Made by a program: the position numbers and the translations under genes
Shown: positions 1 through 55,998 of the stretch, one piece after another
How positions within the stretch are numbered: the stretch's first letter is position 1
Layout: each line of letters begins with the position of its first letter
IMG/VR virus record: IMGVR_UViG_3300006802_000116
Location: 1 to 55,998 of that record
DNA length: 55,998 bases
Source of the DNA: a virus
Reading direction: 5' to 3' (one strand)
Notes under the pieces: model-generated
What the model saw: only the letters and a program-made list of their open reading frames with translations
Database searches by the model: none
Told to the model about the DNA's origin: nothing

Positions 1-156
1 ACCTCTTACAAGGGAAGAGAGAGCGGCGCGATGCTCCTCATCGGTGTACCCATGGGCGGGGGCGAGCAGGTAGACCTCGCCATCGATGGTGTCGACCAGT
101 GGCATGAGCCGGCGTAGTTGCTGGGCGTAGAGATGGGCGAGTTTGGCGACGGGCAT
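1..156 (-). CDS. Partial hypothetical protein, cut by left edge
   Basis: An open frame begins at ATG 156 and runs off the left edge without a stop. The visible 52 residues (MPVAKLAHLYAQQ..., then LVDTIDGEVYLLAP) read as a normal soluble protein with codon use like its minus-strand neighbours. The end is missing, so no family can be given. It is transcribed away from the plus-strand gene at 204. Confidence 0.55.
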   Translation of the reverse strand, partial: MPVAKLAHLYAQQLRRLMPLVDTIDGEVYLLAPAHGYTDEEHRAALSSLVRG

Positions 157-203
157 GACAGTCGAGGAATCGGGCTAGCGTGAAACAAAACGTGAGAGAC
201 GCG

Positions 204-497
204 ATGCACCCGCACCAGTTGGAGCGAGACAGTGATCGCGGCTTTGAGCCGACGGTGGACGAACACCTGCGCTTGGGTCGCTTTATCGCGGCGCTGGATC
301 AGGCCAGCGAGTCGGAGCTCAGGCAGATCGCCAAGATGATGGCGCAGCAGGTGCTGATGACCTACCCGGCGGCCATGCGCTGGCTAGCTAAAGAGGCTGC
401 GCGGAATCTAGGGGGAGGTGCGTGGAGGGAGGAAGCGTCGGAGCGTCTACTGGAGGCACTGCAATCGCCAGCGAATGAGGGGCGATCGTACGAATAA
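204..497 (+). CDS. Small helical protein, cyanophage-like
   Basis: A 97-residue protein; a GTG at 180 in the same frame would add 8 residues. ATG 204 is preceded by GAGAG. The core (around ALDQASESELRQIAKM, then LM..PAA..WLAKEAA) is amphipathic helix. It resembles short helical proteins common in cyanobacteria and their phages, with a distant NblA-like look, but no catalytic motif is visible. The function is unknown; an NblA-type adaptor role would be speculation. It is divergent from the partial gene at the left edge and convergent with the minus-strand replication genes. Confidence 0.5.
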   Translation: MHPHQLERDSDRGFEPTVDEHLRLGRFIAALDQASESELRQIAKMMAQQVLMTYPAAMRWLAKEAARNLGGGAWREEASERLLEALQSPANEGRSYE

Positions 498-652
498 ACG
501 ACGGTGATGTGAGGATATGCACAAACTGCATAAAACCACCGTCCACGTGTAGCGCAGAGCACCACTTGGACGCAAAAGCAGCGCCAGATCGAGCCTCTAG
601 CGCTGCTGCAGGTTGCGGCATTGTGCTGCAACGACGCATGTTTGGTGGTGAT
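498..652. other. Intergenic spacer with inverted repeat
   Basis: This 155-nt convergent gap has no good ORF. It holds an inverted repeat TATGCA-CAAAC-TGCATA near 518-534, which could be an operator or weak bidirectional hairpin. No T-run follows it, so it is not a clear intrinsic terminator. Confidence 0.35.
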
Positions 653-1363
653 TTACCAACCAGCGGCCGGCATAGCCTCCAGATCAGGGGCCGTAGCGAC
701 CTCGTGATCGGCGCCCATCGGGTCCCGGTGCGTGGGTGGCAGACCCTCGGGGCGAGCGGTGGCGGGCTTGCCGGAGAACGGATCAGCGCCGACATAGAGG
801 GCGGGCAGCCAGATCGATTCCGCCACTTCGGCCCAGCGCTTCTCGTCCGCCTTGGTCGGCGCCTTAAGGGTGGGCGTCAGGTGCCAGTTGGTGTTGAGCC
901 CTTCGCCGGCGCGCTTGATCGTGGCGTAGAAGTTGAACATGCCCGAGGGCAGCGGCTGCTTGTAGTCCTCCATGTCGAGCACGGTCTCGAGCTGCTCGCG
1001 CAGTTTCTTCTGGTTGATCGTGAAGACCATGAACTCATCGCTCTCCTTGACCAGGGCGCAGAAGGAGAGGAAATACTGGGGCTTGTCCTTCTCGCCGGTG
1101 CCCTTGGTGCGGCCCTCGTAGGTCAGGCCGATGTCCTCGAGGTAGCCCTCAGGGAACTTGGGGAAGCGGCGCGGCTTGCCTTCGGCGGTGAAATACTGCC
1201 AGCCGGCAATCACGTGGCCGCTGTCGTGGGTGCCGCAGAGGCGGAAGGTGACGGACTCGCCGTCTTTGATGCGCTTGGTCTCGAAGTAGCGGTTCTTGCG
1301 GTCGTGGCCGGTGGATTCGGGGGCGGCGGTAGCGGCGCGGTAGTCAGTCGGGAAGAAGCTCAT
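653..1363 (-). CDS. Hypothetical phage protein next to ssb
   Basis: A 236-residue protein starting MSFFPTDYRAATAAPE at ATG 1363. The N-terminal two thirds are mixed alpha/beta with many charged and aromatic residues (RKNRYFETKRIKDGES, GWQYFTAEGK); the C-terminal 40 residues are Pro/Ala-rich and acidic. I do not recognise the family. It lies 20 nt downstream of the single-stranded DNA-binding protein gene in the same direction, so a role in DNA replication or recombination is plausible from context only. Confidence 0.6.
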   Translation of the reverse strand: MSFFPTDYRAATAAPESTGHDRKNRYFETKRIKDGESVTFRLCGTHDSGHVIAGWQYFTAEGKPRRFPKFPEGYLEDIGLTYEGRTKGTGEKDKPQYFLSFCALVKESDEFMVFTINQKKLREQLETVLDMEDYKQPLPSGMFNFYATIKRAGEGLNTNWHLTPTLKAPTKADEKRWAEVAESIWLPALYVGADPFSGKPATARPEGLPPTHRDPMGADHEVATAPDLEAMPAAGW

Positions 1364-1383
1364 GATCAGGCGAGGGAAGTGGG

Positions 1384-2058
1384 TTACCAGATGGCAGGCA
1401 TGTCCGGGCAGCTGAGCCCGTCGGGTTCGGTGAAGTCCTCGTGCGCGTAGCCGACGGCGGTGCTGCCGGCAGCGGGGCCGCTGGAAGCCCCTCCGCCTTT
1501 GCTGTTGCCGTGGACGCGCAGGACGCGCACCTTGACTTCGCAGTAGGGGCTGCCTTCGCGGTTGGTGCGCTGCTCGAGCGTGCCGTTGATGGAGACCAGG
1601 GCCCCCTTGCCGGCTTTCTCGAGGCGGTCCTTGGCGGCACCGTAGCCGCGCAGCTTAAACCAGTCGGTGTGCTCTTTGTCCGCGACGTAGCGGTTGACGG
1701 CCAAGGTGCGGGTAGCGGACTTGCCGGACTCGCTGGACTTGGCTTCGTTGGTGAGGCGGCCGACGAGGGTGACCTCGTTGACGTACTGGTCGCGGGTGGC
1801 ATCGCACAGCACAAAGGCGGCGAGTTGAGGGACGTTGTTGTCGTCATCGAGAGTCAACGACCCCGATGCGAGGAGAACATCCCCGGGCTGTTTGACGGCG
1901 AAGGCCTTGGCGACAGCGGAGTTAGCGGTGCAGCGGAGTAGGACATTGACCGGGTCGCGGCCAACGGTGGCGGCGAAGGCTTCGAGAGCTTCGCGTCCAT
2001 CTACTTGTGCACCAACAGGCGCTGCCGCCAGGGCCACAACGAGCGTTGCGGTACTCAC
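1384..2058 (-). CDS. ssb: Single-stranded DNA-binding protein, tandem OB
   Basis: A 224-residue protein from GTG 2058. Residues about 94-184 are a typical SSB OB fold: NEVTLVGRLTNEAK, then RTLAVNRY, DWFKLRGYG, GALVSINGTLEQR and EVKVRVLRV. Residues 1-90 look like a second, diverged OB-like domain (VLLASGSLTLDDDNNVP). The C-terminus is Gly/Ser-rich and ends DMPAIW, not the classical acidic DDIPF. Such proteins coat single-stranded DNA during phage replication. No ATG lies nearby upstream, so GTG is chosen; it overlaps no other gene. The fused two-OB layout is inferred from spacing and hydrophobic pattern. Confidence 0.8.
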   Translation of the reverse strand: MSTATLVVALAAAPVGAQVDGREALEAFAATVGRDPVNVLLRCTANSAVAKAFAVKQPGDVLLASGSLTLDDDNNVPQLAAFVLCDATRDQYVNEVTLVGRLTNEAKSSESGKSATRTLAVNRYVADKEHTDWFKLRGYGAAKDRLEKAGKGALVSINGTLEQRTNREGSPYCEVKVRVLRVHGNSKGGGASSGPAAGSTAVGYAHEDFTEPDGLSCPDMPAIW

Positions 2059-2144
2059 AAGTGCGTGCTGGGGCGCACGTCACGCTAGCCACGTCGTGCG
2101 GCTTGGAAACCGGAAGAAAAGGTTGGGATCTTGCGGGCCCCGAT

Positions 2145-2759
2145 CTAGGGATTGGCGGCAAAGTCCTGCACCCACTGCGGCAGGGGCGGCACCGGCTGGG
2201 CGGTCTGCGGCATCACCAGGATCATCACGTCAAGTCCCTCACCATGCAGGCGCAGGGGTCCGCCATCGAAGGCGCTGAGGACCAGCGATTCGCAGAGGTG
2301 CCCGGCGGACTTAATCGCCTTCTCGAGGTAGAGCGTGTCGTAGCGCCCGGCGGTGCTGCTGAGGGCGGGGGTGGCGGACCAGCGCTGGATGCAGGCGGAC
2401 ACGGCGCGATCGAGCGGCGGGAAGGGGGCGGTGGCGTAGCTGATCGGGAACCGTTTGACCTCCGAGCTGGTGGTCTTGCGGTAGGTCGTGACCGCTGCGG
2501 TGTCCCCGTCAATGCGCACGTCCCGCTCAGCACTCTTGATGCCCGCGCAGGCACGCAGTAAATCAGGGGAGGCGAGGATGTCGCAGGCTTGATCGCCGCG
2601 TCCTTTGGCGTCGTAGCCGAGCATCGACACCTTGCCGCCATCGCTGGCAGCCACCAGCACCCCCTGCAGATGGGGCTGCAGGTGCACGCTCTGGTAGGGG
2701 GCATAAGGGCCAGTGAAGGCGCCAGCTAGGGCGAGCAGGGCGGAGTTGAACTGCAGCAT
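2145..2759 (-). CDS. Possible DNA sliding-clamp-like protein
   Basis: A 204-residue protein. ATG 2759 lies 5 nt after the upstream stop; a GTG six bases earlier is possible. It shows features reminiscent of the DnaN fold: VHLQPHLQGVLVAASDGG resembles the clamp strand leading to 'ATDG', and near the C-terminus LDVMILVMPQ recalls the beta-clamp 'vMPM' end. It is shorter than a full three-domain bacterial clamp, about two domains. The position one gene upstream of ssb fits a replication role. The match is from pattern memory and weak; an unrelated structural protein is possible. Confidence 0.35.
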   Translation of the reverse strand: MLQFNSALLALAGAFTGPYAPYQSVHLQPHLQGVLVAASDGGKVSMLGYDAKGRGDQACDILASPDLLRACAGIKSAERDVRIDGDTAAVTTYRKTTSSEVKRFPISYATAPFPPLDRAVSACIQRWSATPALSSTAGRYDTLYLEKAIKSAGHLCESLVLSAFDGGPLRLHGEGLDVMILVMPQTAQPVPPLPQWVQDFAANP

Positions 2760-2764
2760 GTGCA

Positions 2765-2962
2765 CTAGGCCGAGGTCACAAGCAGCGCCGTGCCGCTGAG
2801 ATGGGCGGTCTGGGGAATCCAGCGCCAGGTGTAGTGGAGATTGTTCTTGCGCATCAGCGCATTGGCAGGCTCGAGCTCATCGAGGGCGAGCATCGGCTGC
2901 CAGGCGGGATCGATGGGTTCACCGGTGGCGGTGTCGACCATCTGCGCACGGCGGTGCGTCAT
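2765..2962 (-). CDS. Small hypothetical protein
   Basis: A 65-residue protein (MTHRRAQMVDTATGEPIDPA...) ending 5 nt before the start of the next gene, so probably co-transcribed with the clamp-like and ssb genes. The sequence is soluble, with no cysteine pairs or membrane segment. The family is not recognised. Confidence 0.5.
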   Translation of the reverse strand: MTHRRAQMVDTATGEPIDPAWQPMLALDELEPANALMRKNNLHYTWRWIPQTAHLSGTALLVTSA

Positions 2963-3034
2963 ACCAGGATGGCGTGGCCCCTCAAGCTAGGGAGCGCAGA
3001 AGGTGAAGAGTTTTTGCTGATCGCCTGAGCTGAA

Positions 3035-3040
3035 TAGACT
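3035..3040 (+). promoter_or_regulatory. TAGACT -10-like promoter element
   Basis: TAGACT 21 nt before the start at 3062, matching the element found upstream of late genes. TTGCTG lies upstream at a 15-nt spacing; it could act as a weak -35. Confidence 0.45.
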
Positions 3041-3061
3041 GGAGGCGATGCACCAGGGGCC

Positions 3062-3244
3062 ATGGATGCGCATGAAATGGACCTGCTGGATCGCGCCTAT
3101 CTGCGGCGATCGGAGCTGCTGAGTCAGGCGGACGTGCGCTGGGTGCGGATGGTGATCGAGCCGCGCGGTGTGCTGCTGACAATTGGCGAACGCGATGGCG
3201 GCGAGCGCAGCGAGCACCTGAGCCGCGCCCCTGGCAGGGAATAG
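3062..3244 (+). CDS. Small hypothetical protein, first of plus island
   Basis: A 60-residue charged protein (MDAHEMDLLDRAYLRRSELL...). It ends 2 nt before the next start, with a TAGACT element 21 nt upstream. A strong GGAGG at 3041 sits before another ATG at 3049 that would read a 24-codon frame; the 3062 frame has better protein-like composition. The function is unknown. It forms a three-gene plus-strand operon inside a minus-strand region. Confidence 0.45.
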   Translation: MDAHEMDLLDRAYLRRSELLSQADVRWVRMVIEPRGVLLTIGERDGGERSEHLSRAPGRE

Positions 3245-3246
3245 CG

Positions 3247-3507
3247 ATGCCGACCTGGCTGTGGCGATCGATCGTCGGTGTCTCTGGGACAATCGCCCTA
3301 CTGGCGGTGCTGCAATGGGGGAGTTGCACCTACTACGTGATGCCCAAGATCTGGCCCTGGTATGCGCGCTATCGCGGGACGGATGTCGGGAAAGAGGTGC
3401 AAATGCCTCAGATTGGATGCGAGGATGCCAGTGGTCGATCCGTGGCGTCGTTGATGGCGTTGCTGACGACGCTGATATCGCTTAGCCGGCAAGCACGTGA
3501 TGACTAA
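3247..3507 (+). CDS. Small membrane protein
   Basis: An 86-residue protein with one clear transmembrane helix at residues about 7-25 (IVGVSGTIALLAVLQW), then a short polar C-terminal half. It overlaps the next gene by 8 nt. One helix with a polar tail fits a spanin-, holin- or anchor-type small phage membrane protein, but no lysis gene is adjacent, so that is only a possibility. Confidence 0.5.
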   Translation: MPTWLWRSIVGVSGTIALLAVLQWGSCTYYVMPKIWPWYARYRGTDVGKEVQMPQIGCEDASGRSVASLMALLTTLISLSRQARDD

Positions 3508-3799
3508 ATCTGAGGGCTCGGGTATAGCAGTGGTGACAGCGGACTTGAGCGGCCATGAGCCCGTGGCCTGCCATACGCAAGACGGCCTGACGATTTGCTA
3601 CTACGACGTCGAGGGGCAGGCGTACCTGGACTTCAACTGGCAGAACGGCAGCGAGTGGGACGTGCTGGCCAATGAAGAGACGCTGCGCCAGGTGTCGTGT
3701 GACCTGATGCAGCGTCTGACGGGGCGTGCCTACGTCGCAGCGGATGAATGGGACGTCTTGCTGGCGGGCGACGAGTCAGGCGAGGCCAGCGCGTTGTAA
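3500..3799 (+). CDS. Hypothetical acidic protein
   Basis: A 99-residue protein from ATG 3500, overlapping the previous stop, with a GTG three bases earlier also possible. It is beta-rich at the start (VACHTQDGLTICYYDVEG) and helical and acidic at the end. It is last in the plus-strand island and overlaps the convergent minus-strand gene by 24 nt. The family is not recognised. Confidence 0.5.
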   Translation: MTKSEGSGIAVVTADLSGHEPVACHTQDGLTICYYDVEGQAYLDFNWQNGSEWDVLANEETLRQVSCDLMQRLTGRAYVAADEWDVLLAGDESGEASAL

Positions 3800-3985
3800 G
3801 TAGGGCTCCAGCAGCGCGAGCCATTGCTGGGCACTCCAACAGCGGCCACTGCGGCGATTCAGGGTGCGAGTGGGTGAGCTGATGCCCAGCCGGAGCCCGG
3901 CGGCTTCATGAGGCAGGATGGCGCCGAACGCCAACAGCTCGCTGCGCCGTAGCTGCAGCTCAGCGGCTCCAGCGGGAGGTGTCAC
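3776..3985 (-). CDS. Small hypothetical protein (GTG start)
   Basis: A 69-residue protein read from GTG 3985. The convincing part is AELQLRRSELLAFGAILPH... through RRSGRCWSAQQWLALLEPY. The frame is open further upstream, but there it is antisense-like and overlaps a better gene. It overlaps the 3960-4136 gene by 26 nt. Unknown function. Confidence 0.4.
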   Translation of the reverse strand: MTPPAGAAELQLRRSELLAFGAILPHEAAGLRLGISSPTRTLNRRSGRCWSAQQWLALLEPYLQRAGLA

Positions 3986-4136
3986 AGGGGTAGCGGAAGC
4001 GGCCGCCATGGCTGTAGCGGATGTGGAAGGGGATGGCATTGTCGCGGCAGGTAGTGATGATGTCGCGCAGTGTCTGCCCGTCGCGCAGTTCGAAGCTGGC
4101 GTCGGCGATGGGGTGATCGGGGTAGTGGATTTGCAT
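3960..4136 (-). CDS. Small hypothetical protein, 58 aa
   Basis: A short frame starting MQIHYPDHPIADASFELRDG and ending CDTSRWSR. It begins 5 nt after the stop of the upstream gene in a run of coupled genes. A balanced, protein-like composition and the lack of a good alternative frame support it. Unknown function. Confidence 0.5.
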   Translation of the reverse strand: MQIHYPDHPIADASFELRDGQTLRDIITTCRDNAIPFHIRYSHGGRFRYPCDTSRWSR

Positions 4137-4141
4137 GGCAA

Positions 4142-4342
4142 TCAGGAGTCAGCGAGCAGTTGCTCGACTTCGTGGCGCAACCAGTCGGCGGTTTCACCGG
4201 GATCGAGGTCGAGGCCCTGAGCGCCGCGCTGTTCGATGTGATCGGCGATCAGGGAGAGGATGGCCGCCAGCTGGTCCGTACTGGGAGCTCGATAGGAGAG
4301 CTGCGGCTGGAGGGCTAGCTCCCGCCAGAGGGGGCTGGTCAT
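4142..4342 (-). CDS. Small helical hypothetical protein
   Basis: A 66-residue mostly helical protein (DQLAAILSLIADHIEQ, TADWLRHEVEQLLADS). Its ATG overlaps the end of the upstream gene as ATGA, and its ribosome-binding site is the upstream gene's terminal GAGCTGGAGGG. Unknown function. Confidence 0.55.
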   Translation of the reverse strand: MTSPLWRELALQPQLSYRAPSTDQLAAILSLIADHIEQRGAQGLDLDPGETADWLRHEVEQLLADS

Positions 4343-4539
4343 GGGCTGCCCTCCAGCTCAGTCGCGACAACAATGGCGCTACGGCGCTCGGAACCGCAAC
4401 TCGGGCAGAAGTTGAAACGATGGCGGGTGCCCTTCAGGTGGGGCATTCGATACGTGCCTTCTGTATCTACGAACCAGTTCGCAGAATCTGCCCAGCTTTC
4501 CCAGGCTTCGCAGCAGGGAGGTGTAGTTTGCTCAGTCAT
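4339..4539 (-). CDS. Small zinc-ribbon protein
   Basis: A 66-residue protein with CC near residue 9 and a CPSCG knuckle at about residue 45, separated by aromatic and basic residues (ANWFVDTEG, RHRFNFCPSCG). This resembles Lar-like or other phage zinc-ribbon proteins that bind nucleic acid or protein. The C-terminus ATELEGSP encodes the ribosome-binding site of the next gene. The exact family is uncertain. Confidence 0.55.
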   Translation of the reverse strand: MTEQTTPPCCEAWESWADSANWFVDTEGTYRMPHLKGTRHRFNFCPSCGSERRSAIVVATELEGSP

Positions 4540-4714
4540 TAGAGCCCTCCAGCTCGGCGGCGATGGCTTGAATCTCTTCTAGGTCTTGATTAAACTTGAC
4601 ATAATGTCCGCAGTTGTCGCAATGAAGATCACCAAAGATGGCGTCATTTAGATCAAGGGCTTTGTAGTGACCTTTGCCGCATCGGACGCATGTTGCGCCT
4701 GTATTGTTAGTCAT
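4532..4714 (-). CDS. Small zinc-ribbon protein
   Basis: A 60-residue protein from ATG 4714 with two CxxC knuckles (CVRCG at about 9-13, CDNCG at about 33-37) forming a zinc ribbon, and a C-terminal helix ending AAELEGSND. It overlaps genes on both sides by 8 nt. Probably a DNA-, RNA- or protein-binding accessory factor; the partner is unknown. The shared terminal peptide reflects an embedded Shine-Dalgarno site. Confidence 0.6.
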   Translation of the reverse strand: MTNNTGATCVRCGKGHYKALDLNDAIFGDLHCDNCGHYVKFNQDLEEIQAIAAELEGSND

Positions 4715-5189
4715 TGGCACCCTCCAGCTCGGCGGCGATGGCGAGGAGCGCAGCACGGATAGAGGGCACTGGCTCGCTTGGCCAGATCTTGGATCCTCCA
4801 GGTGTTGTCTCGTATTCCGGCACCACCTGATCCGCAGCAGCACGCAGGGCGGCGGCGATGCTGGGGCAATCACGCAAGTCAGGCACAGCACGGAACGCAT
4901 CCAGCACCGCCTGGGCGGACTTGGTCAGCGTTTCTTCCGCCAAGCTCAGTGGCTTAGGACGCATGATTTGCCTCAGTGCATCACCAGAGGGCGAAACAAT
5001 GAGCTCGTGAGTATACAAAGCGTTTGAGTCCAGCCACTTAGCGTCTTGTTTAAGCTGCTGATCAGCTCCCCAGCGGGCTGCTTGGGTGGCGATGTAACCA
5101 GCGATGCCAAGCTCGTCATCTTCTGGGCTGTCCTCCAGCCACTGCTGCACCAGCTCCGGTGGTGGGGTGATCGGGCGGTTAGTTGTCAT
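4707..5189 (-). CDS. Conserved cyanophage-type hypothetical protein
   Basis: A 160-residue protein beginning MTTNRPITPPPELVQQW, a start I recall from many cyanobacterial and cyanophage hypotheticals. The middle is helical (TLTKSAQAVLDAF, IAAALRAAADQVV) and the C-terminus is again AIAAELEGAND. No catalytic motif is visible. It overlaps the upstream gene by 11 nt. It supports a cyanobacterial host; the function is unknown. Confidence 0.65.
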   Translation of the reverse strand: MTTNRPITPPPELVQQWLEDSPEDDELGIAGYIATQAARWGADQQLKQDAKWLDSNALYTHELIVSPSGDALRQIMRPKPLSLAEETLTKSAQAVLDAFRAVPDLRDCPSIAAALRAAADQVVPEYETTPGGSKIWPSEPVPSIRAALLAIAAELEGAND

Positions 5190-5382
5190 CAGTTTTCTCC
5201 AAGTTGGAAGCTGTCAGCTCTGCCCACGCCAACAGGTCACGCACGCGGACCAGTTGCTCGCCGGCGGTGGTGTGTGTTACGCGCCAATGGCAATCGGCGG
5301 TGTCCTTGAGGGCTGCGTGAATGACGGCACGCACCAATTGAGCGCGTACCTGATTGAAGCTATGCCAGTCGTTTTCAGTCAT
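5179..5382 (-). CDS. Small hypothetical protein
   Basis: A 67-residue helical protein (MTENDWHSFNQVRAQLVRAV...; DLLAWAELTASNLEKTDDN), overlapping its neighbours by 8-11 nt in the coupled minus-strand operon. No recognised domain. Confidence 0.55.
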   Translation of the reverse strand: MTENDWHSFNQVRAQLVRAVIHAALKDTADCHWRVTHTTAGEQLVRVRDLLAWAELTASNLEKTDDN

Positions 5383-5677
5383 GGGTTGTATCGGTAGGGA
5401 GAGATGAGCGGCGAACCGTCAGGAGATAGTCCGCAGTGCGCTGCCGATCGGCAGGCGGAATGATGTGGCAGTGGGTGATCTGCGCGCAGCAGAGCAGGCG
5501 TTCGCGCTCGGTAATGAGAGCAGCAAACCGCCGCAGCTTGTCCATCTGCTCGCGCTCCAGCTCGCTCCAGCCCGCAGAGATGTCGTCGGCCGAGTGATCT
5601 GGGTCCACCAGGGACCAGCAGGTGGGCAGGCACAGCCCGGCGGTGAGGGCGGCTTCGAGGATTTGGCGATCAGTCAT
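5375..5677 (-). CDS. Hypothetical protein
   Basis: A 100-residue protein with several Cys and His residues (LCLPTCWSLVD; CCAQITHCHII) that could bind a metal, and a central charged helix (ELEREQMDKLRRFAALITERERL). It overlaps both neighbours by 8 nt. Unknown family. Confidence 0.55.
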   Translation of the reverse strand: MTDRQILEAALTAGLCLPTCWSLVDPDHSADDISAGWSELEREQMDKLRRFAALITERERLLCCAQITHCHIIPPADRQRTADYLLTVRRSSLPTDTTHD

Positions 5678-5834
5678 GGCCCCAGCGCGAGAGGATCAGG
5701 CGGGAAGCGATCAGGAAGTCCTGCAGATCGATGTGCGCCTTGGAGAAGACAAGGGAGGCGTGCTGATGGAACACTTCCTCGAGCTGCGTATCGGTCGGCG
5801 CGGAGGGCGCCGGGGTAGTGGATGGGTCAGTCAT
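5670..5834 (-). CDS. Small hypothetical protein
   Basis: A 54-residue protein from ATG 5834, the start of which overlaps the stop of the preceding micro-gene (AATGACTGA). Pro/Thr/Ala-rich N-terminus followed by a helix (HIDLQDFLIASRLILSRW). Unknown function. Confidence 0.5.
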   Translation of the reverse strand: MTDPSTTPAPSAPTDTQLEEVFHQHASLVFSKAHIDLQDFLIASRLILSRWGHD

Positions 5835-5904
5835 TGAGGTAAAGAACACCAAGAGCGATGGCCCAGACGACCATCAGGGCGGCGAGGGTGATGTCAGGGC
5901 GCAC
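5827..5904 (-). CDS. Micro-protein with one membrane helix
   Basis: A 25-residue frame from GTG 5904 (RPDITLAALMVVWAIALGVL, then YLND), almost entirely one hydrophobic helix. It overlaps the Gp88-domain gene by 31 nt and its stop overlaps the next ATG, the same coupling as its neighbours. The start could instead be ATG 5874, giving 15 residues. Plausible but too short to be sure. Confidence 0.35.
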   Translation of the reverse strand: MRPDITLAALMVVWAIALGVLYLND

Positions 5905-6677
5905 GATGAGACGGAAGTGAGCGGGCGAACCGGCCGCTGGTGCGAGTAGCCGCTGAACAGTCCGGCGCTGCGGCGTGCCTGAATGGCTCGACCGGCCTCA
6001 GAGCCCTTCGGCTGGGTGCCGTGGACGAGGTGGGCGAAGTGCTGCGGCGTCGCGCTGTAAGCTAGGGCGTCGCTGAAGTCGACCGGCAGGCCCAGAGCGT
6101 AGGCCTCCTCTTGCGTATTGACCACGCGTGCCGTGCGAGGAAAACGGCCGTCCGTCAGGAGATGGTCATAACGTCCGCCCCAGCTGGCAGTGAGGCGCAG
6201 GTTCTCCGGCAGAGGCAGTGGTTGTTGCCCCTGCAGCCACAGCGGCAGGTTTTTGCTGTAGAGGTAGAAGAGCAGTTGCGGGTGGCGCCGGGCCGTGGCG
6301 ATCAGAGCGTCGCGCAGGGCGATGGTCGGACAGTCGCCGGCGGTGAACCAGCGGACGCGCTCGGTGTAGGCACGGACCTGGGCGCGCAGGGAGAGATCGA
6401 GCAGGTCGGCGATGGCGGTGCTACCGAGGGGGCGGATCAAATCCCAGTTGTGCCAGCGCGCTTGGCGCACGGACGGACGGACCTCCTCGCTGGCGGCGCT
6501 ACAGCGAAACAGGGTGTGCGGTCCGTCCTGCAGGCGACCGGTGCGTGGGTTCACCAAGGCCAGGCACTGGCGAGCGCCGGGGCAGGTGTGCCCAGCCGGC
6601 AGGGCAAAGGTCATGGTGCTGGAGGGCAATTTGGCGTTGCCGTGGCCAAATTTGAGTAGCCGTTGCTGTGCAGGCAT
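5874..6677 (-). CDS. Gp88-domain protein
   Basis: A 267-residue protein beginning MPAQQRLLKFGHGNAKLPSS, then TFALPAGHTCPGARQC, matching the start of the phage 'gene product 88' domain seen in mycobacteriophages and cyanophages (FGNAKL, then slPAGhsCP.A..C). Paired cysteines and a conserved RWHNWDLI segment follow, and the C-terminal 50 residues are Ser/Arg-rich. The molecular role of this family is not established; rolling-circle or DNA-processing links have been suggested only from context. The ATG overlaps the upstream stop. Confidence 0.7.
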   Translation of the reverse strand: MPAQQRLLKFGHGNAKLPSSTMTFALPAGHTCPGARQCLALVNPRTGRLQDGPHTLFRCSAASEEVRPSVRQARWHNWDLIRPLGSTAIADLLDLSLRAQVRAYTERVRWFTAGDCPTIALRDALIATARRHPQLLFYLYSKNLPLWLQGQQPLPLPENLRLTASWGGRYDHLLTDGRFPRTARVVNTQEEAYALGLPVDFSDALAYSATPQHFAHLVHGTQPKGSEAGRAIQARRSAGLFSGYSHQRPVRPLTSVSSCALTSPSPP

Positions 6678-6985
6678 CAGCGGCTCTCGATACTTTTGTT
6701 GGTGATGGTGCGCAGCTGCTCGAGCTGGAACTCACCGATGGCATTGGCGCGGGCCAAGCCGGCCTCGAGTTGGTTGATACCCAGGCGCAGTGCAACCTCG
6801 GTGTTGTCATCGAGGTCGGGTGACGCTTCCTCTTGGTAGTAGGCCAGGAGCCCGAGCAGCTCGTAGTAGAGGATTTCGGCCTGCAGAGCGCAGCGCTCTA
6901 GCTGCTCGAGCACGTGCTGGGGCATCGTGAGCGTGAGACGACGGGGGCGACGGAAATCAGGGTTCGGAGAAAGGATTGCGCACAC
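6677..6985 (-). CDS. Ribbon-helix-helix-like small protein
   Basis: A 102-residue protein from GTG 6985; a TTG at 7009 lies inside the terminator T-run and is unlikely. RRPRRLTLTMPQHVLEQLER looks like the beta strand and helix of a CopG/MetJ-type DNA-binding domain. The remainder is helical. It follows directly after the terminator of the upstream unit. A transcription-regulator role is likely but unproven. Confidence 0.45.
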   Translation of the reverse strand: MCAILSPNPDFRRPRRLTLTMPQHVLEQLERCALQAEILYYELLGLLAYYQEEASPDLDDNTEVALRLGINQLEAGLARANAIGEFQLEQLRTITNKSIESR

Positions 6986-7007
6986 GGCGATTAGAAGTAA
7001 GGCACGC

Positions 7008-7037
7008 AAAAAGCCGCCCCATGCGTGATGGGACGGC
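7008..7037 (-). terminator. Intrinsic terminator
   Basis: Minus-strand stem GCCGTCCCAT/ATGGGGCGGC with a 5-nt loop, followed by TTTTT. It ends the unit containing 7085-7279. Confidence 0.75.
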
Positions 7038-7084
7038 GGGAGGGGACGGGCACTGACGGGCGATTGCGCCTTGCTGCGCCCGAG

Positions 7085-7279
7085 CTAGAAGAAGACGCGC
7101 ATTAAGGGCGGCGGTTCCGGCGTGCTGCGCTGGTGGGTAATGGCTTGCTCGAGTACAGCGGTAAGGCGGTCAATCTGAGGGCGGTCGGATGGGCGCTCAT
7201 AGCTGTAGGCCAAAAGCGCATCACGCAGCAGGGTCAGGTCGCTAAGTTCCGCTGCAACGAGATGGTCGATTCTGAGCAT
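7085..7279 (-). CDS. Small helical hypothetical protein
   Basis: A 64-residue protein (MLRIDHLVAAELSDLTLLRD...), helical, with a Pro-rich end. It is the last gene before the terminator at 7008-7037 and overlaps the upstream gene by 46 nt in another frame. Unknown function. Confidence 0.5.
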   Translation of the reverse strand: MLRIDHLVAAELSDLTLLRDALLAYSYERPSDRPQIDRLTAVLEQAITHQRSTPEPPPLMRVFF

Positions 7280-7425
7280 TGGAAAGGAAGGGTGAGGAGC
7301 GTGTCGAGCTGATGGTCAATCCAGTGCTCGACACGGGTTCGCTGGGAGCCATGCGAGAGGCAGAGGATGGATCCATCAGGCAGGAGGATGTCGATGCGTT
7401 GATTGGAGAGCAGATCAAGTTGCAC
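7234..7425 (-). CDS. Small hypothetical protein
   Basis: A 63-residue protein from GTG 7425, three bases after the upstream stop (QLDLLSNQRIDILLPDGS, then VEHWIDHQLDTLL). Protein-like composition and operon spacing support it despite the 46-nt overlap downstream. Unknown function. Confidence 0.45.
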   Translation of the reverse strand: MQLDLLSNQRIDILLPDGSILCLSHGSQRTRVEHWIDHQLDTLLTLPFQCSESTISLQRNLAT

Positions 7426-7428
7426 GAC

Positions 7429-7875
7429 TTAGATGGCGTAGAGATTGCATTCAGAGGCGAATGCAGGATCGAGTTCAGCCTCGGGAAACCCTAGGCGGCA
7501 AGACTCGCTCCAGTGCTGGCATTTGTGGCAATGCTGAAGAGCGCGATCGGTGTTGACATAGATGAGGTCGCGATAGGTGCGCCCCAGGCGGATGTCTGCA
7601 ATCGCACCGCGCGAGACGTTGTAGCGGGATGCGAGTTGTCCGTAGCTGTCTTTGGAAGCGCGGATGGCAGCAATCTCCTTGGGGGAGAAGCGGCGGCGGC
7701 GATGCTCGGTGTATCGGGGTAGGTCAATGCGGATGGCCTGGTGTGTATTGCCGCGGCGTACATCGCTAACGGCCTGCTTGCTGACGCCGAGCCTGGTGGC
7801 CAGACGGGTGTTGCTATCGGCGGAGGTGAGAATGAGCACGACCTGCTCCTCGCCGAGAAGGTCCTTGGTGAGCAT
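7429..7875 (-). CDS. Double HTH regulator with zinc-like tail
   Basis: A 148-residue protein with two similar helix-turn-helix segments: TRLATRLGVSKQAVSDVRRG at about 24-43 and QLASRYNVSRGAIADIRLG at about 79-97. Both share the 'S..A..D.R.G' end. A short C-terminal CHKC...C segment may bind zinc. It is probably a DNA-binding regulator of early transcription or a replication accessory. The gene starts 3 nt after the upstream stop. Confidence 0.65.
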   Translation of the reverse strand: MLTKDLLGEEQVVLILTSADSNTRLATRLGVSKQAVSDVRRGNTHQAIRIDLPRYTEHRRRRFSPKEIAAIRASKDSYGQLASRYNVSRGAIADIRLGRTYRDLIYVNTDRALQHCHKCQHWSESCRLGFPEAELDPAFASECNLYAI

Positions 7876-7878
7876 GGA

Positions 7879-8088
7879 TCAGTAGAAGGCGCGCTGACGG
7901 ATTGGATAGCCCTGCTGCTCGAGTTGCTGGATTTCGCGCCGGCAGAGGTAGCGGAGGGCGAAGGCCGCGGGCAGCAGAGAGGTGGCAAGCAGCGCGTGCC
8001 GTTGGGCCAAACCGTGAACGACGGTGGAGACGCGCATCAGGCGATCGAGGCGTGTCTTGGCTCGCAGCAGGGGGTAGAGGCGAAGCAT
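7879..8088 (-). CDS. Small basic helical protein
   Basis: A 69-residue protein from ATG 8088; a TTG at 8109 would add seven residues. Helical and basic (LRAKTRLDRLMRVSTVVHGL..., ALRYLCRREIQQLEQQG) with a mildly hydrophobic middle. It is immediately upstream of the double-HTH gene. Unknown function. Confidence 0.45.
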   Translation of the reverse strand: MLRLYPLLRAKTRLDRLMRVSTVVHGLAQRHALLATSLLPAAFALRYLCRREIQQLEQQGYPIRQRAFY

Positions 8089-8092
8089 GGCG

Positions 8093-8278
8093 TCAGGGTC
8101 CAGTGTCAAGTCCGTTGGCGTAGTGGCGCGGCCCTAGCTGCTGACCAACCGGATGGGGAGTGAGTAAGGCTATGGTGAGGGCAAGGAGGGCCGCCAGCTC
8201 AAGCAGCCGTCTGCTGGCGTGCGGTCGTGCTGTGTGGGCGCCGTGCGGTGACGACTCGCTCCTGCGGCATGGCGCCAT
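8093..8278 (-). CDS. Possible small membrane protein
   Basis: A 61-residue frame with a hydrophobic helix (LLELAALLALTIALL) near its middle. It overlaps the upstream gene by 80 nt, and the first 20 residues are low quality, so the real start may be internal and non-ATG. Supported mainly by the membrane helix and by filling the gap between two genes. Confidence 0.3.
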   Translation of the reverse strand: MAPCRRSESSPHGAHTARPHASRRLLELAALLALTIALLTPHPVGQQLGPRHYANGLDTGP

Positions 8279-8414
8279 AGCGCCAGTAGAACCAGAGCCG
8301 GAAGGTGGGAGCGGCCGGATCCCCGGGCGCGGCAATGGCGGCAAGCTTGGCAATGTGCTGCGAGTAGGCATCGATGTCCTGTTCGGAGTAGGGGATAGCG
8401 CGGGGATCGGTCAC
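8199..8414 (-). CDS. Small hypothetical protein (GTG start)
   Basis: A 71-residue protein from GTG 8414, which overlaps the upstream stop as GTGA. The N-terminal half reads MTDPRAIPYSEQDIDAYSQ and FRLWFYWRYG; the end is Arg/Thr-rich. Unknown function. Confidence 0.5.
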   Translation of the reverse strand: MTDPRAIPYSEQDIDAYSQHIAKLAAIAAPGDPAAPTFRLWFYWRYGAMPQERVVTARRPHSTTARQQTAA

Positions 8415-8512
8415 GGGGGAGGGGTCTCGTGGACGCGGAAGTGCTGCGGCAGGGGACGGCAGGCCGGGCCATCCCTCACCAACGTCGACATTGTGTACGG
8501 CGTGCCGTGCAT
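8411..8512 (-). CDS. Micro-protein upstream of coupled gene
   Basis: A 33-residue frame from ATG 8512 (MHGTPYTMSTLVRDGPACRP...) whose TGA overlaps the next GTG. It follows the terminator at 8519-8545. The coupling suggests it is translated, perhaps as a leader peptide. Confidence 0.35.
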   Translation of the reverse strand: MHGTPYTMSTLVRDGPACRPLPQHFRVHETPPP

Positions 8513-8518
8513 GCGCAA

Positions 8519-8545
8519 GAGAAAGGGGCTGTTTTGCAGCCCCTT
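8519..8545 (-). terminator. Intrinsic terminator
   Basis: Perfect stem AAGGGGCTG/CAGCCCCTT with a CAAAA-type loop, then TTCTCTT on the minus strand. It ends the HTH gene at 8573-8947. Confidence 0.75.
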
Positions 8546-8572
8546 GTCACGCAGCAGTGGTGGTTCGGTGCC

Positions 8573-8947
8573 TTAGGACACCAGACGGTTGCCAAAGGAC
8601 CAGGGGTAGCCGCAAACCTCCGGCTGCTGATAGGTGCGATATTGCGCCAAACGGCAGATGGAGGACTCGGTCAGGCTGTATTCGCGGGCCAGGCTCAGCA
8701 GTTTTTCGCCTTGGGCGCGTCGCATGCGGATTTGATGCACCTGTTGGTCCGAGAGGAAGGAATGCCCGCGGCCGCGGCGGATTGGGTCCTGCTCGAGCGG
8801 CGGGCGACGCCTGACTCGTCGGATCACGCTGGTGATCGAGACAGGGTGGACGTCAACGATGCGGGCAATGGAGTCGTAGTCGTAGCCCTGGCAGCGGAGG
8901 TGCCAGATGCGGTCCTCGCGTTGGATGGAGATGCGGCGGCGTGGCAT
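8573..8947 (-). CDS. HTH DNA-binding protein with AT-hook-like core
   Basis: A 124-residue basic protein. Residues about 1-50 form an HTH (RIWHLRCQGYDYDSIARIV, then HPVSITSVIRRVRRR), followed by an RRGRGH AT-hook-like segment and a second HTH (EKLLSLAREYSLTESSICRL). Two HTHs separated by a minor-groove-type linker fit a small transposase-like or regulator DNA-binding protein. It forms a transcription unit with its own downstream terminator. Confidence 0.6.
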   Translation of the reverse strand: MPRRRISIQREDRIWHLRCQGYDYDSIARIVDVHPVSITSVIRRVRRRPPLEQDPIRRGRGHSFLSDQQVHQIRMRRAQGEKLLSLAREYSLTESSICRLAQYRTYQQPEVCGYPWSFGNRLVS

Positions 8948-8965
8948 GGCTAGCGTGGGGTGAGT

Positions 8966-9532
8966 TCAGGGTTGGACGGTGCCGTTGATGTAGGTGGTGA
9001 CAGCGCTGCGCTCCAGGCCCAAGGAGGCGAGCAGTCCGTCGGAGATCAGCATGTGAGAGCGGAACTCCGCCAGCGAGGGCTCACTGGTGAAGGTCTCGGT
9101 GAGCAGCTGATGGGCCCGGCCGCGGTAGTAGAGATCGCTCAAGTCGGCGAGCAGTTCCTCGAGGTGACCCATCGAGGCGCGTGTGGCCAGCAGGTGGCGG
9201 CGCATCATCCGGGCCAAGGTGGTTTGCTCTGAGCCGCTGAGCTGGTCATAGGGCTCGCGCTCAAGGGCCAGGCTGCTGAGCTGGTCGTCGAACTGATGCT
9301 CTGCCTCGCAGAGCAGATACATCGCCGAGGTGAGGATCTGGATCAGGTTGGTGCCGTTCTTGGAGCGATGGATCAGTTGCGTCAGGCAGAACTGCAGATC
9401 GCAGGGACCGCCCTCCATCCCGCCGAGATCGACGGACGGAATGCGCTCGCTCTCGGGCAGGAGGTTGTGGGTGCGCAGGAAGGCGCTGAGGGCCTCCGGC
9501 GACACCGCGTCAGGGAAGTGGGAGTCGCTCAC
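8966..9532 (-). CDS. Hypothetical helical protein
   Basis: A 188-residue protein from GTG 9532, overlapping the upstream stop as GTGA. Mostly helical (NLIQILTSAMYLLCEAEHQF; RHLLATRASMGHLEELLADL). No motif or membrane segment recognised. It forms a two-gene unit with 9529-10122. Confidence 0.6.
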   Translation of the reverse strand: MSDSHFPDAVSPEALSAFLRTHNLLPESERIPSVDLGGMEGGPCDLQFCLTQLIHRSKNGTNLIQILTSAMYLLCEAEHQFDDQLSSLALEREPYDQLSGSEQTTLARMMRRHLLATRASMGHLEELLADLSDLYYRGRAHQLLTETFTSEPSLAEFRSHMLISDGLLASLGLERSAVTTYINGTVQP

Positions 9533-10122
9533 AGAAACTGGGGTTCCAGGTCGAGAGCGCGGCGGAGATTGTTGACGGCGATCTCGAGGTCGTCCCGCGT
9601 CCCGCCGATGGCCTCGGCGTAGATGCGTTGAAAAGGGGCGTCCTGGTTGTTGCCCGTGAGCAGGTAGAGATCGAGGAAATTGGCGATTCGCTTGGGGTCG
9701 GAACCGCCGGTGCCGCGCCTGGCACTGATTTTGCCCGGCGTGTCGCGCATGTCAACCTGAGGCGCGCTATGGGTGAGGGCGCCAAGAATCGTGCGGACGT
9801 GCCATTGCAAGGGTGTGGCGTAGCAGGGCAGTGAGATGACGCGCAGCAGCAGAGGCACCTCGCTGTAGAGCTCGAGGTCGAGGTAATCGCGCTCGGAGCG
9901 GCGCTTGACGAAGCAGTCCTTCAGGCCAAAGAACACGACGCTGTCGTCTTCGCCGAGGACCCGTTCGGGCTTGGCAGCACTGGCGCCGTACTTGTAGAGC
10001 TGGCCAATCTGGTTGATGCCATAGCGCTGAATCTGGGGCTCTGGCGGACGTGGGGCAATGCCGTCGTCATCGCAGACCAGGTAGGCAAGGGCGGAGGTGT
10101 CGCGAGGTGCAAGTGCGCTCAT
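9529..10122 (-). CDS. Hypothetical protein
   Basis: A 197-residue protein. The frame is open to 10167, but the upstream part lies inside the regulatory module, so ATG 10122 (MSALAPRDTSALAYLVCDDD) is chosen. The C-terminal part is helical (ANFLDLYLLTGNNQDAPFQR). It begins just after a terminator plus repeat motif. Unknown function. Confidence 0.6.
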   Translation of the reverse strand: MSALAPRDTSALAYLVCDDDGIAPRPPEPQIQRYGINQIGQLYKYGASAAKPERVLGEDDSVVFFGLKDCFVKRRSERDYLDLELYSEVPLLLRVISLPCYATPLQWHVRTILGALTHSAPQVDMRDTPGKISARRGTGGSDPKRIANFLDLYLLTGNNQDAPFQRIYAEAIGGTRDDLEIAVNNLRRALDLEPQFL

Positions 10123-10140
10123 GAGAAAACAGATAACTGC

Positions 10141-10158
10141 AATGCACCGCTGAAGAGG
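10141..10158 (-). repeat. Intergenic repeat motif copy 1
   Basis: Minus-strand CCTCTTCAGCGGTGCATT, one mismatch from the consensus shared by seven early intergenic sites. It lies between a terminator and the start at 10122. Confidence 0.7.
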
Positions 10159-10165
10159 TGCATGC

Positions 10166-10195
10166 AAAAAGCCCCACCCTCAAGCGAGGGCGGGG
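10166..10195 (-). terminator. Intrinsic terminator
   Basis: Minus-strand stem GGCCCCGCCCTCG... paired with ...GAGGGTGGGGC, followed by TTTTT. It lies between the divergent Dps gene and the gene at 9529-10122. Confidence 0.7.
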
Positions 10196-10219
10196 CCAGT
10201 GCTGAACGGCTGCGCTGCG

Positions 10220-10225
10220 TAGACT
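10220..10225 (+). promoter_or_regulatory. TAGACT -10-like promoter element
   Basis: TAGACT 25 nt upstream of the Dps start, the same element as at late genes. It suggests Dps is expressed with the virion genes. Confidence 0.5.
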
Positions 10226-10250
10226 AGGCGGACGAGGCGCAAGGCGCGGC

Positions 10251-10769
10251 ATGTACGCAATGGTGGGTGGGATGCAGGAGGCGACCTTGAGCGAGCCGAT
10301 GACGCCAGAGACCACGCCCGCCCCGGAGGTGGGGCGGCTGGTGCAGCTGCTGATCACGTTGGCCTCGATGCTCAAGGAACTGGAGACCCAGAGCCACCTG
10401 ACGCACCTCAACTATGAAGGGGAGAACTTCCTGGCGGTGCATGCCTTCCTGAAGGAGCAGTACGAGGCGCACCTCGAGCAGTTCGACACGGTGGCCGAGT
10501 TCGTGCGCAGCATGGACTACTGGATGCCGTTGTGCAGCTGCGGTCTGAAGGACGCGCTCAGCGGGTTCCAGAACATCTGCAGCCATGACGGCCGCGAGAT
10601 GCTGCTGACCTACTACGGCAACCTGGATGCGCTGGGGTTCCTGGCGAAGGAAGTGGAGCGCGTGGCCGCAGAGGTTGGCGCTCCTGATGTGCAGAACTAC
10701 ATGGCGGAGCTGGTGGGCGCCGCGTTCAAGGCGGGCTGGTTCTTGAAGGCCACGCTGCGGGGGTGCTAG
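10251..10769 (+). CDS. dps: Dps-family ferritin-like protein
   Basis: A 172-residue protein with a four-helix Dps core. Residues H52, H64, D79 and E83 follow the exact Dps ferroxidase spacing (H-x11-H-x14-D-x3-E) in the segment running from THLNYEGENFLAVH to FDTVAEFV. All four known ligands are kept, so iron binding and peroxide consumption are expected, and DNA protection is possible. Further ATGs at 10260, 10272 and later leave the exact start open; the N-terminal tail is short and uncharged. It stands alone on the plus strand between minus-strand genes, with its own TAGACT element. Rare but known in phages. Confidence 0.8.
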   Translation: MYAMVGGMQEATLSEPMTPETTPAPEVGRLVQLLITLASMLKELETQSHLTHLNYEGENFLAVHAFLKEQYEAHLEQFDTVAEFVRSMDYWMPLCSCGLKDALSGFQNICSHDGREMLLTYYGNLDALGFLAKEVERVAAEVGAPDVQNYMAELVGAAFKAGWFLKATLRGC

Positions 10770-11269
10770 GCCGCGGTCCGTTGCTGCGGCAGGGGCGTTG
10801 AGGCGCCCTGTCTGACTGGCCGCAGGTACGGCACCTCGATCCAGCCACTGCGGGGTTCGCCGTAGAGGTAGGCGCGAGGGTTGTCGGTCGGCGTGCCAAG
10901 CCAGAGGAGGGCGTTGTCGTATAGCTCCTCGATCTGACTTTCGCCGCGGGCGACAACAGCCCGTGCGCAGCGCTGGTAGCGGCAGAGGTCCAGTACGAAT
11001 CCGTGGGCTAAGGGGCCGCACTCCTCGATGGCGTAGAGGTAGCCGCCATCCCACTCGGCGCGAACGGGATCGTTCTGCCAGGCAACGATCTGCTTGGGCT
11101 CCCAGGCTGGGATGCAGAAGTGTTGGCGCTGCCACTCGAGCGGCAGCCCCTGCCCCTTGCGTTGGAACTGGATGATGTACTGATTGCCGCCGAGGACTTG
11201 GCGGCGAGCGGCACGGAAGCGACGAGAGACTTCAGTGCCAGAGAAGTGGGTCTTAGGCGCGGCGGGCAT
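10766..11269 (-). CDS. Hypothetical protein
   Basis: A 167-residue mixed alpha/beta protein (TEVSRRFRAARRQVLGGNQY...; GYLYAIEECGPLAHGFVLDL). It contains four cysteines. It overlaps the end of Dps by 4 nt convergently and is coupled to the upstream gene by a one-base overlap. Unknown family. Confidence 0.55.
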   Translation of the reverse strand: MPAAPKTHFSGTEVSRRFRAARRQVLGGNQYIIQFQRKGQGLPLEWQRQHFCIPAWEPKQIVAWQNDPVRAEWDGGYLYAIEECGPLAHGFVLDLCRYQRCARAVVARGESQIEELYDNALLWLGTPTDNPRAYLYGEPRSGWIEVPYLRPVRQGASTPLPQQRTAA

Positions 11270-11508
11270 CAGTCGTCGTGGACATTGGTGAGGGTGACGT
11301 CACGGGCGGCGAGCCATTCGTGCTCGCCCTCGATGAAGTCGATCAGGCTGTCCTCCAGGGCGGAGGGTTGCTGGTCGCGACCGGTGTGCAGCCGCAGACG
11401 GTGGCGGGTGAGAGAGAGATTGTCGGCGAGGGCTTTCGCCAGGTCGAGACCGGTCATTTGATTGAGGATCTGTCTGGCGTCGAGGTCGACGGTGATTAAG
11501 CGCTCCAT
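11269..11508 (-). CDS. Small hypothetical protein
   Basis: A 79-residue acidic helical protein (MERLITVDLDARQILNQMTG...). It starts 13 nt after the upstream gene. Unknown function. Confidence 0.55.
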   Translation of the reverse strand: MERLITVDLDARQILNQMTGLDLAKALADNLSLTRHRLRLHTGRDQQPSALEDSLIDFIEGEHEWLAARDVTLTNVHDD

Positions 11509-11521
11509 GTGGGAGTTGTGG

Positions 11522-11758
11522 CTAACGGTTGGGGGATGGCCGCCTGCGTCGAGACATGGCTCGTTCCTCTGCTCGGGCAGCGCGGTTGGCTTGGACGTAG
11601 AGCTCGTATTGGGTGGGCTTGCGGCGGTTCTTGGCGAGTGCCTTGATGCCGCCGCGCTCGATCAACAGGGCGCAGAGCTTGAGGGCCGCGGCTGCGGCTT
11701 CGTGCTCGTTGGGGCTCTGGCTGAGGGCCAGGAGTTTCTCGAGGCGCTCGATGCTCAC
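11522..11758 (-). CDS. DUF2786-like protein
   Basis: A 78-residue protein from GTG 11758, overlapping the upstream stop as GTGA. SIERLEKLLALSQSPNEHEA followed by AAAALKLCALLIERGG matches the N-terminal helical pair of DUF2786 (kLLaLA.sp.e.EA..A...A..Ll...G). The second half is basic (KNRRKPTQ..., RRRRPSPNR) and could bind nucleic acid. The open frame extends further upstream but is antisense-like there. The biochemical role of DUF2786 is unknown. Confidence 0.6.
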   Translation of the reverse strand: MSIERLEKLLALSQSPNEHEAAAAALKLCALLIERGGIKALAKNRRKPTQYELYVQANRAARAEERAMSRRRRPSPNR

Positions 11759-11970
11759 GGCTGGGGCGGATGGTGAATAGAGGCCCGCTTGAGGGCGGCC
11801 ATGGTGTTGCGTTCGGAGCGGGGATGTCGCTTGCGCCCGAAGGAGATGATCGTGTGGCCGCCGTTGGGGTGGGTGGCATGCCAATGGCGCCGGCCGGGCT
11901 TGATCGTGAACCCCAGCTCGAGCGCATAGCGGAGCATGGGGTCTTTGCGGAATAGGTGATTGGACGTCAT
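11755..11970 (-). CDS. HicA-like protein, no HicB partner
   Basis: A 71-residue protein with the HicA/YcfA pattern: ALELGFTIKPGRRHWHATHP, then GGHTIISFGRKRHPRSE and TMAALKRA. This matches 'L...Gf......GSH.....P.G......PrH...l...tl..il..A'. HicA proteins are small dsRBD-fold mRNA interferases with a catalytic His (here the RRHWHATH region). No HicB-type antitoxin lies adjacent; the neighbours are a DUF2786 protein and a 202-residue unknown. It may be an inactive or host-directed RNA-binding protein. Confidence 0.5.
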   Translation of the reverse strand: MTSNHLFRKDPMLRYALELGFTIKPGRRHWHATHPNGGHTIISFGRKRHPRSERNTMAALKRASIHHPPQP

Positions 11971-12575
11971 GAGTAGTTCATTCCCTTCTCGTCGTTCTCG
12001 TCGAGGTTGACGCCGCGTTGCTTGAGCCAGGGGATCATGCAGGTGACGACCAGCTTCTGTGCCTCCATGGCGCGGGGCTTCTCGGCGGTACCGATGCGAC
12101 GGCAGGCGTAGTTGAAGCCGGCGCAGGCTTGATCGAGCAGCATCAGGAGATCGATGTCGATGTTGTGTTCAGCGGCGCGTGCGGCAGCGTTCTGCTTGCG
12201 CACCGTGGCGGGCCTGAGGCCGCGGTTGGGGATGACGGGCCGCTCGGCGACGGCGACGAGGGCCTGATGGTCGGCGGGTTCAAGGGCAGCGAGATGGTCA
12301 GGGTCGGCCCAGCCTTCTTCTCCAGGAGGGAGAGCAGGATCCCCCGTTGGCGGTTCGTCAAAGTCGAGTTCGAGAAGTGAAGCCTTGATCTCGTCGTCGT
12401 AGCGGAGGGCGGCGTCGTCGAAGACAAAGCCCTTCTTGACGATGCCGCGCAGGGACCTGGGGATGAGGGCGACGCATTCGCTGCCAGCTGCGGTCTTCTT
12501 GTTGAAGTAGAAGAAGTCGTAGTCGGGGTTGCGGGAGGAGGGCTTGGGATCAGAGGTGGCGATGCGGACGGCCAT
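11967..12575 (-). CDS. Hypothetical protein
   Basis: A 202-residue protein (MAVRIATSDPKPSSRNPDYD...). Its first 60 residues are mixed alpha/beta, followed by an acidic Pro-rich linker and a helical end (IDIDLLMLLDQACAGFNYAC). The start is preceded by the GTTCTTTC leader seen at other early genes. It overlaps the HicA-like gene by 4 nt. Unknown function. Confidence 0.6.
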   Translation of the reverse strand: MAVRIATSDPKPSSRNPDYDFFYFNKKTAAGSECVALIPRSLRGIVKKGFVFDDAALRYDDEIKASLLELDFDEPPTGDPALPPGEEGWADPDHLAALEPADHQALVAVAERPVIPNRGLRPATVRKQNAAARAAEHNIDIDLLMLLDQACAGFNYACRRIGTAEKPRAMEAQKLVVTCMIPWLKQRGVNLDENDEKGMNYS

Positions 12576-12592
12576 GATCTGAGGTGGTAGTG

Positions 12593-12600
12593 GAAAGAAC
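12593..12600 (-). promoter_or_regulatory. GTTCTTTC leader element
   Basis: Minus-strand GTTCTTTC 17 nt before ATG 12575. The same octamer precedes four other early genes. Confidence 0.4.
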
Positions 12601-12608
12601 GGAGGACC

Positions 12609-12646
12609 TTCTGGACAAACGCCGCAGCCGCTGAATCCAGAAGGAG
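12609..12646. other. Hairpin in intergenic region
   Basis: Perfect 9-bp inverted repeat CCTTCTGGA/TCCAGAAGG with a 20-nt loop. The loop carries minus-strand TTCAGCGGCTGCGGCG, a possible diverged copy of the early repeat motif. There is no T-run, so a regulatory hairpin is more likely than a terminator. Confidence 0.4.
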
Positions 12647-12767
12647 AAAGCAGCCGATACGGCGATAAAGGTCGGGGGGATCACAGAGCTCGCGGAGAAC
12701 GAGGTGAGCGCGGTTGGTCTGAGGCGTGATCAGCGTGTGGCCGCTGGGGGATTGGGAGACCAGGAAG

Positions 12768-12980
12768 TCAGTCCGAGCGGCGGAAGAAGGGCGAGTCCGG
12801 CCCGTACTGATTGATGTAGTGCGGGAAGGCGGCGTGGATGCGCCGAGCGTTGTCGTTGTCGGCGCGGGAGATGGCGACGGCAAGGGCTGAGACAAAGCCA
12901 CCGCCGTAGCAGCGCATGGCATTGACGATGCCGGGGCGGTGGCGGATGAAGGTGTCGTAGTCAACAGAGGGGATGATCAT
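12768..12980 (-). CDS. Small hypothetical protein
   Basis: A 70-residue protein (MIIPSVDYDTFIRHRPGIVN..., ending INQYGPDSPFFRRSD). It starts with an ATGA overlap from the Gp157 gene. Unknown function. Confidence 0.55.
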   Translation of the reverse strand: MIIPSVDYDTFIRHRPGIVNAMRCYGGGFVSALAVAISRADNDNARRIHAAFPHYINQYGPDSPFFRRSD

Positions 12981-13675
12981 TTGATGGACCAGCTGGTGCG
13001 GGTGATCAGGCGGGCGCCGGCAATCTCCTGTCCGGCCTTGATGGCGGCCTTGATCGAGGCCTTGTCCGGTTCGCGGGTGGACTTGACCCGGAACATGTCG
13101 TCGGGGATCAAGTCTTCGTCGTCGATCTCGACAGACTCGCTGCGGCGCGAGCGCAGTTCGTGGGTGGGCAGGGAGAACTTGCTCTCACCGGGCTGCAGGG
13201 CGGTGAGCACCTTGAGCATGTAATCGGTGAGGGACTGGGCGCGGCGCTGGTCTGCAGCGGCCAGGTCGGCGAGGCGCTTGGCCTGGTCCTTGCGGAACTG
13301 AGCGACGGCCTGCAGGTGGTCGATGTAGCGGCAGATGTTGTCCGCCTTGTCGGCCAGGGCTGACTTGGTGTGCTGGGCGGCCTCGAGGTACTGCTCGATC
13401 AGGGCGATGGCCGTTGACTCCTGGGTGGGGTCGTCGGTGTCGAGCAGCTCGGCGGCGAGGGCGAGCTCACCGTCAATCACCTGGGCCTGGATACCGAGGG
13501 CGTAAAGGGAGGTGCCGCCCGTCGCTCTGGATTCAGCCGACGGGTTGAGCGCTGCCGGTGACGATGGCGCTGGGCCAGTGGTCGGTGTAGCCGCGCCGGA
13601 GCTGGCTGAGGTAGTGGTTGCGTTCCCGTTGACTGGAGAAATCGCAGCGCCAGGTGAGGCTGGTGCGGAGGTCAT
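12977..13675 (-). CDS. Sipho_Gp157-family protein
   Basis: A 232-residue protein. Residues about 57-232 match the Siphovirus Gp157 family: TSLYALGIQAQVIDGEL, then a long coiled coil starting at KADNICRYIDHLQAVAQ, then SVEIDDEDLIPDDMF and KAAIKAGQEIAGARLI with a final WSIK. A family member from Streptococcus phage Sfi21 was linked to phage resistance, and the genes usually sit beside recombination or ssDNA-binding genes. The first ~55 residues are low-complexity Ala/Ser/Thr/Pro and overlap the upstream gene. No internal ATG exists, so 13675 is kept, but the native start may be a rarer codon further in. Confidence 0.85.
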   Translation of the reverse strand: MTSAPASPGAAISPVNGNATTTSASSGAATPTTGPAPSSPAALNPSAESRATGGTSLYALGIQAQVIDGELALAAELLDTDDPTQESTAIALIEQYLEAAQHTKSALADKADNICRYIDHLQAVAQFRKDQAKRLADLAAADQRRAQSLTDYMLKVLTALQPGESKFSLPTHELRSRRSESVEIDDEDLIPDDMFRVKSTREPDKASIKAAIKAGQEIAGARLITRTSWSIK

Positions 13676-13757
13676 AGACGTAGGCGGAGAGGCGGTGGGT
13701 GCTAGTGGTGCGCCGGACGAGATAGCGATGACCGGGAGCGCTGGAGTTGACGGTCAA
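13533..13757 (-). CDS. Small basic hypothetical protein
   Basis: A 74-residue protein, best read from TTG 13757 (LTVNSSAPGHRYLVRRTTST, then SAYVYDLRTSLTWRC). The downstream part is clearly protein-like and beta-rich; upstream of 13757 the frame becomes antisense noise. It overlaps the upstream gene by about 55 nt and Gp157 by 143 nt, which is unusual and makes the boundaries uncertain. Confidence 0.4.
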   Translation of the reverse strand: MTVNSSAPGHRYLVRRTTSTHRLSAYVYDLRTSLTWRCDFSSQRERNHYLSQLRRGYTDHWPSAIVTGSAQPVG

Positions 13758-13911
13758 AGGTCGCCAGTTGCTGGCGGAGTCGTCGGATGGAGTCCCGGTC
13801 CTGGCTGGGGTCGCCGCGCTTGAGGGCGCGCTCGGCGTCCGCCAGGAGCTGAGCAGTCGCATCCCGCAGGCGAACCATCGGGCCAAGTCGGCGATCGGCG
13901 TCATTGGACAT
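13702..13911 (-). CDS. Small helical basic protein
   Basis: A 69-residue protein from ATG 13911 (MSNDADRRLGPMVRLRDATA..., then a Arg-rich helix and a Ser/Arg tail). It follows the terminator at 13951-13989. Coiled-coil-like helix; function unknown. Confidence 0.55.
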   Translation of the reverse strand: MSNDADRRLGPMVRLRDATAQLLADAERALKRGDPSQDRDSIRRLRQQLATFDRQLQRSRSSLSRPAHH

Positions 13912-13950
13912 GCTGCATGCCGTGGCGTGCGCATTGTGGCGAGGAATCAA

Positions 13951-13989
13951 GAAAAAGGAAGCCCCGGCGGGCGAAACGCTCACCGGGGC
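13951..13989 (-). terminator. Intrinsic terminator
   Basis: Minus-strand stem GCCCCGGTG.../...CGCCGGGGC followed by TTCCTTTTTC. It ends the monocistronic gene 13998-14384. Confidence 0.75.
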
Positions 13990-13997
13990 GTGCGGAC

Positions 13998-14384
13998 TCA
14001 GGCGGTCACCGCAGCAGGTGCGGGGGCAGGCGTGGCGGCGACCACGGCTTCCGTGGCGGTTTCAGCAGCGGCGAGGCCGTGCTTGACCGCCTTGGTGTAG
14101 AGCGCCTTGGTGTAGACCTCCTTGGCCGTGATCGCGTAGACGCCGGTCGGGGTCTGGACGATCTTGCCGAAGTGGAGGGTGCCAGTGTCCGGGCACTCGA
14201 AGGTGTCAGCTGGATTGTCCTTGCCGACCATGTCGGTCAGGTGGTCGGACTTGAAGCCGGCGTTGATCGCCGTCTCGCGCCGGGCCATGCCACCGTTGCG
14301 GTTGCTGACCCAGGCGGCTTCGGCGTGCGTCCAGTTGGAGCCGGAATACAGACGCAGGGCGAGAGGACCGAGGTTGAGTTCCAT
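13998..14384 (-). CDS. Hypothetical protein, monocistronic unit
   Basis: A 128-residue protein from ATG 14384 (MELNLGPLALRLYSGSNWTH...). The middle is compact with FECPDTGTLHFGKIVQTPTG; a short internal repeat (VYTKALYTKA) and an Ala/Pro-rich tail follow. It has its own upstream repeat motif and downstream terminator, a moron-like cassette. Unknown function. Confidence 0.6.
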   Translation of the reverse strand: MELNLGPLALRLYSGSNWTHAEAAWVSNRNGGMARRETAINAGFKSDHLTDMVGKDNPADTFECPDTGTLHFGKIVQTPTGVYAITAKEVYTKALYTKAVKHGLAAAETATEAVVAATPAPAPAAVTA

Positions 14385-14419
14385 GATGAAAGAAGAGAAT
14401 GAACGAAGCAGGCCCCTTC

Positions 14420-14440
14420 CATGCACTGCTGAAAGAGGCC
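14420..14440 (-). repeat. Intergenic repeat motif copy 2
   Basis: Minus-strand CCTCTTTCAGCAGTGCAT with one inserted T relative to the consensus, 36 nt upstream of ATG 14384. Confidence 0.65.
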
Positions 14441-14455
14441 ATAAACAAACAGAAC

Positions 14456-14461
14456 TAGAAT
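14456..14461 (+). promoter_or_regulatory. TAGAAT -10-like promoter element
   Basis: TAGAAT 28 nt before ATG 14490. It overlaps an earlier in-frame ATG at 14460, arguing that translation starts at 14490. Confidence 0.5.
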
Positions 14462-14489
14462 GCGAGTACGCAATGCCATAGCGACTGCC

Positions 14490-14990
14490 ATGTTTGGCGT
14501 TCCTGAGCGAGTAGGCGCTCTCGATGACAAGATTCGCGGCTACTTCGCCAACCAGCAGCGGATTGGGGAGGCGGCTAAGCGCAAGGCGGTGACGGCGGAT
14601 GTGCTCAGCCAGCTCAAGAGCAATCCCGATACGGCTGCCAAGCGCGTGGGTGCGCGCTATGGCGTATCAGAGGGTGGCCTTGCTGATCTCAAGGCGATGC
14701 TGCTGCGGCAGCCTGGCGCGCGGTCGGCTGAGGTGTTTGCGCCGAATCCCGACGTCTTGATTCAAGGCGTCGCCGACCAGGCGGCAGCGAGCGATCCATT
14801 GAATCGACTGCGCGGCATGCTGGCTGGGACCAGTCCGACTGAGCGCGCTGGCCAGGTGGCGTTCTACGGAGCAACCGGCGGCGGCGCGGTTGCCGGCCTG
14901 ACCGCAGCAGGGCAGGGTCTGATGGCGCTGATGAGCTACCTGCAGCAGGGGCAGGAGGTCGAGGCCGAGCGGGAGCAACCGCTGGCCTGA
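14490..14990 (+). CDS. Hypothetical virion-type protein
   Basis: A 166-residue protein from ATG 14490 (MFGVPERVGALDDKIRGYFA...). It is helical with a C-terminal hydrophobic Gly/Ala segment (VAFYGATGGGAVAGLTAAGQ, then MALMSYLQQG) like the membrane-penetrating segments in the internal-protein genes at 25-29 kb. The late-type promoter element also points to a virion or ejection protein. It is the first of three coupled plus-strand genes. Confidence 0.5.
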   Translation: MFGVPERVGALDDKIRGYFANQQRIGEAAKRKAVTADVLSQLKSNPDTAAKRVGARYGVSEGGLADLKAMLLRQPGARSAEVFAPNPDVLIQGVADQAAASDPLNRLRGMLAGTSPTERAGQVAFYGATGGGAVAGLTAAGQGLMALMSYLQQGQEVEAEREQPLA

Positions 14991-15130
14991 TGGAGATGCC
15001 GGCGCGCTGGGAGTGTGCGCTATGGCTGCGTGTCAAGGCAGCGCTAGAGGCGGCTGGCAAGACACGGACGAGCTATTGGGTGATGGCGGATGAAGCGGTG
15101 AGGTTGTGCAGGATGGGCCGACGTGGATAA
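14990..15130 (+). CDS. Small basic protein, 46 aa
   Basis: A 46-residue frame starting on the TGATG overlap with the previous gene (MEMPARWECALWLRVKAALE...) and ending RLCRMGRRG. Coupling on both sides supports translation. Unknown function. Confidence 0.45.
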   Translation: MEMPARWECALWLRVKAALEAAGKTRTSYWVMADEAVRLCRMGRRG

Positions 15131-15338
15131 CGACTTCCCGACGTTGATGGCTGGCGAGCGGCTGGGATTGCCGCCGCTGCGCCTCAAGGAAGGACTTCAG
15201 AATGGCAGCCTGCATGGTGAGCTGATGGCGATGCGGATTGGTTCGCTGATGGCAAGTAATCCAATGGCGCCGGAGCAGAGTTGGCCGGGCTACAAGTTGA
15301 GCGGTGAAGTACAGCCCGAGGTGACCTACGGGGCGTGA
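15123..15338 (+). CDS. Small protein sharing capsid N-terminal motif
   Basis: A 71-residue protein from GTG 15123, overlapping the previous gene by 8 nt. It begins VDNDFPTLMAGERLG, close to the major capsid protein start IDNDFPKLLGAEL; the rest (LMASNPMAPEQSWPGYKLSG) is unrelated. This could be a shared assembly-binding peptide or a relic of duplication. It is convergent with the terminator at 15353-15385. Confidence 0.5.
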   Translation: MDNDFPTLMAGERLGLPPLRLKEGLQNGSLHGELMAMRIGSLMASNPMAPEQSWPGYKLSGEVQPEVTYGA

Positions 15339-15352
15339 TGCACTGGGCGTGT

Positions 15353-15385
15353 AAAAAGAAAGCCCTGCCCGAAGGCCGGCAGGGC
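15353..15385 (-). terminator. Intrinsic terminator of ubiquitin-like operon
   Basis: Minus-strand stem GCCCTGCCGG-CCTT-CGGGCAGGGC region followed by TTTCTTTTT, right after the stop of the last operon gene at 15395. Confidence 0.85.
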
Positions 15386-15394
15386 GGGCGGTGA

Positions 15395-16039
15395 TCAGGC
15401 CTGGATGCGGTCCAGGCGGTCGTTGATCTCGTTGCGTAAGTGGCTGATGGCGGTGTTCAGGGAGTGGCAGTGGTCCCGCAGCTCGGAGATGCGCTGCTCG
15501 GCGCGCGTGCGGTAGTCCTCGTCGCTGGGGACATCGAGCAAGCTGCGCAGATCGCTGGCGTCGTAGAGGCCGGCCAGGGCCGCGCGCAGGGAGTTGCGCA
15601 TGACGCGGGAGAGTTCGCCGTTGGGATGGTTCAGTTGCGTGCCGATGGCGACGTCGAGACTGGTGCGGAAGTCCGGTTCGCAGAGGCATTCGCGCAGGAC
15701 AAGGCGGACCTGTTGGCGCAGGTTGTCGCTAGCGCGCTCATCGAGGTTGCTGCTGAGCCGGCGCAGTAGCCAGTGGTCGCCGCCTTGGCCGCTGGTGTAG
15801 TAGGTCTCAATCTCGTTGCGCAGGGCGGTCACCGCGAGCTGAGCGAGCTGTTCTTGCTGCGCGGCGGACTGGAGTAGGCGCTGGGCGATGGCGCTGGCCT
15901 GCTCGTCGGTGAGTTCGAGCTGCTCGAGTTGCTCCTTGGCCTGCTCGAGGATGGCGGCGTAGGCGGTGTGCAGGTTGTCGAGTTGAAGGACGATGCCGTT
16001 GATGTCGGTGGTGGCGGGCTTGGTGGCGGTAGCGGTCAT
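15395..16039 (-). CDS. Coiled-coil protein of ubiquitin-like operon
   Basis: A 214-residue protein from ATG 16039, 1 nt after the E1-like stop. Residues about 25-70 (AILEQAKEQLEQLELTDEQA) and about 180-214 (ISELRDHCHSLNTAISHLRN) are strong coiled coils flanking a helical middle with two cysteines. No known domain. As last gene of the operon it could be a substrate, adaptor or effector of the conjugation machinery, or a passenger; nothing in the sequence decides. Confidence 0.65.
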   Translation of the reverse strand: MTATATKPATTDINGIVLQLDNLHTAYAAILEQAKEQLEQLELTDEQASAIAQRLLQSAAQQEQLAQLAVTALRNEIETYYTSGQGGDHWLLRRLSSNLDERASDNLRQQVRLVLRECLCEPDFRTSLDVAIGTQLNHPNGELSRVMRNSLRAALAGLYDASDLRSLLDVPSDEDYRTRAEQRISELRDHCHSLNTAISHLRNEINDRLDRIQA

Positions 16040-16040
16040 G

Positions 16041-16748
16041 TCAGGAAGCGGAGAGTTGGAAGGTGCGACCGTTGAAGAACAGGGAACTAGCAGCGCTGGG
16101 CAGTTGGTCGTCGAGGATGTTCTGAACCACGGCCAGCGTGAGAGTGGCGGCCATCGCATTGGCGGTGATCAGTTGCGGTGAGCTGACTTGCTCGAGCATG
16201 CAGCCGCCATCGCGGGGGATGACGTCTTGCGGGCGCTCGATGTTGGGGAAGACCAGGGCAGGATTGATGCCGTAGGTGTGCGGGCCGACGCGGCCGTACC
16301 AGAGGACGTTGCCTTTGATCGCAGCCGCTGGATCGTCAGCGCCTGCGTTGCCGGGCGTGACGAAGAAGAAGTCGGCGTCCGATGCTTCGAGGTTGTCGAG
16401 CAGCATCTTGCGGGTGGCGTCGTTGTCGACCGAGGCCACCACCAGCAGGGTGCCGGTGGTGGTGCGCAGGATGGCCTTGAAGTAGTCGGCGTCGAGATAG
16501 CGGGCGCGGGTGTCAATGCGCAGGCCCTGGCTGGCGCAGAGGGTCTGCAGCCATTCGACCTTGGTCAGGCCGACGGCTGCATCGCCGCAGGGCTGGCGGG
16601 TGGCGTTATGGGGCTCAAAGCTGTCGCCGTCGTGGATCGTGATCGAACTGCCGCCGGATGGGTGGTACTGGAGCAGGCGAGCCAGCAGCGGGATGAGGTG
16701 TCCGCCGGTGCCGCCAGCGCCGATGACGTGGGTGTGGGTGATGTTCAC
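16041..16748 (-). CDS. ThiF/E1-like Ubl-activating enzyme
   Basis: A 235-residue protein with the E1/ThiF adenylation fold. It has a Gly-rich nucleotide loop VIGAGGTGGHL (8-18), DGDSFEPHNATRQ (40-52) matching the canonical 'D.D.ve..N..RQ', SVDNDATRK (106-114), and a cysteine in GGCMLE (C183) placed like an E1 catalytic cysteine. Such enzymes adenylate the C-terminal glycine of a ubiquitin-like protein and carry it as a thioester. Its size and RQ motif are closest to the ThiF protein of the PRTRC plasmid system. It overlaps the E2-like gene by 4 nt (ATGA), indicating co-translation. Confidence 0.82.
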   Translation of the reverse strand: MNITHTHVIGAGGTGGHLIPLLARLLQYHPSGGSSITIHDGDSFEPHNATRQPCGDAAVGLTKVEWLQTLCASQGLRIDTRARYLDADYFKAILRTTTGTLLVVASVDNDATRKMLLDNLEASDADFFFVTPGNAGADDPAAAIKGNVLWYGRVGPHTYGINPALVFPNIERPQDVIPRDGGCMLEQVSSPQLITANAMAATLTLAVVQNILDDQLPSAASSLFFNGRTFQLSAS

Positions 16749-17824
16749 AGGGCGGGTGTTGGGGTGCTGAGTTGGAGTTGGCCAAGGATCTGACCGTTGA
16801 GCAGAACGCCCTCGTTGGTGTCGGCGATGGCGTCGAACAGCCAGCAGTGGCCGTCGGGCAGGGGATCACCGACCCAAAGGGAGCGGGTGGAGCCGTCGGG
16901 CAGGGTGACCTCCTGCCAGGTGGCGGGTAGGACGGCCAGATCGCCGATGATGCGGGCGGATTGGGCGGTCGCCAGGAGCAGGAAGGATTGCCGCAGGGCC
17001 GGCGTAGCGCGGCAGTAGATCAAGGCGTGCTCGCTATCGCTCAGGAGCGGAAAGAGCAGGCCGTCGTAGCTGAGGCGTGCGCAGTTGACCTCCGAGCGGA
17101 TCTCGGCGGTGTAGTCCTCGTGATCGCTGATCGTGAGCAGGTCCTCATTGCCGGGGATGGAGGCATAGGCCTCGGCGGCGTCAGCGAGCGAGCGGGGCCG
17201 GACGCTGTAGTGCCCCCAGCAGACTTCGCCGTAGGGGTCGTAGACATTGAGGACCCGCTCGGCGGTGGTGAAGAAGTAGGGACCGGTCTCGCCGTCGGAG
17301 CGGTAGCCCTGCATGCGCACGCACCAGGGAGAGTGATCGAGCTGACGGGAAGGCGTCAGGCTCTGGGCGTCGAGGTAGAGCGAGAAGCGGATGTTCTCGA
17401 AGCTGACGTCCTCGCTGCCGGTGAAGTCACCGATGTCCTCGCCGGCGAGGCACGGCCATTCGACACCCCTGAGGCCGTCGGTGTAGCAGGGGCAGGGCGA
17501 GGCGATGCGGACGCGGGTGGCGCAGCCGTAGATGCTGGCTTCCTCGCCGTCGTATTCGATGTCGCAGCGGACGTCGGAGTCGTCTGCCGTGACGTATTCG
17601 AAGTAGTACTTGCAGCCGTGGCAGTTGTCCTCGAAGAACTGATCGCGTGTGCTGCTGACATTGGCTGCGGCGAGGGTGCGCCAGGGGCCCTGGATCCAGG
17701 CGTCGATGCGCAGCGGGTGATCCAGGACGCCGTCGTCACGGGTGATGCCGGCCAGTGATGCCCCCTTGGGGAGGGGCATGATCTGGACCAGGGGCGCTTC
17801 AGTGATGCAGAAGGGTGTGGTCAT
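16745..17824 (-). CDS. E2-like protein, PRTRC-B-like
   Basis: A 359-residue protein. The segment RVLNVYDPYGEVCWGHYSV (190-208) matches the conserved 'NV...G.vC.G' core of PRTRC protein B, proposed to have an E2 (UBC)-like fold; C202 would be the thioester cysteine. The first 130 residues hold many extra cysteines (CHGCKYYF; CPCYTDG), perhaps a zinc domain not found in PRTRC-B. The C-terminal 150 residues are unassigned. It overlaps the JAMM gene by 26 nt and the E1-like gene by 4 nt. The E2 assignment rests on one motif plus gene context. Confidence 0.6.
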   Translation of the reverse strand: MTTPFCITEAPLVQIMPLPKGASLAGITRDDGVLDHPLRIDAWIQGPWRTLAAANVSSTRDQFFEDNCHGCKYYFEYVTADDSDVRCDIEYDGEEASIYGCATRVRIASPCPCYTDGLRGVEWPCLAGEDIGDFTGSEDVSFENIRFSLYLDAQSLTPSRQLDHSPWCVRMQGYRSDGETGPYFFTTAERVLNVYDPYGEVCWGHYSVRPRSLADAAEAYASIPGNEDLLTISDHEDYTAEIRSEVNCARLSYDGLLFPLLSDSEHALIYCRATPALRQSFLLLATAQSARIIGDLAVLPATWQEVTLPDGSTRSLWVGDPLPDGHCWLFDAIADTNEGVLLNGQILGQLQLSTPTPAL

Positions 17825-18827
17825 CGGCGGTCTGCGGGGTATCGATGGTGTCTTCCCAGGTCTCGTTGACCAGGTCGTTGAGCAGATCGGTGAGCTGCCA
17901 GTGCAGTTCCTCGAGCTGGTTGATGTCGCGCTGGTTGTAGGTATGGCCCGGGCCTGGCTTGAGTAGGGCGCCGATGGCGGCGCGCAGGCCGTCGACCGGT
18001 GACGCGGCAGGCGGGCTGCCCTGATTGGTGGCGATCAGGTCGTCGTCGTCAAACCAGGCGCCGCCGTAGAGGTCGTGCCAGTGGTCATGCCAAGAGCCGG
18101 CCGGCGGCGCGCTCTGGCGTTTGGGCAGCCAGGAGTAGGAGGGTGATCCGGTGGCGACGAGGGGCTGCCACTTCGGGGTCTCGAGCTTGATGATCTCGAG
18201 GACCGAGGGATGGGGTTTGACGTCCGGGACGGGGGTGGTGTCGATGACGGCGTCGTGGGGGATCAGGAAGCGGCGGTGGTTGGCGGTGACGGAGGCTTTG
18301 AGGGTGTAGTTGCGCTTGGTGGTGTTGATGTCACCGATGACGACGTGCAGGCCGGGATCGCCCAGCTCGAACTTGTCGTCGGTGCCGGAGAAGAAGCTCG
18401 ACATCGTGTTGTGGCTGTGGCTGGAACCGCAGGGGATCCAGCCGGCCGGCGGGTAGTGCTCGATGACTTCGCCGGTTTCGATGTCGATGGCTTTGTCGAA
18501 GGAGCTGACGCGGACCGAGGCGCCGGAGACCTCCTGCTGGGGGACCAGGATGCGCCACTGGGAGCGGTCGTCTTCGTGGCGCAGCAGTCTGCAGGAGACC
18601 TCCAGGTTGCGCTTGTCCCGCTCGGTCATCTGGAAGCAGAGCTGAACCCAGCGCTGCCAGAGGTCGGCGGGGATGGGGGTGATGTCGTCTCGCAGTTCAA
18701 AGCCCTTGAGCTGCTCGTCGGTGATGATCGTGTCGGCATCGGGGTCAGGGATCTGCCGCAGGAATGTGCCCCAGGAGTTGGTGGCCAGTTCCCAACAGCC
18801 GTCGTGGGCGGTGCGCAGGATGGTCAT
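17799..18827 (-). CDS. JAMM (Mpr1/Pad1) metalloprotease
   Basis: A 342-residue protein with a complete JAMM motif H137-x-H139-x7-S147-x2-D150 in SSHSHNTMSSFFSGTDD. Upstream strands (WRILVPQQEVSGASVRV) supply the usual beta sheet and a candidate glutamate. The wording 'HSHN.MS.FFSGTDD' is close to the PRTRC protein A family. JAMM enzymes are zinc isopeptidases that trim or remove ubiquitin-like proteins. The C-terminal 150 residues have a helical acidic tail (NQLEELHWQLTDLLNDLVNE). The gene begins only 15 nt after a terminator that separates it from the Ubl gene. Confidence 0.82.
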   Translation of the reverse strand: MTILRTAHDGCWELATNSWGTFLRQIPDPDADTIITDEQLKGFELRDDITPIPADLWQRWVQLCFQMTERDKRNLEVSCRLLRHEDDRSQWRILVPQQEVSGASVRVSSFDKAIDIETGEVIEHYPPAGWIPCGSSHSHNTMSSFFSGTDDKFELGDPGLHVVIGDINTTKRNYTLKASVTANHRRFLIPHDAVIDTTPVPDVKPHPSVLEIIKLETPKWQPLVATGSPSYSWLPKRQSAPPAGSWHDHWHDLYGGAWFDDDDLIATNQGSPPAASPVDGLRAAIGALLKPGPGHTYNQRDINQLEELHWQLTDLLNDLVNETWEDTIDTPQTADDHTLLHH

Positions 18828-18841
18828 GGAATGGCGTGAGC

Positions 18842-18871
18842 AAAAGAAAAGGCCCCCGGCGCGCGGGAGCC
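18842..18871 (-). terminator. Terminator between Ubl and JAMM genes
   Basis: Minus-strand GC-rich stem GGCTCCCGCGC/GCGCCGGGGGCC (imperfect) followed by TTTTCTTTT. It lies right after the Ubl stop and 15 nt before the JAMM start. Confidence 0.65.
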
Positions 18872-18884
18872 TGGTGAGTGGTGG

Positions 18885-19160
18885 TCAGTGGCGGCCCTTG
18901 GATTCCGAGCCGACGGCACCGCGGTAGATGGTGCCGGGCTCTGGCGTGGCAGTGGCGTCGACGATGCGACCGGCTGCCACGTAGCGGTTGATGCGTGAGG
19001 TATCGCCCAGCTGGCTGGCGAAGAGGGTGAACAGCTCGCTGATCGTCTTGCCCTTGGCCTGCTCGGCCGGGACGGTGACGATCTCCTCGTTGAGGGCCAG
19101 CTGGATGACGGAGGTGTCGGTGCCGCTGGCGCTGGGGCGAGCGAAGTTGAAGAGGCCCAT
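18885..19160 (-). CDS. Ubiquitin-like beta-grasp protein, PRTRC-C-like
   Basis: A 91-residue protein of ubiquitin size. Strand-turn-strand IQLALNEEIVTV, helix TISELFTLFASQLG, later strands RYVAAGRIVD and IYRGAVGSESKG fit a beta-grasp fold. The C-terminus VGSESKG-RH resembles the PRTRC protein C ending 'VGTKG', with two extra residues that a protease could remove to expose G89. It would be the protein activated by the E1-like enzyme. It has the GTTCTTTC leader directly upstream and a terminator directly downstream. The fold is inferred from pattern and neighbours; similarity by itself is faint. Confidence 0.65.
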   Translation of the reverse strand: MGLFNFARPSASGTDTSVIQLALNEEIVTVPAEQAKGKTISELFTLFASQLGDTSRINRYVAAGRIVDATATPEPGTIYRGAVGSESKGRH

Positions 19161-19165
19161 GGGAC

Positions 19166-19173
19166 GAAAGAAC
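19166..19173 (-). promoter_or_regulatory. GTTCTTTC leader element
   Basis: Minus-strand GTTCTTTC ending 5 nt before the Ubl ATG, in place of a Shine-Dalgarno sequence. A 7-bp hairpin GCCTGGC/GCCAGGC lies just upstream at about 19192-19215. Confidence 0.4.
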
Positions 19174-19289
19174 GAAGACAGGTGCGGTGTGTTGCCTGGC
19201 GTGGCGTGCGGCCAGGCGCGCAGGATGGCATGTTGACGCGCGGTCCGCCAGAGAGCGGCTGCGGATTGAAACGCGCAGGCGTCGTCATG

Positions 19290-19523
19290 TCAGAGGTGGC
19301 TGACGGGGAGGCTGTAGCGCTGCTCGAGCTCGTAGTCGGCGATGGCCTCGAGCACCTCCAGTTGGTCCGGCGTGTAGTCGTCCAGGTCGTCCTCGTCGGA
19401 GGAGACCAGGACCTCGCCGGGGAAGAGCTGTTCGAGGACCAGGCCGATGGGCTCGAGCTGGTCGGGGGTGCCGCGCACGGAGAGGCGGACGCGGCGATCG
19501 GAGCGGTATTGCGTGAGGACCAT
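19290..19523 (-). CDS. Small acidic hypothetical protein
   Basis: A 77-residue protein from ATG 19523 (MVLTQYRSDRRVRLSVRGTP..., then very acidic SSDEDDLDDY). Its start overlaps the upstream stop region (TGACATG). Another possible ATG follows its own stop with the same TGACATG spacing. The alternating strands and helix could be a small alpha/beta fold. It is just upstream of the Ubl gene; function unknown. Confidence 0.55.
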   Translation of the reverse strand: MVLTQYRSDRRVRLSVRGTPDQLEPIGLVLEQLFPGEVLVSSDEDDLDDYTPDQLEVLEAIADYELEQRYSLPVSHL

Positions 19524-19524
19524 G

Positions 19525-19782
19525 TCAAGCGAGAGCGGCGGGCTTGGCTTTGGCGGTGCGGCGCTTGGGCTTGGCAGCGGCCGGCGCGGCGTGATGGACG
19601 CGAATGGAGCGAGCGGGGACGGGGACGGGAACACCCTGGTACGGGTGAGACTCACGCGACTCAGGCAGGGAGTCGGTGAGGCCCGGGAAGGCCTGCTCGA
19701 TGGCGGGTTTCAGTAAGCGCTGCCAGGTGACCACCGCAAGGGCGATGGTCCAGGCCGCGATGGTGATCAGGTGTTGGCGCAT
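19525..19782 (-). CDS. Small membrane-anchored basic protein
   Basis: An 85-residue protein from ATG 19782 with an N-terminal hydrophobic helix (TIAAWTIALAVVTW, residues about 7-20), a Pro-rich middle and a lysine-rich tail (KPKRRTAKAKPAALA). The layout fits an inner-membrane anchor with a basic cytoplasmic, possibly nucleic-acid-binding end. It has the full early leader: repeat motif, GTTCTTTC and a CCGG stem-loop. Confidence 0.5.
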   Translation of the reverse strand: MRQHLITIAAWTIALAVVTWQRLLKPAIEQAFPGLTDSLPESRESHPYQGVPVPVPARSIRVHHAAPAAAKPKRRTAKAKPAALA

Positions 19783-19807
19783 GGAATCAGCCGGCGCGAG
19801 CCGGGGC

Positions 19808-19815
19808 GAAAGAAC
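19808..19815 (-). promoter_or_regulatory. GTTCTTTC leader with GC stem-loop
   Basis: GTTCTTTC followed by a CCCCGGCTCGCGCCGG-type stem-loop and then ATG 19782, the same layout as at 20422 and 20826. Confidence 0.45.
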
Positions 19816-19837
19816 GGAAACGAAGCGGGGCGCCTGC

Positions 19838-19854
19838 ATGCACTGCTGAACAGG
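19838..19854 (-). repeat. Intergenic repeat motif copy 3
   Basis: Minus-strand CCTGTTCAGCAGTGCAT, one mismatch from consensus, between the terminator at 19861 and the GTTCTTTC leader. Confidence 0.7.
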
Positions 19855-19860
19855 CGCATG

Positions 19861-19892
19861 AAAAAGCCCCACCCAGCAGTGCCAGGTGGGGC
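19861..19892 (-). terminator. Intrinsic terminator
   Basis: Minus-strand stem GCCCCACCTGG.../...GGGTGGGGC followed by TTTTT, directly after the stop of 19900-20397. Confidence 0.8.
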
Positions 19893-19899
19893 GCAGGGA

Positions 19900-20397
19900 T
19901 CAGAACGGCACCTCGTCCAGGGTGGGCTCCTGGCCGAAAGGCTCCTCGATGGGCAGCTCAGCGGCAGGTGCCGAGTTGAGCACCTCGATGCGCTGAGCGC
20001 GGAGCTGTCTGCGCTGGCAGACGGGGTAGCCGCGGTCGTTGCGGACGATCTCGCCGTAGGTGGTCCAGTAGCCGCTGATGGCGACGCGGGCCCACTCGGT
20101 GTTGTTCGCGATCGAGAGAATCTGGCTGGCGATGGGCACACCGTTGTCGGTGGCGATGATCGAGTCGATGGGCAGGTCGACGCGCAGCTCCTGCTCACCA
20201 CGCCGCTCGGAGGCGGAGTTGGTGAGGATGGCGCAGACCGTGCGCTTGCCGTCCGGTCGCGTGATGTCCTTGACGGCCTTGAGCATGCCGACGAGTCGGG
20301 TCATGCCGGCCGCCTTGGGATCAGCGGGTTGGGCGGCCAGTTGGGATTCGAGCTCGGCGATGCGAGCTTCGAGGTCGGCCTTGGTGGCGGTTGCCAT
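19900..20397 (-). CDS. Possible ssDNA-binding protein with SSB-like tip
   Basis: A 165-residue protein from ATG 20397. A short N-terminal coiled coil (KADLEARIAELESQLAAQ) precedes a beta-rich body (TRLVGMLKAVKDITRPDG, then RTVCAILTN and ARVAISGYWTTYG) that could be an OB fold. The last residues EPTLDEVPF mimic the SSB acidic 'DDIPF' tip that recruits replication partners. It would be a second single-stranded DNA-binding protein besides the one at 1384-2058. A monocistronic unit with its own terminator. Confidence 0.5.
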   Translation of the reverse strand: MATATKADLEARIAELESQLAAQPADPKAAGMTRLVGMLKAVKDITRPDGKRTVCAILTNSASERRGEQELRVDLPIDSIIATDNGVPIASQILSIANNTEWARVAISGYWTTYGEIVRNDRGYPVCQRRQLRAQRIEVLNSAPAAELPIEEPFGQEPTLDEVPF

Positions 20398-20421
20398 GGT
20401 GATTCCCGGGTGTGCCGGGGC

Positions 20422-20429
20422 GAAAGAAC
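20422..20429 (-). promoter_or_regulatory. GTTCTTTC leader with GC stem-loop
   Basis: GTTCTTTC followed by CCCCGGCACACCCGGG and ATG 20397, 24 nt downstream. Confidence 0.45.
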
Positions 20430-20456
20430 ACCGGTGCCTCTCGTCAGACAGCGCCA

Positions 20457-20473
20457 ATGCACTGCTGAAGAGG
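20457..20473 (-). repeat. Intergenic repeat motif copy 4
   Basis: Minus-strand CCTCTTCAGCAGTGCAT, exact consensus, between terminator 20479-20518 and ATG 20397. Confidence 0.75.
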
Positions 20474-20478
20474 GGCAA

Positions 20479-20518
20479 TAAAAAAGCCCCCACCCGCAGA
20501 AGCGAGTGAGGGCAGGGG
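20479..20518 (-). terminator. Intrinsic terminator
   Basis: Minus-strand GCCCTCACTCGC...GGGTGGGGGC followed by TTTTTT. Near-identical stems occur at 20877 and 21128. Confidence 0.8.
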
Positions 20519-20527
20519 CGGATGGCC

Positions 20528-20800
20528 TCAGAAGGGGCAGACATCCAGCTCGAGTTGGTGGATCAGCGGCCGGTTGCGGACCGCGATCTCTCTGCAGTAG
20601 TCGATGTGACGGCGCTGCAGGTCACCGAGGATGTGACCGTCCATGAGCTGGTCGATCATCTCCTCGAGATGCAGGCGTGCCGTCTCGACTTCCTGCAGGA
20701 TCTCGCCGTGGAGCTTGCGGCCGTCCTCGGCGAGGACGACGCCGCTGCGGGCGAGGAGGCGGAGTTGCTGGCTGAGGCGATAGAGGGTTCCTTCGGACAT
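20528..20800 (-). CDS. Helical protein with acidic CPF tail
   Basis: A 90-residue all-helical protein from ATG 20800 (MSEGTLYRLSQQLRLLARSG..., then coiled coil ILQEVETARLHLEEMIDQL). It ends LELDVCPF, which resembles the SSB-type acidic-PF tip also seen in its neighbour at 19900. It may bind the same partner. A monocistronic unit with full leader and terminator. Unknown family. Confidence 0.55.
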   Translation of the reverse strand: MSEGTLYRLSQQLRLLARSGVVLAEDGRKLHGEILQEVETARLHLEEMIDQLMDGHILGDLQRRHIDYCREIAVRNRPLIHQLELDVCPF

Positions 20801-20825
20801 GGACCGAACCCGGGCGACCCGGGGT

Positions 20826-20833
20826 GAAAGAAC
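20826..20833 (-). promoter_or_regulatory. GTTCTTTC leader with GC stem-loop
   Basis: GTTCTTTC followed by CCCCGGGTCGCCCGGG and ATG 20800, 25 nt downstream. Confidence 0.45.
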
Positions 20834-20854
20834 GGCCGGAGTCAGGCCGCGCGA

Positions 20855-20870
20855 ATGCACGGCTGAAGAG
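20855..20870 (-). repeat. Intergenic repeat motif copy 5
   Basis: Minus-strand CTCTTCAGCCGTGCAT, one mismatch from consensus. Confidence 0.7.
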
Positions 20871-20876
20871 GGCCAA

Positions 20877-20918
20877 TGAAAAAGCCCCCACCCGCAGATG
20901 CGAGTGAGGGCGTCGGGG
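20877..20918 (-). terminator. Intrinsic terminator
   Basis: Minus-strand GCCCTCACTCGC...GGGTGGGGGC stem followed by TTTTTC, after the stop at 20919. Confidence 0.8.
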
Positions 20919-21086
20919 TTAGAGGGCGAGAGGCGGCGCGTCCACCGCGGTCATGTACTCATCGAAGCTGAGCACGTAGGGGCTGTGGTACTCGGCCTCC
21001 TCTCTGGAGTTGTGGAGCCGTGCGGCCCAACCGCAATCGGGATCGGTGGGATCGACGGGCTCGTAAGCGACGAAGAGCGTGGACAC
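20919..21086 (-). CDS. Small acidic hypothetical protein
   Basis: A 55-residue protein, best read from GTG 21086 (STLFVAYEPVDPTDPDCGWA, then FDEYMTAVDAPPLAL). A GTG at 21110 lies inside the repeat motif and is less likely. Own terminator and motif. Unknown function. Confidence 0.5.
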   Translation of the reverse strand: MSTLFVAYEPVDPTDPDCGWAARLHNSREEAEYHSPYVLSFDEYMTAVDAPPLAL

Positions 21087-21104
21087 CGGCGTGAGGCAGC
21101 GCGC

Positions 21105-21120
21105 ATGCACTGCTGAGAGA
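21105..21120 (-). repeat. Intergenic repeat motif copy 6
   Basis: Minus-strand TCTCTCAGCAGTGCAT, one mismatch, upstream of GTG 21086. Confidence 0.65.
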
Positions 21121-21127
21121 GGTCACG

Positions 21128-21166
21128 CAAAAGAGCCCCCACCCGCTGCGGCGAGTGAGGGCAGGT
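21128..21166 (-). terminator. Intrinsic terminator
   Basis: Minus-strand GCCCTCACTCGC...GGGTGGGGGC stem followed by TCTTTTGC, after the stop of 21170-21349. Confidence 0.75.
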
Positions 21167-21169
21167 GCG

Positions 21170-21349
21170 TTAGCGCGCCGCGAGGTAGGTGCGGCAGAAC
21201 TCCATGTGGGCCGCGTGCTGATGGACGGGCCAGTCCTGGCGTGCGCATTGATCCCGCGTGGCGCGATCGAGGTGCGCTGCGGCGGCGTGGAGTGAGCCCA
21301 TCAGGAGAACGGGCGCGGTAATCAGAAGCGCGATGAAGGTGCGCGTCAT
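21170..21349 (-). CDS. Small secreted cysteine-containing peptide
   Basis: A 59-residue protein from ATG 21349 with a signal-peptide start (MTRTFIALLITAPVLLMGSL, then HAAAA cleavage-like site). The mature part has two cysteines (DQCARQDWPVH, MEFCRTYLAAR) that could form one disulfide in the periplasm. It is the first gene of the leftward array, next to the divergent control region. It could act on the host envelope, for example in superinfection exclusion, but that is only inferred from export. Confidence 0.55.
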   Translation of the reverse strand: MTRTFIALLITAPVLLMGSLHAAAAHLDRATRDQCARQDWPVHQHAAHMEFCRTYLAAR

Positions 21350-21366
21350 CGAAGTAGGCAGCGCGA

Positions 21367-21383
21367 ATGCACTGCTGAAGAGG
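21367..21383 (-). repeat. Intergenic repeat motif copy 7
   Basis: Minus-strand CCTCTTCAGCAGTGCAT, exact consensus, 17 nt upstream of ATG 21349 and without a preceding terminator. Confidence 0.75.
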
Positions 21384-21494
21384 GACACAAACGAACCTCC
21401 GAATCGGTTAAACTGTGAGCACAGAAGCGCATACCCCCGCGGGCGTGAGATTTGACCCCGCCGCGGTCGAGTGTGTGCAAGAGTAGGACGAAAA

Positions 21495-21533
21495 CGCAAC
21501 GCGAATGCGTGCGCGTGCGCGTGCGGCGTTGCG
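21495..21533. repeat. Inverted repeat, CGCAACGC arms, copy 1
   Basis: CGCAACGC at 21495-21502 pairs perfectly with GCGTTGCG at 21526-21533 around a GCGTGC-rich loop. Confidence 0.6.
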
Positions 21534-21767
21534 GTTGCAGAGGTGTAGCGCGGCGAGGGGCGTTGGACTTCCGCAGTTAGGAGAGGGGCGATAGCGCGCA
21601 AAAGTAAGCGGTTGAGCGATAGATAGCAAGCGCACATGCGAGGCGTGATTGATACTGAAGCAGCGCATCTGCTAGCGCGTGCGTCATCGCGTGTCAGCAG
21701 TGGCTATGCACATCGCGGCGCTCATTACTGCGCTCGCTTAACCTACGCTCACTCGGGATCATTGCGC

Positions 21768-21793
21768 CGCAACGCATTTCGCGACGCGTTGCG
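21768..21793. repeat. Inverted repeat, CGCAACGC arms, copy 2
   Basis: The same arms CGCAACGC and GCGTTGCG with a 10-nt loop. Confidence 0.6.
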
Positions 21794-22048
21794 TGCTACT
21801 GCTGCTACGGCTGGGCTTCGCTGCTGCGCAATCTTTTTTTTGTTTGCCAACCTCCCTAACTATGCGCGGGTGTTTGATGTTTACCGCGCGGCGCAATAAA
21901 AAACTGACCCTTTCCAGGGGAGCGGCGCCCATGAACGGCTTGATTCCTAGGGGTAAATTTCGCGTATTTCTGCGCACTTCAGTTGCGACGCGCTCAGTGC
22001 GGCAAAAACGGCCAGCGCGATGCGGAGAATGCGGCAGATTGCACTTCT

Positions 22049-22054
22049 TAGACT
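22049..22054 (+). promoter_or_regulatory. TAGACT -10-like promoter element
   Basis: TTAGACT 20 nt before the first rightward gene. Confidence 0.55.
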
Positions 22055-22074
22055 GATCTCACGAAAAGAACGGC

Positions 22075-24810
22075 GTGTCGTACATGGATCGCGGTATCGG
22101 CGGGATTGGAAGTATCCGCGACATTGGCGATCCATACGATCCGCGGCGCGGGCTGCCGATCATTGAGCAGCGCAATATCCCAGGGCTCGTGGCCGGAAAA
22201 AGCGCGATGCTCTACACGCCGAGCTACCTCGACGACGTGGCCGGCTACATGGCGCGGGTCGCCCAGGCGGCCGGGCGTGGCTCGCTAAGCAATGCGGATC
22301 CAGCGGCCGGTGTCTATGTCCCTAGCAGCGGGCAGCTCTCGCTTGGTATCCGCCCCGGGCGTTCGACACCTGAGTCAGTGCTCATTCCGCAGTCTGAGCC
22401 GCTATTGGAGCAGGCGGTCGCAGCGGCCGAGCAAGAACGAAGGGCGCGACCTGATCGGGTAGCCAGGCCGGCAAGAGGTGACGATGCGGGGCGGCCTTTG
22501 GGCATTCTGCTTGGGGGCGCCCCCGCGCAGCTCGAGTCGGGGGCAGGGCTGGTTGACGCGCTCAGAGGCAATCCCGCCGCGTCGGTACCTGGCGACCAAA
22601 TTGTGATCGCGCGCCCTCGTACGGAGCTGCCTGCCGATTCGCGCCTCCTGGACAGGGATCGTTTCACTGGTACCACTGACTGGTCGGATCCCAGTCGCCC
22701 AGGACCAGCACGTGAAGCCGACCGCGTCGCCGCCCGTGGTCGCGCAGCAGCTGATGCCGTCATCGGAAATTGGTCCGGAGTCGTCAGGGACGCCAACCTC
22801 GGTGATTACGAGCGCATTGCTAATGAGCTGCTTGGCGAGGAGCCGATTTCCGTGCGCAGTGTTGACGAGAGCGTCAGTGATAACGAGCGCATCGGCGCCT
22901 TCACATCCGAAGACCCAACCGAGTCCGAGGGACGCAAGCAGCCATCCGGCGACATCAACCCCTACTACAGCGTCGAGGTACCTGCTCGCGTAGCCCGCGC
23001 TGATGGACGAGGACTGAGCTGGACTGTCGACACCGGGCGCGGCTTCCGCCCTGCCTCTGCAGTTATTGACCCCTCGCAGATCAAGGAGACTCGGACTCAG
23101 AACCCGATGCGGAAGCAAGGAACCCGCGGCGGCTTTGCGAATGAGTCGGACAACACGGCCTCTTTCCAGCGTGAAAAGCAGATCAATATCGGCGATCTAG
23201 TGAAAGAGGCAATGGAGCAAGCCAAGACGCCGGTCATCACCAAAAGTGCCCTCGAGGCTGCGCGTGCAGCAGGGCGTGCACGAGCAGCTGCACCGGAAGA
23301 GCGTGACCGCAACCTGGTCGGCTACATCATTCCACCCGGTCAGACGGAGGAATTGCCTGTTTACGCGGTCACGGAAGGGCGTGGCGGCCCGCGGAAGACG
23401 ACTGCGGTGCAGCGCCCTAGTGCCGACGACCCCTTGCGAGGGGTGGACAGCGTTGACGAGGAGTACTTCCGGATTGGTAGCCCGACCAATCGCGATGCAA
23501 CGGCTTTGCGTAATGAGCTGAGGCGCATCCTCGGAGTGGATGCGGCCAGTGAAACAGGCCCCGCACCGCTGCTGGCCAACACGTGGGACCGCCGATTCGC
23601 GGAAGAGAAGCTCGGATCGCCTTCGCTGGAGCAATTTGCCAAGGAATTGGAGGGTGGAGCCTTCATGCAAGACCCCCAGGAGGGGGCGTCGGTGTATAAG
23701 AAGCTGGCCCGAGCCCTGGAAACGGGCTACTTGGAGGTGCCTGATCGCACGCGTGGCGCCCGGCCCGGTGCGATGACCGTGGTTCCGATCGATCGCGGCA
23801 CCATCTTGGGCCTCTACTCCGGTCTGTCGGGGCAAGACACCCCTGAAATCGCGGCCGCAAAGCAGTTTCGAGCCTTCCTGCAGGAAGCTCCGAGGCCTTT
23901 GACGCCACAAGAAGGGGTGGACGCCGCAACACAGTTCGCCGCTCGCTGGGGTGTAGACACCAATGCCGTACTTCGCGCAGCCGCGGAGAGGCAAGATGTT
24001 GAAATTCCGCTCCCAGGTGCGGCCGGTGGGGTGAAGAGGGTCTCTGTGCCGGCAAACGACCCGGGTCGCCCCCTCTTTGCGCCCGGATCCGCGGCAGAAG
24101 AGCTCCTAGGTCAGGCGCTGCGGGAAATTCGTGGTGGTCGGGAGGTGGACCTGTTCAAGGAGCCGCCCTCTGAAGGGGAAATCGGCGACCCGCTTAGGAC
24201 GGGGGACCTCGAGGAAGCAGTGATGGCGGCGGCGGGCGCGGAAGACCTCAACGAGAAGGCGGCAATGGTCTTCGGGTTTGACCCCGAGGACGACTTTTCC
24301 GGCATGGCGGCCGGCGGGGCCCCTCGGCAAGCGCGTTATGGCGACTTTGGCGACGCAAACAGTGGTATTTCGGTGCAAAAACTGGGTGCCCAAGCCGATG
24401 ACCCGCTAACTCGCGCCGCAATCGCCCTAACTGGGGATGTCAGTCAGGGTGTCTACCTTGCGGACGCGGCAAGGCGAAATGCGGCACCGGGTCGCGTGGC
24501 GCCCGTGAATCAATACGGCAGCGCGGTTGGAATCATTGAGGATCTGCCCGCGCGTGACCCTAGAGCGGTCCTCATGGAGCTTGCCGGCCGCCGCAGTCCG
24601 GTTGAGATCACGCCCGGACCGCAGCAGTTGCGTGCGAAATACCAGGGTGATTTCGCCTCTACCAGTGGGCAAGGGAAACCGGTGCTCGGGCAGAGGGGTT
24701 ACCAGATGATGGCCCAGGCCCTAGGTGGTGATCCCGGCTCGGCGGCCCACGAGAGAGCGATGCAGCTCCTGGCATCACGGCTGGCGGGCCGTCGCGGAGG
24801 TGCGGCATGA
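22075..24810 (+). CDS. Large putative virion/internal protein
   Basis: A 911-residue protein from GTG 22075; ATG 22084 is an alternative. It is hydrophilic, rich in Arg, Asp, Gly and Pro, without membrane segments or long coiled coils, and has Ala/Arg helices such as EAARAAGRARAAAPEERD. No enzyme motif recognised. As first gene of the rightward late operon and overlapped by a small basic gene, it is probably a structural or internal-head protein injected with DNA; an assembly factor is also possible. Confidence 0.55.
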   Translation: MSYMDRGIGGIGSIRDIGDPYDPRRGLPIIEQRNIPGLVAGKSAMLYTPSYLDDVAGYMARVAQAAGRGSLSNADPAAGVYVPSSGQLSLGIRPGRSTPESVLIPQSEPLLEQAVAAAEQERRARPDRVARPARGDDAGRPLGILLGGAPAQLESGAGLVDALRGNPAASVPGDQIVIARPRTELPADSRLLDRDRFTGTTDWSDPSRPGPAREADRVAARGRAAADAVIGNWSGVVRDANLGDYERIANELLGEEPISVRSVDESVSDNERIGAFTSEDPTESEGRKQPSGDINPYYSVEVPARVARADGRGLSWTVDTGRGFRPASAVIDPSQIKETRTQNPMRKQGTRGGFANESDNTASFQREKQINIGDLVKEAMEQAKTPVITKSALEAARAAGRARAAAPEERDRNLVGYIIPPGQTEELPVYAVTEGRGGPRKTTAVQRPSADDPLRGVDSVDEEYFRIGSPTNRDATALRNELRRILGVDAASETGPAPLLANTWDRRFAEEKLGSPSLEQFAKELEGGAFMQDPQEGASVYKKLARALETGYLEVPDRTRGARPGAMTVVPIDRGTILGLYSGLSGQDTPEIAAAKQFRAFLQEAPRPLTPQEGVDAATQFAARWGVDTNAVLRAAAERQDVEIPLPGAAGGVKRVSVPANDPGRPLFAPGSAAEELLGQALREIRGGREVDLFKEPPSEGEIGDPLRTGDLEEAVMAAAGAEDLNEKAAMVFGFDPEDDFSGMAAGGAPRQARYGDFGDANSGISVQKLGAQADDPLTRAAIALTGDVSQGVYLADAARRNAAPGRVAPVNQYGSAVGIIEDLPARDPRAVLMELAGRRSPVEITPGPQQLRAKYQGDFASTSGQGKPVLGQRGYQMMAQALGGDPGSAAHERAMQLLASRLAGRRGGAA

Positions 24811-25046
24811 GCGGCGAACAGCGCGCCAAGGCCAAGGGATTGGCCCAGGCTTTCCGCAAGATGGACAAACCCGCCAGTAAAGGCGGCACCGGTGGCACGT
24901 TCACAGCAGCGGCCACCAAGGCGGGGCATGTCGATAGTCCCGAGGGGCGCAAGGCATTCGCCGACCAGGTGCTGAGTAGTCCGGACAACTACTCCGACAA
25001 GATGGTGAAGAAGGCCAGCTTTTACCGCAACGTAATCAGCAAATAA
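24807..25046 (+). CDS. Small basic hypothetical protein
   Basis: A 79-residue lysine-rich protein (MSGEQRAKAKGLAQAFRKMD..., ending DKMVKKASFYRNVISK), starting on an ATGA overlap with the 911-aa gene. It could be a DNA-binding internal head protein; function not known. Confidence 0.55.
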   Translation: MSGEQRAKAKGLAQAFRKMDKPASKGGTGGTFTAAATKAGHVDSPEGRKAFADQVLSSPDNYSDKMVKKASFYRNVISK

Positions 25047-25053
25047 CGGCCGC

Positions 25054-25059
25054 TAGACT
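25054..25059 (+). promoter_or_regulatory. TAGACT -10-like promoter element
   Basis: TAGACT 21 nt before GTG 25081. Confidence 0.5.
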
Positions 25060-25080
25060 GAGCTGAGGCTGAAGAGAGTT

Positions 25081-25383
25081 GTGGCATTCCCCCTGGGCCA
25101 GCGAGGAAGCGACGCCATTGGCAGCGCCCTGGACCAGGCTGTCAACAGCAAGCAGGAACTAAGGGAGCGGCCGGTCACGTTCGGCTATGAGAATGGGGCG
25201 CCGACGCGGTTCGCTGGCGACACGTTTAAGAATATGGGGATGGATGGCGATTTTGGTCCCATGACGGGAGATAAAAAGAACAAAGAGGCGCAGGACTATA
25301 TGAAGGACTGGGTAGGTCAGCTGATGAATGGCGCCTATTCGCCGTTGCAGGATGGCGGACCGCCGCCAGGAGGAGTGGCCTGA
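25081..25383 (+). CDS. Hypothetical virion protein
   Basis: A 100-residue protein from GTG 25081 (AFPLGQRGSDAIGSALDQAV..., then KNKEAQDYMKDWVGQLMNG). It overlaps the next gene's ATG. It is the first of a tightly coupled run of presumed internal proteins. Unknown family. Confidence 0.55.
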   Translation: MAFPLGQRGSDAIGSALDQAVNSKQELRERPVTFGYENGAPTRFAGDTFKNMGMDGDFGPMTGDKKNKEAQDYMKDWVGQLMNGAYSPLQDGGPPPGGVA

Positions 25384-25889
25384 TGAGATTTGCTGGCGCG
25401 AAGAACTTCCTCAAGGAAGTCATTGATGCCGTCAAGCCCAGCGGACTGGGTGACGCCGCGATGCGATTTGGCCCTGACCTGTTCATGGCCGGTCTAGCCG
25501 CCGCAAAGGCTCCGCAGGGGACTGACGCTACAGGTCGTGCGTTGATCGGCCTGGAGGACGCAGGCATCGGCTTGGGGAGCTCTTTGCTGATGGGCGGCCT
25601 GGCGCGGGCGGGGGCGCGCAGAGGATTTGCGCATTTGGCCCCTGAACTGCTGGAGCGGCGCGTCGATCAGGCAGGCATCGCCGGAGACGTTCTGGCCATG
25701 GTGCCGACAATGACTCTGCCGCGCCCGGCATGGGACGCTGCTGTCGAGAAGGCGATCCGAGGGCAGTCCAATCAAGAGGAGTTTCAGCAGCAGGCTGAAC
25801 AAGGCGACCTGGAGGCCCATCTGCTGGCGAGCTTGATGCAGGGCACGGCGCTGTTGCCGCAGCCTCAGGCGGCGAACCTGTTGATGTGA
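25383..25889 (+). CDS. Hypothetical internal virion protein
   Basis: A 168-residue protein with amphipathic and moderately hydrophobic Gly/Ala helices (DAGIGLGSSLLMGGLARAGA) and a helical acidic C-terminus. It overlaps both neighbours by one base. The composition fits an ejection protein; not provable from sequence alone. Confidence 0.5.
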   Translation: MRFAGAKNFLKEVIDAVKPSGLGDAAMRFGPDLFMAGLAAAKAPQGTDATGRALIGLEDAGIGLGSSLLMGGLARAGARRGFAHLAPELLERRVDQAGIAGDVLAMVPTMTLPRPAWDAAVEKAIRGQSNQEEFQQQAEQGDLEAHLLASLMQGTALLPQPQAANLLM

Positions 25890-27253
25890 TGGCGGACGCA
25901 GGCGGCTGGGACTACCGCTCAATTCTCGAGCAGGCGGCTCTGGCGGATCCAGGGAATTACACGCGGACGCTGAGCGATCCGTCGATCCTGGAGGACGTCT
26001 TTGGGCGCTCCCAGGCGCTCGACCTGCTGCGGCAATACCTGCCCGAGAACCTTGGCAGTACACGAGTTGGCCAGCAGCTGGCGGCGTACATCCCCGCAGG
26101 GCCGGGGTCGGAGTCGTTCCGCGAGAAGGCGCGTCGGGCGCTGAACGCGACACCGCTGGGCGGGTACTCGGCCAAGCGCATGGAGGAGTACGACTTCGCC
26201 CGCGCCCAGGATGACAAGCTGCGCCGCGAGACCGTCCGCGCCGGCAAGGTGCCGACGACGGGCTTAACCGGCGAAATCGACACGCCGACACTGCGGGCGG
26301 GTGCGACCCAGGCCGCTGGTGCCACGTTGGCCGATGCGACGACGGATGGAGCGCGAAACATCTGGTGGTTCCTGAATGCGCCTCAGGCATTGGCCACCTT
26401 GGCGGTTCTCCATGCCGTGCAGAGCGCCGGAAATGACTTCGAGATGGAGCGGCCCGACGGTGCCAAGGGCCCACTGCTCTCAAAGCGTGGATTGCGCCTG
26501 GCTGCGGCAGTGCCGGCCGTGATCGGAATGTCGCTGGCGGTCGGCAATGCTGCGCGGCAGCCCGGGTATAAAGCAGTCGTGCCGAGTGAAGCTGACCCGA
26601 CCCAGAGCGCGGACCCCCTGGGCGAGACAGTTTCGAGGTACTTCCTTGGTCGCACCGGTGCACTGCTGCCCTACGACGAATTCGTTAAGGAACGCCCGGA
26701 TGTCAGTCGCTCGGAGTACGAGGAATACAAGGCGTACCTCTTTGGTAATGCCCTGCCAGTGAAAGCGACGCTGGAGGGTATTCACGGCCCTGAGGTGACG
26801 TTCATGGGCAAGAGCATTCCCGTGGCCACAGGGATCCTGCCGGCGGTGGCTGCAGCGATCGGCGCGGGCATGGGCGTGCGCAAGGCCGGCATGCGCTTGA
26901 AGGAGGGCGGTCAGTTCAAGCTCCTGCAGCAGAAGCAAGAGAGCCTGTCGGAGGCGAAGTCGGCTCTGTATCGCACGGGAAATGATCCGTCGTCCTCGCC
27001 TGCGGCCATGGCTGAGGCCAAGGCGGCCGCTGTTGGCGCGCAGCGTGATTTCGACCAGCAGCAGAAGGACAATGACCTGGAGCTGTTCAAGCACGCCGCA
27101 GGGCAGAGTGCGCTGTGGATGGCAGGTGCTGGCCTGGCCGGGCAGACTTTAGAATCGATTCGCCGGGCCCTGAAGGGTAGGGCTGAGATTGAAGAGATAG
27201 ACCCAGAGGAACAGCAAGTGCCCCTGACCGGTAAGCCTGAGGTGATGCGATGA
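25889..27253 (+). CDS. Putative internal/ejection protein with membrane helices
   Basis: A 454-residue protein from ATG 25889, overlapping the previous stop as TGATG. Hydrophobic helices occur at about 170-190 (WFLNAPQALATLAVLHAV), 213-230 (LAAAVPAVIGMSLAVGN), 310-335 (IPVATGILPAVAAAIGAGMG) and near 412 (ALWMAGAGLAGQTL), with a long polar coiled-coil-like segment between. Membrane helices inside a soluble virion protein are typical of podovirus ejection proteins that form a channel through the host envelope. Inference from layout. Confidence 0.5.
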   Translation: MADAGGWDYRSILEQAALADPGNYTRTLSDPSILEDVFGRSQALDLLRQYLPENLGSTRVGQQLAAYIPAGPGSESFREKARRALNATPLGGYSAKRMEEYDFARAQDDKLRRETVRAGKVPTTGLTGEIDTPTLRAGATQAAGATLADATTDGARNIWWFLNAPQALATLAVLHAVQSAGNDFEMERPDGAKGPLLSKRGLRLAAAVPAVIGMSLAVGNAARQPGYKAVVPSEADPTQSADPLGETVSRYFLGRTGALLPYDEFVKERPDVSRSEYEEYKAYLFGNALPVKATLEGIHGPEVTFMGKSIPVATGILPAVAAAIGAGMGVRKAGMRLKEGGQFKLLQQKQESLSEAKSALYRTGNDPSSSPAAMAEAKAAAVGAQRDFDQQQKDNDLELFKHAAGQSALWMAGAGLAGQTLESIRRALKGRAEIEEIDPEEQQVPLTGKPEVMR

Positions 27254-27615
27254 GGGTTCCAATCGCGGGATTTAGTCCAAGTCGTGATAGCGAGATCTTC
27301 ACAGACACGTCAGATGTCAACCAGGGCATCAGCGGGTCATTGGCCGCCGGCGGAATTCGCGGGCTGGCACGCCTCAGGGCTGCGAACTACCTTGCCGATG
27401 CGCAGCTAGCGGCCGCCAGGGGCGACGCGAACACTTCGATCCTGAATGGGGCGATCGGCGGCCTCACGAGTCTGGGAGCGGGGGCATTTAAGGCATGGAA
27501 GGCAAACGCGCCAACCACCGGCACTGGCACGCCAGGCGCTCCGTCAATTGATGTCGCGAACCCGACCGCGGGCGAAAGGGCCCTGATGGGCGCAACCTAT
27601 AAGGGGTGGCTGTGA
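27250..27615 (+). CDS. Hypothetical internal virion protein
   Basis: A 121-residue protein beginning on an ATGA overlap (MRVPIAGFSPSRDSEIFTDT...), with an Ala/Gly-rich helix in the middle. Coupled to its neighbours; unknown family. Confidence 0.5.
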   Translation: MRVPIAGFSPSRDSEIFTDTSDVNQGISGSLAAGGIRGLARLRAANYLADAQLAAARGDANTSILNGAIGGLTSLGAGAFKAWKANAPTTGTGTPGAPSIDVANPTAGERALMGATYKGWL

Positions 27616-28112
27616 TGGCATCCTTTTTAGACCAAGCACGGCGAGATCTGATTGACAGCGGCTTCAAGCGGCAGGCATTCACAGATCAGACGTTCACAAC
27701 TTCGCCCCTGGTGAATGCCAAGGGGTATCGGGCGCAATCGGGTAGCGAGGCATCCGAAGTCGCCCCCTTGCTGATGGATCCTGCTTTGCGGAGTACGTCC
27801 GGTAGCGACGCACTGGGGGCTAGGCCGCTAAAGAACGCAGCACTCAGTGGACGCTTTGCTGGTGATGCCCTGCTGGGTCTAACGCAGGCGGAGGAAGCAC
27901 GTCGCCAGGCGGAGGCACAAAAGGAGGCCGCCGCCGCTAGGAATCGGGGGAGCACGATCGGGACAGTCTTGCAAACGGTTGGCACGATCGCAGGGCTGGC
28001 GTTATGCGATGAGCGGCTGAAGTGCGACATTGCGCCTCTGGAAAGTGTGCATGCGGGTGATGAGCTGAGCGATTTGGCTTGGGCGGTGAAGGAAATTCGT
28101 GAGCGCTCTTGA
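27615..28112 (+). CDS. Protein with start of S74 chaperone domain
   Basis: A 165-residue protein from ATG 27615. The first 120 residues are a virion-like body. The C-terminal part has a hydrophobic stretch (GTVLQTVGTIAGLAL) and then CDERLKCDIAPLESV, the signature start of the Peptidase_S74 intramolecular chaperone ('sDerlK..I.pl'). The rest of that domain is encoded by the next gene in the +1 frame, overlapping by 14 nt. The domain is thus split or joined by frameshifting. Confidence 0.6.
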   Translation: MASFLDQARRDLIDSGFKRQAFTDQTFTTSPLVNAKGYRAQSGSEASEVAPLLMDPALRSTSGSDALGARPLKNAALSGRFAGDALLGLTQAEEARRQAEAQKEAAAARNRGSTIGTVLQTVGTIAGLALCDERLKCDIAPLESVHAGDELSDLAWAVKEIRERS

Positions 28113-28323
28113 GCGGGTACTAGCGCTTCAGCCGATTCAGTTTCGGTATCTGGAATCAGTTGATGCCTCGGGGCTCGAGCGCGCGGGATTCAGTGCGCAG
28201 CAGGTGCGAGAGGTGATCCCAGAGGCCGTGATCGAAATCAACGGCATTGTGGCGCTGGACCTCGGTGTGATCAGGCAACTGGTCGAGGAGGCGCGGAAAG
28301 AAATGGCGCAGATTGGTTCCTAG
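28099..28323 (+). CDS. S74 chaperone domain remainder
   Basis: A 74-residue protein from GTG 28099. ALERVLALQPIQFRYLES, then AGFSAQQVREVIPEAV and VIRQLVEEARKEM match the middle and end of the S74 chaperone ('aL..l..lrpv.F.y... G..AQ.v..v.PeaV...l......L..ai..l'). It lacks the DERLK start, present at the end of the upstream gene. Either it acts in trans or it is reached by a +1 shift at TCT-TGA-G. Confidence 0.6.
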   Translation: MSALERVLALQPIQFRYLESVDASGLERAGFSAQQVREVIPEAVIEINGIVALDLGVIRQLVEEARKEMAQIGS

Positions 28324-28326
28324 AAT
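28321..28326 (+). promoter_or_regulatory. TAGAAT -10-like promoter element
   Basis: TAGAATC overlapping the preceding stop codon, 34 nt before ATG 28361. Confidence 0.45.
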
Positions 28327-28360
28327 CGAAAGATAGAACCGCGCCGTTCAGTAGACGTCG

Positions 28361-29104
28361 ATGACTCTGTATATCGAGGAACCTGGTAGCGGGCTGCTCT
28401 TGCCAGGCGGTGTTCGACAACCGCGATCGACGGAGAGTAACAGGCCATTGGATGCCGCCGCCGCGGCGCTCAATGGAGCGGATCTATGGGCCAGAAAAGC
28501 CGGCGACAAGCTTTTGGGTTTGATCGGAAAGCCGAATGCGTCGGGCGGCTGGAGCCCCCGCTATGGGCGATTGGCAGGTCTTGGCACATTGATGGCCCTG
28601 GCCTCCGCTGCAAGTGAACTGAATGACCCGACAGAGTCGGCGGGCCGCAACGTGGCCCAGGCTGTGGGCACTGGCGGAGGGAGCCTGGCCGGCGGGGCAC
28701 TGGGTGGCGCTGCTGCGGGCGCGATGCTGTCTGGCCCCTTGGCGCCAGTGGGCGCGTTGGTCGGCGCCGGCCTCGGTGCGGCACTGGGCGGAACGGCTGG
28801 TCGCGGCCTCATGGACGCACTAGCTGGTGTCGTGGAGGGCAGTCCCGAGGAGCAAGCCTTGCGCTTGGCGCAGAAGCAGGCAGATGCACAGCTTGCGATG
28901 GATCTCAAGCGCGCGCAGACCATGCTGCCAGTGCAGAACATGGCATCAGAGCTGGCGCTGCAGAACGACCGTCAACGCGCGGAAATTGCGGCTCAGCTTC
29001 AGTCCAGGCAGATGATGCAGCAGACGCTGGCCAATGCTTTATTGGCGCAGCAGCAAGCTGGCGCGAATCAGAACGCTCTCCTCACGCAATCGATCCTTAG
29101 CTAG
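28361..29104 (+). CDS. Putative ejection protein with glycine zipper
   Basis: A 247-residue protein. Residues about 95-150 are an Ala/Gly-rich hydrophobic region (GGSLAGGALGGAAAGAML; VGALVGAGLGAALGGTAG) typical of glycine-zipper membrane-inserting segments, followed by a long Gln-rich coiled coil (QLQSRQMMQQTLANALLAQQ). This combination is common in phage internal proteins injected with DNA. No enzymatic motif. Confidence 0.55.
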   Translation: MTLYIEEPGSGLLLPGGVRQPRSTESNRPLDAAAAALNGADLWARKAGDKLLGLIGKPNASGGWSPRYGRLAGLGTLMALASAASELNDPTESAGRNVAQAVGTGGGSLAGGALGGAAAGAMLSGPLAPVGALVGAGLGAALGGTAGRGLMDALAGVVEGSPEEQALRLAQKQADAQLAMDLKRAQTMLPVQNMASELALQNDRQRAEIAAQLQSRQMMQQTLANALLAQQQAGANQNALLTQSILS

Positions 29105-29106
29105 TC

Positions 29107-29550
29107 ATGGCATTCGACGGCGGCATCGCAGCCTCTTATCTGGCGAGTTTCCGTCCGGTCACGCCGGTCGAAGGCTTTGACAGCGTGCTGAGCAATACGG
29201 CGACGAGCACCTTTGGCTTGATCCCGTTCAAGAACATGGAGCTGCAGGGTCAACTCGCCAATACGGCACTGGCAGAGCGGGGCGCGACCAACCGCCAGCA
29301 GATTGTGTTGGACGCCCAGGCTGAACAGAATGACATCACGCGCCGAGCCAATCGGCGGACGGCGGCGCTGCAGCTAGCGGGGCAGATGTTCGGGATGGGC
29401 GCTGGGGATATTGCAACCGCCGACCCCTTGCAGATGAAGGAGGCTGTTGATGCGCTACTGACGTCAGCACGTGCTCGACGAGCAGATAGAACCGCCCGAC
29501 CGTATGCGGGTGTCGCAGCGGCGTTGCGTTCGCTGACGCCGTTGTCGTAG
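29107..29550 (+). CDS. Hypothetical virion protein
   Basis: A 147-residue protein two bases after the previous stop. Helical Ala/Gln/Arg-rich centre (ANTALAERGATNRQQIVLDA) and an Arg-rich end. Coupled to the presumed ejection-protein operon. Unknown family. Confidence 0.5.
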   Translation: MAFDGGIAASYLASFRPVTPVEGFDSVLSNTATSTFGLIPFKNMELQGQLANTALAERGATNRQQIVLDAQAEQNDITRRANRRTAALQLAGQMFGMGAGDIATADPLQMKEAVDALLTSARARRADRTARPYAGVAAALRSLTPLS

Positions 29551-29561
29551 CGAAGCGTCAT

Positions 29562-29567
29562 TAGGAT
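29562..29567 (+). promoter_or_regulatory. TAGGAT weak promoter-like element
   Basis: TTAGGAT 27 nt before ATG 29595, a one-base variant of the late element. Confidence 0.3.
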
Positions 29568-29594
29568 GGGTGTACGAGATATTCTCAGCGGCAA

Positions 29595-30179
29595 ATGGCG
29601 GACTTCTGGGGTGACGTAGGGAGCGCCTGGAAAAATAAGCTGTACGAAACGTTCACCGGTCAGTCGGCGCCCGGCACCAATACGCGCCAACTGAGTGATC
29701 TGCAGCGAACCCTGCAGCAGACGGTGCTCCAGTCCGCACTGGATGAGGCGAAAAAGAAGAATCCGCAGATGACCCCTCAACAGCAGCTGGATCTGGCTGT
29801 TGAGACCGGCAGTCGGATGAACCAGCTCGCTGTGGACAAGGGGCTGGCCGACCTCAAGCTAGCCGGTGGCACGAGCCTACTGGATGTCCTGGGCCAGAAA
29901 ACCGACATAGCTGATCGCAGCTATGGCAACAGGCTGAGTAGCGAGACAGCCAGCCGCAAGGACCTGATGGGCGCAGAGGCCGAGCAGCGTCTTCGGCTGA
30001 TGGGCGGAACCCCGGTTGAGCTGGAGAAGTACCTCGCCGATAGCGATGCTTCTCTCGCTCGTGACTACATGGCCTACGCCAGTCAAACCCAGGATCGGGG
30101 CATCAAAGCGCAACAACAAGGCCGAGTGCTGCCTTTCATTGGCGGTCTCCTGGCCACTGCGGCCAGCCTCTTCGCCTGA
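29595..30179 (+). CDS. Putative internal protein with C-terminal membrane helix
   Basis: A 194-residue, mostly coiled-coil protein (QLSDLQRTLQQTVLQSALDE; ETASRKDLMGAEAEQRLRLM) with a short hydrophobic end (VLPFIGGLLATAASLFA). It could be a virion protein that touches the membrane on ejection. Unknown family. Confidence 0.5.
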   Translation: MADFWGDVGSAWKNKLYETFTGQSAPGTNTRQLSDLQRTLQQTVLQSALDEAKKKNPQMTPQQQLDLAVETGSRMNQLAVDKGLADLKLAGGTSLLDVLGQKTDIADRSYGNRLSSETASRKDLMGAEAEQRLRLMGGTPVELEKYLADSDASLARDYMAYASQTQDRGIKAQQQGRVLPFIGGLLATAASLFA

Positions 30180-30191
30180 CGGAGTCGAACG

Positions 30192-30911
30192 ATGTCTTAC
30201 GCAAATCCGAACAGGCAGAACCGGCAGGACGCCCGCCAGAGGGCCCAGAGCCAGCAGAACAGTCGGCGACGGAACCGTGGCGGTTCTGGCCAGCAAGCGC
30301 CCGCGGCGACCACGCCAAGCACGACGCCCGCGGCCGCTGCAGCCTCTTCCTCTGGCACGGCACCCGCCGCAGTCGCGAACGCTCCTGCTGCCACTCAATC
30401 GAGGCAGGGAGGCGGCTCGTTCTCCACGGTGCCAGGCGAGCTCATCAATCAGGGCCTGGGTGGGCTCACCCAGTGGGGCAACACCTACGGCAAGGACAAC
30501 GAGACGGTTGGCGGACTTGTGCATGGCGCAATCGCTGACATCTACAAGACGCAGGCGAATACTGGTCTGGCTATTCAGTACAACGACGCCTTCCTCGGCT
30601 CCCTGGGTAAATACCAGGCCGGTCAGGAAGACCTAAAAACCGGCAATACCATGAAGCTCATGGGCCTCGAAGGTGCACTCGCCAGCAACCTGCTGGGCCG
30701 GCAAGGGGAAGAGCAACGTGCTGGCTACCGTGTGCAGGGAGAGGAGCAACGTGCTGGTTACCGCACACAGGGAGAAGAGCAGCGCGCCGGTTATCGCACG
30801 ATGGGCGAGCAGGAACGTCTCACACAAGGCGATAAGACAAACCAAGAGTTGCGGCTGCGAGCGGATGCCAGGGGCGCGATACGTTCACAGGGTGCTCGCT
30901 TCTATGGTTGA
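30192..30911 (+). CDS. Virion-type protein with 11-residue tandem repeats
   Basis: A 239-residue protein. The N-terminus is Gln/Arg-rich, then Ala/Ser/Thr low complexity; a structured middle (GLGGLTQWGNTYGKDNETVG) follows. Near the C-terminus three tandem copies of an 11-residue unit (GEEQRAGYR plus two) occur, encoded by three 33-bp DNA repeats. It is directly upstream of the terminase genes. Unknown function; the repeat may form a helical rod. Confidence 0.55.
   Translation: MSYANPNRQNRQDARQRAQSQQNSRRRNRGGSGQQAPAATTPSTTPAAAAASSSGTAPAAVANAPAATQSRQGGGSFSTVPGELINQGLGGLTQWGNTYGKDNETVGGLVHGAIADIYKTQANTGLAIQYNDAFLGSLGKYQAGQEDLKTGNTMKLMGLEGALASNLLGRQGEEQRAGYRVQGEEQRAGYRTQGEEQRAGYRTMGEQERLTQGDKTNQELRLRADARGAIRSQGARFYG
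30705..30803 (+). repeat. Three 33-bp tandem repeats in coding sequence
   Basis: Three consecutive 33-bp units with silent differences, each encoding GEEQRAGYR plus two variable residues. Confidence 0.8.
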
Positions 30912-31420
30912 TGACGACAACGCCTGAAGGACCGGTCCCCATTTTCCTGGCGGCCCTCGATAGCGACCGCCGCGAAGGATTCCTGAATTACGCCGAGCAC
31001 ACATACTCGATCTACGAGATCTGGCTGTATGCGACGGTGCTCGGGTATCAGGACAGTTTCACGGCGCTGGAGAAGTGGGTCAATAAGTTCTACCGGAAAC
31101 TGAATCGCCGCGAACTGCTGCTGGGCGAGATCTGCAAGCTGGAGGCGGACATCGACTTTCTGCGGCAACAGGTGCAGGCCGACCTGGTCAAACCTGATGC
31201 GGCCGCATCTCGCATCGCGCACCTCTCCAAGGAGCTGCGCGGCCATGTCGCCGAAGTCGAGCGAATGAATAGGACCACTGATCGACGCGGCTTGATCATG
31301 GCCGGGGCTGATCGGGTGCTGCGCGAGCTGAAAGTGATCTTCAAGGGTAATGACGACATGCTCAACGCCCTGGATCTGGCCGGAGAATCGGTATGGAAGC
31401 TGCTGACGGACGAGGGTTGA
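30911..31420 (+). CDS. terS: Putative terminase small subunit
   Basis: A 169-residue protein from ATG 30911, overlapping the previous stop. The N-terminal 60 residues are helical with HTH-like spacing (NYAEHTYSIYEIWLYATVLG, then FTALEKWVNKFYRKLNRREL). A coiled coil follows (ICKLEADIDFLRQQVQADLV) and the end is helical. Position directly before the large subunit, size, and the DNA-binding-plus-oligomerisation layout fit TerS, which recognises the packaging site. There is no specific family match, so this rests on synteny. Confidence 0.55.
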   Translation: MTTTPEGPVPIFLAALDSDRREGFLNYAEHTYSIYEIWLYATVLGYQDSFTALEKWVNKFYRKLNRRELLLGEICKLEADIDFLRQQVQADLVKPDAAASRIAHLSKELRGHVAEVERMNRTTDRRGLIMAGADRVLRELKVIFKGNDDMLNALDLAGESVWKLLTDEG

Positions 31421-31462
31421 GCAGGCGCCTGCCGCGTCGGGTGAAACGGGTAGATTGTGGCT

Positions 31463-33001
31463 ATGCCCGCAAGCTCAGCCGCACTTGCCTTACGCCGTAG
31501 CGCGCAGCTGGCGGCACGGTCGATCGTCAAGGAGGTGGAGGTCGAGATTGAAGAGACCCCGCCTCACATCCTGAAGGCCCGCGAAAGCTTTAGCCATTTC
31601 TGCACGCTGATGGGCAAGCCGCCTGCGCGGCACATGAAGGAATGGCACAAGGCATTTCTGACCGGGCAAAGCAATGACCACCTGCTGGATATAGCCGGCC
31701 CGAACACTTGCTTGCTCGCGAGCAGGGGTAGCGCCAAAAGTACGGTGCTCGGCTTATTGCTGGGTTGGCTGATTGGCCGCCATGCAATGGCCAAGAAGCT
31801 GTTGCGGATTCTCTACGTCTCGTACAACGTTGACGTAGCCCGGAACAAGAGTGCAGCAATCAAGAACCTGATTCTCTCGAAGGAATACCAAGAGGTCTTC
31901 CCGAGTGTTCGCCTGTCCAAGACGAGGACGTCGGATGAGCTATGGAGCATCGACTGGGAGCACGCCGAGGTTGACGTGCGTGGTGAGGATGCCTTCACGA
32001 TCGCCTGCGCTGGCCTGAAGGGCACGATCACCTCCAAGCGAAGTTCGTTGATTGTGGTGGATGACGCGATCAAGAGCGCGGCCTCGATCGCCAATCCAGA
32101 CATTCGCCGCGAGATGGAGACGAACTGGACAAACGTGATCGTGCCGACCATGTTCCAGGGTGCGCGGGCGATCGCCCTGGGCACTCGATTCCACTTCGAC
32201 GATCTGTTCGCGACGATCTTCACGGAGAAGAAGGGCTGGAAGATCATCACCCAGTCCGCCCTGCGCTACGACGATGACGGCCGCCCCCGCTCTTACTGGC
32301 CGGAGATGTGGTCGACCAAGTACCTGCTGAAACTGCAGCAGGACGACCGCATCGCCTTCTCGTACCAGTACCTCAACCAGCCGGTGCGAACGGCAGAGCT
32401 AGGCGTCAGTCCGGAATTATTCGTGCGCGGAGAGGTGCCCGACACCTACGACACGATCGGCGTGGGCATTGACCTCTCGGCCGGCATGAGCGAGCGCAAC
32501 GACTGGACCGTGTTCACGTTGGCTGGCCGCGTCGATGACAAGTGTTACGTGATCGACTACAAGCGGATGCGCTCGATGGGCAATCTCGAGAAAGTCGAGG
32601 CCCTCTGCGAGCTCCTGCTGGAGTGGAATCTGCTAGCGACCAACGACGCAGGCCAATACTTCCCGACGAACTCGCCGGTAGTGATCTGGCCAGAGGTGGT
32701 GGCGTATCAGAAGAGCTTCGAGGGTGACCTAAAGCGGGTGCTGTTCAACGAATGGGGGCTGCACAACCTGTCGGTCTCACCGGTCAAGGGCTTTCGCGGC
32801 GACAAGCTGGCGCGGCTGCGGGGCATCCTGGGTCTATTTCAGGCCAAGAAGATCATCTTCAACAAGTACCGCGACTTCAGCTGCATGATCGATGAGATCA
32901 CCAACTTCGGCCATAGCCCACACGATGACTGTGCCGACAGCTTGAACATCGTGGTGCAGGGCCTGATGCGCCGCGGTGCTGCGCAAGTTGAGTGGACCTA
33001 A
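31463..33001 (+). CDS. terL: Terminase large subunit
   Basis: A 512-residue protein from ATG 31463 (GTG 31457 also possible). It contains the ATPase with Walker A ASRGSAKST (about 86-94) and Walker B SSLIVVDDA (about 194-202), and a C-terminal RNase H-like nuclease with GVGIDLSAG (D337) and HDDCADSL near 485. Length and domain order are normal for TerL, the motor that pumps and cuts phage DNA. It is followed 10 nt later by the portal gene. Confidence 0.93.
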   Translation: MPASSAALALRRSAQLAARSIVKEVEVEIEETPPHILKARESFSHFCTLMGKPPARHMKEWHKAFLTGQSNDHLLDIAGPNTCLLASRGSAKSTVLGLLLGWLIGRHAMAKKLLRILYVSYNVDVARNKSAAIKNLILSKEYQEVFPSVRLSKTRTSDELWSIDWEHAEVDVRGEDAFTIACAGLKGTITSKRSSLIVVDDAIKSAASIANPDIRREMETNWTNVIVPTMFQGARAIALGTRFHFDDLFATIFTEKKGWKIITQSALRYDDDGRPRSYWPEMWSTKYLLKLQQDDRIAFSYQYLNQPVRTAELGVSPELFVRGEVPDTYDTIGVGIDLSAGMSERNDWTVFTLAGRVDDKCYVIDYKRMRSMGNLEKVEALCELLLEWNLLATNDAGQYFPTNSPVVIWPEVVAYQKSFEGDLKRVLFNEWGLHNLSVSPVKGFRGDKLARLRGILGLFQAKKIIFNKYRDFSCMIDEITNFGHSPHDDCADSLNIVVQGLMRRGAAQVEWT

Positions 33002-33010
33002 AATCAACCA

Positions 33011-35212
33011 ATGAGCCAGCCTAAATCCGAGCGTTTCCGGCGCATCCTTGAGGCCGCGCGCAAGCGTGACGGCAACAGCGGCACGGACACGATGATCGTG
33101 AACTCGCATCTCGCGCAGATGCGGATGTTCATGCTGCGACAGGGGCTGGAGTTCTACCCGGCTCAGGATACCTTCGGCTTCCGCAAGTCGTTCCTGGCTG
33201 CCCTGATCGAGGAGAACGAGATTGACGCTCGCCTCGAGGGCATCGTCGATGACTTCCTGATTGACGGTAAGGGGCTCTGGTATTTCCGCCCGGTGCGGGA
33301 CACCTACCGGCTGATGTGGTTCAGCCGCGACAACTACCGCGCCTATTACGACGCCGCCGGTCAGCTGGAAGAGGTAGAGCTGATCTACAGCTTCTCGGTG
33401 CGTGACGGCATGGGCGGCATGGCGGCCTTGGCGGGCGATGGTGGTTCGCTGCGCTACGTCAAGCTGCAGGTGCGTCGTGACGTGATCAAGGAGTCGATCA
33501 CCACTGAGAAGCCGAGCTTCGACGTGGGCGTGAGCAGCCTGAACTACGCCCCGACCGGCACCCGTACGCTCACCAACAGCCTGGGCTTCATCCCGGCGGT
33601 CGAGGCGTTCAACAACATGCGCTCGACGGGCATGGATGCCTCGGGCGAGTTTGACTGGCTGAGCGACCACATCGTCACGCACGACGACCTGGTCAAGAAC
33701 ATCCGCGCCAACATCACCTTCTACGGCAACCCGACCCTGGTCTCAAGCCGGCCCAAGCAGGATCTGGTGGAGGCGGGCGATAGCGAGGAGTTCCGCCCGA
33801 CCATCTCGTCCCAGGCCGGCTTCTACGCCGCCAATCGTCCATCGACGCGGGTGAGCAGCCCACTGGGGAGCGGCACGGGTCCTGGCATGCGTGTGCCGCG
33901 GATCATCGCCAACATCGAGGCCACCGACCGCGTTGCTTACATCACGCCCGATGCCGTCTCGGGCGATCAGAACCTCTACGCCCGGCAGTACCGCGAGGAG
34001 CTGCGCAGTGCCCTGGGCGGCGTGGATGAGCTGGGCGTGAGCACCGGCGCGACCGCCTATGAAATCAAGTCGCTCTTCGGGCGAGCGGCAACGACGGCGT
34101 CACGCAAGTGCCGCGGTCTACTGACCTACGGTTTGTGCAAGCTGCTGGCGCTGATTCTCTTCCACGAAGAGCAGATCTTCAAGGATTCGTTTGCAGCGGC
34201 CATCAAGCTCGAAAAGCCGCCGATTCCCCTGCGGGAGGAGTTCCCGGACGCCCAGCAGTTTGAAGACGCGGTGGCGCAATTCCGCGAGGCATTCGCATCC
34301 TTTGAGCAGGCTCTCGACCAGAAGATCGGCGAGGCCGTTCAGAACCGCTCCCTGCCGCCCGGCGTGGTTGGTTTGATCCCCGACGGCGATCGCAAGGTGG
34401 ACTGGCGTTGGCTGGGTCCGGTGTTTGAGGAGTCCACGGAAGATATACTGAACTCAAGCATTGTCGTGCGCAACCTTCAGGAACTCGGCGTCAACAGCAT
34501 CGAGGCCCTGAGGTACCTCTTCCCGGATAAAACCGACGAAGAACGCAGCTCGATGCTCAGTGGCTACCCATTCCGGATGGCGCAGGCCACACAACAAAGC
34601 ATTGGCACCTTCCTGACGCTGATCCAAAACATGCGTCAGATCCCGCATCCACAGGCTCCGGACCTGCCCCTGTTGGCGGACCCCAAACTCGATTTGACGC
34701 CCTACGTCTATCGAGCCCTTGATTTCCTTAAGCGAGAACTGACCTATGCAGGACAGTACAACGATGGCGACGGCAGTGGCGACCCCGCAGCCCTCGATCC
34801 CATCCAGCGTGGCCGCGCCGACCGTGGCCTCCCCGCAGCAGACAGCGGCCCAAGCTTCGTACCCGACGGCCCAGGCCTATACACCGGAGGCGCCGGTTTC
34901 GGCACCCCAGGCCAACCCATGGCAGGCGGCGTACCAGGGGCTCCTCGCCAGTCTGAGCGGGACGCAACCCTCCCAGCCCCAGGCGTACTCCTCGCCGCAG
35001 ATCCCACAGGCGGCCCCTATCCCGGCGGCCTACCCGCAGGCAGCAGTGAGCTACCAGGCGGCTCCATCCGTTACGGCGCCGCTGACCTCGCTGTACCCAC
35101 AAACGCAGGCCTATTCCCAGGCGACTCCGGCACAGGCTCCGAGCTACAGCAGCGCGCCGAGCGCAGCCGCGAGCGACGAGTATCTCCAAAGCGTCAGCAA
35201 CGAAAGCCTTGA
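33011..35212 (+). CDS. Portal protein with long overlapping tail
   Basis: A 733-residue protein. It begins MSQPKSERFRRILEAARKRD and has portal-type features: an IVDDFLIDGKGLWYFRPVRD region, the YRLMWFSRDNYRAYYDAAGQ segment, and helical stem (QYREELRSALGGVDELG). Position after TerL and size near those of P22 or N4 portals support the call. The portal forms the dodecameric DNA gate. The last ~155 residues are Gly/Pro-rich and overlap the scaffold gene in another frame for 467 nt, which is very long for phage; this tail may be a non-essential overprinted extension. Confidence 0.85.
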   Translation: MSQPKSERFRRILEAARKRDGNSGTDTMIVNSHLAQMRMFMLRQGLEFYPAQDTFGFRKSFLAALIEENEIDARLEGIVDDFLIDGKGLWYFRPVRDTYRLMWFSRDNYRAYYDAAGQLEEVELIYSFSVRDGMGGMAALAGDGGSLRYVKLQVRRDVIKESITTEKPSFDVGVSSLNYAPTGTRTLTNSLGFIPAVEAFNNMRSTGMDASGEFDWLSDHIVTHDDLVKNIRANITFYGNPTLVSSRPKQDLVEAGDSEEFRPTISSQAGFYAANRPSTRVSSPLGSGTGPGMRVPRIIANIEATDRVAYITPDAVSGDQNLYARQYREELRSALGGVDELGVSTGATAYEIKSLFGRAATTASRKCRGLLTYGLCKLLALILFHEEQIFKDSFAAAIKLEKPPIPLREEFPDAQQFEDAVAQFREAFASFEQALDQKIGEAVQNRSLPPGVVGLIPDGDRKVDWRWLGPVFEESTEDILNSSIVVRNLQELGVNSIEALRYLFPDKTDEERSSMLSGYPFRMAQATQQSIGTFLTLIQNMRQIPHPQAPDLPLLADPKLDLTPYVYRALDFLKRELTYAGQYNDGDGSGDPAALDPIQRGRADRGLPAADSGPSFVPDGPGLYTGGAGFGTPGQPMAGGVPGAPRQSERDATLPAPGVLLAADPTGGPYPGGLPAGSSELPGGSIRYGAADLAVPTNAGLFPGDSGTGSELQQRAERSRERRVSPKRQQRKP

Positions 35213-35726
35213 GGTCCTGCAGCACTTCGGTGCAGAAGCTCCGGCACTGCTGAACCGCTACGCCTGTGTCGTCGAGGATGCCCTGCTGGCTCAGGCCCGT
35301 CAGACGGCCGAGACGATGCAGCAGCTGCAAACCCTGCAGGGACAGCTGGGCCAGTCGCACGGTGTCATCGCCGCCGCCGCTGAGGACAATGCCGCGTATC
35401 ACACGCTGCTGACCAACCCGGACCTGCTGGCTGATTACGTCAACGAGTTCTACGGCCCGAACGGTCCCTACCCGACCGAGACCTCGCAGGACCGCCTGGC
35501 TGCAGAGGTGGCCGCCAACGAGCGCGTCATGCCCGCAGCAGCTCCGGCCTACCAGCGCCCGCAAATGCCGATGCCCTCTCCTGAAGTGCAGGCCTCCTCG
35601 GGTGGCGATGACTTCTGGTCCGTGTTCTCGCAGATCAGTGATCGCAATCCCGCCGCCGCCTGGCAGATCCTGTCGCAGGCGACCCCCGAGGCCCTGCGCT
35701 CCAAGGTGCTGGTCTCCGAGGGCTGA
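34746..35726 (+). CDS. Putative scaffold protein, overlaps portal
   Basis: A 326-residue protein from ATG 34746 (ATG 34764 also possible). The first ~150 residues are Pro/Ala/Gln/Ser/Tyr-rich and disordered. The rest is helical and acidic (EYLQSVSNESLEVLQHFGAE; QARQTAETMQQLQTLQGQLG; NPDLLADYVNEFYG), ending in a hydrophilic helix. A disordered-then-helical acidic protein between portal and capsid fits a head scaffold. The last half lies beyond the portal end, so this frame is surely coding there. Confidence 0.7.
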   Translation: MQDSTTMATAVATPQPSIPSSVAAPTVASPQQTAAQASYPTAQAYTPEAPVSAPQANPWQAAYQGLLASLSGTQPSQPQAYSSPQIPQAAPIPAAYPQAAVSYQAAPSVTAPLTSLYPQTQAYSQATPAQAPSYSSAPSAAASDEYLQSVSNESLEVLQHFGAEAPALLNRYACVVEDALLAQARQTAETMQQLQTLQGQLGQSHGVIAAAAEDNAAYHTLLTNPDLLADYVNEFYGPNGPYPTETSQDRLAAEVAANERVMPAAAPAYQRPQMPMPSPEVQASSGGDDFWSVFSQISDRNPAAAWQILSQATPEALRSKVLVSEG

Positions 35727-35737
35727 TTTCGTCGTGT

Positions 35738-35764
35738 CACGCCCCGCTGCGGCGGGGTCTTCCC
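35738..35764 (+). terminator. Probable terminator or attenuator
   Basis: CCCCGCTGCGGCGGGG stem followed by TCTTCC, between the scaffold stop and ATG 35766. The T-run is poor. Confidence 0.45.
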
Positions 35765-35765
35765 T

Positions 35766-36095
35766 ATGAACCTCCCTCGTATTAACCCCGACGCACTGGG
35801 CATGAACCAGGCTTCGGGTTCTCCGTCTGCTGAGCAGCTGCGGCAGTCCATGCAGCAGCTGGCCTCCAAGCAGCAGGCCATGCAAGTGCCCGCCCAGACG
35901 CAGGCAATTGCTGGCCTGCAACAGGCGGCTACCCAGCAAATGGCGGAGGTCAACACCCGTCAGCAGCTGGCTGAGCAGGTCCTGCAAAACGCCAAGCTCA
36001 AACTGATGGAGCGCACGGGTCCAATGCCTGGAATGGGTGCAATTGCGGCTCATCAGGATCCCCGCGCACTGCTTGCCGCCATCGGGATGGGTTAG
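35766..36095 (+). CDS. Hypothetical Gln-rich helical protein
   Basis: A 109-residue protein with a long Gln/Ala helix (SAEQLRQSMQQLASKQQAMQ...). It could be a second scaffold- or head-associated protein given its position after the scaffold. Unknown family. Confidence 0.55.
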   Translation: MNLPRINPDALGMNQASGSPSAEQLRQSMQQLASKQQAMQVPAQTQAIAGLQQAATQQMAEVNTRQQLAEQVLQNAKLKLMERTGPMPGMGAIAAHQDPRALLAAIGMG

Positions 36096-36107
36096 ATCCG
36101 ATCTCGT

Positions 36108-36113
36108 TAGATT
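36108..36113 (+). promoter_or_regulatory. TAGATT -10-like promoter element
   Basis: GATCTCGTTAGATT, sharing GATCTCGTTAGA with the element at 37577, 22 nt before ATG 36136. Confidence 0.55.
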
Positions 36114-36135
36114 AGGTCTACTGCGGACAACGTGA

Positions 36136-36429
36136 ATGCGATTGGCCGGTAGCCCCGAGGTTTACGATGCCCTGGCTCGGCAGTACGTCGGTCAGGGCAT
36201 TCCTCGTGTCGCGGCTGATCATCTCGCCGCAGAGGTGCTCACCGATGGCGATGCCGTCGATACGCGCACGGACACCTTTTTCCGTCTCTACGAGCTATTG
36301 CAGTCCAAGGGCTACAGCGAAAATGCTGCTCAGCATCTGGCCGTAGAAATGATGGAAGGCCGTGAACCCATGGCCGCTAGTACCCGCCGCTTTGCCGGAA
36401 TTTATGGCGACGCATCCGCAGACGCTTGA
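36136..36429 (+). CDS. Hypothetical helical protein
   Basis: A 97-residue helical protein with two similar halves (YDALARQYVGQGIPRVAADH; YELLQSKGYSENAAQHLAVE), suggesting an internal duplication. It overlaps the endolysin start by 26 nt. Possibly co-regulates lysis; unknown. Confidence 0.5.
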   Translation: MRLAGSPEVYDALARQYVGQGIPRVAADHLAAEVLTDGDAVDTRTDTFFRLYELLQSKGYSENAAQHLAVEMMEGREPMAASTRRFAGIYGDASADA

Positions 36430-37570
36430 TCGTGCCTGTGAGCTGATCGAGCGTTTCGAGGGGATCGAGACCGAGGCGTATCTTGACCCGGTTGGCGTAC
36501 CGACAATCTGTGCGGGTGTCACGCGCTACCCGAGCGGGGCGCCGGTACGCATGGGAGACATCTGTGATCCACGCATCTGCCGCGCACATTTGGAGTCGCT
36601 GCTGAAGAGGGAGTACCTCCCCGCTGTCTGCTGCATCCCGGGCTGGGGCGAGCTTGGCCGCGAACGTCAGGCCGTGCTGCTCAGCTTCGCGTGGAACATG
36701 GGCGCACGGTTCTATGGCGCGGCCGGCTTTGAGACGATCACGCGCGTATTGCGTGATGGCGCCAAGCGGCCCGAGATCTATGGCCAGATGGCCCAGGCCC
36801 TGGCGTTGTACGTCAATGCCGGCGGTCGCCCCCTGCAGGGTCTGATCGAGCGCCGCAAGCAGGAAGGTGCCATTTGGAATTCAGAAGACAACGGAACCAT
36901 GAAATTCATCGCCAATCAGGACACACTGCTCAAGAAGGCTGCCATCGACAGCCACTACCTCTCGGATGCGGGCAAGCGGCCCTACGCAAAAGGCGAGGTG
37001 TTAGCGGTGACCAAGCTGGAGGAGATCCCGGCTGATAGCCACGCCTGGCTGACGCTGAATGGCAGTGGCGAGCGCTGGGCTGCGTACCTGCCCCACTGGC
37101 GAGAGGAACAGGCCAAGCCAGCGCCGGCCGCAGCCAAGGGAATCGACTGGAGCGATTTTGCCTGCCCCGTCGGTAAGTACATCACCGTTGGCGAGGTCCT
37201 GCAGTACGACGCCCGCAGAAAGCCGGTGCCAGGCAGTGAAGTTGAAAAGGCGATCATTGGCGTCTGCCGCGAGTTTGATGCGATCCGCGAGGCCTGGAGC
37301 GGCCCTCTTGGGGTCACCAGCGGATACCGCCCTGAACCGATCAATAGCCAGGTCGGCGGTGTGCCCAACAGCTATCACGTCAAGGGGATGGCGCTGGACA
37401 TCTATCCGATCGGCGAGTCGCTGCAGAAGTTCCACGAATGGCTAGTGCAGCGATGGAGCGGCGGTTATGGCGATGGCCGCCCGAAGGGCTTCATCCACAT
37501 CGATACGCGCAATGGCGGCAAATTCAGCGCCCGTCCAGGCGTGCGTCCCTCGGCGGTCTGGGATTACTGA
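36404..37570 (+). CDS. Bifunctional endolysin: lysozyme plus M15 peptidase
   Basis: A 388-residue protein from ATG 36404. Residues 1-160 are a GH24 (T4-type) lysozyme with the triad E19-x8-D28-x5-T34 in RFEGIETEAYLDPVGVPT. A middle segment (about 165-235) looks like a small SH3-like spacer. The C-terminal third is an M15-type D,D-peptidase: SGYRPEPINSQVGG, SYHVKGMALDIYP and GFIHIDT give the His, Asp and His zinc ligands. It would cut both the sugar backbone and the peptide stems of peptidoglycan. No signal peptide, so a holin is expected; none is certain in the window. Confidence 0.88.
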   Translation: MATHPQTLDRACELIERFEGIETEAYLDPVGVPTICAGVTRYPSGAPVRMGDICDPRICRAHLESLLKREYLPAVCCIPGWGELGRERQAVLLSFAWNMGARFYGAAGFETITRVLRDGAKRPEIYGQMAQALALYVNAGGRPLQGLIERRKQEGAIWNSEDNGTMKFIANQDTLLKKAAIDSHYLSDAGKRPYAKGEVLAVTKLEEIPADSHAWLTLNGSGERWAAYLPHWREEQAKPAPAAAKGIDWSDFACPVGKYITVGEVLQYDARRKPVPGSEVEKAIIGVCREFDAIREAWSGPLGVTSGYRPEPINSQVGGVPNSYHVKGMALDIYPIGESLQKFHEWLVQRWSGGYGDGRPKGFIHIDTRNGGKFSARPGVRPSAVWDY

Positions 37571-37576
37571 TCTCGT

Positions 37577-37582
37577 TAGACT
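37577..37582 (+). promoter_or_regulatory. TAGACT -10-like promoter element
   Basis: GATCTCGTTAGACT just after the endolysin stop, 32 nt before ATG 37615. Confidence 0.55.
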
Positions 37583-37614
37583 TGCTTTATCTGGCGTAAT
37601 TGCGGCGCGCTGTT

Positions 37615-38061
37615 ATGGCGGTCATCGACAAGGTTAATCGCAGAGGCTCCTCTGGCAAGCGCGTACTCACCGGCCCTGGCGAGCTGGTGGGCCCGAAGCC
37701 TGCTACGGCGGCTGTCTTCAACTCCGTCACCCGCATCAACGGTCCGGTCGATTTCTACGAGATCACCGACGGCTCCGGTACCGGGATCGGTAACTACACC
37801 GTGACGATCCGCCCCTTCAGCGAGAACGGCTTTGCCGGCACCTTGAACGGAGTCGGTGACGTAGCGCTGATCAAGCAGACCAACGGCGTCACGACTCCCA
37901 CGGCGGCTGCAACCTTGCTAGGCAAGAAGCGTCCCCGCAATAGCAAGGCATCTGTTGCCTTGGGCCCCTTCACGATGGGCACCAACGACCGCTTGTTTGT
38001 GGCGATTGAGCGCAATGCCGTTTCGACTCTGAAATATCAGATCGAAATCGACAAGGCCTGA
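37615..38061 (+). CDS. Beta-rich virion-type protein
   Basis: A 148-residue protein from ATG 37615. It is beta-strand rich (DFYEITDGSGTGIGNYTVTI; GTNDRLFVAIERNAVSTLKY) and Thr/Gly/Ala-rich, typical of head decoration or fibre proteins. Its stop abuts the convergent small basic gene. Unknown family. Confidence 0.55.
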   Translation: MAVIDKVNRRGSSGKRVLTGPGELVGPKPATAAVFNSVTRINGPVDFYEITDGSGTGIGNYTVTIRPFSENGFAGTLNGVGDVALIKQTNGVTTPTAAATLLGKKRPRNSKASVALGPFTMGTNDRLFVAIERNAVSTLKYQIEIDKA

Positions 38062-38196
38062 TCAGCGCCCCTGACCGCGACTCTTCTTGCGTCCGTGGCT
38101 GGCTTTGCTACTGCGGACGCTTTGCCCTTGACGGGTCTTTTTGACCACCGGATCCTTGTGAATTGCGGCGGTCGGTGATTTCTTGGGCTTGGCCAT
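38062..38196 (-). CDS. Small highly basic protein, 44 aa
   Basis: A 44-residue Lys/Arg-rich protein (MAKPKKSPTAAIHKDPVVKK..., ending HGRKKSRGQGR), too short for routine ORF lists. It starts on the TGATG overlap with the upstream gene and ends immediately against the convergent plus-strand gene. Probably binds nucleic acid or packaged DNA. Confidence 0.6.
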   Translation of the reverse strand: MAKPKKSPTAAIHKDPVVKKTRQGQSVRSSKASHGRKKSRGQGR

Positions 38197-38612
38197 CAGA
38201 CGAGGCGGATGGCGAGTGCGCCTGAGTTGAACTGCACGGTGTCACCTGCAACCACATCGACTGAGGTGGTCAACGAACCCGATGCCAGGAAGTTGCCGGC
38301 AGTTACCGCATCCCAGACGCCAAAGTGCGTCACGGTCGCACCAGCCGAGGCGTTGGTCGTGATCTGAACAGAGCTGCCGTTGGTGATCTGGAAGCCACCA
38401 CCGGAGGCCGCGCCGACCACGCTGAAGGTCGAGGTCGTGATGGCGGTGCGGTTGGCACTGCCTGTAATTGTGGTCTGTACGTTATTCGCAGTCCCTGCGG
38501 TGCCGGGGTCGCCGGAATGCAGGCTCACGTAGACAGTCGACAGCGCAGTCGGGAAGGTCGTCCCTTTGATCCAGACGAGAATCTTGTCGGCAAGATACTG
38601 GGAAAACGCCAT
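38196..38612 (-). CDS. Structural protein, cyanophage type
   Basis: A 138-residue beta-rich protein beginning MAFSQYLADKILVWIKGTTF with YVSLHSGDPGTAGTANNVQT, the 'LHTadPg..g..ev' pattern of a common small phage virion protein. The end is strands and turns (GDTVQFNSGALAIRLV). A role in decorating tail or capsid is likely. A minus-strand TAGAAT element lies 33 nt upstream. Confidence 0.65.
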   Translation of the reverse strand: MAFSQYLADKILVWIKGTTFPTALSTVYVSLHSGDPGTAGTANNVQTTITGSANRTAITTSTFSVVGAASGGGFQITNGSSVQITTNASAGATVTHFGVWDAVTAGNFLASGSLTTSVDVVAGDTVQFNSGALAIRLV

Positions 38613-38645
38613 GTCCCGTCCGGACTACCTATGGGCAACAGTTGG

Positions 38646-38651
38646 ATTCTA
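38646..38651 (-). promoter_or_regulatory. TAGAAT -10-like promoter, minus strand
   Basis: Minus-strand TAGAATCC, 33 nt upstream of the 38612 start; shows the late element is also used leftward. Confidence 0.5.
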
Positions 38652-38672
38652 GGAAGCCAGATCGAGTGCCGA

Positions 38673-39485
38673 TCAGTAGCCGTAGCCGCCGCCGCCTGAC
38701 GCTGTTCGTGTCAGCGTAGCCGTGCTGGTATTGGCTCCAGATGCAGTGCCATTCAGGCGCCAGTTCATCATCAGGCGCCCAGAGGGAAGCCCCTGGCCAA
38801 GAGCAACGCCGCGCATGATGGCCAGCGTGACCAGAGTGATAGGCGCAGAGCCTGTGGCCGAAGTACTGGTAGAGAGGTTCTTGATGGTGACCGGCCGCAC
38901 CAGGGTGCCGCTGGCTGGCGCAGTACCAAGCGCGGGACCTGCAACCTTGCTGAGCGGGAAGCGGCCGGAGGGAGTAAACGTGCCACCTCCAGTGCCCGCA
39001 AGCAGCGCGTAGCGACCCGCGTAAACCGTGATGGCGTACGGCAGAGGTTGCCACTGATCGCAGGCCACCGTGACGTAATACACGCCTGCGGGGAGCCGAG
39101 CATAGGACTCGTCAACATCCGTGTTGTGGATGTCGTTGAGGAAGGCGTAACCGTCCTCCGTGAGTGGCAGTGGGCGCCGATCGCCGTCGAGGACGCCAAC
39201 GCGGACTAGGCGGTCTGTCGTTGCGCCGGTCGCACGCTTGCGGACCCGCAGCTCCAGGTCTCGAGCCAGTTCGACTTTGACGTAGATCGTGTTGGTGCCG
39301 CTGTGGCCGCCGACTGTTCCCTCAACATCGGCAATCAGGATTTCGGTGCGGCCGAGGTCCTTGGCTTTGGTGACGGCGTTGTACTGAACGTAATACGGCC
39401 TGAGGAAGGATGACGATGTGACATCACTGCCGCCGTAACTGGTGCGTATGGCTTCGTACGTCTCTGACTGCGATGCTGTCGTCAT
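38673..39485 (-). CDS. Putative virion structural protein
   Basis: A 270-residue protein from ATG 39485, overlapping the upstream stop as ATGA. The first part is beta-rich (FLRPYYVQYNAVTKAKDLGR; GGHSGTNTIYVKVELARDLE) and the end is Ser/Thr/Gly low complexity ending GGGGYGY. No enzymatic motif. Its partners in the minus-strand island also look structural. Confidence 0.55.
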   Translation of the reverse strand: MTTASQSETYEAIRTSYGGSDVTSSSFLRPYYVQYNAVTKAKDLGRTEILIADVEGTVGGHSGTNTIYVKVELARDLELRVRKRATGATTDRLVRVGVLDGDRRPLPLTEDGYAFLNDIHNTDVDESYARLPAGVYYVTVACDQWQPLPYAITVYAGRYALLAGTGGGTFTPSGRFPLSKVAGPALGTAPASGTLVRPVTIKNLSTSTSATGSAPITLVTLAIMRGVALGQGLPSGRLMMNWRLNGTASGANTSTATLTRTASGGGGYGY

Positions 39486-39646
39486 AGGTCGTACACCAGG
39501 CACTCTGGCGCTGATGGATTGTCATCGCAGAAATCCAGGAACTTACGCCTGAGACCCGAGTCTTCGCAGACATTGGACTCCCTCTGCCGGGCAGGTTGCG
39601 CTGCTCCGTCGGGCTGATCATCCACCGGTAGCGCGCGACCCGACAT
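39482..39646 (-). CDS. Small conserved cyanophage-type protein
   Basis: A 54-residue protein from ATG 39646 (MSGRALPVDDQPDGAAQPAR..., ending FLDFCDDNPSAPECLVYDL). The 'FC.DNPsApECrvYd' end recurs in cyanophage small proteins as far as I recall. Two cysteines. GGGGA lies 5 nt before the start. Confidence 0.55.
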   Translation of the reverse strand: MSGRALPVDDQPDGAAQPARQRESNVCEDSGLRRKFLDFCDDNPSAPECLVYDL

Positions 39647-39825
39647 ATAATCCCCGGGTATATGGCGCCATGCTAAAGGAATAGGCGGCGACTTCCGCAA
39701 AACCAGGCGCCGCCGCACGCTGATCAGACGCACGGCGGATCACTTTCCAGTCCGGGGAAACGGCAAAAATCCGGACTCCTGGGAGTAAGGCCCCTGACGC
39801 CGTTCTTCTTCGGGGCATCTCTACG
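39647..39825. other. Intergenic region with hairpin
   Basis: About 180 nt without a gene, between the HEG-like ORFs and the minus-strand structural island. It holds a 7-bp inverted repeat AGTCCGG/CCGGACT near 39749-39777. Confidence 0.45.
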
Positions 39826-40416
39826 CTAGCGACGGCGTGATGGCAGCACATAAAGCGATGGCGTTCGGTGCGGCGGCAAGTACGGGCGCAGCCAATTCTT
39901 CACTTTGGACGTCTCTTCGATCGGGAATGAGATTGTTGATGCCGGTCCCTCGACTTCTCGGTTGTCGATCGGAATCCCCTGCGCCTCAAGCCAGCGGCAT
40001 ACGACATCGCGGTCATCTTTAAGACGGCGATGCTCGATGTGCAGCCCCTTGCTCCGCTCGCAGCCACCCTGGGTCCATAGGGCGGCGACTAGGTGGCGAG
40101 CGCCAATCTCCATGGCCTCCGCGCTCAGGTGGCGGCAGTCGCGTGGGTAGAGCAGCTCATACACCCGGTAAAGCTCTGGACTATGAAAGCGCAGGCGATG
40201 AACGTCGTAGAAGCTCTCCCCAGGCACGATGTCATACACCAGATCCAAAGGGCCGTCATGCGCTGAACGAAGCCGCCGACCGATGTAGCGCAGATAGGTT
40301 CGATCGCGCTCGCAGAGGCGAATCTCAAGCCATGGCCGCTTCTTCGCGCCCTTCAGTGCAAGCGTCCCGTAAACGGCGCTGTAGCTCAGTGCGAGCGCTA
40401 CGAAATGCGCTGACAT
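39826..40416 (-). CDS. Degenerate LAGLIDADG-type ORF
   Basis: A 196-residue protein. VHRLRFHSPELYRVYELLYP followed by HLSAEAMEIGARHLVAALWT matches the middle of LAGLIDADG_2 endonucleases ('f.s..ly.lYelfYp...k.ip...l..l...lA.W'). Both acidic motif residues seem lost (SYSAVYGTLALKG; ALWTQGG), so it is probably inactive. It overlaps the upstream LAGLIDADG ORF by 92 nt in another frame; it may be a decayed tandem copy. Confidence 0.55.
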   Translation of the reverse strand: MSAHFVALALSYSAVYGTLALKGAKKRPWLEIRLCERDRTYLRYIGRRLRSAHDGPLDLVYDIVPGESFYDVHRLRFHSPELYRVYELLYPRDCRHLSAEAMEIGARHLVAALWTQGGCERSKGLHIEHRRLKDDRDVVCRWLEAQGIPIDNREVEGPASTISFPIEETSKVKNWLRPYLPPHRTPSLYVLPSRRR

Positions 40417-41017
40417 CCCAGATGCCCTCTTGGAATAGGTGCTGACGAGTGATCGGTGCGTACGGTTTCAGGGCCTGGCGGATCTTGCTGCATTGCTCAG
40501 CAGGGAACGCCAGCCTTGGCCGCACAAGGGCCAAGCTGACCTCGGATCGAGCCCCGGTCAGCATCACTAGCCAGTCGCGTACTAACTCGGCCTCCTGCTG
40601 ACTGCCCCCGACCCGGGCGAGTTGTGCGCTGCCGTCTTTGCTCAGCCGAGCCCCCTCCGACCAGAGCCACGCCGCCGCCTGCGCCCCCAGCATCTCAAGC
40701 GCGGTCGACGTGATAGACCGCTGCCGGCCCGGGTAGAGCAGGTTGTAGATCGGGAACAACTTGGCCGATGACACCCGAAAGCGCAGCGCCAGGGTGCGCT
40801 TGCCGTTGTCCCGCAACGTGCACCCGTAGGGGACAATTTCCGCCTTGGTCGGCAGGAATTGGCGGAATTCGGCGACCTTCTCCTCCAGGAACGCCGACTC
40901 CGAGACCCCCGCTGTCAGCGTCAACTGGACAAAACCGCCGCCTGGACTGCGATATGGGACGAGGTTGCCATCAGCAAGGAGCAGGCCAAGCAGTCCGCGG
41001 ACGTCTGCTGGGTCCAA
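40325..41017 (-). CDS. LAGLIDADG homing endonuclease-like ORF
   Basis: A 230-residue frame; the only start near the N-terminus is TTG 41017. RGLLGLLLADGNLV (about 8-21) is a LAGLIDADG motif with its catalytic Asp. FPIYNLLYPGRQRSITSTAL then AAAWLWSEGARL matches the second half with the usual 'DDG' changed to SEG. It is freestanding and divergent from the capsid gene, 93 nt from its start. It may drive homing of a capsid-gene intron in trans, or spread by itself. Activity uncertain. Confidence 0.65.
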   Translation of the reverse strand: MDPADVRGLLGLLLADGNLVPYRSPGGGFVQLTLTAGVSESAFLEEKVAEFRQFLPTKAEIVPYGCTLRDNGKRTLALRFRVSSAKLFPIYNLLYPGRQRSITSTALEMLGAQAAAWLWSEGARLSKDGSAQLARVGGSQQEAELVRDWLVMLTGARSEVSLALVRPRLAFPAEQCSKIRQALKPYAPITRQHLFQEGIWDVSAFRSARTELQRRLRDACTEGREEAAMA

Positions 41018-41040
41018 ATTTGTACCCTATAAAACTGCAC

Positions 41041-41046
41041 TATAGT
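41041..41046 (+). promoter_or_regulatory. TATAGT promoter-like element for capsid gene
   Basis: TATAGT with a nearby upstream TATAAAA stretch, 64 nt before the capsid ATG. Confidence 0.35.
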
Positions 41047-41110
41047 AAGGCGCAGAGGGCAGCTCGCCTGCTCTCTCGCTCGCCTTACCCTCTTCGGAGC
41101 ATTTGATCCC

Positions 41111-41254
41111 ATGTGGATTGACAATGACTTCCCGAAGCTGTTAGGTGCCGAGCTGTACCGGCCTCACCCGAGTTATATCGTGGAGATGGCTGTTGAGCCT
41201 GTCGTAGTACACGACTTTGCAAAACAGCCGGGGCAGACTGTACAGCTTGACCGT
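41111..41254 (+). CDS. Major capsid protein, exon 1
   Basis: First 48 codons of the capsid protein (MWIDNDFPKLLGAELYRPHP...). The exon stops after a GTT GAG... to CTT GAC CGT run; the next in-frame codon is TAA, so without splicing only 48 residues would be made. The last exon bases GACCGT pair with intron bases GCGGTC, with a U-G wobble at the cut site as group I introns require. The full spliced gene (144+274+218+507 nt) encodes 380 residues, typical for an N4-gp56-like capsid protein. Confidence 0.85.
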
Positions 41255-41580
41255 TAATTGACTGGTTAGCGGTCATTAAATCCCGTGAATTCAGGGAACC
41301 CCTCCTAAGCTTTAATCGGCAGTAGCCGAGAACCTCGACAAGGAAAGCCGGAATATCGGCAGCATCTTTTATGCATCTCGGCTCTGCCTGGATGTTGGGG
41401 AATCCTGAGCCAAGCCGCCTGGGAACAGGTGGAAGGTGCAACGACTAGGTCATGGAGTCCAGGACGGACGGTAAAGACCCACGAGCGCGGGACGGTCGCA
41501 CGGCCGAAGAGATAGTCTGACCTGCATCAATGGAAAAGATGCAGAACCATCGGATAAAGAGCCGATGGGGTAACAATGTG
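41255..41580 (+). ncRNA. Group I intron 1 in capsid gene
   Basis: A 326-nt intron without an ORF. It has P4 halves AATTCAGGG and AATCCTGAGCC (TCAGG pairs with CCTGA), R element GCAACGACTAGG, and S element GAGATAGTCTGACC (GACTA pairs with TAGTC, P7). Two 3' hairpins follow, and the intron ends in G (...CAATGTG). P1 is GACCGT with GCGGTC. The joined reading is LDR-YRFWGAPG, in frame. Confidence 0.85.
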
Positions 41581-41854
41581 TACCGCTTCTGGGGAGCACC
41601 GGGCACCAAGGACAGCCGTGAACGCACGGCTGATCAAACCCTTGGCACCGCCTCTTCTCGCAGTATTGTCAAGGACAAGGTTCTTGTATCCCTTAAGGAA
41701 TACACGGGCCCCGCAGATCCTACCGATACTGCTGCACCGAGCACTTTCAAGATTGCTCGCGAAACCCTGCTTACCGCCCAGCGTCTTCTGCTGGATACCG
41801 GTAACCTGAACGTCTTCCATCAATCGATTGGAAGTCTAACTCTGCTTGATGACT
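41581..41854 (+). CDS. Major capsid protein, exon 2
   Basis: 274 nt encoding 91 residues plus one base (YRFWGAPGTKDSRERTADQT...; NVFHQSIGSLTLLDD). The exon ends GATGACT; GACT pairs with intron GGTC with a U-G wobble. The final T plus exon-3 AC gives a tyrosine, producing LLDD-Y-RRWRDR, which fits related capsid proteins. Confidence 0.85.
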
Positions 41855-43051
41855 CGGCCGAAAGGCTAGTGGTCGCCTAGGCGGAAACGCTTAGGGCAAT
41901 ACGGGGTGAATTGCTGGGAGCCCTTTCCGATCATGCCAGCGATCGGAGGAGGGTCAGGAGCTACAACGCAGCCCGGAAGGGCAATCGTGAACGCCTGAAA
42001 ATCCTGATACCGCATGGGTTATCAGCAGCCAAGCCAGACCACAATCTGGAAGGTTCAACGACTAGGTCCCGAGAGGCAACTCGGTAACGGACCCACGAGC
42101 GCCCCGCACCTGTACCTTGTTAACTGAAGAAGATTCTGTACTTTCGTTCAAGACGAAAGACCCCCTCCGTCGTGCCTTCGTAAAGAATGCGAGCCAAGGC
42201 AATGGCGTTGTCTGCATACCAACGCAAGACGTAGGTATTGCGGTCGCGACCCAGGGACGTTGCTCGCGGGAGGACTGAATCAGCCCACGCTTTGCAGCCG
42301 AGAGCGAAATGCTCACTGGCTGTAGTGATCTGGGCTGCCAATGCTCCACACGAGCGCCGCCCCACGGAACCGTCGCCATCGAAGACCCCCCTGACGTAGT
42401 GACTGACAAACTCACTCGGCAGATCCGGCCACTCGAGGGTTCGAGACTTCCGGGGCGTGACACCATGCCGGATCAAGTCTGCTGCCATTGCTGGACTAGT
42501 GAATTTCACCTGCAGCATCGGCGACCCTTTTCGGGTTCGCAGAGGCACGCCAGGGAAGCCCACGCATTCGGCATATTGCTCTAGAGCTTGGCGATCTCGC
42601 TCGTGGAGGGCAAAGCCGACTCCTCGAGGTACGTTGTTCTCGGTCACGATCCAGCCATCGGCGGATAGGAAGCCGAGCCAGTACACCTTCTGGGGCGCGT
42701 CAAGCTCCCCGAAGAAGTCCTCGTGGACCTCGCGGCGGTAACTCACGGCTCGACGGGCTCCGGGCTTTCGCTCATACGCATCGTCGTACTTGCGGCGTCC
42801 GTGTTTCTGAGCGAAAGATCGCACACCGGCCGCCTTCCGATGGTGGGTAGCAGCAGTCCGGGACAGCCCGTACAGCTCTCCAATCTCCTTATCGGAGAGC
42901 ACGTCGGTCAAGCCGTCAAGCGCCTCGCGCGAAAGGGCATTTAGAGGGATCTTCAACAAGACAAGAATGGTGAAGATATAGTCTAACCTTGCTCGATGAC
43001 AAAGAGCAAGCGTGCGGATAAAGAGCCGCGCGGCCCTTTGGGGCACTGGTG
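41855..43051 (+). ncRNA. Group I intron 2, with antisense HEG
   Basis: A 1197-nt intron. P/Q/R/S elements are AATTGCTGGGA, ATCAGCAGCCAAGC, GTTCAACGACTAGGTCCCG and AAGATATAGTCTAACC. An R-to-S insertion carries a LAGLIDADG gene on the opposite strand. Ends in G (...CACTGGTG). The core is nearly identical to intron 3, so the two share recent ancestry. Confidence 0.85.
42120..42959 (-). CDS. LAGLIDADG endonuclease antisense in intron 2
   Basis: About 280 residues; the frame is open to 43127 but the part before 42959 lies over intron core and exon 3, so a TTG near 42956-42959 is the likely start (KIPLNALSREALDGLTDVLS). An HTH-like segment (DKEIGELYGLSRTAATHHRK) is followed by two LAGLIDADG motifs, VYWLGFLSADGWIV and YVRGVFDGDGSVG, both with Asp. 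This is a single-chain homing endonuclease that would cut intronless capsid alleles. It is transcribed opposite to the capsid gene, so it needs its own promoter. Confidence 0.8.
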   Translation of the reverse strand: MLKIPLNALSREALDGLTDVLSDKEIGELYGLSRTAATHHRKAAGVRSFAQKHGRRKYDDAYERKPGARRAVSYRREVHEDFFGELDAPQKVYWLGFLSADGWIVTENNVPRGVGFALHERDRQALEQYAECVGFPGVPLRTRKGSPMLQVKFTSPAMAADLIRHGVTPRKSRTLEWPDLPSEFVSHYVRGVFDGDGSVGRRSCGALAAQITTASEHFALGCKAWADSVLPRATSLGRDRNTYVLRWYADNAIALARILYEGTTEGVFRLERKYRIFFS

Positions 43052-43269
43052 ACCGTCGCTGGCGCGACCGTGTATTCGCCGATGAGCTGTTCAAAGCTGA
43101 AGCCAATGGCGCAGCTGACAGCACCAAGGGTGGTTACTACTACCCGCTGAAAAAGGCAAAGGCCGCTTCTGCGCCTTTCCTGACCTACGCAGCCGGTGAA
43201 TCTGCCAAGTTTGATGTCAAGACCGACCTCCTCGAGGTGGTCAAGGACATGCGGAAGCGTAACGTGCCT
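43052..43269 (+). CDS. Major capsid protein, exon 3
   Basis: 218 nt encoding the end of a split tyrosine codon plus 72 residues (RRWRDRVFADELFKAEANGA...; LLEVVKDMRKRNVP). The exon ends GTGCCT; GCCT pairs with intron GGGC with a U-G wobble. Next in-frame sequence would soon stop (TGA after ACGGCG). Confidence 0.85.
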
Positions 43270-43520
43270 GGAACATGGGCCTGTACGGCGTGAGTCGTAC
43301 AGCAAACAGGGTGAATTGCTGGAACCCCTCCACTACACGGGGAATCAGCAGCCAAGCCAGACCACAATCTGGAAGGTTCAACGACTAGGTCCCGAGAGGT
43401 AACTCAGTAATGGACCCACGAGTGCCCTGCTACTCCATCGAGTAGATGAGATAGTCTGACCTCGCAGGATGGCAAACTGCGAGAACCGAGGGATAAAGAA
43501 CCCTCGGGGTAACAAAAGTG
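43270..43520 (+). ncRNA. Group I intron 3 in capsid gene
   Basis: A 251-nt compact intron without ORF: AATTGCTGGAACCCC, AATCAGCAGCCAAGCC, GTTCAACGACTAGGTCCCG, and GAGATAGTCTGACC, then two hairpins, ending ...AAAAGTG. The hairpin between R and P3 suggests subgroup IA. Splicing yields NVP-TFADGYYRC in frame. Confidence 0.87.
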
Positions 43521-44027
43521 ACGTTCGCTGACGGCTACTACCGCTGCATCGCGGATCCTACCGCGATGATGCACCTGCGCCAGAACGATGCGTTCCGTGA
43601 GATCGCTCGTTACGCTGGCAACGGCATGGTGAACCCCATGCAGCCCGAGTTGGCTCCTAACGCCAACTTCTTCCGTGGCATGGGTCCCGCCTATGGCCAG
43701 GCCGGCTTTGTTGCTGGTCAGCCCGTGATGCCGTCTGGCTTTTTATTTGAGGGCGTCCGCTGGTTCGAGAGCACCAACCTGCCCGAGAAGAGCCTGCAGG
43801 TGACCATCACCGACGCGTCGATCACCTCGACCGTCACCACTGCTGCTCCGATGCTGTTCTTCGGTCCTCAGGCCGTGGGCGTGGGCATCGGCGGCAACAA
43901 CGCTCAGATCCTGCTGAACAACAACGACGATTTCAGTCGTTTCATCATCATGATCTGGTCGCTTTTCGCCGGTTTCGAGATCCTGAACAAGGACTTCGTG
44001 ACCGTCGCTTACTCCTTCGTTTACTGA
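43521..44027 (+). CDS. Major capsid protein, exon 4
   Basis: 507 nt including the stop (TFADGYYRCIADPTAMMHLR...; QLDR-to-end core). Segments AYGQAGFVAGQPVMPSGFLF and VGVGIGGNNAQILLNNNDDF and the end VTVAYSFVY are those of an N4-gp56-like HK97-fold capsid protein. The fold forms the icosahedral shell. It is followed by a strong AGGAGG site for the next gene. Confidence 0.85.
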   Translation, partial: TFADGYYRCIADPTAMMHLRQNDAFREIARYAGNGMVNPMQPELAPNANFFRGMGPAYGQAGFVAGQPVMPSGFLFEGVRWFESTNLPEKSLQVTITDASITSTVTTAAPMLFFGPQAVGVGIGGNNAQILLNNNDDFSRFIIMIWSLFAGFEILNKDFVTVAYSFVY

Positions 44028-44043
44028 TAGGAGGTAACGAATC

Positions 44044-44691
44044 ATGGCGAAGAGCATCTACCCCGGTAACTACGTCAACCGACTGAGCTCCTACCAGGGC
44101 CAGCCGGTGATCGCCCTGCCGGGTCGCGCTTACTACCATCTGACCGGCTACGCGCTCGTGACCTCCGCGGGTGCCACCAGTTTTGATGTGATCATCCCCT
44201 CGCCCGACCTGCGGGCGGATGACAAGCCCCGCGCCAACATCACCGGCCTGGTGGTGCCCGTGGGTGCCAAGGTCTACCAGCTGGGCATTCGCGTGCCCGA
44301 CATGCGCAAGGATCGCGGCGTCGGCACTGCCACTAGCGGCCTGGTTGGCACTAACACCAACCGGCTGAAGCTGGCGAGCGCCGTCGGCACGACCGCCACC
44401 GGTCAGATCGCTGCAACCGCCCTCGGTACCGACTCGTCGGCCGTGGCCGTGGCGAGCACGACCGTGGCTCCTGTGCAGAGCGCCTTTGGTGCGATCACCC
44501 CCGTGGCGATCACCGGCAGCGCCCTGACCCTGAAGGTCTATGTGACCGACAGTACCGGCACTGCGGCTGGTTCCAACCTGACCTCGACCCAAACCGGCGG
44601 CACGCCGATCATCGTGGAAGTCGCGTACTACCTCGATGACGACATTGCCGACCTGAACGAGGTGGCTGTGCCTTACATCACTGAGAGCTGA
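44044..44691 (+). CDS. Putative capsid decoration / head protein
   Basis: A 215-residue beta-rich protein with a strong AGGAGG upstream. YVNRLSSYQGQPVIALPGRA and VVPVGAKVYQLGIRVPD look like a jelly-roll or Ig-like decoration fold; Ser/Thr/Ala-rich middle. Located right after the capsid gene and before a strong terminator. A head-decoration role is inferred from place and composition. Confidence 0.6.
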   Translation: MAKSIYPGNYVNRLSSYQGQPVIALPGRAYYHLTGYALVTSAGATSFDVIIPSPDLRADDKPRANITGLVVPVGAKVYQLGIRVPDMRKDRGVGTATSGLVGTNTNRLKLASAVGTTATGQIAATALGTDSSAVAVASTTVAPVQSAFGAITPVAITGSALTLKVYVTDSTGTAAGSNLTSTQTGGTPIIVEVAYYLDDDIADLNEVAVPYITES

Positions 44692-44726
44692 GGCACGTGA
44701 CCCTGCTAGACGGGGTCTTTACAATG

Positions 44727-44758
44727 AGGGCGTCTGAATGATCAGGCGCCCTTTTTTG
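44727..44758 (+). terminator. Strong intrinsic terminator
   Basis: GGGCGTCTGA-ATGA-TCAGGCGCCC, a 10-bp stem with one G-U pair, followed by TTTTTT. It ends the capsid transcription unit. Confidence 0.88.
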
Positions 44759-44765
44759 TTTCGCT

Positions 44766-45197
44766 ATGGCGCTGTACCAGAACCTGAAGAACGGTCAGAT
44801 TGTCGAGTTCATCGCCCATCACGACAAGGATTGGGCCATGATCCGCAATTCGACGGGCTCGATCCAATACATCGCTCTCGCCGACCTGGTGTCGTACGAG
44901 CCCGGCAAGGGCCGCACCGGCGAGACGCCCAAGCCTCAGTCGGCGGAAACACCGCTCGATGAGGACACCATTCCCGAGTCCGTCATTCCCGTCGACACTC
45001 GCTTGAACATCAATGCCGCGAGTGCCGAGGCGATTGCCAAGGCCGTCAAGGGCATCGGCTACTCGACCGCGAAGAAGATTGTGGAGTTGCGCCTGAGCCT
45101 CTCCGGCGAACGGTTTAGCAACCTGGATCAGCTCAAGCGCATTGGCCGTGTGGACTGGGATCAGGTACTGGCTGAAGATCTGATCTATATCGGCTGA
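44766..45197 (+). CDS. Helix-hairpin-helix (ComEA-like) protein
   Basis: A 143-residue protein. An N-terminal beta part (residues 1-45, MALYQNLKNGQIVEFIAHHD) and acidic linker precede a HhH domain at 79-140: LNINAASAEAIAKAVKGIGY, then AKKIVELRLSLSGERFSNLD. HhH motifs bind DNA non-specifically. The location after the capsid genes suggests a head-tail or DNA-binding head protein. It follows directly after a terminator with its own ATG just past the T-run. Confidence 0.75.
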   Translation: MALYQNLKNGQIVEFIAHHDKDWAMIRNSTGSIQYIALADLVSYEPGKGRTGETPKPQSAETPLDEDTIPESVIPVDTRLNINAASAEAIAKAVKGIGYSTAKKIVELRLSLSGERFSNLDQLKRIGRVDWDQVLAEDLIYIG

Positions 45198-45203
45198 GCT
45201 TCT

Positions 45204-45209
45204 TAGAAT
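45204..45209 (+). promoter_or_regulatory. TAGAAT -10-like promoter element
   Basis: TTAGAATC 126 nt before ATG 45336 but only 24 nt before the upstream AUC codon where coding seems to begin. Confidence 0.5.
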
Positions 45210-45335
45210 CTGAAGAGATCGGCGGCACCTGTCATCGAACTCAGCGAGTACGACAAAAGCCGTTGCAGGTGGCACCTCGGCTACAACTCCGGGGCGGGCC
45301 TACCTGCGGGCGATCTAGCGCGACTAGAGGAGGCG

Positions 45336-45719
45336 ATGGCACGCGTGCCAGATAGCTACTTCTACTCACGGGTCATTGAGCACCTCGACCGGTGCGACAA
45401 GGCCTATCGCGTCTCGCAGGTATTCCGAGTCGAGGACCAGCCGCAGCCGAGCCGCATCGAGCGGATCACCGGCGATACGGACCGTGCGATCTATCAGTCC
45501 GATCCGCTGAAAGCGGCGAAGGACTACAGGGAGGTCTACCTGCGGGAGGTCGATCTCTTGGCCGAGACTCTTTACGTGGCGAATTACCGCCGCGAGGAAG
45601 TGCGCCGCTACGCCTTTGAGCGCACCGGCGCGGAATTCATCATGGCCCTCCCGGGGCCAGCAGACACAGCCGTTGGCACGCGAGTCGCGCAGGCCACGGG
45701 TTCCATGAATTGGAGGTAA
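45336..45719 (+). CDS. Conserved virion-type protein, start unclear
   Basis: A 127-residue helical protein (MARVPDSYFYSRVIEHLDRC...; LREVDLLAETLYVANYRREE). ATG 45336 has AGAGGAGG upstream. However, the frame is open and clearly protein-like for about 34 more codons (ELSEYDKSRCRWHLGYNSGA, then LPAGDLARLEEA), which resemble the N-termini of cyanophage homologs. No ATG, GTG or TTG exists there, so a non-standard start near 45234 or a base error is possible. Probably a head-tail joining or neck protein. Confidence 0.6.
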   Translation: MARVPDSYFYSRVIEHLDRCDKAYRVSQVFRVEDQPQPSRIERITGDTDRAIYQSDPLKAAKDYREVYLREVDLLAETLYVANYRREEVRRYAFERTGAEFIMALPGPADTAVGTRVAQATGSMNWR

Positions 45720-45723
45720 TTGC

Positions 45724-46929
45724 GTGGCGGCGCAGGGTTGGATCACGGTCCCTGGCAAGGGCAAGCGCTGGCGAGACGGCAGCGGCAAGTTGACCTACAT
45801 GCCACCGGCCTCGGCGGGCGTAGCTGCGCAGTTGTCGGCGCCGGTCGAAGCCGCGTTGAATGGCGCGGTCGATGCACTTAATCGATACGGGGTTGGTATC
45901 ACCCCGGCCGCCAGGGCGGAGTACCTTGGCGCACCCGCGGCTTCCACGGACTGGCGCAAGAACCCTGACGGGTCTCCGCGCATTGGCAACGCGGCGACGG
46001 CGGACCTGATTGCTGGGCAGAACGCCGCGATCAAGGCTTACGACACCCCAGCGCCCGGCCTGACAGCCCCAGCGCCGCAGGTGACGCCAGCAGTGCGGGC
46101 TCGCCAGGAGGCGGTGACCACAATGGCGCAGCAATACGCGCCGCAGGACTACTGGAAGAGCCAGACCGGTGCCGCCCTGGCCGAGGCTGCCAAGAGTGGC
46201 CCTCGCGCCGGAGAGGCGGGTTACGCCCAACGCGCCGATATTCAGGCCTGGATCGAAGCCAATAAGAACGCCCCCAAAGGCGCTGATGGCAAGAACATCG
46301 TCGAGCGCTTCCTCGAGAAGCAGCGAGCTCAGGGCCTGCTCGATGCCTCTGGCGGCGGTGAGGCGTTCTTGGGCGAGCGCGTGGCAATGCCCGTCGACGC
46401 CGAGAGTGCAGCGCAGGCGGCCCGGCGAGGGCTGGTTGGCTTCGAGGGCAATGCCTTGGAGCAGGCCCAGGCCGACGTGGCGCGCCTGCAGGCTGGCGAA
46501 CGCGGCGAGATGATCAGCCGCGCCTTCTCCGGCCGGCTGAGTAGCCCGGAACTCGATCAGCTGCTCGCTAAATACCGAGTCTCGGGCGCCGATCTTGGCG
46601 CTTACGCCGATGCCTTCACCATGAAGCCGAGCGACGTGGCGTTCAACGGCACCGTCAACCTGTCTCCGGGGCAGGGCATGTCCATCGGCCAGCGACCGAT
46701 TGAAGCCCCAGAGGTCCGACAGCACTCCCTGCAAGCAGTCGCTCCTGCGCAACCGGCGCAGGCTGCGTCGACTGGGGCAAGCGGTAGCTTGGGCATGCAG
46801 CCCACCAGCGCCAGTGCCTCTCAGGTTGGCGTAGCGCCGGCACGGAGCGCGGACCCCGTGAATACGCCGAATCCGGCTGACGAACTCGCGCGGCTTCACC
46901 TGACCCGGGCCGCCCGACTGGGTTACTGA
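45724..46929 (+). CDS. Hypothetical virion protein
   Basis: A 401-residue protein from GTG 45724, four bases after the previous stop. Helical and Ala/Gly/Pro-rich (WITVPGKGKRWRDGSGKLTY; SPELDQLLAKYRVSGADLGA), without membrane segments. It could be a tail-tube-like, internal or tail protein. Unknown family. Confidence 0.55.
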   Translation: MAAQGWITVPGKGKRWRDGSGKLTYMPPASAGVAAQLSAPVEAALNGAVDALNRYGVGITPAARAEYLGAPAASTDWRKNPDGSPRIGNAATADLIAGQNAAIKAYDTPAPGLTAPAPQVTPAVRARQEAVTTMAQQYAPQDYWKSQTGAALAEAAKSGPRAGEAGYAQRADIQAWIEANKNAPKGADGKNIVERFLEKQRAQGLLDASGGGEAFLGERVAMPVDAESAAQAARRGLVGFEGNALEQAQADVARLQAGERGEMISRAFSGRLSSPELDQLLAKYRVSGADLGAYADAFTMKPSDVAFNGTVNLSPGQGMSIGQRPIEAPEVRQHSLQAVAPAQPAQAASTGASGSLGMQPTSASASQVGVAPARSADPVNTPNPADELARLHLTRAARLGY

Positions 46930-46939
46930 GATCATCACC

Positions 46940-47452
46940 ATGACACGCAAACCCGCAGCGAACGCCGCTCAGCCCCTGCCGAACGGGTGGCAGCTAGATC
47001 AGGCGCGTCAGGCGATGGCGAGCAAGTTCTTCACGACGGGCAACGGCGATGGAGTGCCGAAGTCAAACCCGCAAAACTTTGAGTCGTTCCTGGAGCGGCC
47101 CAACCCCGTGGCGCCTGGCTACTCCGGCAACGAATTCGTTCGGGCCAACCCCTACGGAGACGCCATGCAGGCGGCCGTGCTGGACACCCCGCAGTTAACC
47201 CGCCCCGTGCCCGCAGCCGCGCGAGTCATGGCCCCGTCTCCCGCTCCGGGCGCGGAGCAGCAGGTCAACACGCCGGGTTATGGCTTCAACCCGCAGCAGA
47301 GCCCGCTGAACCGGATTGATGTCGCTGCTTATCAGAACGTGCCCCCACCGTTGGGGAGCGGTGGGCCTGCGCAACCGCTTGGGATGTCAACGGGTGTGTC
47401 GCTGGCTGGTAGTGGGCCACAACGAAACGTGCCGCCTCCGCAGGCGACATAG
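46940..47452 (+). CDS. Hypothetical Pro-rich virion protein
   Basis: A 170-residue Pro/Ala/Gln/Asn-rich protein with little secondary structure (PNPVAPGYSGNEFVRANPYG; MAPSPAPGAEQQVNTPGYGF). Probably flexible linker-type virion protein. Unknown family. Confidence 0.5.
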   Translation: MTRKPAANAAQPLPNGWQLDQARQAMASKFFTTGNGDGVPKSNPQNFESFLERPNPVAPGYSGNEFVRANPYGDAMQAAVLDTPQLTRPVPAAARVMAPSPAPGAEQQVNTPGYGFNPQQSPLNRIDVAAYQNVPPPLGSGGPAQPLGMSTGVSLAGSGPQRNVPPPQAT

Positions 47453-47463
47453 CACGGGAGGAT

Positions 47464-47469
47464 TAGACT
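47464..47469 (+). promoter_or_regulatory. TAGACT -10-like promoter element
   Basis: TTAGACT 39 nt before GTG 47509. Confidence 0.5.
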
Positions 47470-47508
47470 GTACGTCATGGCGTGCAGCTGTAGCACGCGG
47501 AGGCAGGA

Positions 47509-48048
47509 GTGGCATCAACCAGTACTTCCAAGCAGCCGATGCTGGTCGACCGGCCGCTACATTCGTTCGCGACAATTGGAGGGGTGGCTGGCCTAACGAC
47601 GGCCACGAACTTCAACACTCCCGCTGCGGCGGGAATGAGTCTGCTGGTCGATTGCAGCTCAAATGATGGAGCCGTGGTCGATGCGCTGTCTGTTGTGATT
47701 ACGGAGTCAACCACGACGACTAGCACGGTACTGGTATTTCTGAGCACCGCATTGACTGCGTCAGCCGTGACTTCGGCTAATTCGGCGTGCGTCGCAAGTG
47801 TGGCGATTCCGGCGGGAAACACGGCGGGTCAACGGGTCAATGTCTCGCTGCCGCCTTTGTGCGTGCCAGTCCCAAACCTGGCGTCGCCGGCTGCAACGAT
47901 TACGACGTATCCAGCAGAGACCGACAAAAAGAACACCGGTCTTTACGTTCCAAGCACGGCTCTCCTTTACGTGGGCGTGACCGCTGCACTGACTACGCCA
48001 AGCGCGAATACGCGAGTGCACGTCTTTGCGCAAGGCGGCTTCTACTGA
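47509..48048 (+). CDS. Beta-rich virion-type protein
   Basis: A 179-residue protein from GTG 47509, Ser/Thr/Ala/Val-rich strands throughout (VVITESTTTTSTVLVFLSTA; NTRVHVFAQGGFY). Resembles the protein at 37615 in composition. Probably a fibre or decoration protein. Unknown family. Confidence 0.55.
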   Translation: MASTSTSKQPMLVDRPLHSFATIGGVAGLTTATNFNTPAAAGMSLLVDCSSNDGAVVDALSVVITESTTTTSTVLVFLSTALTASAVTSANSACVASVAIPAGNTAGQRVNVSLPPLCVPVPNLASPAATITTYPAETDKKNTGLYVPSTALLYVGVTAALTTPSANTRVHVFAQGGFY

Positions 48049-48065
48049 TCTAACGGTGAGCGGCG

Positions 48066-48998
48066 ATGGCTGAGAGCAAACAGCAAAGGGAGCAGGCCAG
48101 GAGACTCCTGGAGGACGTTGGCTCGAACCTGGGCCCAAGGGAGGCTGCGAGGATTGCGGAGAGAACGGGTCTCTCTGCCGAAAGGATTGCAGCGATTGCA
48201 GAAAACCGCGGGCTCGACACAAGAAATGCAGTACCAGCTCCAGCCCCGGCTCCAGCTCCAGCTGCACCCCCACCTGCGCAGGCTCCGGCCGCCCCTGCGC
48301 AGGCGCCTAGACCGGCATCTGCGTGGTCAGCGGCTCCGTTGTATCCAGGGATGTCGAATCCATCGACCTGGGAATCGACGCCAACAAAGTATGTAGCGGC
48401 CCCTGGGAGGCCATCCTGGGATCCGGATCGGACCACTACTCCAACTCCAACCCCAACTCCAACTCCAACTCCAACTCCAACTCCAACTCCAACTCCGGCG
48501 CCGATTGACTACAACCAGCTGTTTGCGTCATGGGCGAACGCTTTTGGCGCAATCAGTGCTGGTTCAAGGGTTCCCGACAGAAGCCAGGAGTTAGACAGCC
48601 TTAGATCTGAACTAAGTAGCGTCACGGCCGAACGAGAGGACGCTAAGGCGCGGGCGCAGGAATACGAGAGACAGCGGGAGCAAGAGCGCGGCATGAGCGT
48701 GGACGATCAGTTGCGTAGTCTGCGATCGGGCTATACCGCGTCTGGTGGCTATGGGGCGGGATTGGGAACCTTAGCTAGTGGAGGCGTCGCATATTCAACG
48801 TCGAGCCGACAACGAGAAGGAGACATCTACGAAAGTTACCGGCGCAACATTGACAACGCAGGGATGAGCGAGCGTGATTCGGCGCCAGGGGTAGAAGAAA
48901 TCGAGGTCCAACGGCGGACGCAAGGGAGTGACAGGGGCCGGCGTCGTGCGCTGGCGGCGGGCTCGGTATCGAGCTACTACAGCCGTCGCTTCGGCTGA
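48066..48998 (+). CDS. Protein with Pro-Ala and Pro-Thr linkers
   Basis: A 310-residue protein with a helical N-terminus (AESKQQREQARRLLEDVGSN), an Ala/Pro linker, a (Pro-Thr)~10 linker from a CCAACT hexanucleotide tract, a coiled coil (RSQELDSLRSELSSVTAERE) and an Arg-rich end. It looks like a long flexible spacer protein, maybe a tail-fibre base or adhesin connector. Unknown family. Confidence 0.55.
   Translation: MAESKQQREQARRLLEDVGSNLGPREAARIAERTGLSAERIAAIAENRGLDTRNAVPAPAPAPAPAAPPPAQAPAAPAQAPRPASAWSAAPLYPGMSNPSTWESTPTKYVAAPGRPSWDPDRTTTPTPTPTPTPTPTPTPTPTPAPIDYNQLFASWANAFGAISAGSRVPDRSQELDSLRSELSSVTAEREDAKARAQEYERQREQERGMSVDDQLRSLRSGYTASGGYGAGLGTLASGGVAYSTSSRQREGDIYESYRRNIDNAGMSERDSAPGVEEIEVQRRTQGSDRGRRRALAAGSVSSYYSRRFG
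48440..48497 (+). repeat. CCAACT hexanucleotide tract
   Basis: About nine tandem CCAACT units (one CCAACC variant) encoding alternating Pro-Thr. Such tracts can change length by slippage, altering linker length. Confidence 0.85.
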
Positions 48999-50407
48999 TG
49001 GCCAAGGCTTGGGGACCGAAGCTTGACGGCGGATTCAAGCTCGGGTCCGTGCAGCGCTCGCAACGGGCTAAGGCTCCTGGTATCTATCCGTCCAAGGGCG
49101 AGGGCCTGGGTGAGTATGGATCGACGGCCTACCCAACAGTAGTTGAGCAATACAACCGGGTTAGCGACTACAGGCGCTGGCGACTCGGCCAGGAGTATTT
49201 CTTTGGAACAGGGCGAAGCTGGGGGGATTATCAGATCCACTCTCTTGCTCGCTTTGTCACTGGGGCTGTGGATGGCACCTCCAAGGAAGTCACCACGTTG
49301 TTTCCAAGCTCGACCTCGCCAGAACGAGCCTGGTACGCCTCATGCCGGACGAGAGGCTCAATTATTCTGCCCTCACCGCTGACGGCGGCGCAGGTCACGA
49401 CAGATACGTCAAGCCCCGACCCGAGCAACCATACGCTGACACTCAATGTCCTTGGGGTGCTGACCGCGGCGCAGGTGGGGGTGTTCACGATCTTCATTGG
49501 GGATCAATTTGAAGATTCAGCAACCAGCGCCTCGTATCCGGGCGGACTTGTGCAGCGTGACGTCGGCAGCGTGGCATTGACGCTGATCGCGGCAAATCCC
49601 GGCTCGCTGACGCTGGTGTTTGATTTGTCGAGGCCGGCGGGGCGGGTCGAGCGCAACGGGCGGGTGTACTGGGAGAACCTCAGTTACAACCCGGCGAGTC
49701 CGCGTATCTGGCGTACGGGCGCGGGTCGACATCTGTGCAGCAGCTTTAAGTTCTTCTGCTGCTGTCCGGACCACCTGGGCGGCGCCTTGGCCAACCTGGA
49801 GGTGCCGGACAAGGGTCAGCCCCGGGATCGTTTTCCGATGCCGAACGCAGCTCGTGACGTGAATGCGGCATGGGAGCGACAAGGGGCCGGCTATTACCGT
49901 CAGTGGCGCACGCTGCCCAGGCGACGGGACGAAAGGCGGGAGTGCAAGCACATCCATGCCATCCGCTGGGAATGCGGGGTGCCCTGGCTTGAGCCAGACG
50001 ACTATCCGATCGGAGATGATCGGGAGTTCCTGGAGTTCGCGGCTGAGAATGAGCGCCGCTTTTCGAGTGAGGAAATTCTGCAGTATTTCCGGTTGAGGCA
50101 GCTCAACTGGGACCGCTTCGCAATGACAGTGGCCGATGCTGTTGGCATCATCCTGTTCCCAGGCGGCGACCCGCGGGATGCGATCAGACCGGATGCGCGC
50201 CCCCTGCTGTGGAACGACAGCACAGAGCCCCTGGCGATCTGGTGCCGGCAGAACGACTGGTGGCTTGAGCGGGGCACGCAGCGCCTGAAGATCTTCAACG
50301 CAGCGAGCCAGAAATTTGAGTCGACAGTCACCATCGGAGCGACCAGCTATCCTCTGCTGCAGATCGTTGATGCCGGGAGCGCGGGTGCGCCCGTGATCGT
50401 GCCGTGA
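48998..50407 (+). CDS. Hypothetical tail protein with metal-like cysteines
   Basis: A 469-residue protein starting MAKAWGPKLDGGFKLGSVQR, overlapping the previous stop. Cysteine clusters (HLCSSFKFFCCCPDHLGGAL near 255, then RRECKHIHAIRWECG near 310) could bind metal or form disulfides. Beta-rich first half; helical end. It lies between linker and fibre genes, so a tail structural role is likely. Unknown family; cyanophage homologs seem to exist. Confidence 0.55.
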   Translation: MAKAWGPKLDGGFKLGSVQRSQRAKAPGIYPSKGEGLGEYGSTAYPTVVEQYNRVSDYRRWRLGQEYFFGTGRSWGDYQIHSLARFVTGAVDGTSKEVTTLFPSSTSPERAWYASCRTRGSIILPSPLTAAQVTTDTSSPDPSNHTLTLNVLGVLTAAQVGVFTIFIGDQFEDSATSASYPGGLVQRDVGSVALTLIAANPGSLTLVFDLSRPAGRVERNGRVYWENLSYNPASPRIWRTGAGRHLCSSFKFFCCCPDHLGGALANLEVPDKGQPRDRFPMPNAARDVNAAWERQGAGYYRQWRTLPRRRDERRECKHIHAIRWECGVPWLEPDDYPIGDDREFLEFAAENERRFSSEEILQYFRLRQLNWDRFAMTVADAVGIILFPGGDPRDAIRPDARPLLWNDSTEPLAIWCRQNDWWLERGTQRLKIFNAASQKFESTVTIGATSYPLLQIVDAGSAGAPVIVP

Positions 50408-50414
50408 GCGGAAT

Positions 50415-50420
50415 TAGAAT
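50415..50420 (+). promoter_or_regulatory. TAGAAT -10-like promoter element
   Basis: TTAGAATC 20 nt before ATG 50441. Confidence 0.55.
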
Positions 50421-50440
50421 CGAAAGAAAGGCCCAAGGGT

Positions 50441-51238
50441 ATGCCTGCTAGTAACGACCCTCAGCGCAGGCCGCTTTATATCGATCGCGTCAATAAGCGC
50501 CTGCTCTCGGATCCGCTCGGGGCGGGTGCGTGGCCTGTTGAAGTCCTGCCAGCCGGAGCGTTCTCAACCGCGGGCAGTAATGTCGTCATCGGCAGGTATG
50601 GCGCATCGGGGGCGGCGCAGGAGCTAACGGCCGATGTGACAATCCAGCTGCTGAATACGGCCACCACGGAGGTGATCGCGGCGGTGCGGGTGGCGGCGGG
50701 GAGCACAAGCGCGCCTGGCGTACTGCAGCTAACGGACAGCACCAGCAGCACGAGTACCACAACGGCCGCCACGCCTAATTCAGTCAAGACGGCCTGGGAC
50801 CTGGCCAATGCGGCGCTCCCTAAAGCTGGGGGCGCGATGGGAGGGCTCATCACGTTTGCCGCAGGGCAGACAATTACCGGTTACGGAGCGATTGACGCGG
50901 CGCAGACCTGGACCCGTGGTCAGAGAGCGGAGGTAACGCTGTTGACGGATGCGGCCTCGATCACTATCAACCTAGACGACAGCAACAATTTTGCTGTCAC
51001 GCTCGCCGGTAATCGAGTTCTCAACAACCCAAGCAACATCACGCCAGGTCAGTCGGGCAGTATCTTCATTGCCCAAGACGCAACGGGATCGCGCCTCTTA
51101 TCCTACGAATCGGCGTGGGACTTTGCGGGCGGCGCAGTGCCATCGCTGAGTACAGCGGCGAACGCCGTCGATCGACTGGACTATATCGTTAGAAACTCGA
51201 CAAGCATTCACGCGGTCCTGACGAAGGCGGTGGCATGA
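50441..51238 (+). CDS. Tail fibre-type protein
   Basis: A 265-residue protein. VIAAVRVAAGSTSAPGVLQL, then TPNSVKTAWDLANAALPKAG followed by GAMGG is the well-known phage tail-fibre repeat (AAT...VK.A.dLA..A.pKaGG.M.G). The rest is beta-rich Thr/Ser/Ala. It forms trimeric stalks in related phages. ATGA overlap with the next gene. Confidence 0.75.
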   Translation: MPASNDPQRRPLYIDRVNKRLLSDPLGAGAWPVEVLPAGAFSTAGSNVVIGRYGASGAAQELTADVTIQLLNTATTEVIAAVRVAAGSTSAPGVLQLTDSTSSTSTTTAATPNSVKTAWDLANAALPKAGGAMGGLITFAAGQTITGYGAIDAAQTWTRGQRAEVTLLTDAASITINLDDSNNFAVTLAGNRVLNNPSNITPGQSGSIFIAQDATGSRLLSYESAWDFAGGAVPSLSTAANAVDRLDYIVRNSTSIHAVLTKAVA

Positions 51239-53571
51239 GCGTGTTCCATAACAACATGCTTAGCGGTTCCTCTGGGTCAACTCCAGCGGCGTCTTATCAG
51301 ATCCAGAGGAGCCTGCGCTTCAACAGTAGTGACAGTGCCTACTTGTCCAGAACACCGAGCGTGGCGGGGAACAGGAAGACGTGGACGTGGAGCGGGTGGG
51401 TGAAGCGAACGCAGATAGGCACGTCGCAGATTATTTTTGTTTGCTACATTGATGGTAGCAACTACAGCACTTTCGAGTTCTCCGGCGATCAGCTGCGAGT
51501 GTCAAACACTGTAGGAGCCGTCGATAAGTCTGCGCTACTAACTTCGCAAGTGTTCAGGGACACAAATAGTTGGTATCACTTGGTGGTTGCGGCAAACAGT
51601 TCTTCGTCCCTAAAGATGTATGTCAATGGGGTAGAGGTAACGCAATTCCAAGTAGTCATTGGGCCAGATGCAACTGACTGGTTCTACAACTCGACAAATG
51701 CCCACAACATTGGCCGTTACTCCGCCGGATACTATTTCTCCGGCTACCTCGCCGACATCCACTTCATCGACGGCCAGGCCCTAACCCCCAGCAGCTTCGG
51801 CCAGACCGATGCCACCACGGGTGAGTGGGTTCCGATTGCTTATACCGGCACCTACGGCACCAACGGGTTCAAGCTGAACTTCTCCAATAACTCAGCTGCT
51901 ACTGCCACCACACTTGGCGCTGATAGTAGTGGGAATGGGAACAACTGGACGCCGAATAACCTCAGTGTCACCGCCGGCGCAGGCAACGACTCCCTCGTCG
52001 ATACACCCACCAGCTACGGCACCGATACGGGTGTTGGTGGGGAGGTGCGGGGGAACTATTGCACGTTGAATCCGCTTACTGGTGGAGGAGGTGCGCTAAC
52101 TAATGGAAATCTTGATTACACGGTCAGCGCTGGTACTTTCACCAGTGGCTCGATACGTGTCAGCTCGGGTAGTTGGTATTACGAGTTTTCGCTTACCGCT
52201 ACAGGGGGATCAGGGCGCTGGTGGGGGGGATTTATAGATGAGTCACAGGGCGATAGCTTTGGTTATGCCACTAAATCGTTGATGTACGCCAACGATGGTG
52301 TTAACGGCAATAATGCCGCAAGCGGAGCGACATTTACTACTGGCGACATCATAGGAGTTGCTCTTAATGCCTCCACTGGGTCTGCAACTTTTTACAAAAA
52401 CGGAGTGTCGCAATTTACGATGAACTCCGGTTTGAGCGGTGCTACTTGGCGACCTGTTGTGGGATCCGGTGGTGCTACCTGGACCGGTGTTGTCAACTTC
52501 GGCCAACGCCCCTTCGCCTACACCGCCCCCAGCGGCTTCAAGGCGTTGTGCGACACCAACCTGCCCGCCCCGACCATCGTGAAGCCGAACACGGTGATGG
52601 ATGTGAAGCTGATCACGGCAAACAACAGCACGCAGACGATCAGCGGATTTGCGTTCAGCCCTGACTTGGTGTGGACTAAATCACGATCAAACGCTTACTC
52701 TCACTATCTTTACGACACCGTTCGTGGGGTTCAAAAGCCACTGATTAGCAATGCTACAAATGGAGAGGCAACCATTGCAACATCTCTGACTGCTTTCAAT
52801 TCAGACGGATTTACCCTTGGCCCAGATGATGGTGCCAACTACCAAACGGGTACAGGTGCCGCCTGGTGCTGGGACGCTGGTTCGTCTAACGTCGTCAACA
52901 CACAAGGCACCATCACTTCTACGGTGAGGGCTAATGCGAGTTCGGGGTGCTCGATATGCACGTTCACGACTCAAAGCACCGGAACAGGAACATTCGGGCA
53001 TGGGTTAAACGTTGCCCCATCGCTTGTCATTACAAAGGCTCGTGCCGTAGCAAACGACTGGATCACCTATCACGCCTCTGTTGGTAACACTGGGGCACTG
53101 CTTCTCAACAGTACAGCCGCCACTGACACGCAGAGCTTCTACTGGAACAACACAACACCAAGCTCGACAGTCGTTACTCTTGGCACAGGTTTTGCCGGCA
53201 GTAATTCGCTTGTCGCCTACTGCTTCGCCCCAGTAGCCGGGTACTCTTCTTTCGGCAGCTACACCGGCAATGGCAGCTCAGATGGTCCTTTCGTGTTCTG
53301 TAATTTCCGTCCGCGGTGGGTGATGATTAAAAGCTCAAGCAATGCTTATTACTGGATTATTTATGATGCAGCTAGAGATGCGTACAACGCCGCGAGCAAA
53401 GAGCTATTCCCTAACGATAGTTTGGCTGAAACAGTTGTCCCTCGTGACATTGATTTCTTGTCTAACGGATTTAAGTTAAGGAACACAGGGACCACAGATA
53501 ACCAATCGGGAGCCACCTACATCTACGCCGCCTTCGCTGAATCGCCATTTCAGTTTGCTAGAGCAAGATAG
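51235..53571 (+). CDS. LamG/SPRY receptor-binding tail protein
   Basis: A 778-residue protein. Residues about 25-190 form a concanavalin/LamG domain (RSLRFNSSDSAYLSR, TWSGWVKR, DTNSWYHLVVAANSSSSLKM, LADIHFIDGQALTPSSFG). A SPRY-like domain follows at about 290-430 (SSGSWYYEFSLTA, GDIIGVALNASTGSATFYKN). The C-terminal ~300 residues match the marine-phage 'PDLVWTKSR ... D..rG' repeat type (DUF7483-like), twice. Such proteins bind sugars on the host surface. This domain order is common in cyanophage and pelagiphage fibres, so it is the likely host-range determinant. Confidence 0.78.
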   Translation: MSVFHNNMLSGSSGSTPAASYQIQRSLRFNSSDSAYLSRTPSVAGNRKTWTWSGWVKRTQIGTSQIIFVCYIDGSNYSTFEFSGDQLRVSNTVGAVDKSALLTSQVFRDTNSWYHLVVAANSSSSLKMYVNGVEVTQFQVVIGPDATDWFYNSTNAHNIGRYSAGYYFSGYLADIHFIDGQALTPSSFGQTDATTGEWVPIAYTGTYGTNGFKLNFSNNSAATATTLGADSSGNGNNWTPNNLSVTAGAGNDSLVDTPTSYGTDTGVGGEVRGNYCTLNPLTGGGGALTNGNLDYTVSAGTFTSGSIRVSSGSWYYEFSLTATGGSGRWWGGFIDESQGDSFGYATKSLMYANDGVNGNNAASGATFTTGDIIGVALNASTGSATFYKNGVSQFTMNSGLSGATWRPVVGSGGATWTGVVNFGQRPFAYTAPSGFKALCDTNLPAPTIVKPNTVMDVKLITANNSTQTISGFAFSPDLVWTKSRSNAYSHYLYDTVRGVQKPLISNATNGEATIATSLTAFNSDGFTLGPDDGANYQTGTGAAWCWDAGSSNVVNTQGTITSTVRANASSGCSICTFTTQSTGTGTFGHGLNVAPSLVITKARAVANDWITYHASVGNTGALLLNSTAATDTQSFYWNNTTPSSTVVTLGTGFAGSNSLVAYCFAPVAGYSSFGSYTGNGSSDGPFVFCNFRPRWVMIKSSSNAYYWIIYDAARDAYNAASKELFPNDSLAETVVPRDIDFLSNGFKLRNTGTTDNQSGATYIYAAFAESPFQFARAR

Positions 53572-53574
53572 GCT

Positions 53575-54126
53575 ATGTCAAGAGGACGTTTTGCAAAAGA
53601 CCTAGTTGGACAGAAGTTCAACCGCTGGACTGTTATTGCTCGCACAGATCGCCGCGCAGGCAATGGAGGTTTTTATTGGAAGGTCCAATGTGAGTGCGGG
53701 ACCGAAGGCGAGGTGTACACACAAAGCTTGACTTCCGGCAAGTCAAAATCATGTGGCTGTTACGGACGCGACAACAGCAAAAAGCGCATGACCAAGCACG
53801 GCGCTGCTAAGCGTGGATCGCCTGGCTACGAAGCCTATGTGCGCAAGATCCACGAGAAGCGGAAGTATGGGTTAACGCCGGAAATGAAACAACAGCTTCT
53901 CTGGCAACAGCATGATGCCTGTGCAATTTGCGGTTACGAGTTTGGGCAGAAACTTGGCGACTACCACATTGATCACTGCCATGAAACTGGCGTTGTGCGT
54001 GGCATCCTTTGTGATCGCTGCAATCGTGGGCTTGGGTATTTTCGTGACACACCGGATTTCCTTCGGCAAGCAGCTACCTACCTGAGCCCACAAGGGAACA
54101 CGACTTCCGGGCTTCGCCCTATGTAA
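53575..54126 (+). CDS. Endonuclease VII-type HNH endonuclease
   Basis: A 183-residue protein. N-terminal zinc part with CECG and SCGC pairs, then the endonuclease VII HNH core: CAICG, YHIDHCHETG, RGILCDRCNRGLG. Catalytic His and metal cysteines are present. T4 endonuclease VII resolves branched DNA, but this form, with a KNRW-type N-terminal domain and sitting between tail genes with 3-16 nt spacers, looks like a freestanding homing-type HNH gene. ATG is three bases after the fibre stop. Confidence 0.82.
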   Translation: MSRGRFAKDLVGQKFNRWTVIARTDRRAGNGGFYWKVQCECGTEGEVYTQSLTSGKSKSCGCYGRDNSKKRMTKHGAAKRGSPGYEAYVRKIHEKRKYGLTPEMKQQLLWQQHDACAICGYEFGQKLGDYHIDHCHETGVVRGILCDRCNRGLGYFRDTPDFLRQAATYLSPQGNTTSGLRPM

Positions 54127-54142
54127 CACCGCGTTATCGACC

Positions 54143-54634
54143 ATGTTTCTACTCGATGGCAGGCCACTATCCCCTGACGTGGCGTTCACGGCGACTGACG
54201 CTGAGGGCAAGGTCGTCCAGTACCCGCCTAACTGGTTGCGTCTGGCAACGCCGGAAGAGCGAGCGGCAATTGGCATCACAGAGGTGCCTGATCCGCCGGT
54301 CTACGACCAGCGCTTCTACTGGGGGTACGACCAGGACGGAAACCTGATCCCGAAAGACCACGCACAACTCGTTGCGCAGTGGAGTGCAGCGACCCGGCAA
54401 ACGGCAAATACGTTGCTGTCCCCCACGGATTGGATCATTATCCGCGAGTCCGACAACGGTGTTCCAGCCGATCAGGGCATCAAGGCCTGGCGAGAAGCTG
54501 TTCGGCTGTCGGCTGGCAGCAAGGTTTTTGAGATTGAGCAGACGACGGACACCGCCTCCCTAGCTGCCTACATCACGGGTGCCGACTACTCGGCTTGGCC
54601 GATAGAGGGCGATTCAGGTCTTTCTAGAATCTAG
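54143..54634 (+). CDS. Tail-fibre assembly-like protein
   Basis: A 163-residue protein (MFLLDGRPLSPDVAFTATDA...; YDQRFYWGYDQDGNLIPKDH; TLLSPTDWIIIRESDNGVPA; KAWREAVR). The 'LspTDW...R' segment is typical of phage tail-fibre assembly/DUF4376-type proteins found beside fibres. It probably helps fold or attach the LamG fibre from which it is separated by the HNH gene. Confidence 0.65.
   Translation: MFLLDGRPLSPDVAFTATDAEGKVVQYPPNWLRLATPEERAAIGITEVPDPPVYDQRFYWGYDQDGNLIPKDHAQLVAQWSAATRQTANTLLSPTDWIIIRESDNGVPADQGIKAWREAVRLSAGSKVFEIEQTTDTASLAAYITGADYSAWPIEGDSGLSRI
54625..54630 (+). promoter_or_regulatory. TAGAAT -10-like promoter element
   Basis: CTAGAATC 26 nt before ATG 54657. Confidence 0.5.
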
Positions 54635-54656
54635 GCAAGACATAGCGTACGGTTCC

Positions 54657-54902
54657 ATGCCTGCGGTGCGTATCGGCGGTCGGACCTATGAAGAGGTCGC
54701 CGTCACAACAAGGTCGGGATCTCCGCTGCCGGTGTTCAGTGGCTTGCAGATCCCTGCCCACGATTACGCAAGCTTGAGCTACACCGGCAGCAATCTCACT
54801 GGCGTGGTCTACAAAACAGGCGGCGCCGGCGGGACGACCGTGGCCACCTTGACGCTGGCGTACGACGGCAGCAACAACCTGATCTCCGTCACCAAGAGCT
54901 GA
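54657..54902 (+). CDS. Small beta-rich fibre-type protein
   Basis: An 81-residue protein (MPAVRIGGRTYEEVAVTTRS...; GGTTVATLTLAYDGSNNLIS). A two-sheet Gly/Thr-rich pattern common in small fibre-associated proteins. Unknown family. Confidence 0.55.
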   Translation: MPAVRIGGRTYEEVAVTTRSGSPLPVFSGLQIPAHDYASLSYTGSNLTGVVYKTGGAGGTTVATLTLAYDGSNNLISVTKS

Positions 54903-54910
54903 GGTAGGAC

Positions 54911-55609
54911 ATGGGCTACAAGTTCAATCCCTTCACGGGCAGCCTGGACGATTCGACATCTCCAGGCGGCAGCACAACCCAGATCCAGTTCAACGATGCA
55001 GGCAGCTTCGGCGGCGACGTTGACCTGACCTGGAACAAAACCACCAACCTGCTGACGGTGGCCGGCGATGTGAACCTCAGCGACGGCGGCACCTACACCA
55101 CCACGCTGCAGACGATCACACCGACTGCCAACCGCACGATTTCGCTGCCTGATGCAACGGGCACCGTGGCATTAGTCGGAGGGTCTAGTGGGCAGCTGAT
55201 CTACAACAATGCTGGAGTTAACGCAGGCGCAAGTAGCACGTTTGACTCCACCAACGGTGTTCGCCACATTCTCCCATTCGGCTACGGCACTGGTGCAGGC
55301 GGCACTGTCACCCAAGCCACCAGCAAGGCAACAGCCGTCACCCTCAACACTCGCTGCGGTCAAATCACGCTGAACGCTGCAGCACTGGCATCAGACACCA
55401 CAGTCTCGTTCACGCTGACCAACAGCTCCATTGCAGCTGGTGATGTCTTGATCCTGAACCACATCTCCGGTGGCACACCTGGTTCGTATCTGCTGAATGC
55501 ACGCTCAGCAGCAGGTTCCGCCACTGTCGATGTCCGCAACATCACTGCGGGCTCCCTTAGCGAGGCGATCGTCATTGCGTTCGCTGTCATCAAAGCCACT
55601 ACTGCCTGA
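54911..55609 (+). CDS. Tail spike / fibre-type protein
   Basis: A 232-residue protein. GSTTQIQFNDAGSFGGDVDL, then TWNKTTNLLTVAGDVNLSDG and IYNNAGVNAGASSTF are phage fibre 'QvqyN..G...g...l.w' motifs. The last 100 residues (QATSKATAVTLNTRCGQITL...; NITAGSLSEAIVIAFAVIKA) match a common C-terminal domain of phage fibres. Likely a tail or side-fibre structural protein. Confidence 0.7.
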   Translation: MGYKFNPFTGSLDDSTSPGGSTTQIQFNDAGSFGGDVDLTWNKTTNLLTVAGDVNLSDGGTYTTTLQTITPTANRTISLPDATGTVALVGGSSGQLIYNNAGVNAGASSTFDSTNGVRHILPFGYGTGAGGTVTQATSKATAVTLNTRCGQITLNAAALASDTTVSFTLTNSSIAAGDVLILNHISGGTPGSYLLNARSAAGSATVDVRNITAGSLSEAIVIAFAVIKATTA

Positions 55610-55620
55610 GGAGGTTAACC

Positions 55621-55917
55621 ATGGCTCAATTCACGATTGATGTTCCCGATGATCTGGCTGCCGGCTTTGTAGCCGACATGCACGCCAGCAATGAAGGTCG
55701 TCCTGACCCGTTCCAGAGCGTCCAGGACTACGTGCAGTTCTCGGCAGTTGCCTTGGCCACTGACCGCTGCAAAGCCCACAACGTGGGTCCGAACTATGTC
55801 GGCCTGGTGCTGGTGGCCGCCAAATATAACCAGGACGGCAGCCCCGTTGCACCCGCCGCTGCTGACCCCGCAGTCGTAGTCAACGACACTACTCAGCCCG
55901 ATGGAGGTGATGTATGA
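55621..55917 (+). CDS. Hypothetical small protein
   Basis: A 98-residue protein (MAQFTIDVPDDLAAGFVADM...; NVGPNYVGLVLVAAKYNQDG), preceded by GGAGG. The first half is helical, the end acidic Pro/Ala/Asp. Seen beside fibre genes in cyanophages as far as I recall; unknown function. Confidence 0.55.
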   Translation: MAQFTIDVPDDLAAGFVADMHASNEGRPDPFQSVQDYVQFSAVALATDRCKAHNVGPNYVGLVLVAAKYNQDGSPVAPAAADPAVVVNDTTQPDGGDV

Positions 55918-55998
55918 CGCTTGTTTGGCGGCCAGGGTTTAGTGGTCTGACCGACGCTGATGCCATTGCGTATGTCGCCGCAGTGGAGGCTGCCGATG
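55914..55998 (+). CDS. Partial gene, cut by right edge
   Basis: A frame from ATG 55914 (MTLVWRPGFSGLTDADAIAY...) that overlaps the previous stop as ATGA and runs off the right edge after 28 codons. Too short to assign. Confidence 0.5.
   Translation, partial: MTLVWRPGFSGLTDADAIAYVAAVEAAD

Follow-up and report, generated by a model that had tools for sequence, protein, structure and literature searches.

The major capsid gene of mycobacteriophage LittleE contains a single intron, most likely of group I, and its splicing was demonstrated by RT-PCR (PMC3706429). The same article cites Tuc2009 as another phage with one capsid gene intron. In the Bastillevirinae, the DNA polymerase and terminase genes contain as many as three group I introns per gene (PMC11878797), and that article, with its reference 34, gives up to three for orf142 of phage Twort. 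The tape measure gene of Vibrio phage ICP1 consists of four exons and three introns (PMC10448857). The major capsid gene of Faustovirus E12, a giant virus of amoebae, carries five group I introns with homing endonucleases inside (PMC6247863). Ribosomal DNA provides the best record of group I introns spreading to many sites, and transposition by reverse splicing has no direct evidence (review PMC3984707).

We analyzed IMG/VR virus record IMGVR_UViG_3300006802_000116 as one window of 55,998 nt. On sequence evidence, we are highly confident that it contains the capsid gene of an S-EIV1-like phage and that this gene is interrupted at codons 48, 139, and 212 by three group I introns of IA-like type; their removal would restore a 380-aa protein. 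Splicing in vivo, homing, and the direction and mechanism of a jump within the gene are what we infer. LittleE likewise has a capsid gene intron, an antisense LAGLIDADG gene, and known intronless relatives, but it is an unrelated phage with one intron instead of three, and no multi-site colonization was reported. Twort and the Bastillevirinae can likewise have as many as three group I introns in a single gene, although not in a capsid gene. ICP1 has three introns in a structural gene and an endonuclease content that varies among isolates; its endonucleases are of the HNH-3 type, and its splice junctions are constant between isolates, whereas the present capsid lineage uses about 20 sites. Faustovirus E12 also has several group I introns in a capsid gene, but they are mixed with seven spliceosome-like introns. 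Nuclear rDNA introns resemble the capsid lineage in that related introns occupy many sites, and reverse splicing into targets that match P1 has been proposed to explain their spread; they occupy more than 90 sites in rDNA, whereas the introns of the capsid lineage lie in one phage protein gene of 1.14 kb. The sequence-only reading had called three introns in one essential structural gene exceptional in comparison with T4-type phages. For three introns in one phage gene, this was too strong in view of the Bastillevirinae, Twort, and ICP1, and the phage does not belong to the T4 type. Phage genes with three introns have precedents; the unusual feature, a new variation on them seen in the relatives, is that a single phage gene has been colonized at about 20 sites. 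A literature search, with most subscription papers outside its scope, found no report of introns in S-EIV1-like capsid genes.

Capsid gene and its joined reading frame

The features of the locus are listed in Table 1. Splicing the four exons in silico gave an in-frame ORF of 380 codons plus stop. A separate protein-to-DNA alignment with an intron state, which used no Rfam or RNA model, reproduced all six junctions exactly, so the exon lengths and joined frame proposed from the sequence alone were borne out. The alignment program adds a small bonus for a U before the intron and a G at its end, which decides ties only; because both are rewarded, the 5′ U and the 3′ G carry no independent weight where a junction is ambiguous.

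Table 1. Coordinates of the capsid gene, its introns, and their features in the window
Feature	Position	Strand	Description	Basis
Capsid gene exon 1	41111..41254	+	144 nt, codons 1-48	Spliced alignment, intronless homologues
Capsid gene exon 2	41581..41854	+	274 nt	Spliced alignment
Capsid gene exon 3	43052..43269	+	218 nt	Spliced alignment
Capsid gene exon 4	43521..44027	+	507 nt including stop	Spliced alignment
Group I intron 1	41255..41580	+	326 nt, site 48.0	RF00028, 56.8 bits
Group I intron 2	41855..43051	+	1197 nt, site 139.1	RF00028, 38.2 bits, E 1.9e-7
Group I intron 3	43270..43520	+	251 nt, site 212.0	RF00028, 56.8 bits
LAGLIDADG homing endonuclease ORF	42120..43049	-	Antisense to capsid gene	PF14528, phrog_4645
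Intron 1 P7	41443-41447/41513-41517	+	GACTA/TAGTC	
Intron 2 P7	42060-42064/42979-42983	+	GACTA/TAGTC	
Intron 3 P2	43281-43287/43296-43302	+		By eye
Intron 3 P3	43307-43311/43425-43429	+		By eye
Intron 3 P7	43383-43387/43452-43456	+		By eye
Intron 3 P7.1	43388-43392/43412-43416	+		By eye
Intron 3 P8	43430-43435/43440-43445	+		By eye
Intron 3 P9	43461-43467/43477-43483	+		By eye
Intron 3 P9.1	43486-43492/43501-43507	+		By eye
56-bp repeat, copy 1	42021..42076	+	Intron 2, P4 3′ strand to P7.1	Sequence, relatedness of introns 2 and 3
56-bp repeat, copy 2	43344..43399	+	Intron 3, identical to copy 1	Sequence

In the PHROG search, the 380-aa protein matched phrog_1357 "major head protein" (E 2.4e-20), as did all 17 relatives tested. 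The genes for the terminase large subunit (31457-33001) and a virion structural protein (33011-35212) are located upstream. This similarity and gene order support the earlier identification of the interrupted gene as the major capsid gene. A sequence search of the PDB found no entry matching the capsid protein, and the AlphaFold model (mean pLDDT 32.5) was unusable for checking an HK97-type fold, probably because of too little alignment diversity.

The sole annotated capsid relative was that of Synechococcus phage S-EIV1, which is uninterrupted and 68.8% identical over the full length. The phage is probably S-EIV1-like with a cyanobacterial host, the host being suggested by S-EIV1. The scan of the genome collection gave no host evidence because its capsid matches were MAG contigs, likely misbinned phage. 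Capsid genes of the lineage were found in contigs filed under archaeal, planctomycete, rhodobacter, and other GTDB genomes (L303-L308, L310, L311), and these contigs are probably misbinned phage. Record KJ410740.1 does not list the S-EIV1 capsid ORF (L004 6001-7152 = KJ410740.1 60859-62010; 383 aa, GTG start) as a single gene. The antisense "hypothetical protein" AHV82227.1 overlies its first two thirds, and the 157-aa "hypothetical protein" AHV82228.1 corresponds to its C-terminus.

IMG/VR contained hundreds of uninterrupted relatives, of which the best 80 of 596 matched stretches were used. The nearest intronless alleles among the matches listed showed 98% amino acid identity to the joined protein over 380 of 380 residues, ungapped, at a DNA identity of only 85–87%. 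The spliced frame is therefore under strong purifying selection, and the comparison of alleles indicates that selection preserved the joined reading frame rather than the interrupted DNA.

Group I introns of the window and the intron 2 endonuclease

A search with RF00028, suggested by the sequence-only reading, matched all three introns (41245-41544, 41858-42243, and 43260-43483). Introns 1 and 3 scored above the gathering score of 50, and intron 2 remained below it as a single match because its core is split by the endonuclease gene. The P7 halves GACTA and TAGTC were present in all three introns. Intron 1 has an extension of about 70 nt in the P5/P6 region, and no ORF was found in intron 1 or intron 3. 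Intron 1 was 86% identical to the same-site intron of L183 over 324 nt, and same-site relatives of intron 2 were found in L104, L125, L141, L209, and L111.

At each 5′ exon end, a U stands opposite an intron G (the U.G pair of P1), and every intron ends in G, as had been noted. The consecutive P1 pairs numbered 7, 5, and 4 in introns 1, 2, and 3. Over 21 insertion sites, with the search limited to 26 nt, the mean P1 length was 4.43 bp versus 3.05 ± 0.26 bp with swapped exons, and none of 5000 permutations reached this value. An earlier test with an overly wide search window was weaker (7/2000 permutations). P10 pairing was not significant (88/2000 permutations equally good).

Core covariation was analyzed in 13 introns of the lineage on a P3-P4-P5-P6-P7.1-P7.2 structure; the first row of the alignment was intron 3 of the window. 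Standard pairs made up 93.4%, and double changes occurred in 18 of the 28 pairs. The covariation score was 0.533 versus 0.140 in shuffles (0/500) and at most 0.161 in slid controls. P3, P4, P5, P7.1, and P7.2 covaried (the last two at alignment columns 96-100/120-128 and 104-106/111-113), and the P6 pairs were invariant. P7.1/P7.2 helices between P7 and the 3′ strand of P3 are a mark of subgroup IA, and this feature suggests that the three introns, whose cores are complete, are IA-like. The RF00028 matches, P1 and P7 pairing, core covariation, and intronless alleles confirm, at the level of sequence, that the three insertions are real group I introns.

Intron 2 also contains an endonuclease ORF, which is absent from the earlier description. 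It lies between the core and the 3′ half of P7, in the L8 position. Its stop is at 42120-42122 and its candidate TTG starts are at about 42959 or 42911, and the open frame extends into exon 3 to 43127. The product matched PF14528 LAGLIDADG_3 (E 3.2e-6) and the phrog_4645 endonuclease (E 6.5e-36) and has two LAGLIDADG motifs, WLGFLSADGW and VRGVFDGDGS. The NG86 dN/dS was approximately 0.07–0.08 against same-site homologues, with dS saturated. These values indicate that the ORF is intact and under purifying selection.

We propose that each intron would fold in the transcript, that cleavage at the P1 U.G pair would use a guanosine cofactor, and that exon joining would yield a capsid protein equal to the one encoded by intronless relatives. 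Mobility has probably been retained by intron 2. In co-infected cells, its antisense LAGLIDADG product would cleave, at codon 139, capsid alleles that lack an intron, and the intron would be copied into the cut allele during repair. The other two introns have no endonuclease and may be remnants of mobile introns or may have moved with other help. Another explanation is that the introns are degenerate and non-splicing, in which case the capsid gene could be a pseudogene, or the assembly could be chimeric or dead. The record is environmental and incomplete, and intron 2 scores below the Rfam gathering threshold, but the spliced frame is open and retains its protein identity to intronless alleles despite 13–15% nucleotide divergence. 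The complete cores, the intact endonuclease, and the same-site introns in independent contigs (L104, L125, L102, L183) also argue against this explanation, which we regard as very improbable.

The 56-bp sequence shared by introns 2 and 3 forms an exact direct repeat with copies about 1.3 kb apart, and recombination between them would remove exon 3, the loss of which would put the capsid frame out of register.

Insertion sites and endonucleases among relatives

Relatives were gathered by the whole protein, the intron core pattern, the endonuclease, three exon segments, and a genome scan, which gave 169 distinct alleles of the capsid gene after removal of duplicates. Full-length genes with 0, 1, 2, 3, and 4 introns numbered 114, 13, 14, 3, and 3. 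In the three single exon-segment scans, 19/63, 16/65, and 10/65 full-length genes carried introns. The loci were picked by similarity to the window, so these frequencies describe its neighborhood rather than all such phages. The insertion sites (codon.phase) were 4.0, 6.0, 6.1, 17.0, 18.0, 30.2, 35.2, 36.0, 36.1, 37.0, and 48.0, followed by 88.1, 107.0, 132.1, 138.0, 139.1, 144.0, 209.0, 212.0, 232.0, 283.0, 290.2, and 349.2. Merging those confusable through boundary ambiguity leaves about 20 sites. Insertions without the usual core motif, at sites 4, 6, 18, and 349 among others, also matched Rfam. When 27 records were searched whole and positions compared by hand, all 20 RF00028 matches were located inside the capsid gene. 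These records included S-EIV1 and 17 long records with an uninterrupted capsid gene, and the search sees RF00028-detectable introns.

Four-intron capsid genes were seen in L095 (5134-7002, minus strand; sites 4, 18, 30, 48) and L096 (minus strand; sites 48, 107, 138, 283). A 151-nt "intron" at site 167 in L212 was dropped as a probable alignment artefact.

Three kinds of endonuclease were found: antisense LAGLIDADG_3 (sites 139, 144, 283, 290), sense LAGLIDADG_2 (sites 18, 36, 88, 107), and antisense HNH_3 (site 4). The idea that all intron endonucleases of the family are antisense was rejected on account of the sense group. The presence of three types in one essential gene would fit introns kept for a benefit to the phage, for example through endonuclease interference with co-infecting relatives or splicing-delayed capsid expression, rather than as purely selfish elements. 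About one quarter to one third of full-length alleles carry introns (exon-segment samples 145-208 and 293-380), and an intron endonuclease of PhiPA3 is reported to interfere with a co-infecting phage (PMC11620839). Yet many introns, including introns 1 and 3 here, have no endonuclease, most alleles are intronless, and the patchy distribution suits selfish gain and loss. We consider a benefit to the phage unlikely.

Within this short, strongly conserved phage gene, natural alleles range from intronless forms to forms with four introns; site 48 has two different introns, and a jump from site 283 to site 212 is a candidate event. Three types of endonuclease occur, in both orientations. This variety makes it possible to test how introns arise, home, and change site, and the gene is a natural system for the study of intron spread. 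Gene callers and surveys of capsid genes will overlook the marker or cut it short in a considerable fraction of these phages.

Probable movement of introns between sites

The tree of intron cores grouped mostly by insertion site (22 changes versus a shuffled-label mean of 41.5), which is expected under homing and inheritance. The site-212 intron of the window nested within the site-283 introns with moderate support (bootstrap 80-93). It was 95% identical to the site-283 intron of L096 over 160 nt (from nt 7) and 89% over the last 80 nt. The 5′ exon ends in TGCCT before both the site-212 and the site-283 introns, and the codon-283 site of the window reads ATGCCG and has no intron. The likeness of the two introns could instead reflect gene conversion between introns or ancestry shared with an unsampled donor. 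The P4-P7 region is very similar family-wide, an exact 56-bp stretch is common to introns 2 and 3, and the branch supports are of the size given above; set against this, the likeness to the L096 intron spans nearly the whole intron and both sites have the same P1 target. We regard conversion or shared ancestry as possible but doubtful. It is likely, judging from the tree and the shared target, that intron 3 derived from the site-283 lineage and jumped, inside the gene, to a target of identical P1 sequence.

In the core tree, site 48 has at least two different intron types. A further exception to grouping by site was the site-35 intron of L093, which was closest to the site-48 type of the window (78.6% over 318 nt). 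The three other carriers of this type had a 5′ exon block of low divergence from the window in the first approximately 200 coding nt. The ratio of local to background divergence was 0.41–0.61 in these carriers versus at least 1.08 in 21 other close alleles, for a case chosen after inspecting the table. Such a block could result from homing with co-conversion, and ordinary recombination fits too. A general co-conversion test over 12 sites was not significant, and only site 48 stood out.

We tentatively speculate that one phage capsid gene may have served as a landing ground for a family of group I introns that moved between positions in it, perhaps through reverse splicing at the RNA level into targets that match their guides. 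The roughly 20 sites, the non-orthologous introns sharing a site, and the genes with as many as four introns would be the traces of such spread, and the search of these genomes found no Rfam group I intron outside the gene.

A group I intron of the same core type was also present in L085 (4982-5277, minus strand; RF00028 80.6 bits), in a contig without this capsid gene. L085 was dropped as a capsid intron carrier after its spliced alignment proved spurious. L116 was nearly identical to the window in the upstream 90 nt and the C-terminal part, and its first approximately 180 coding nt were strongly diverged, a pattern that indicates mosaic capsid alleles.
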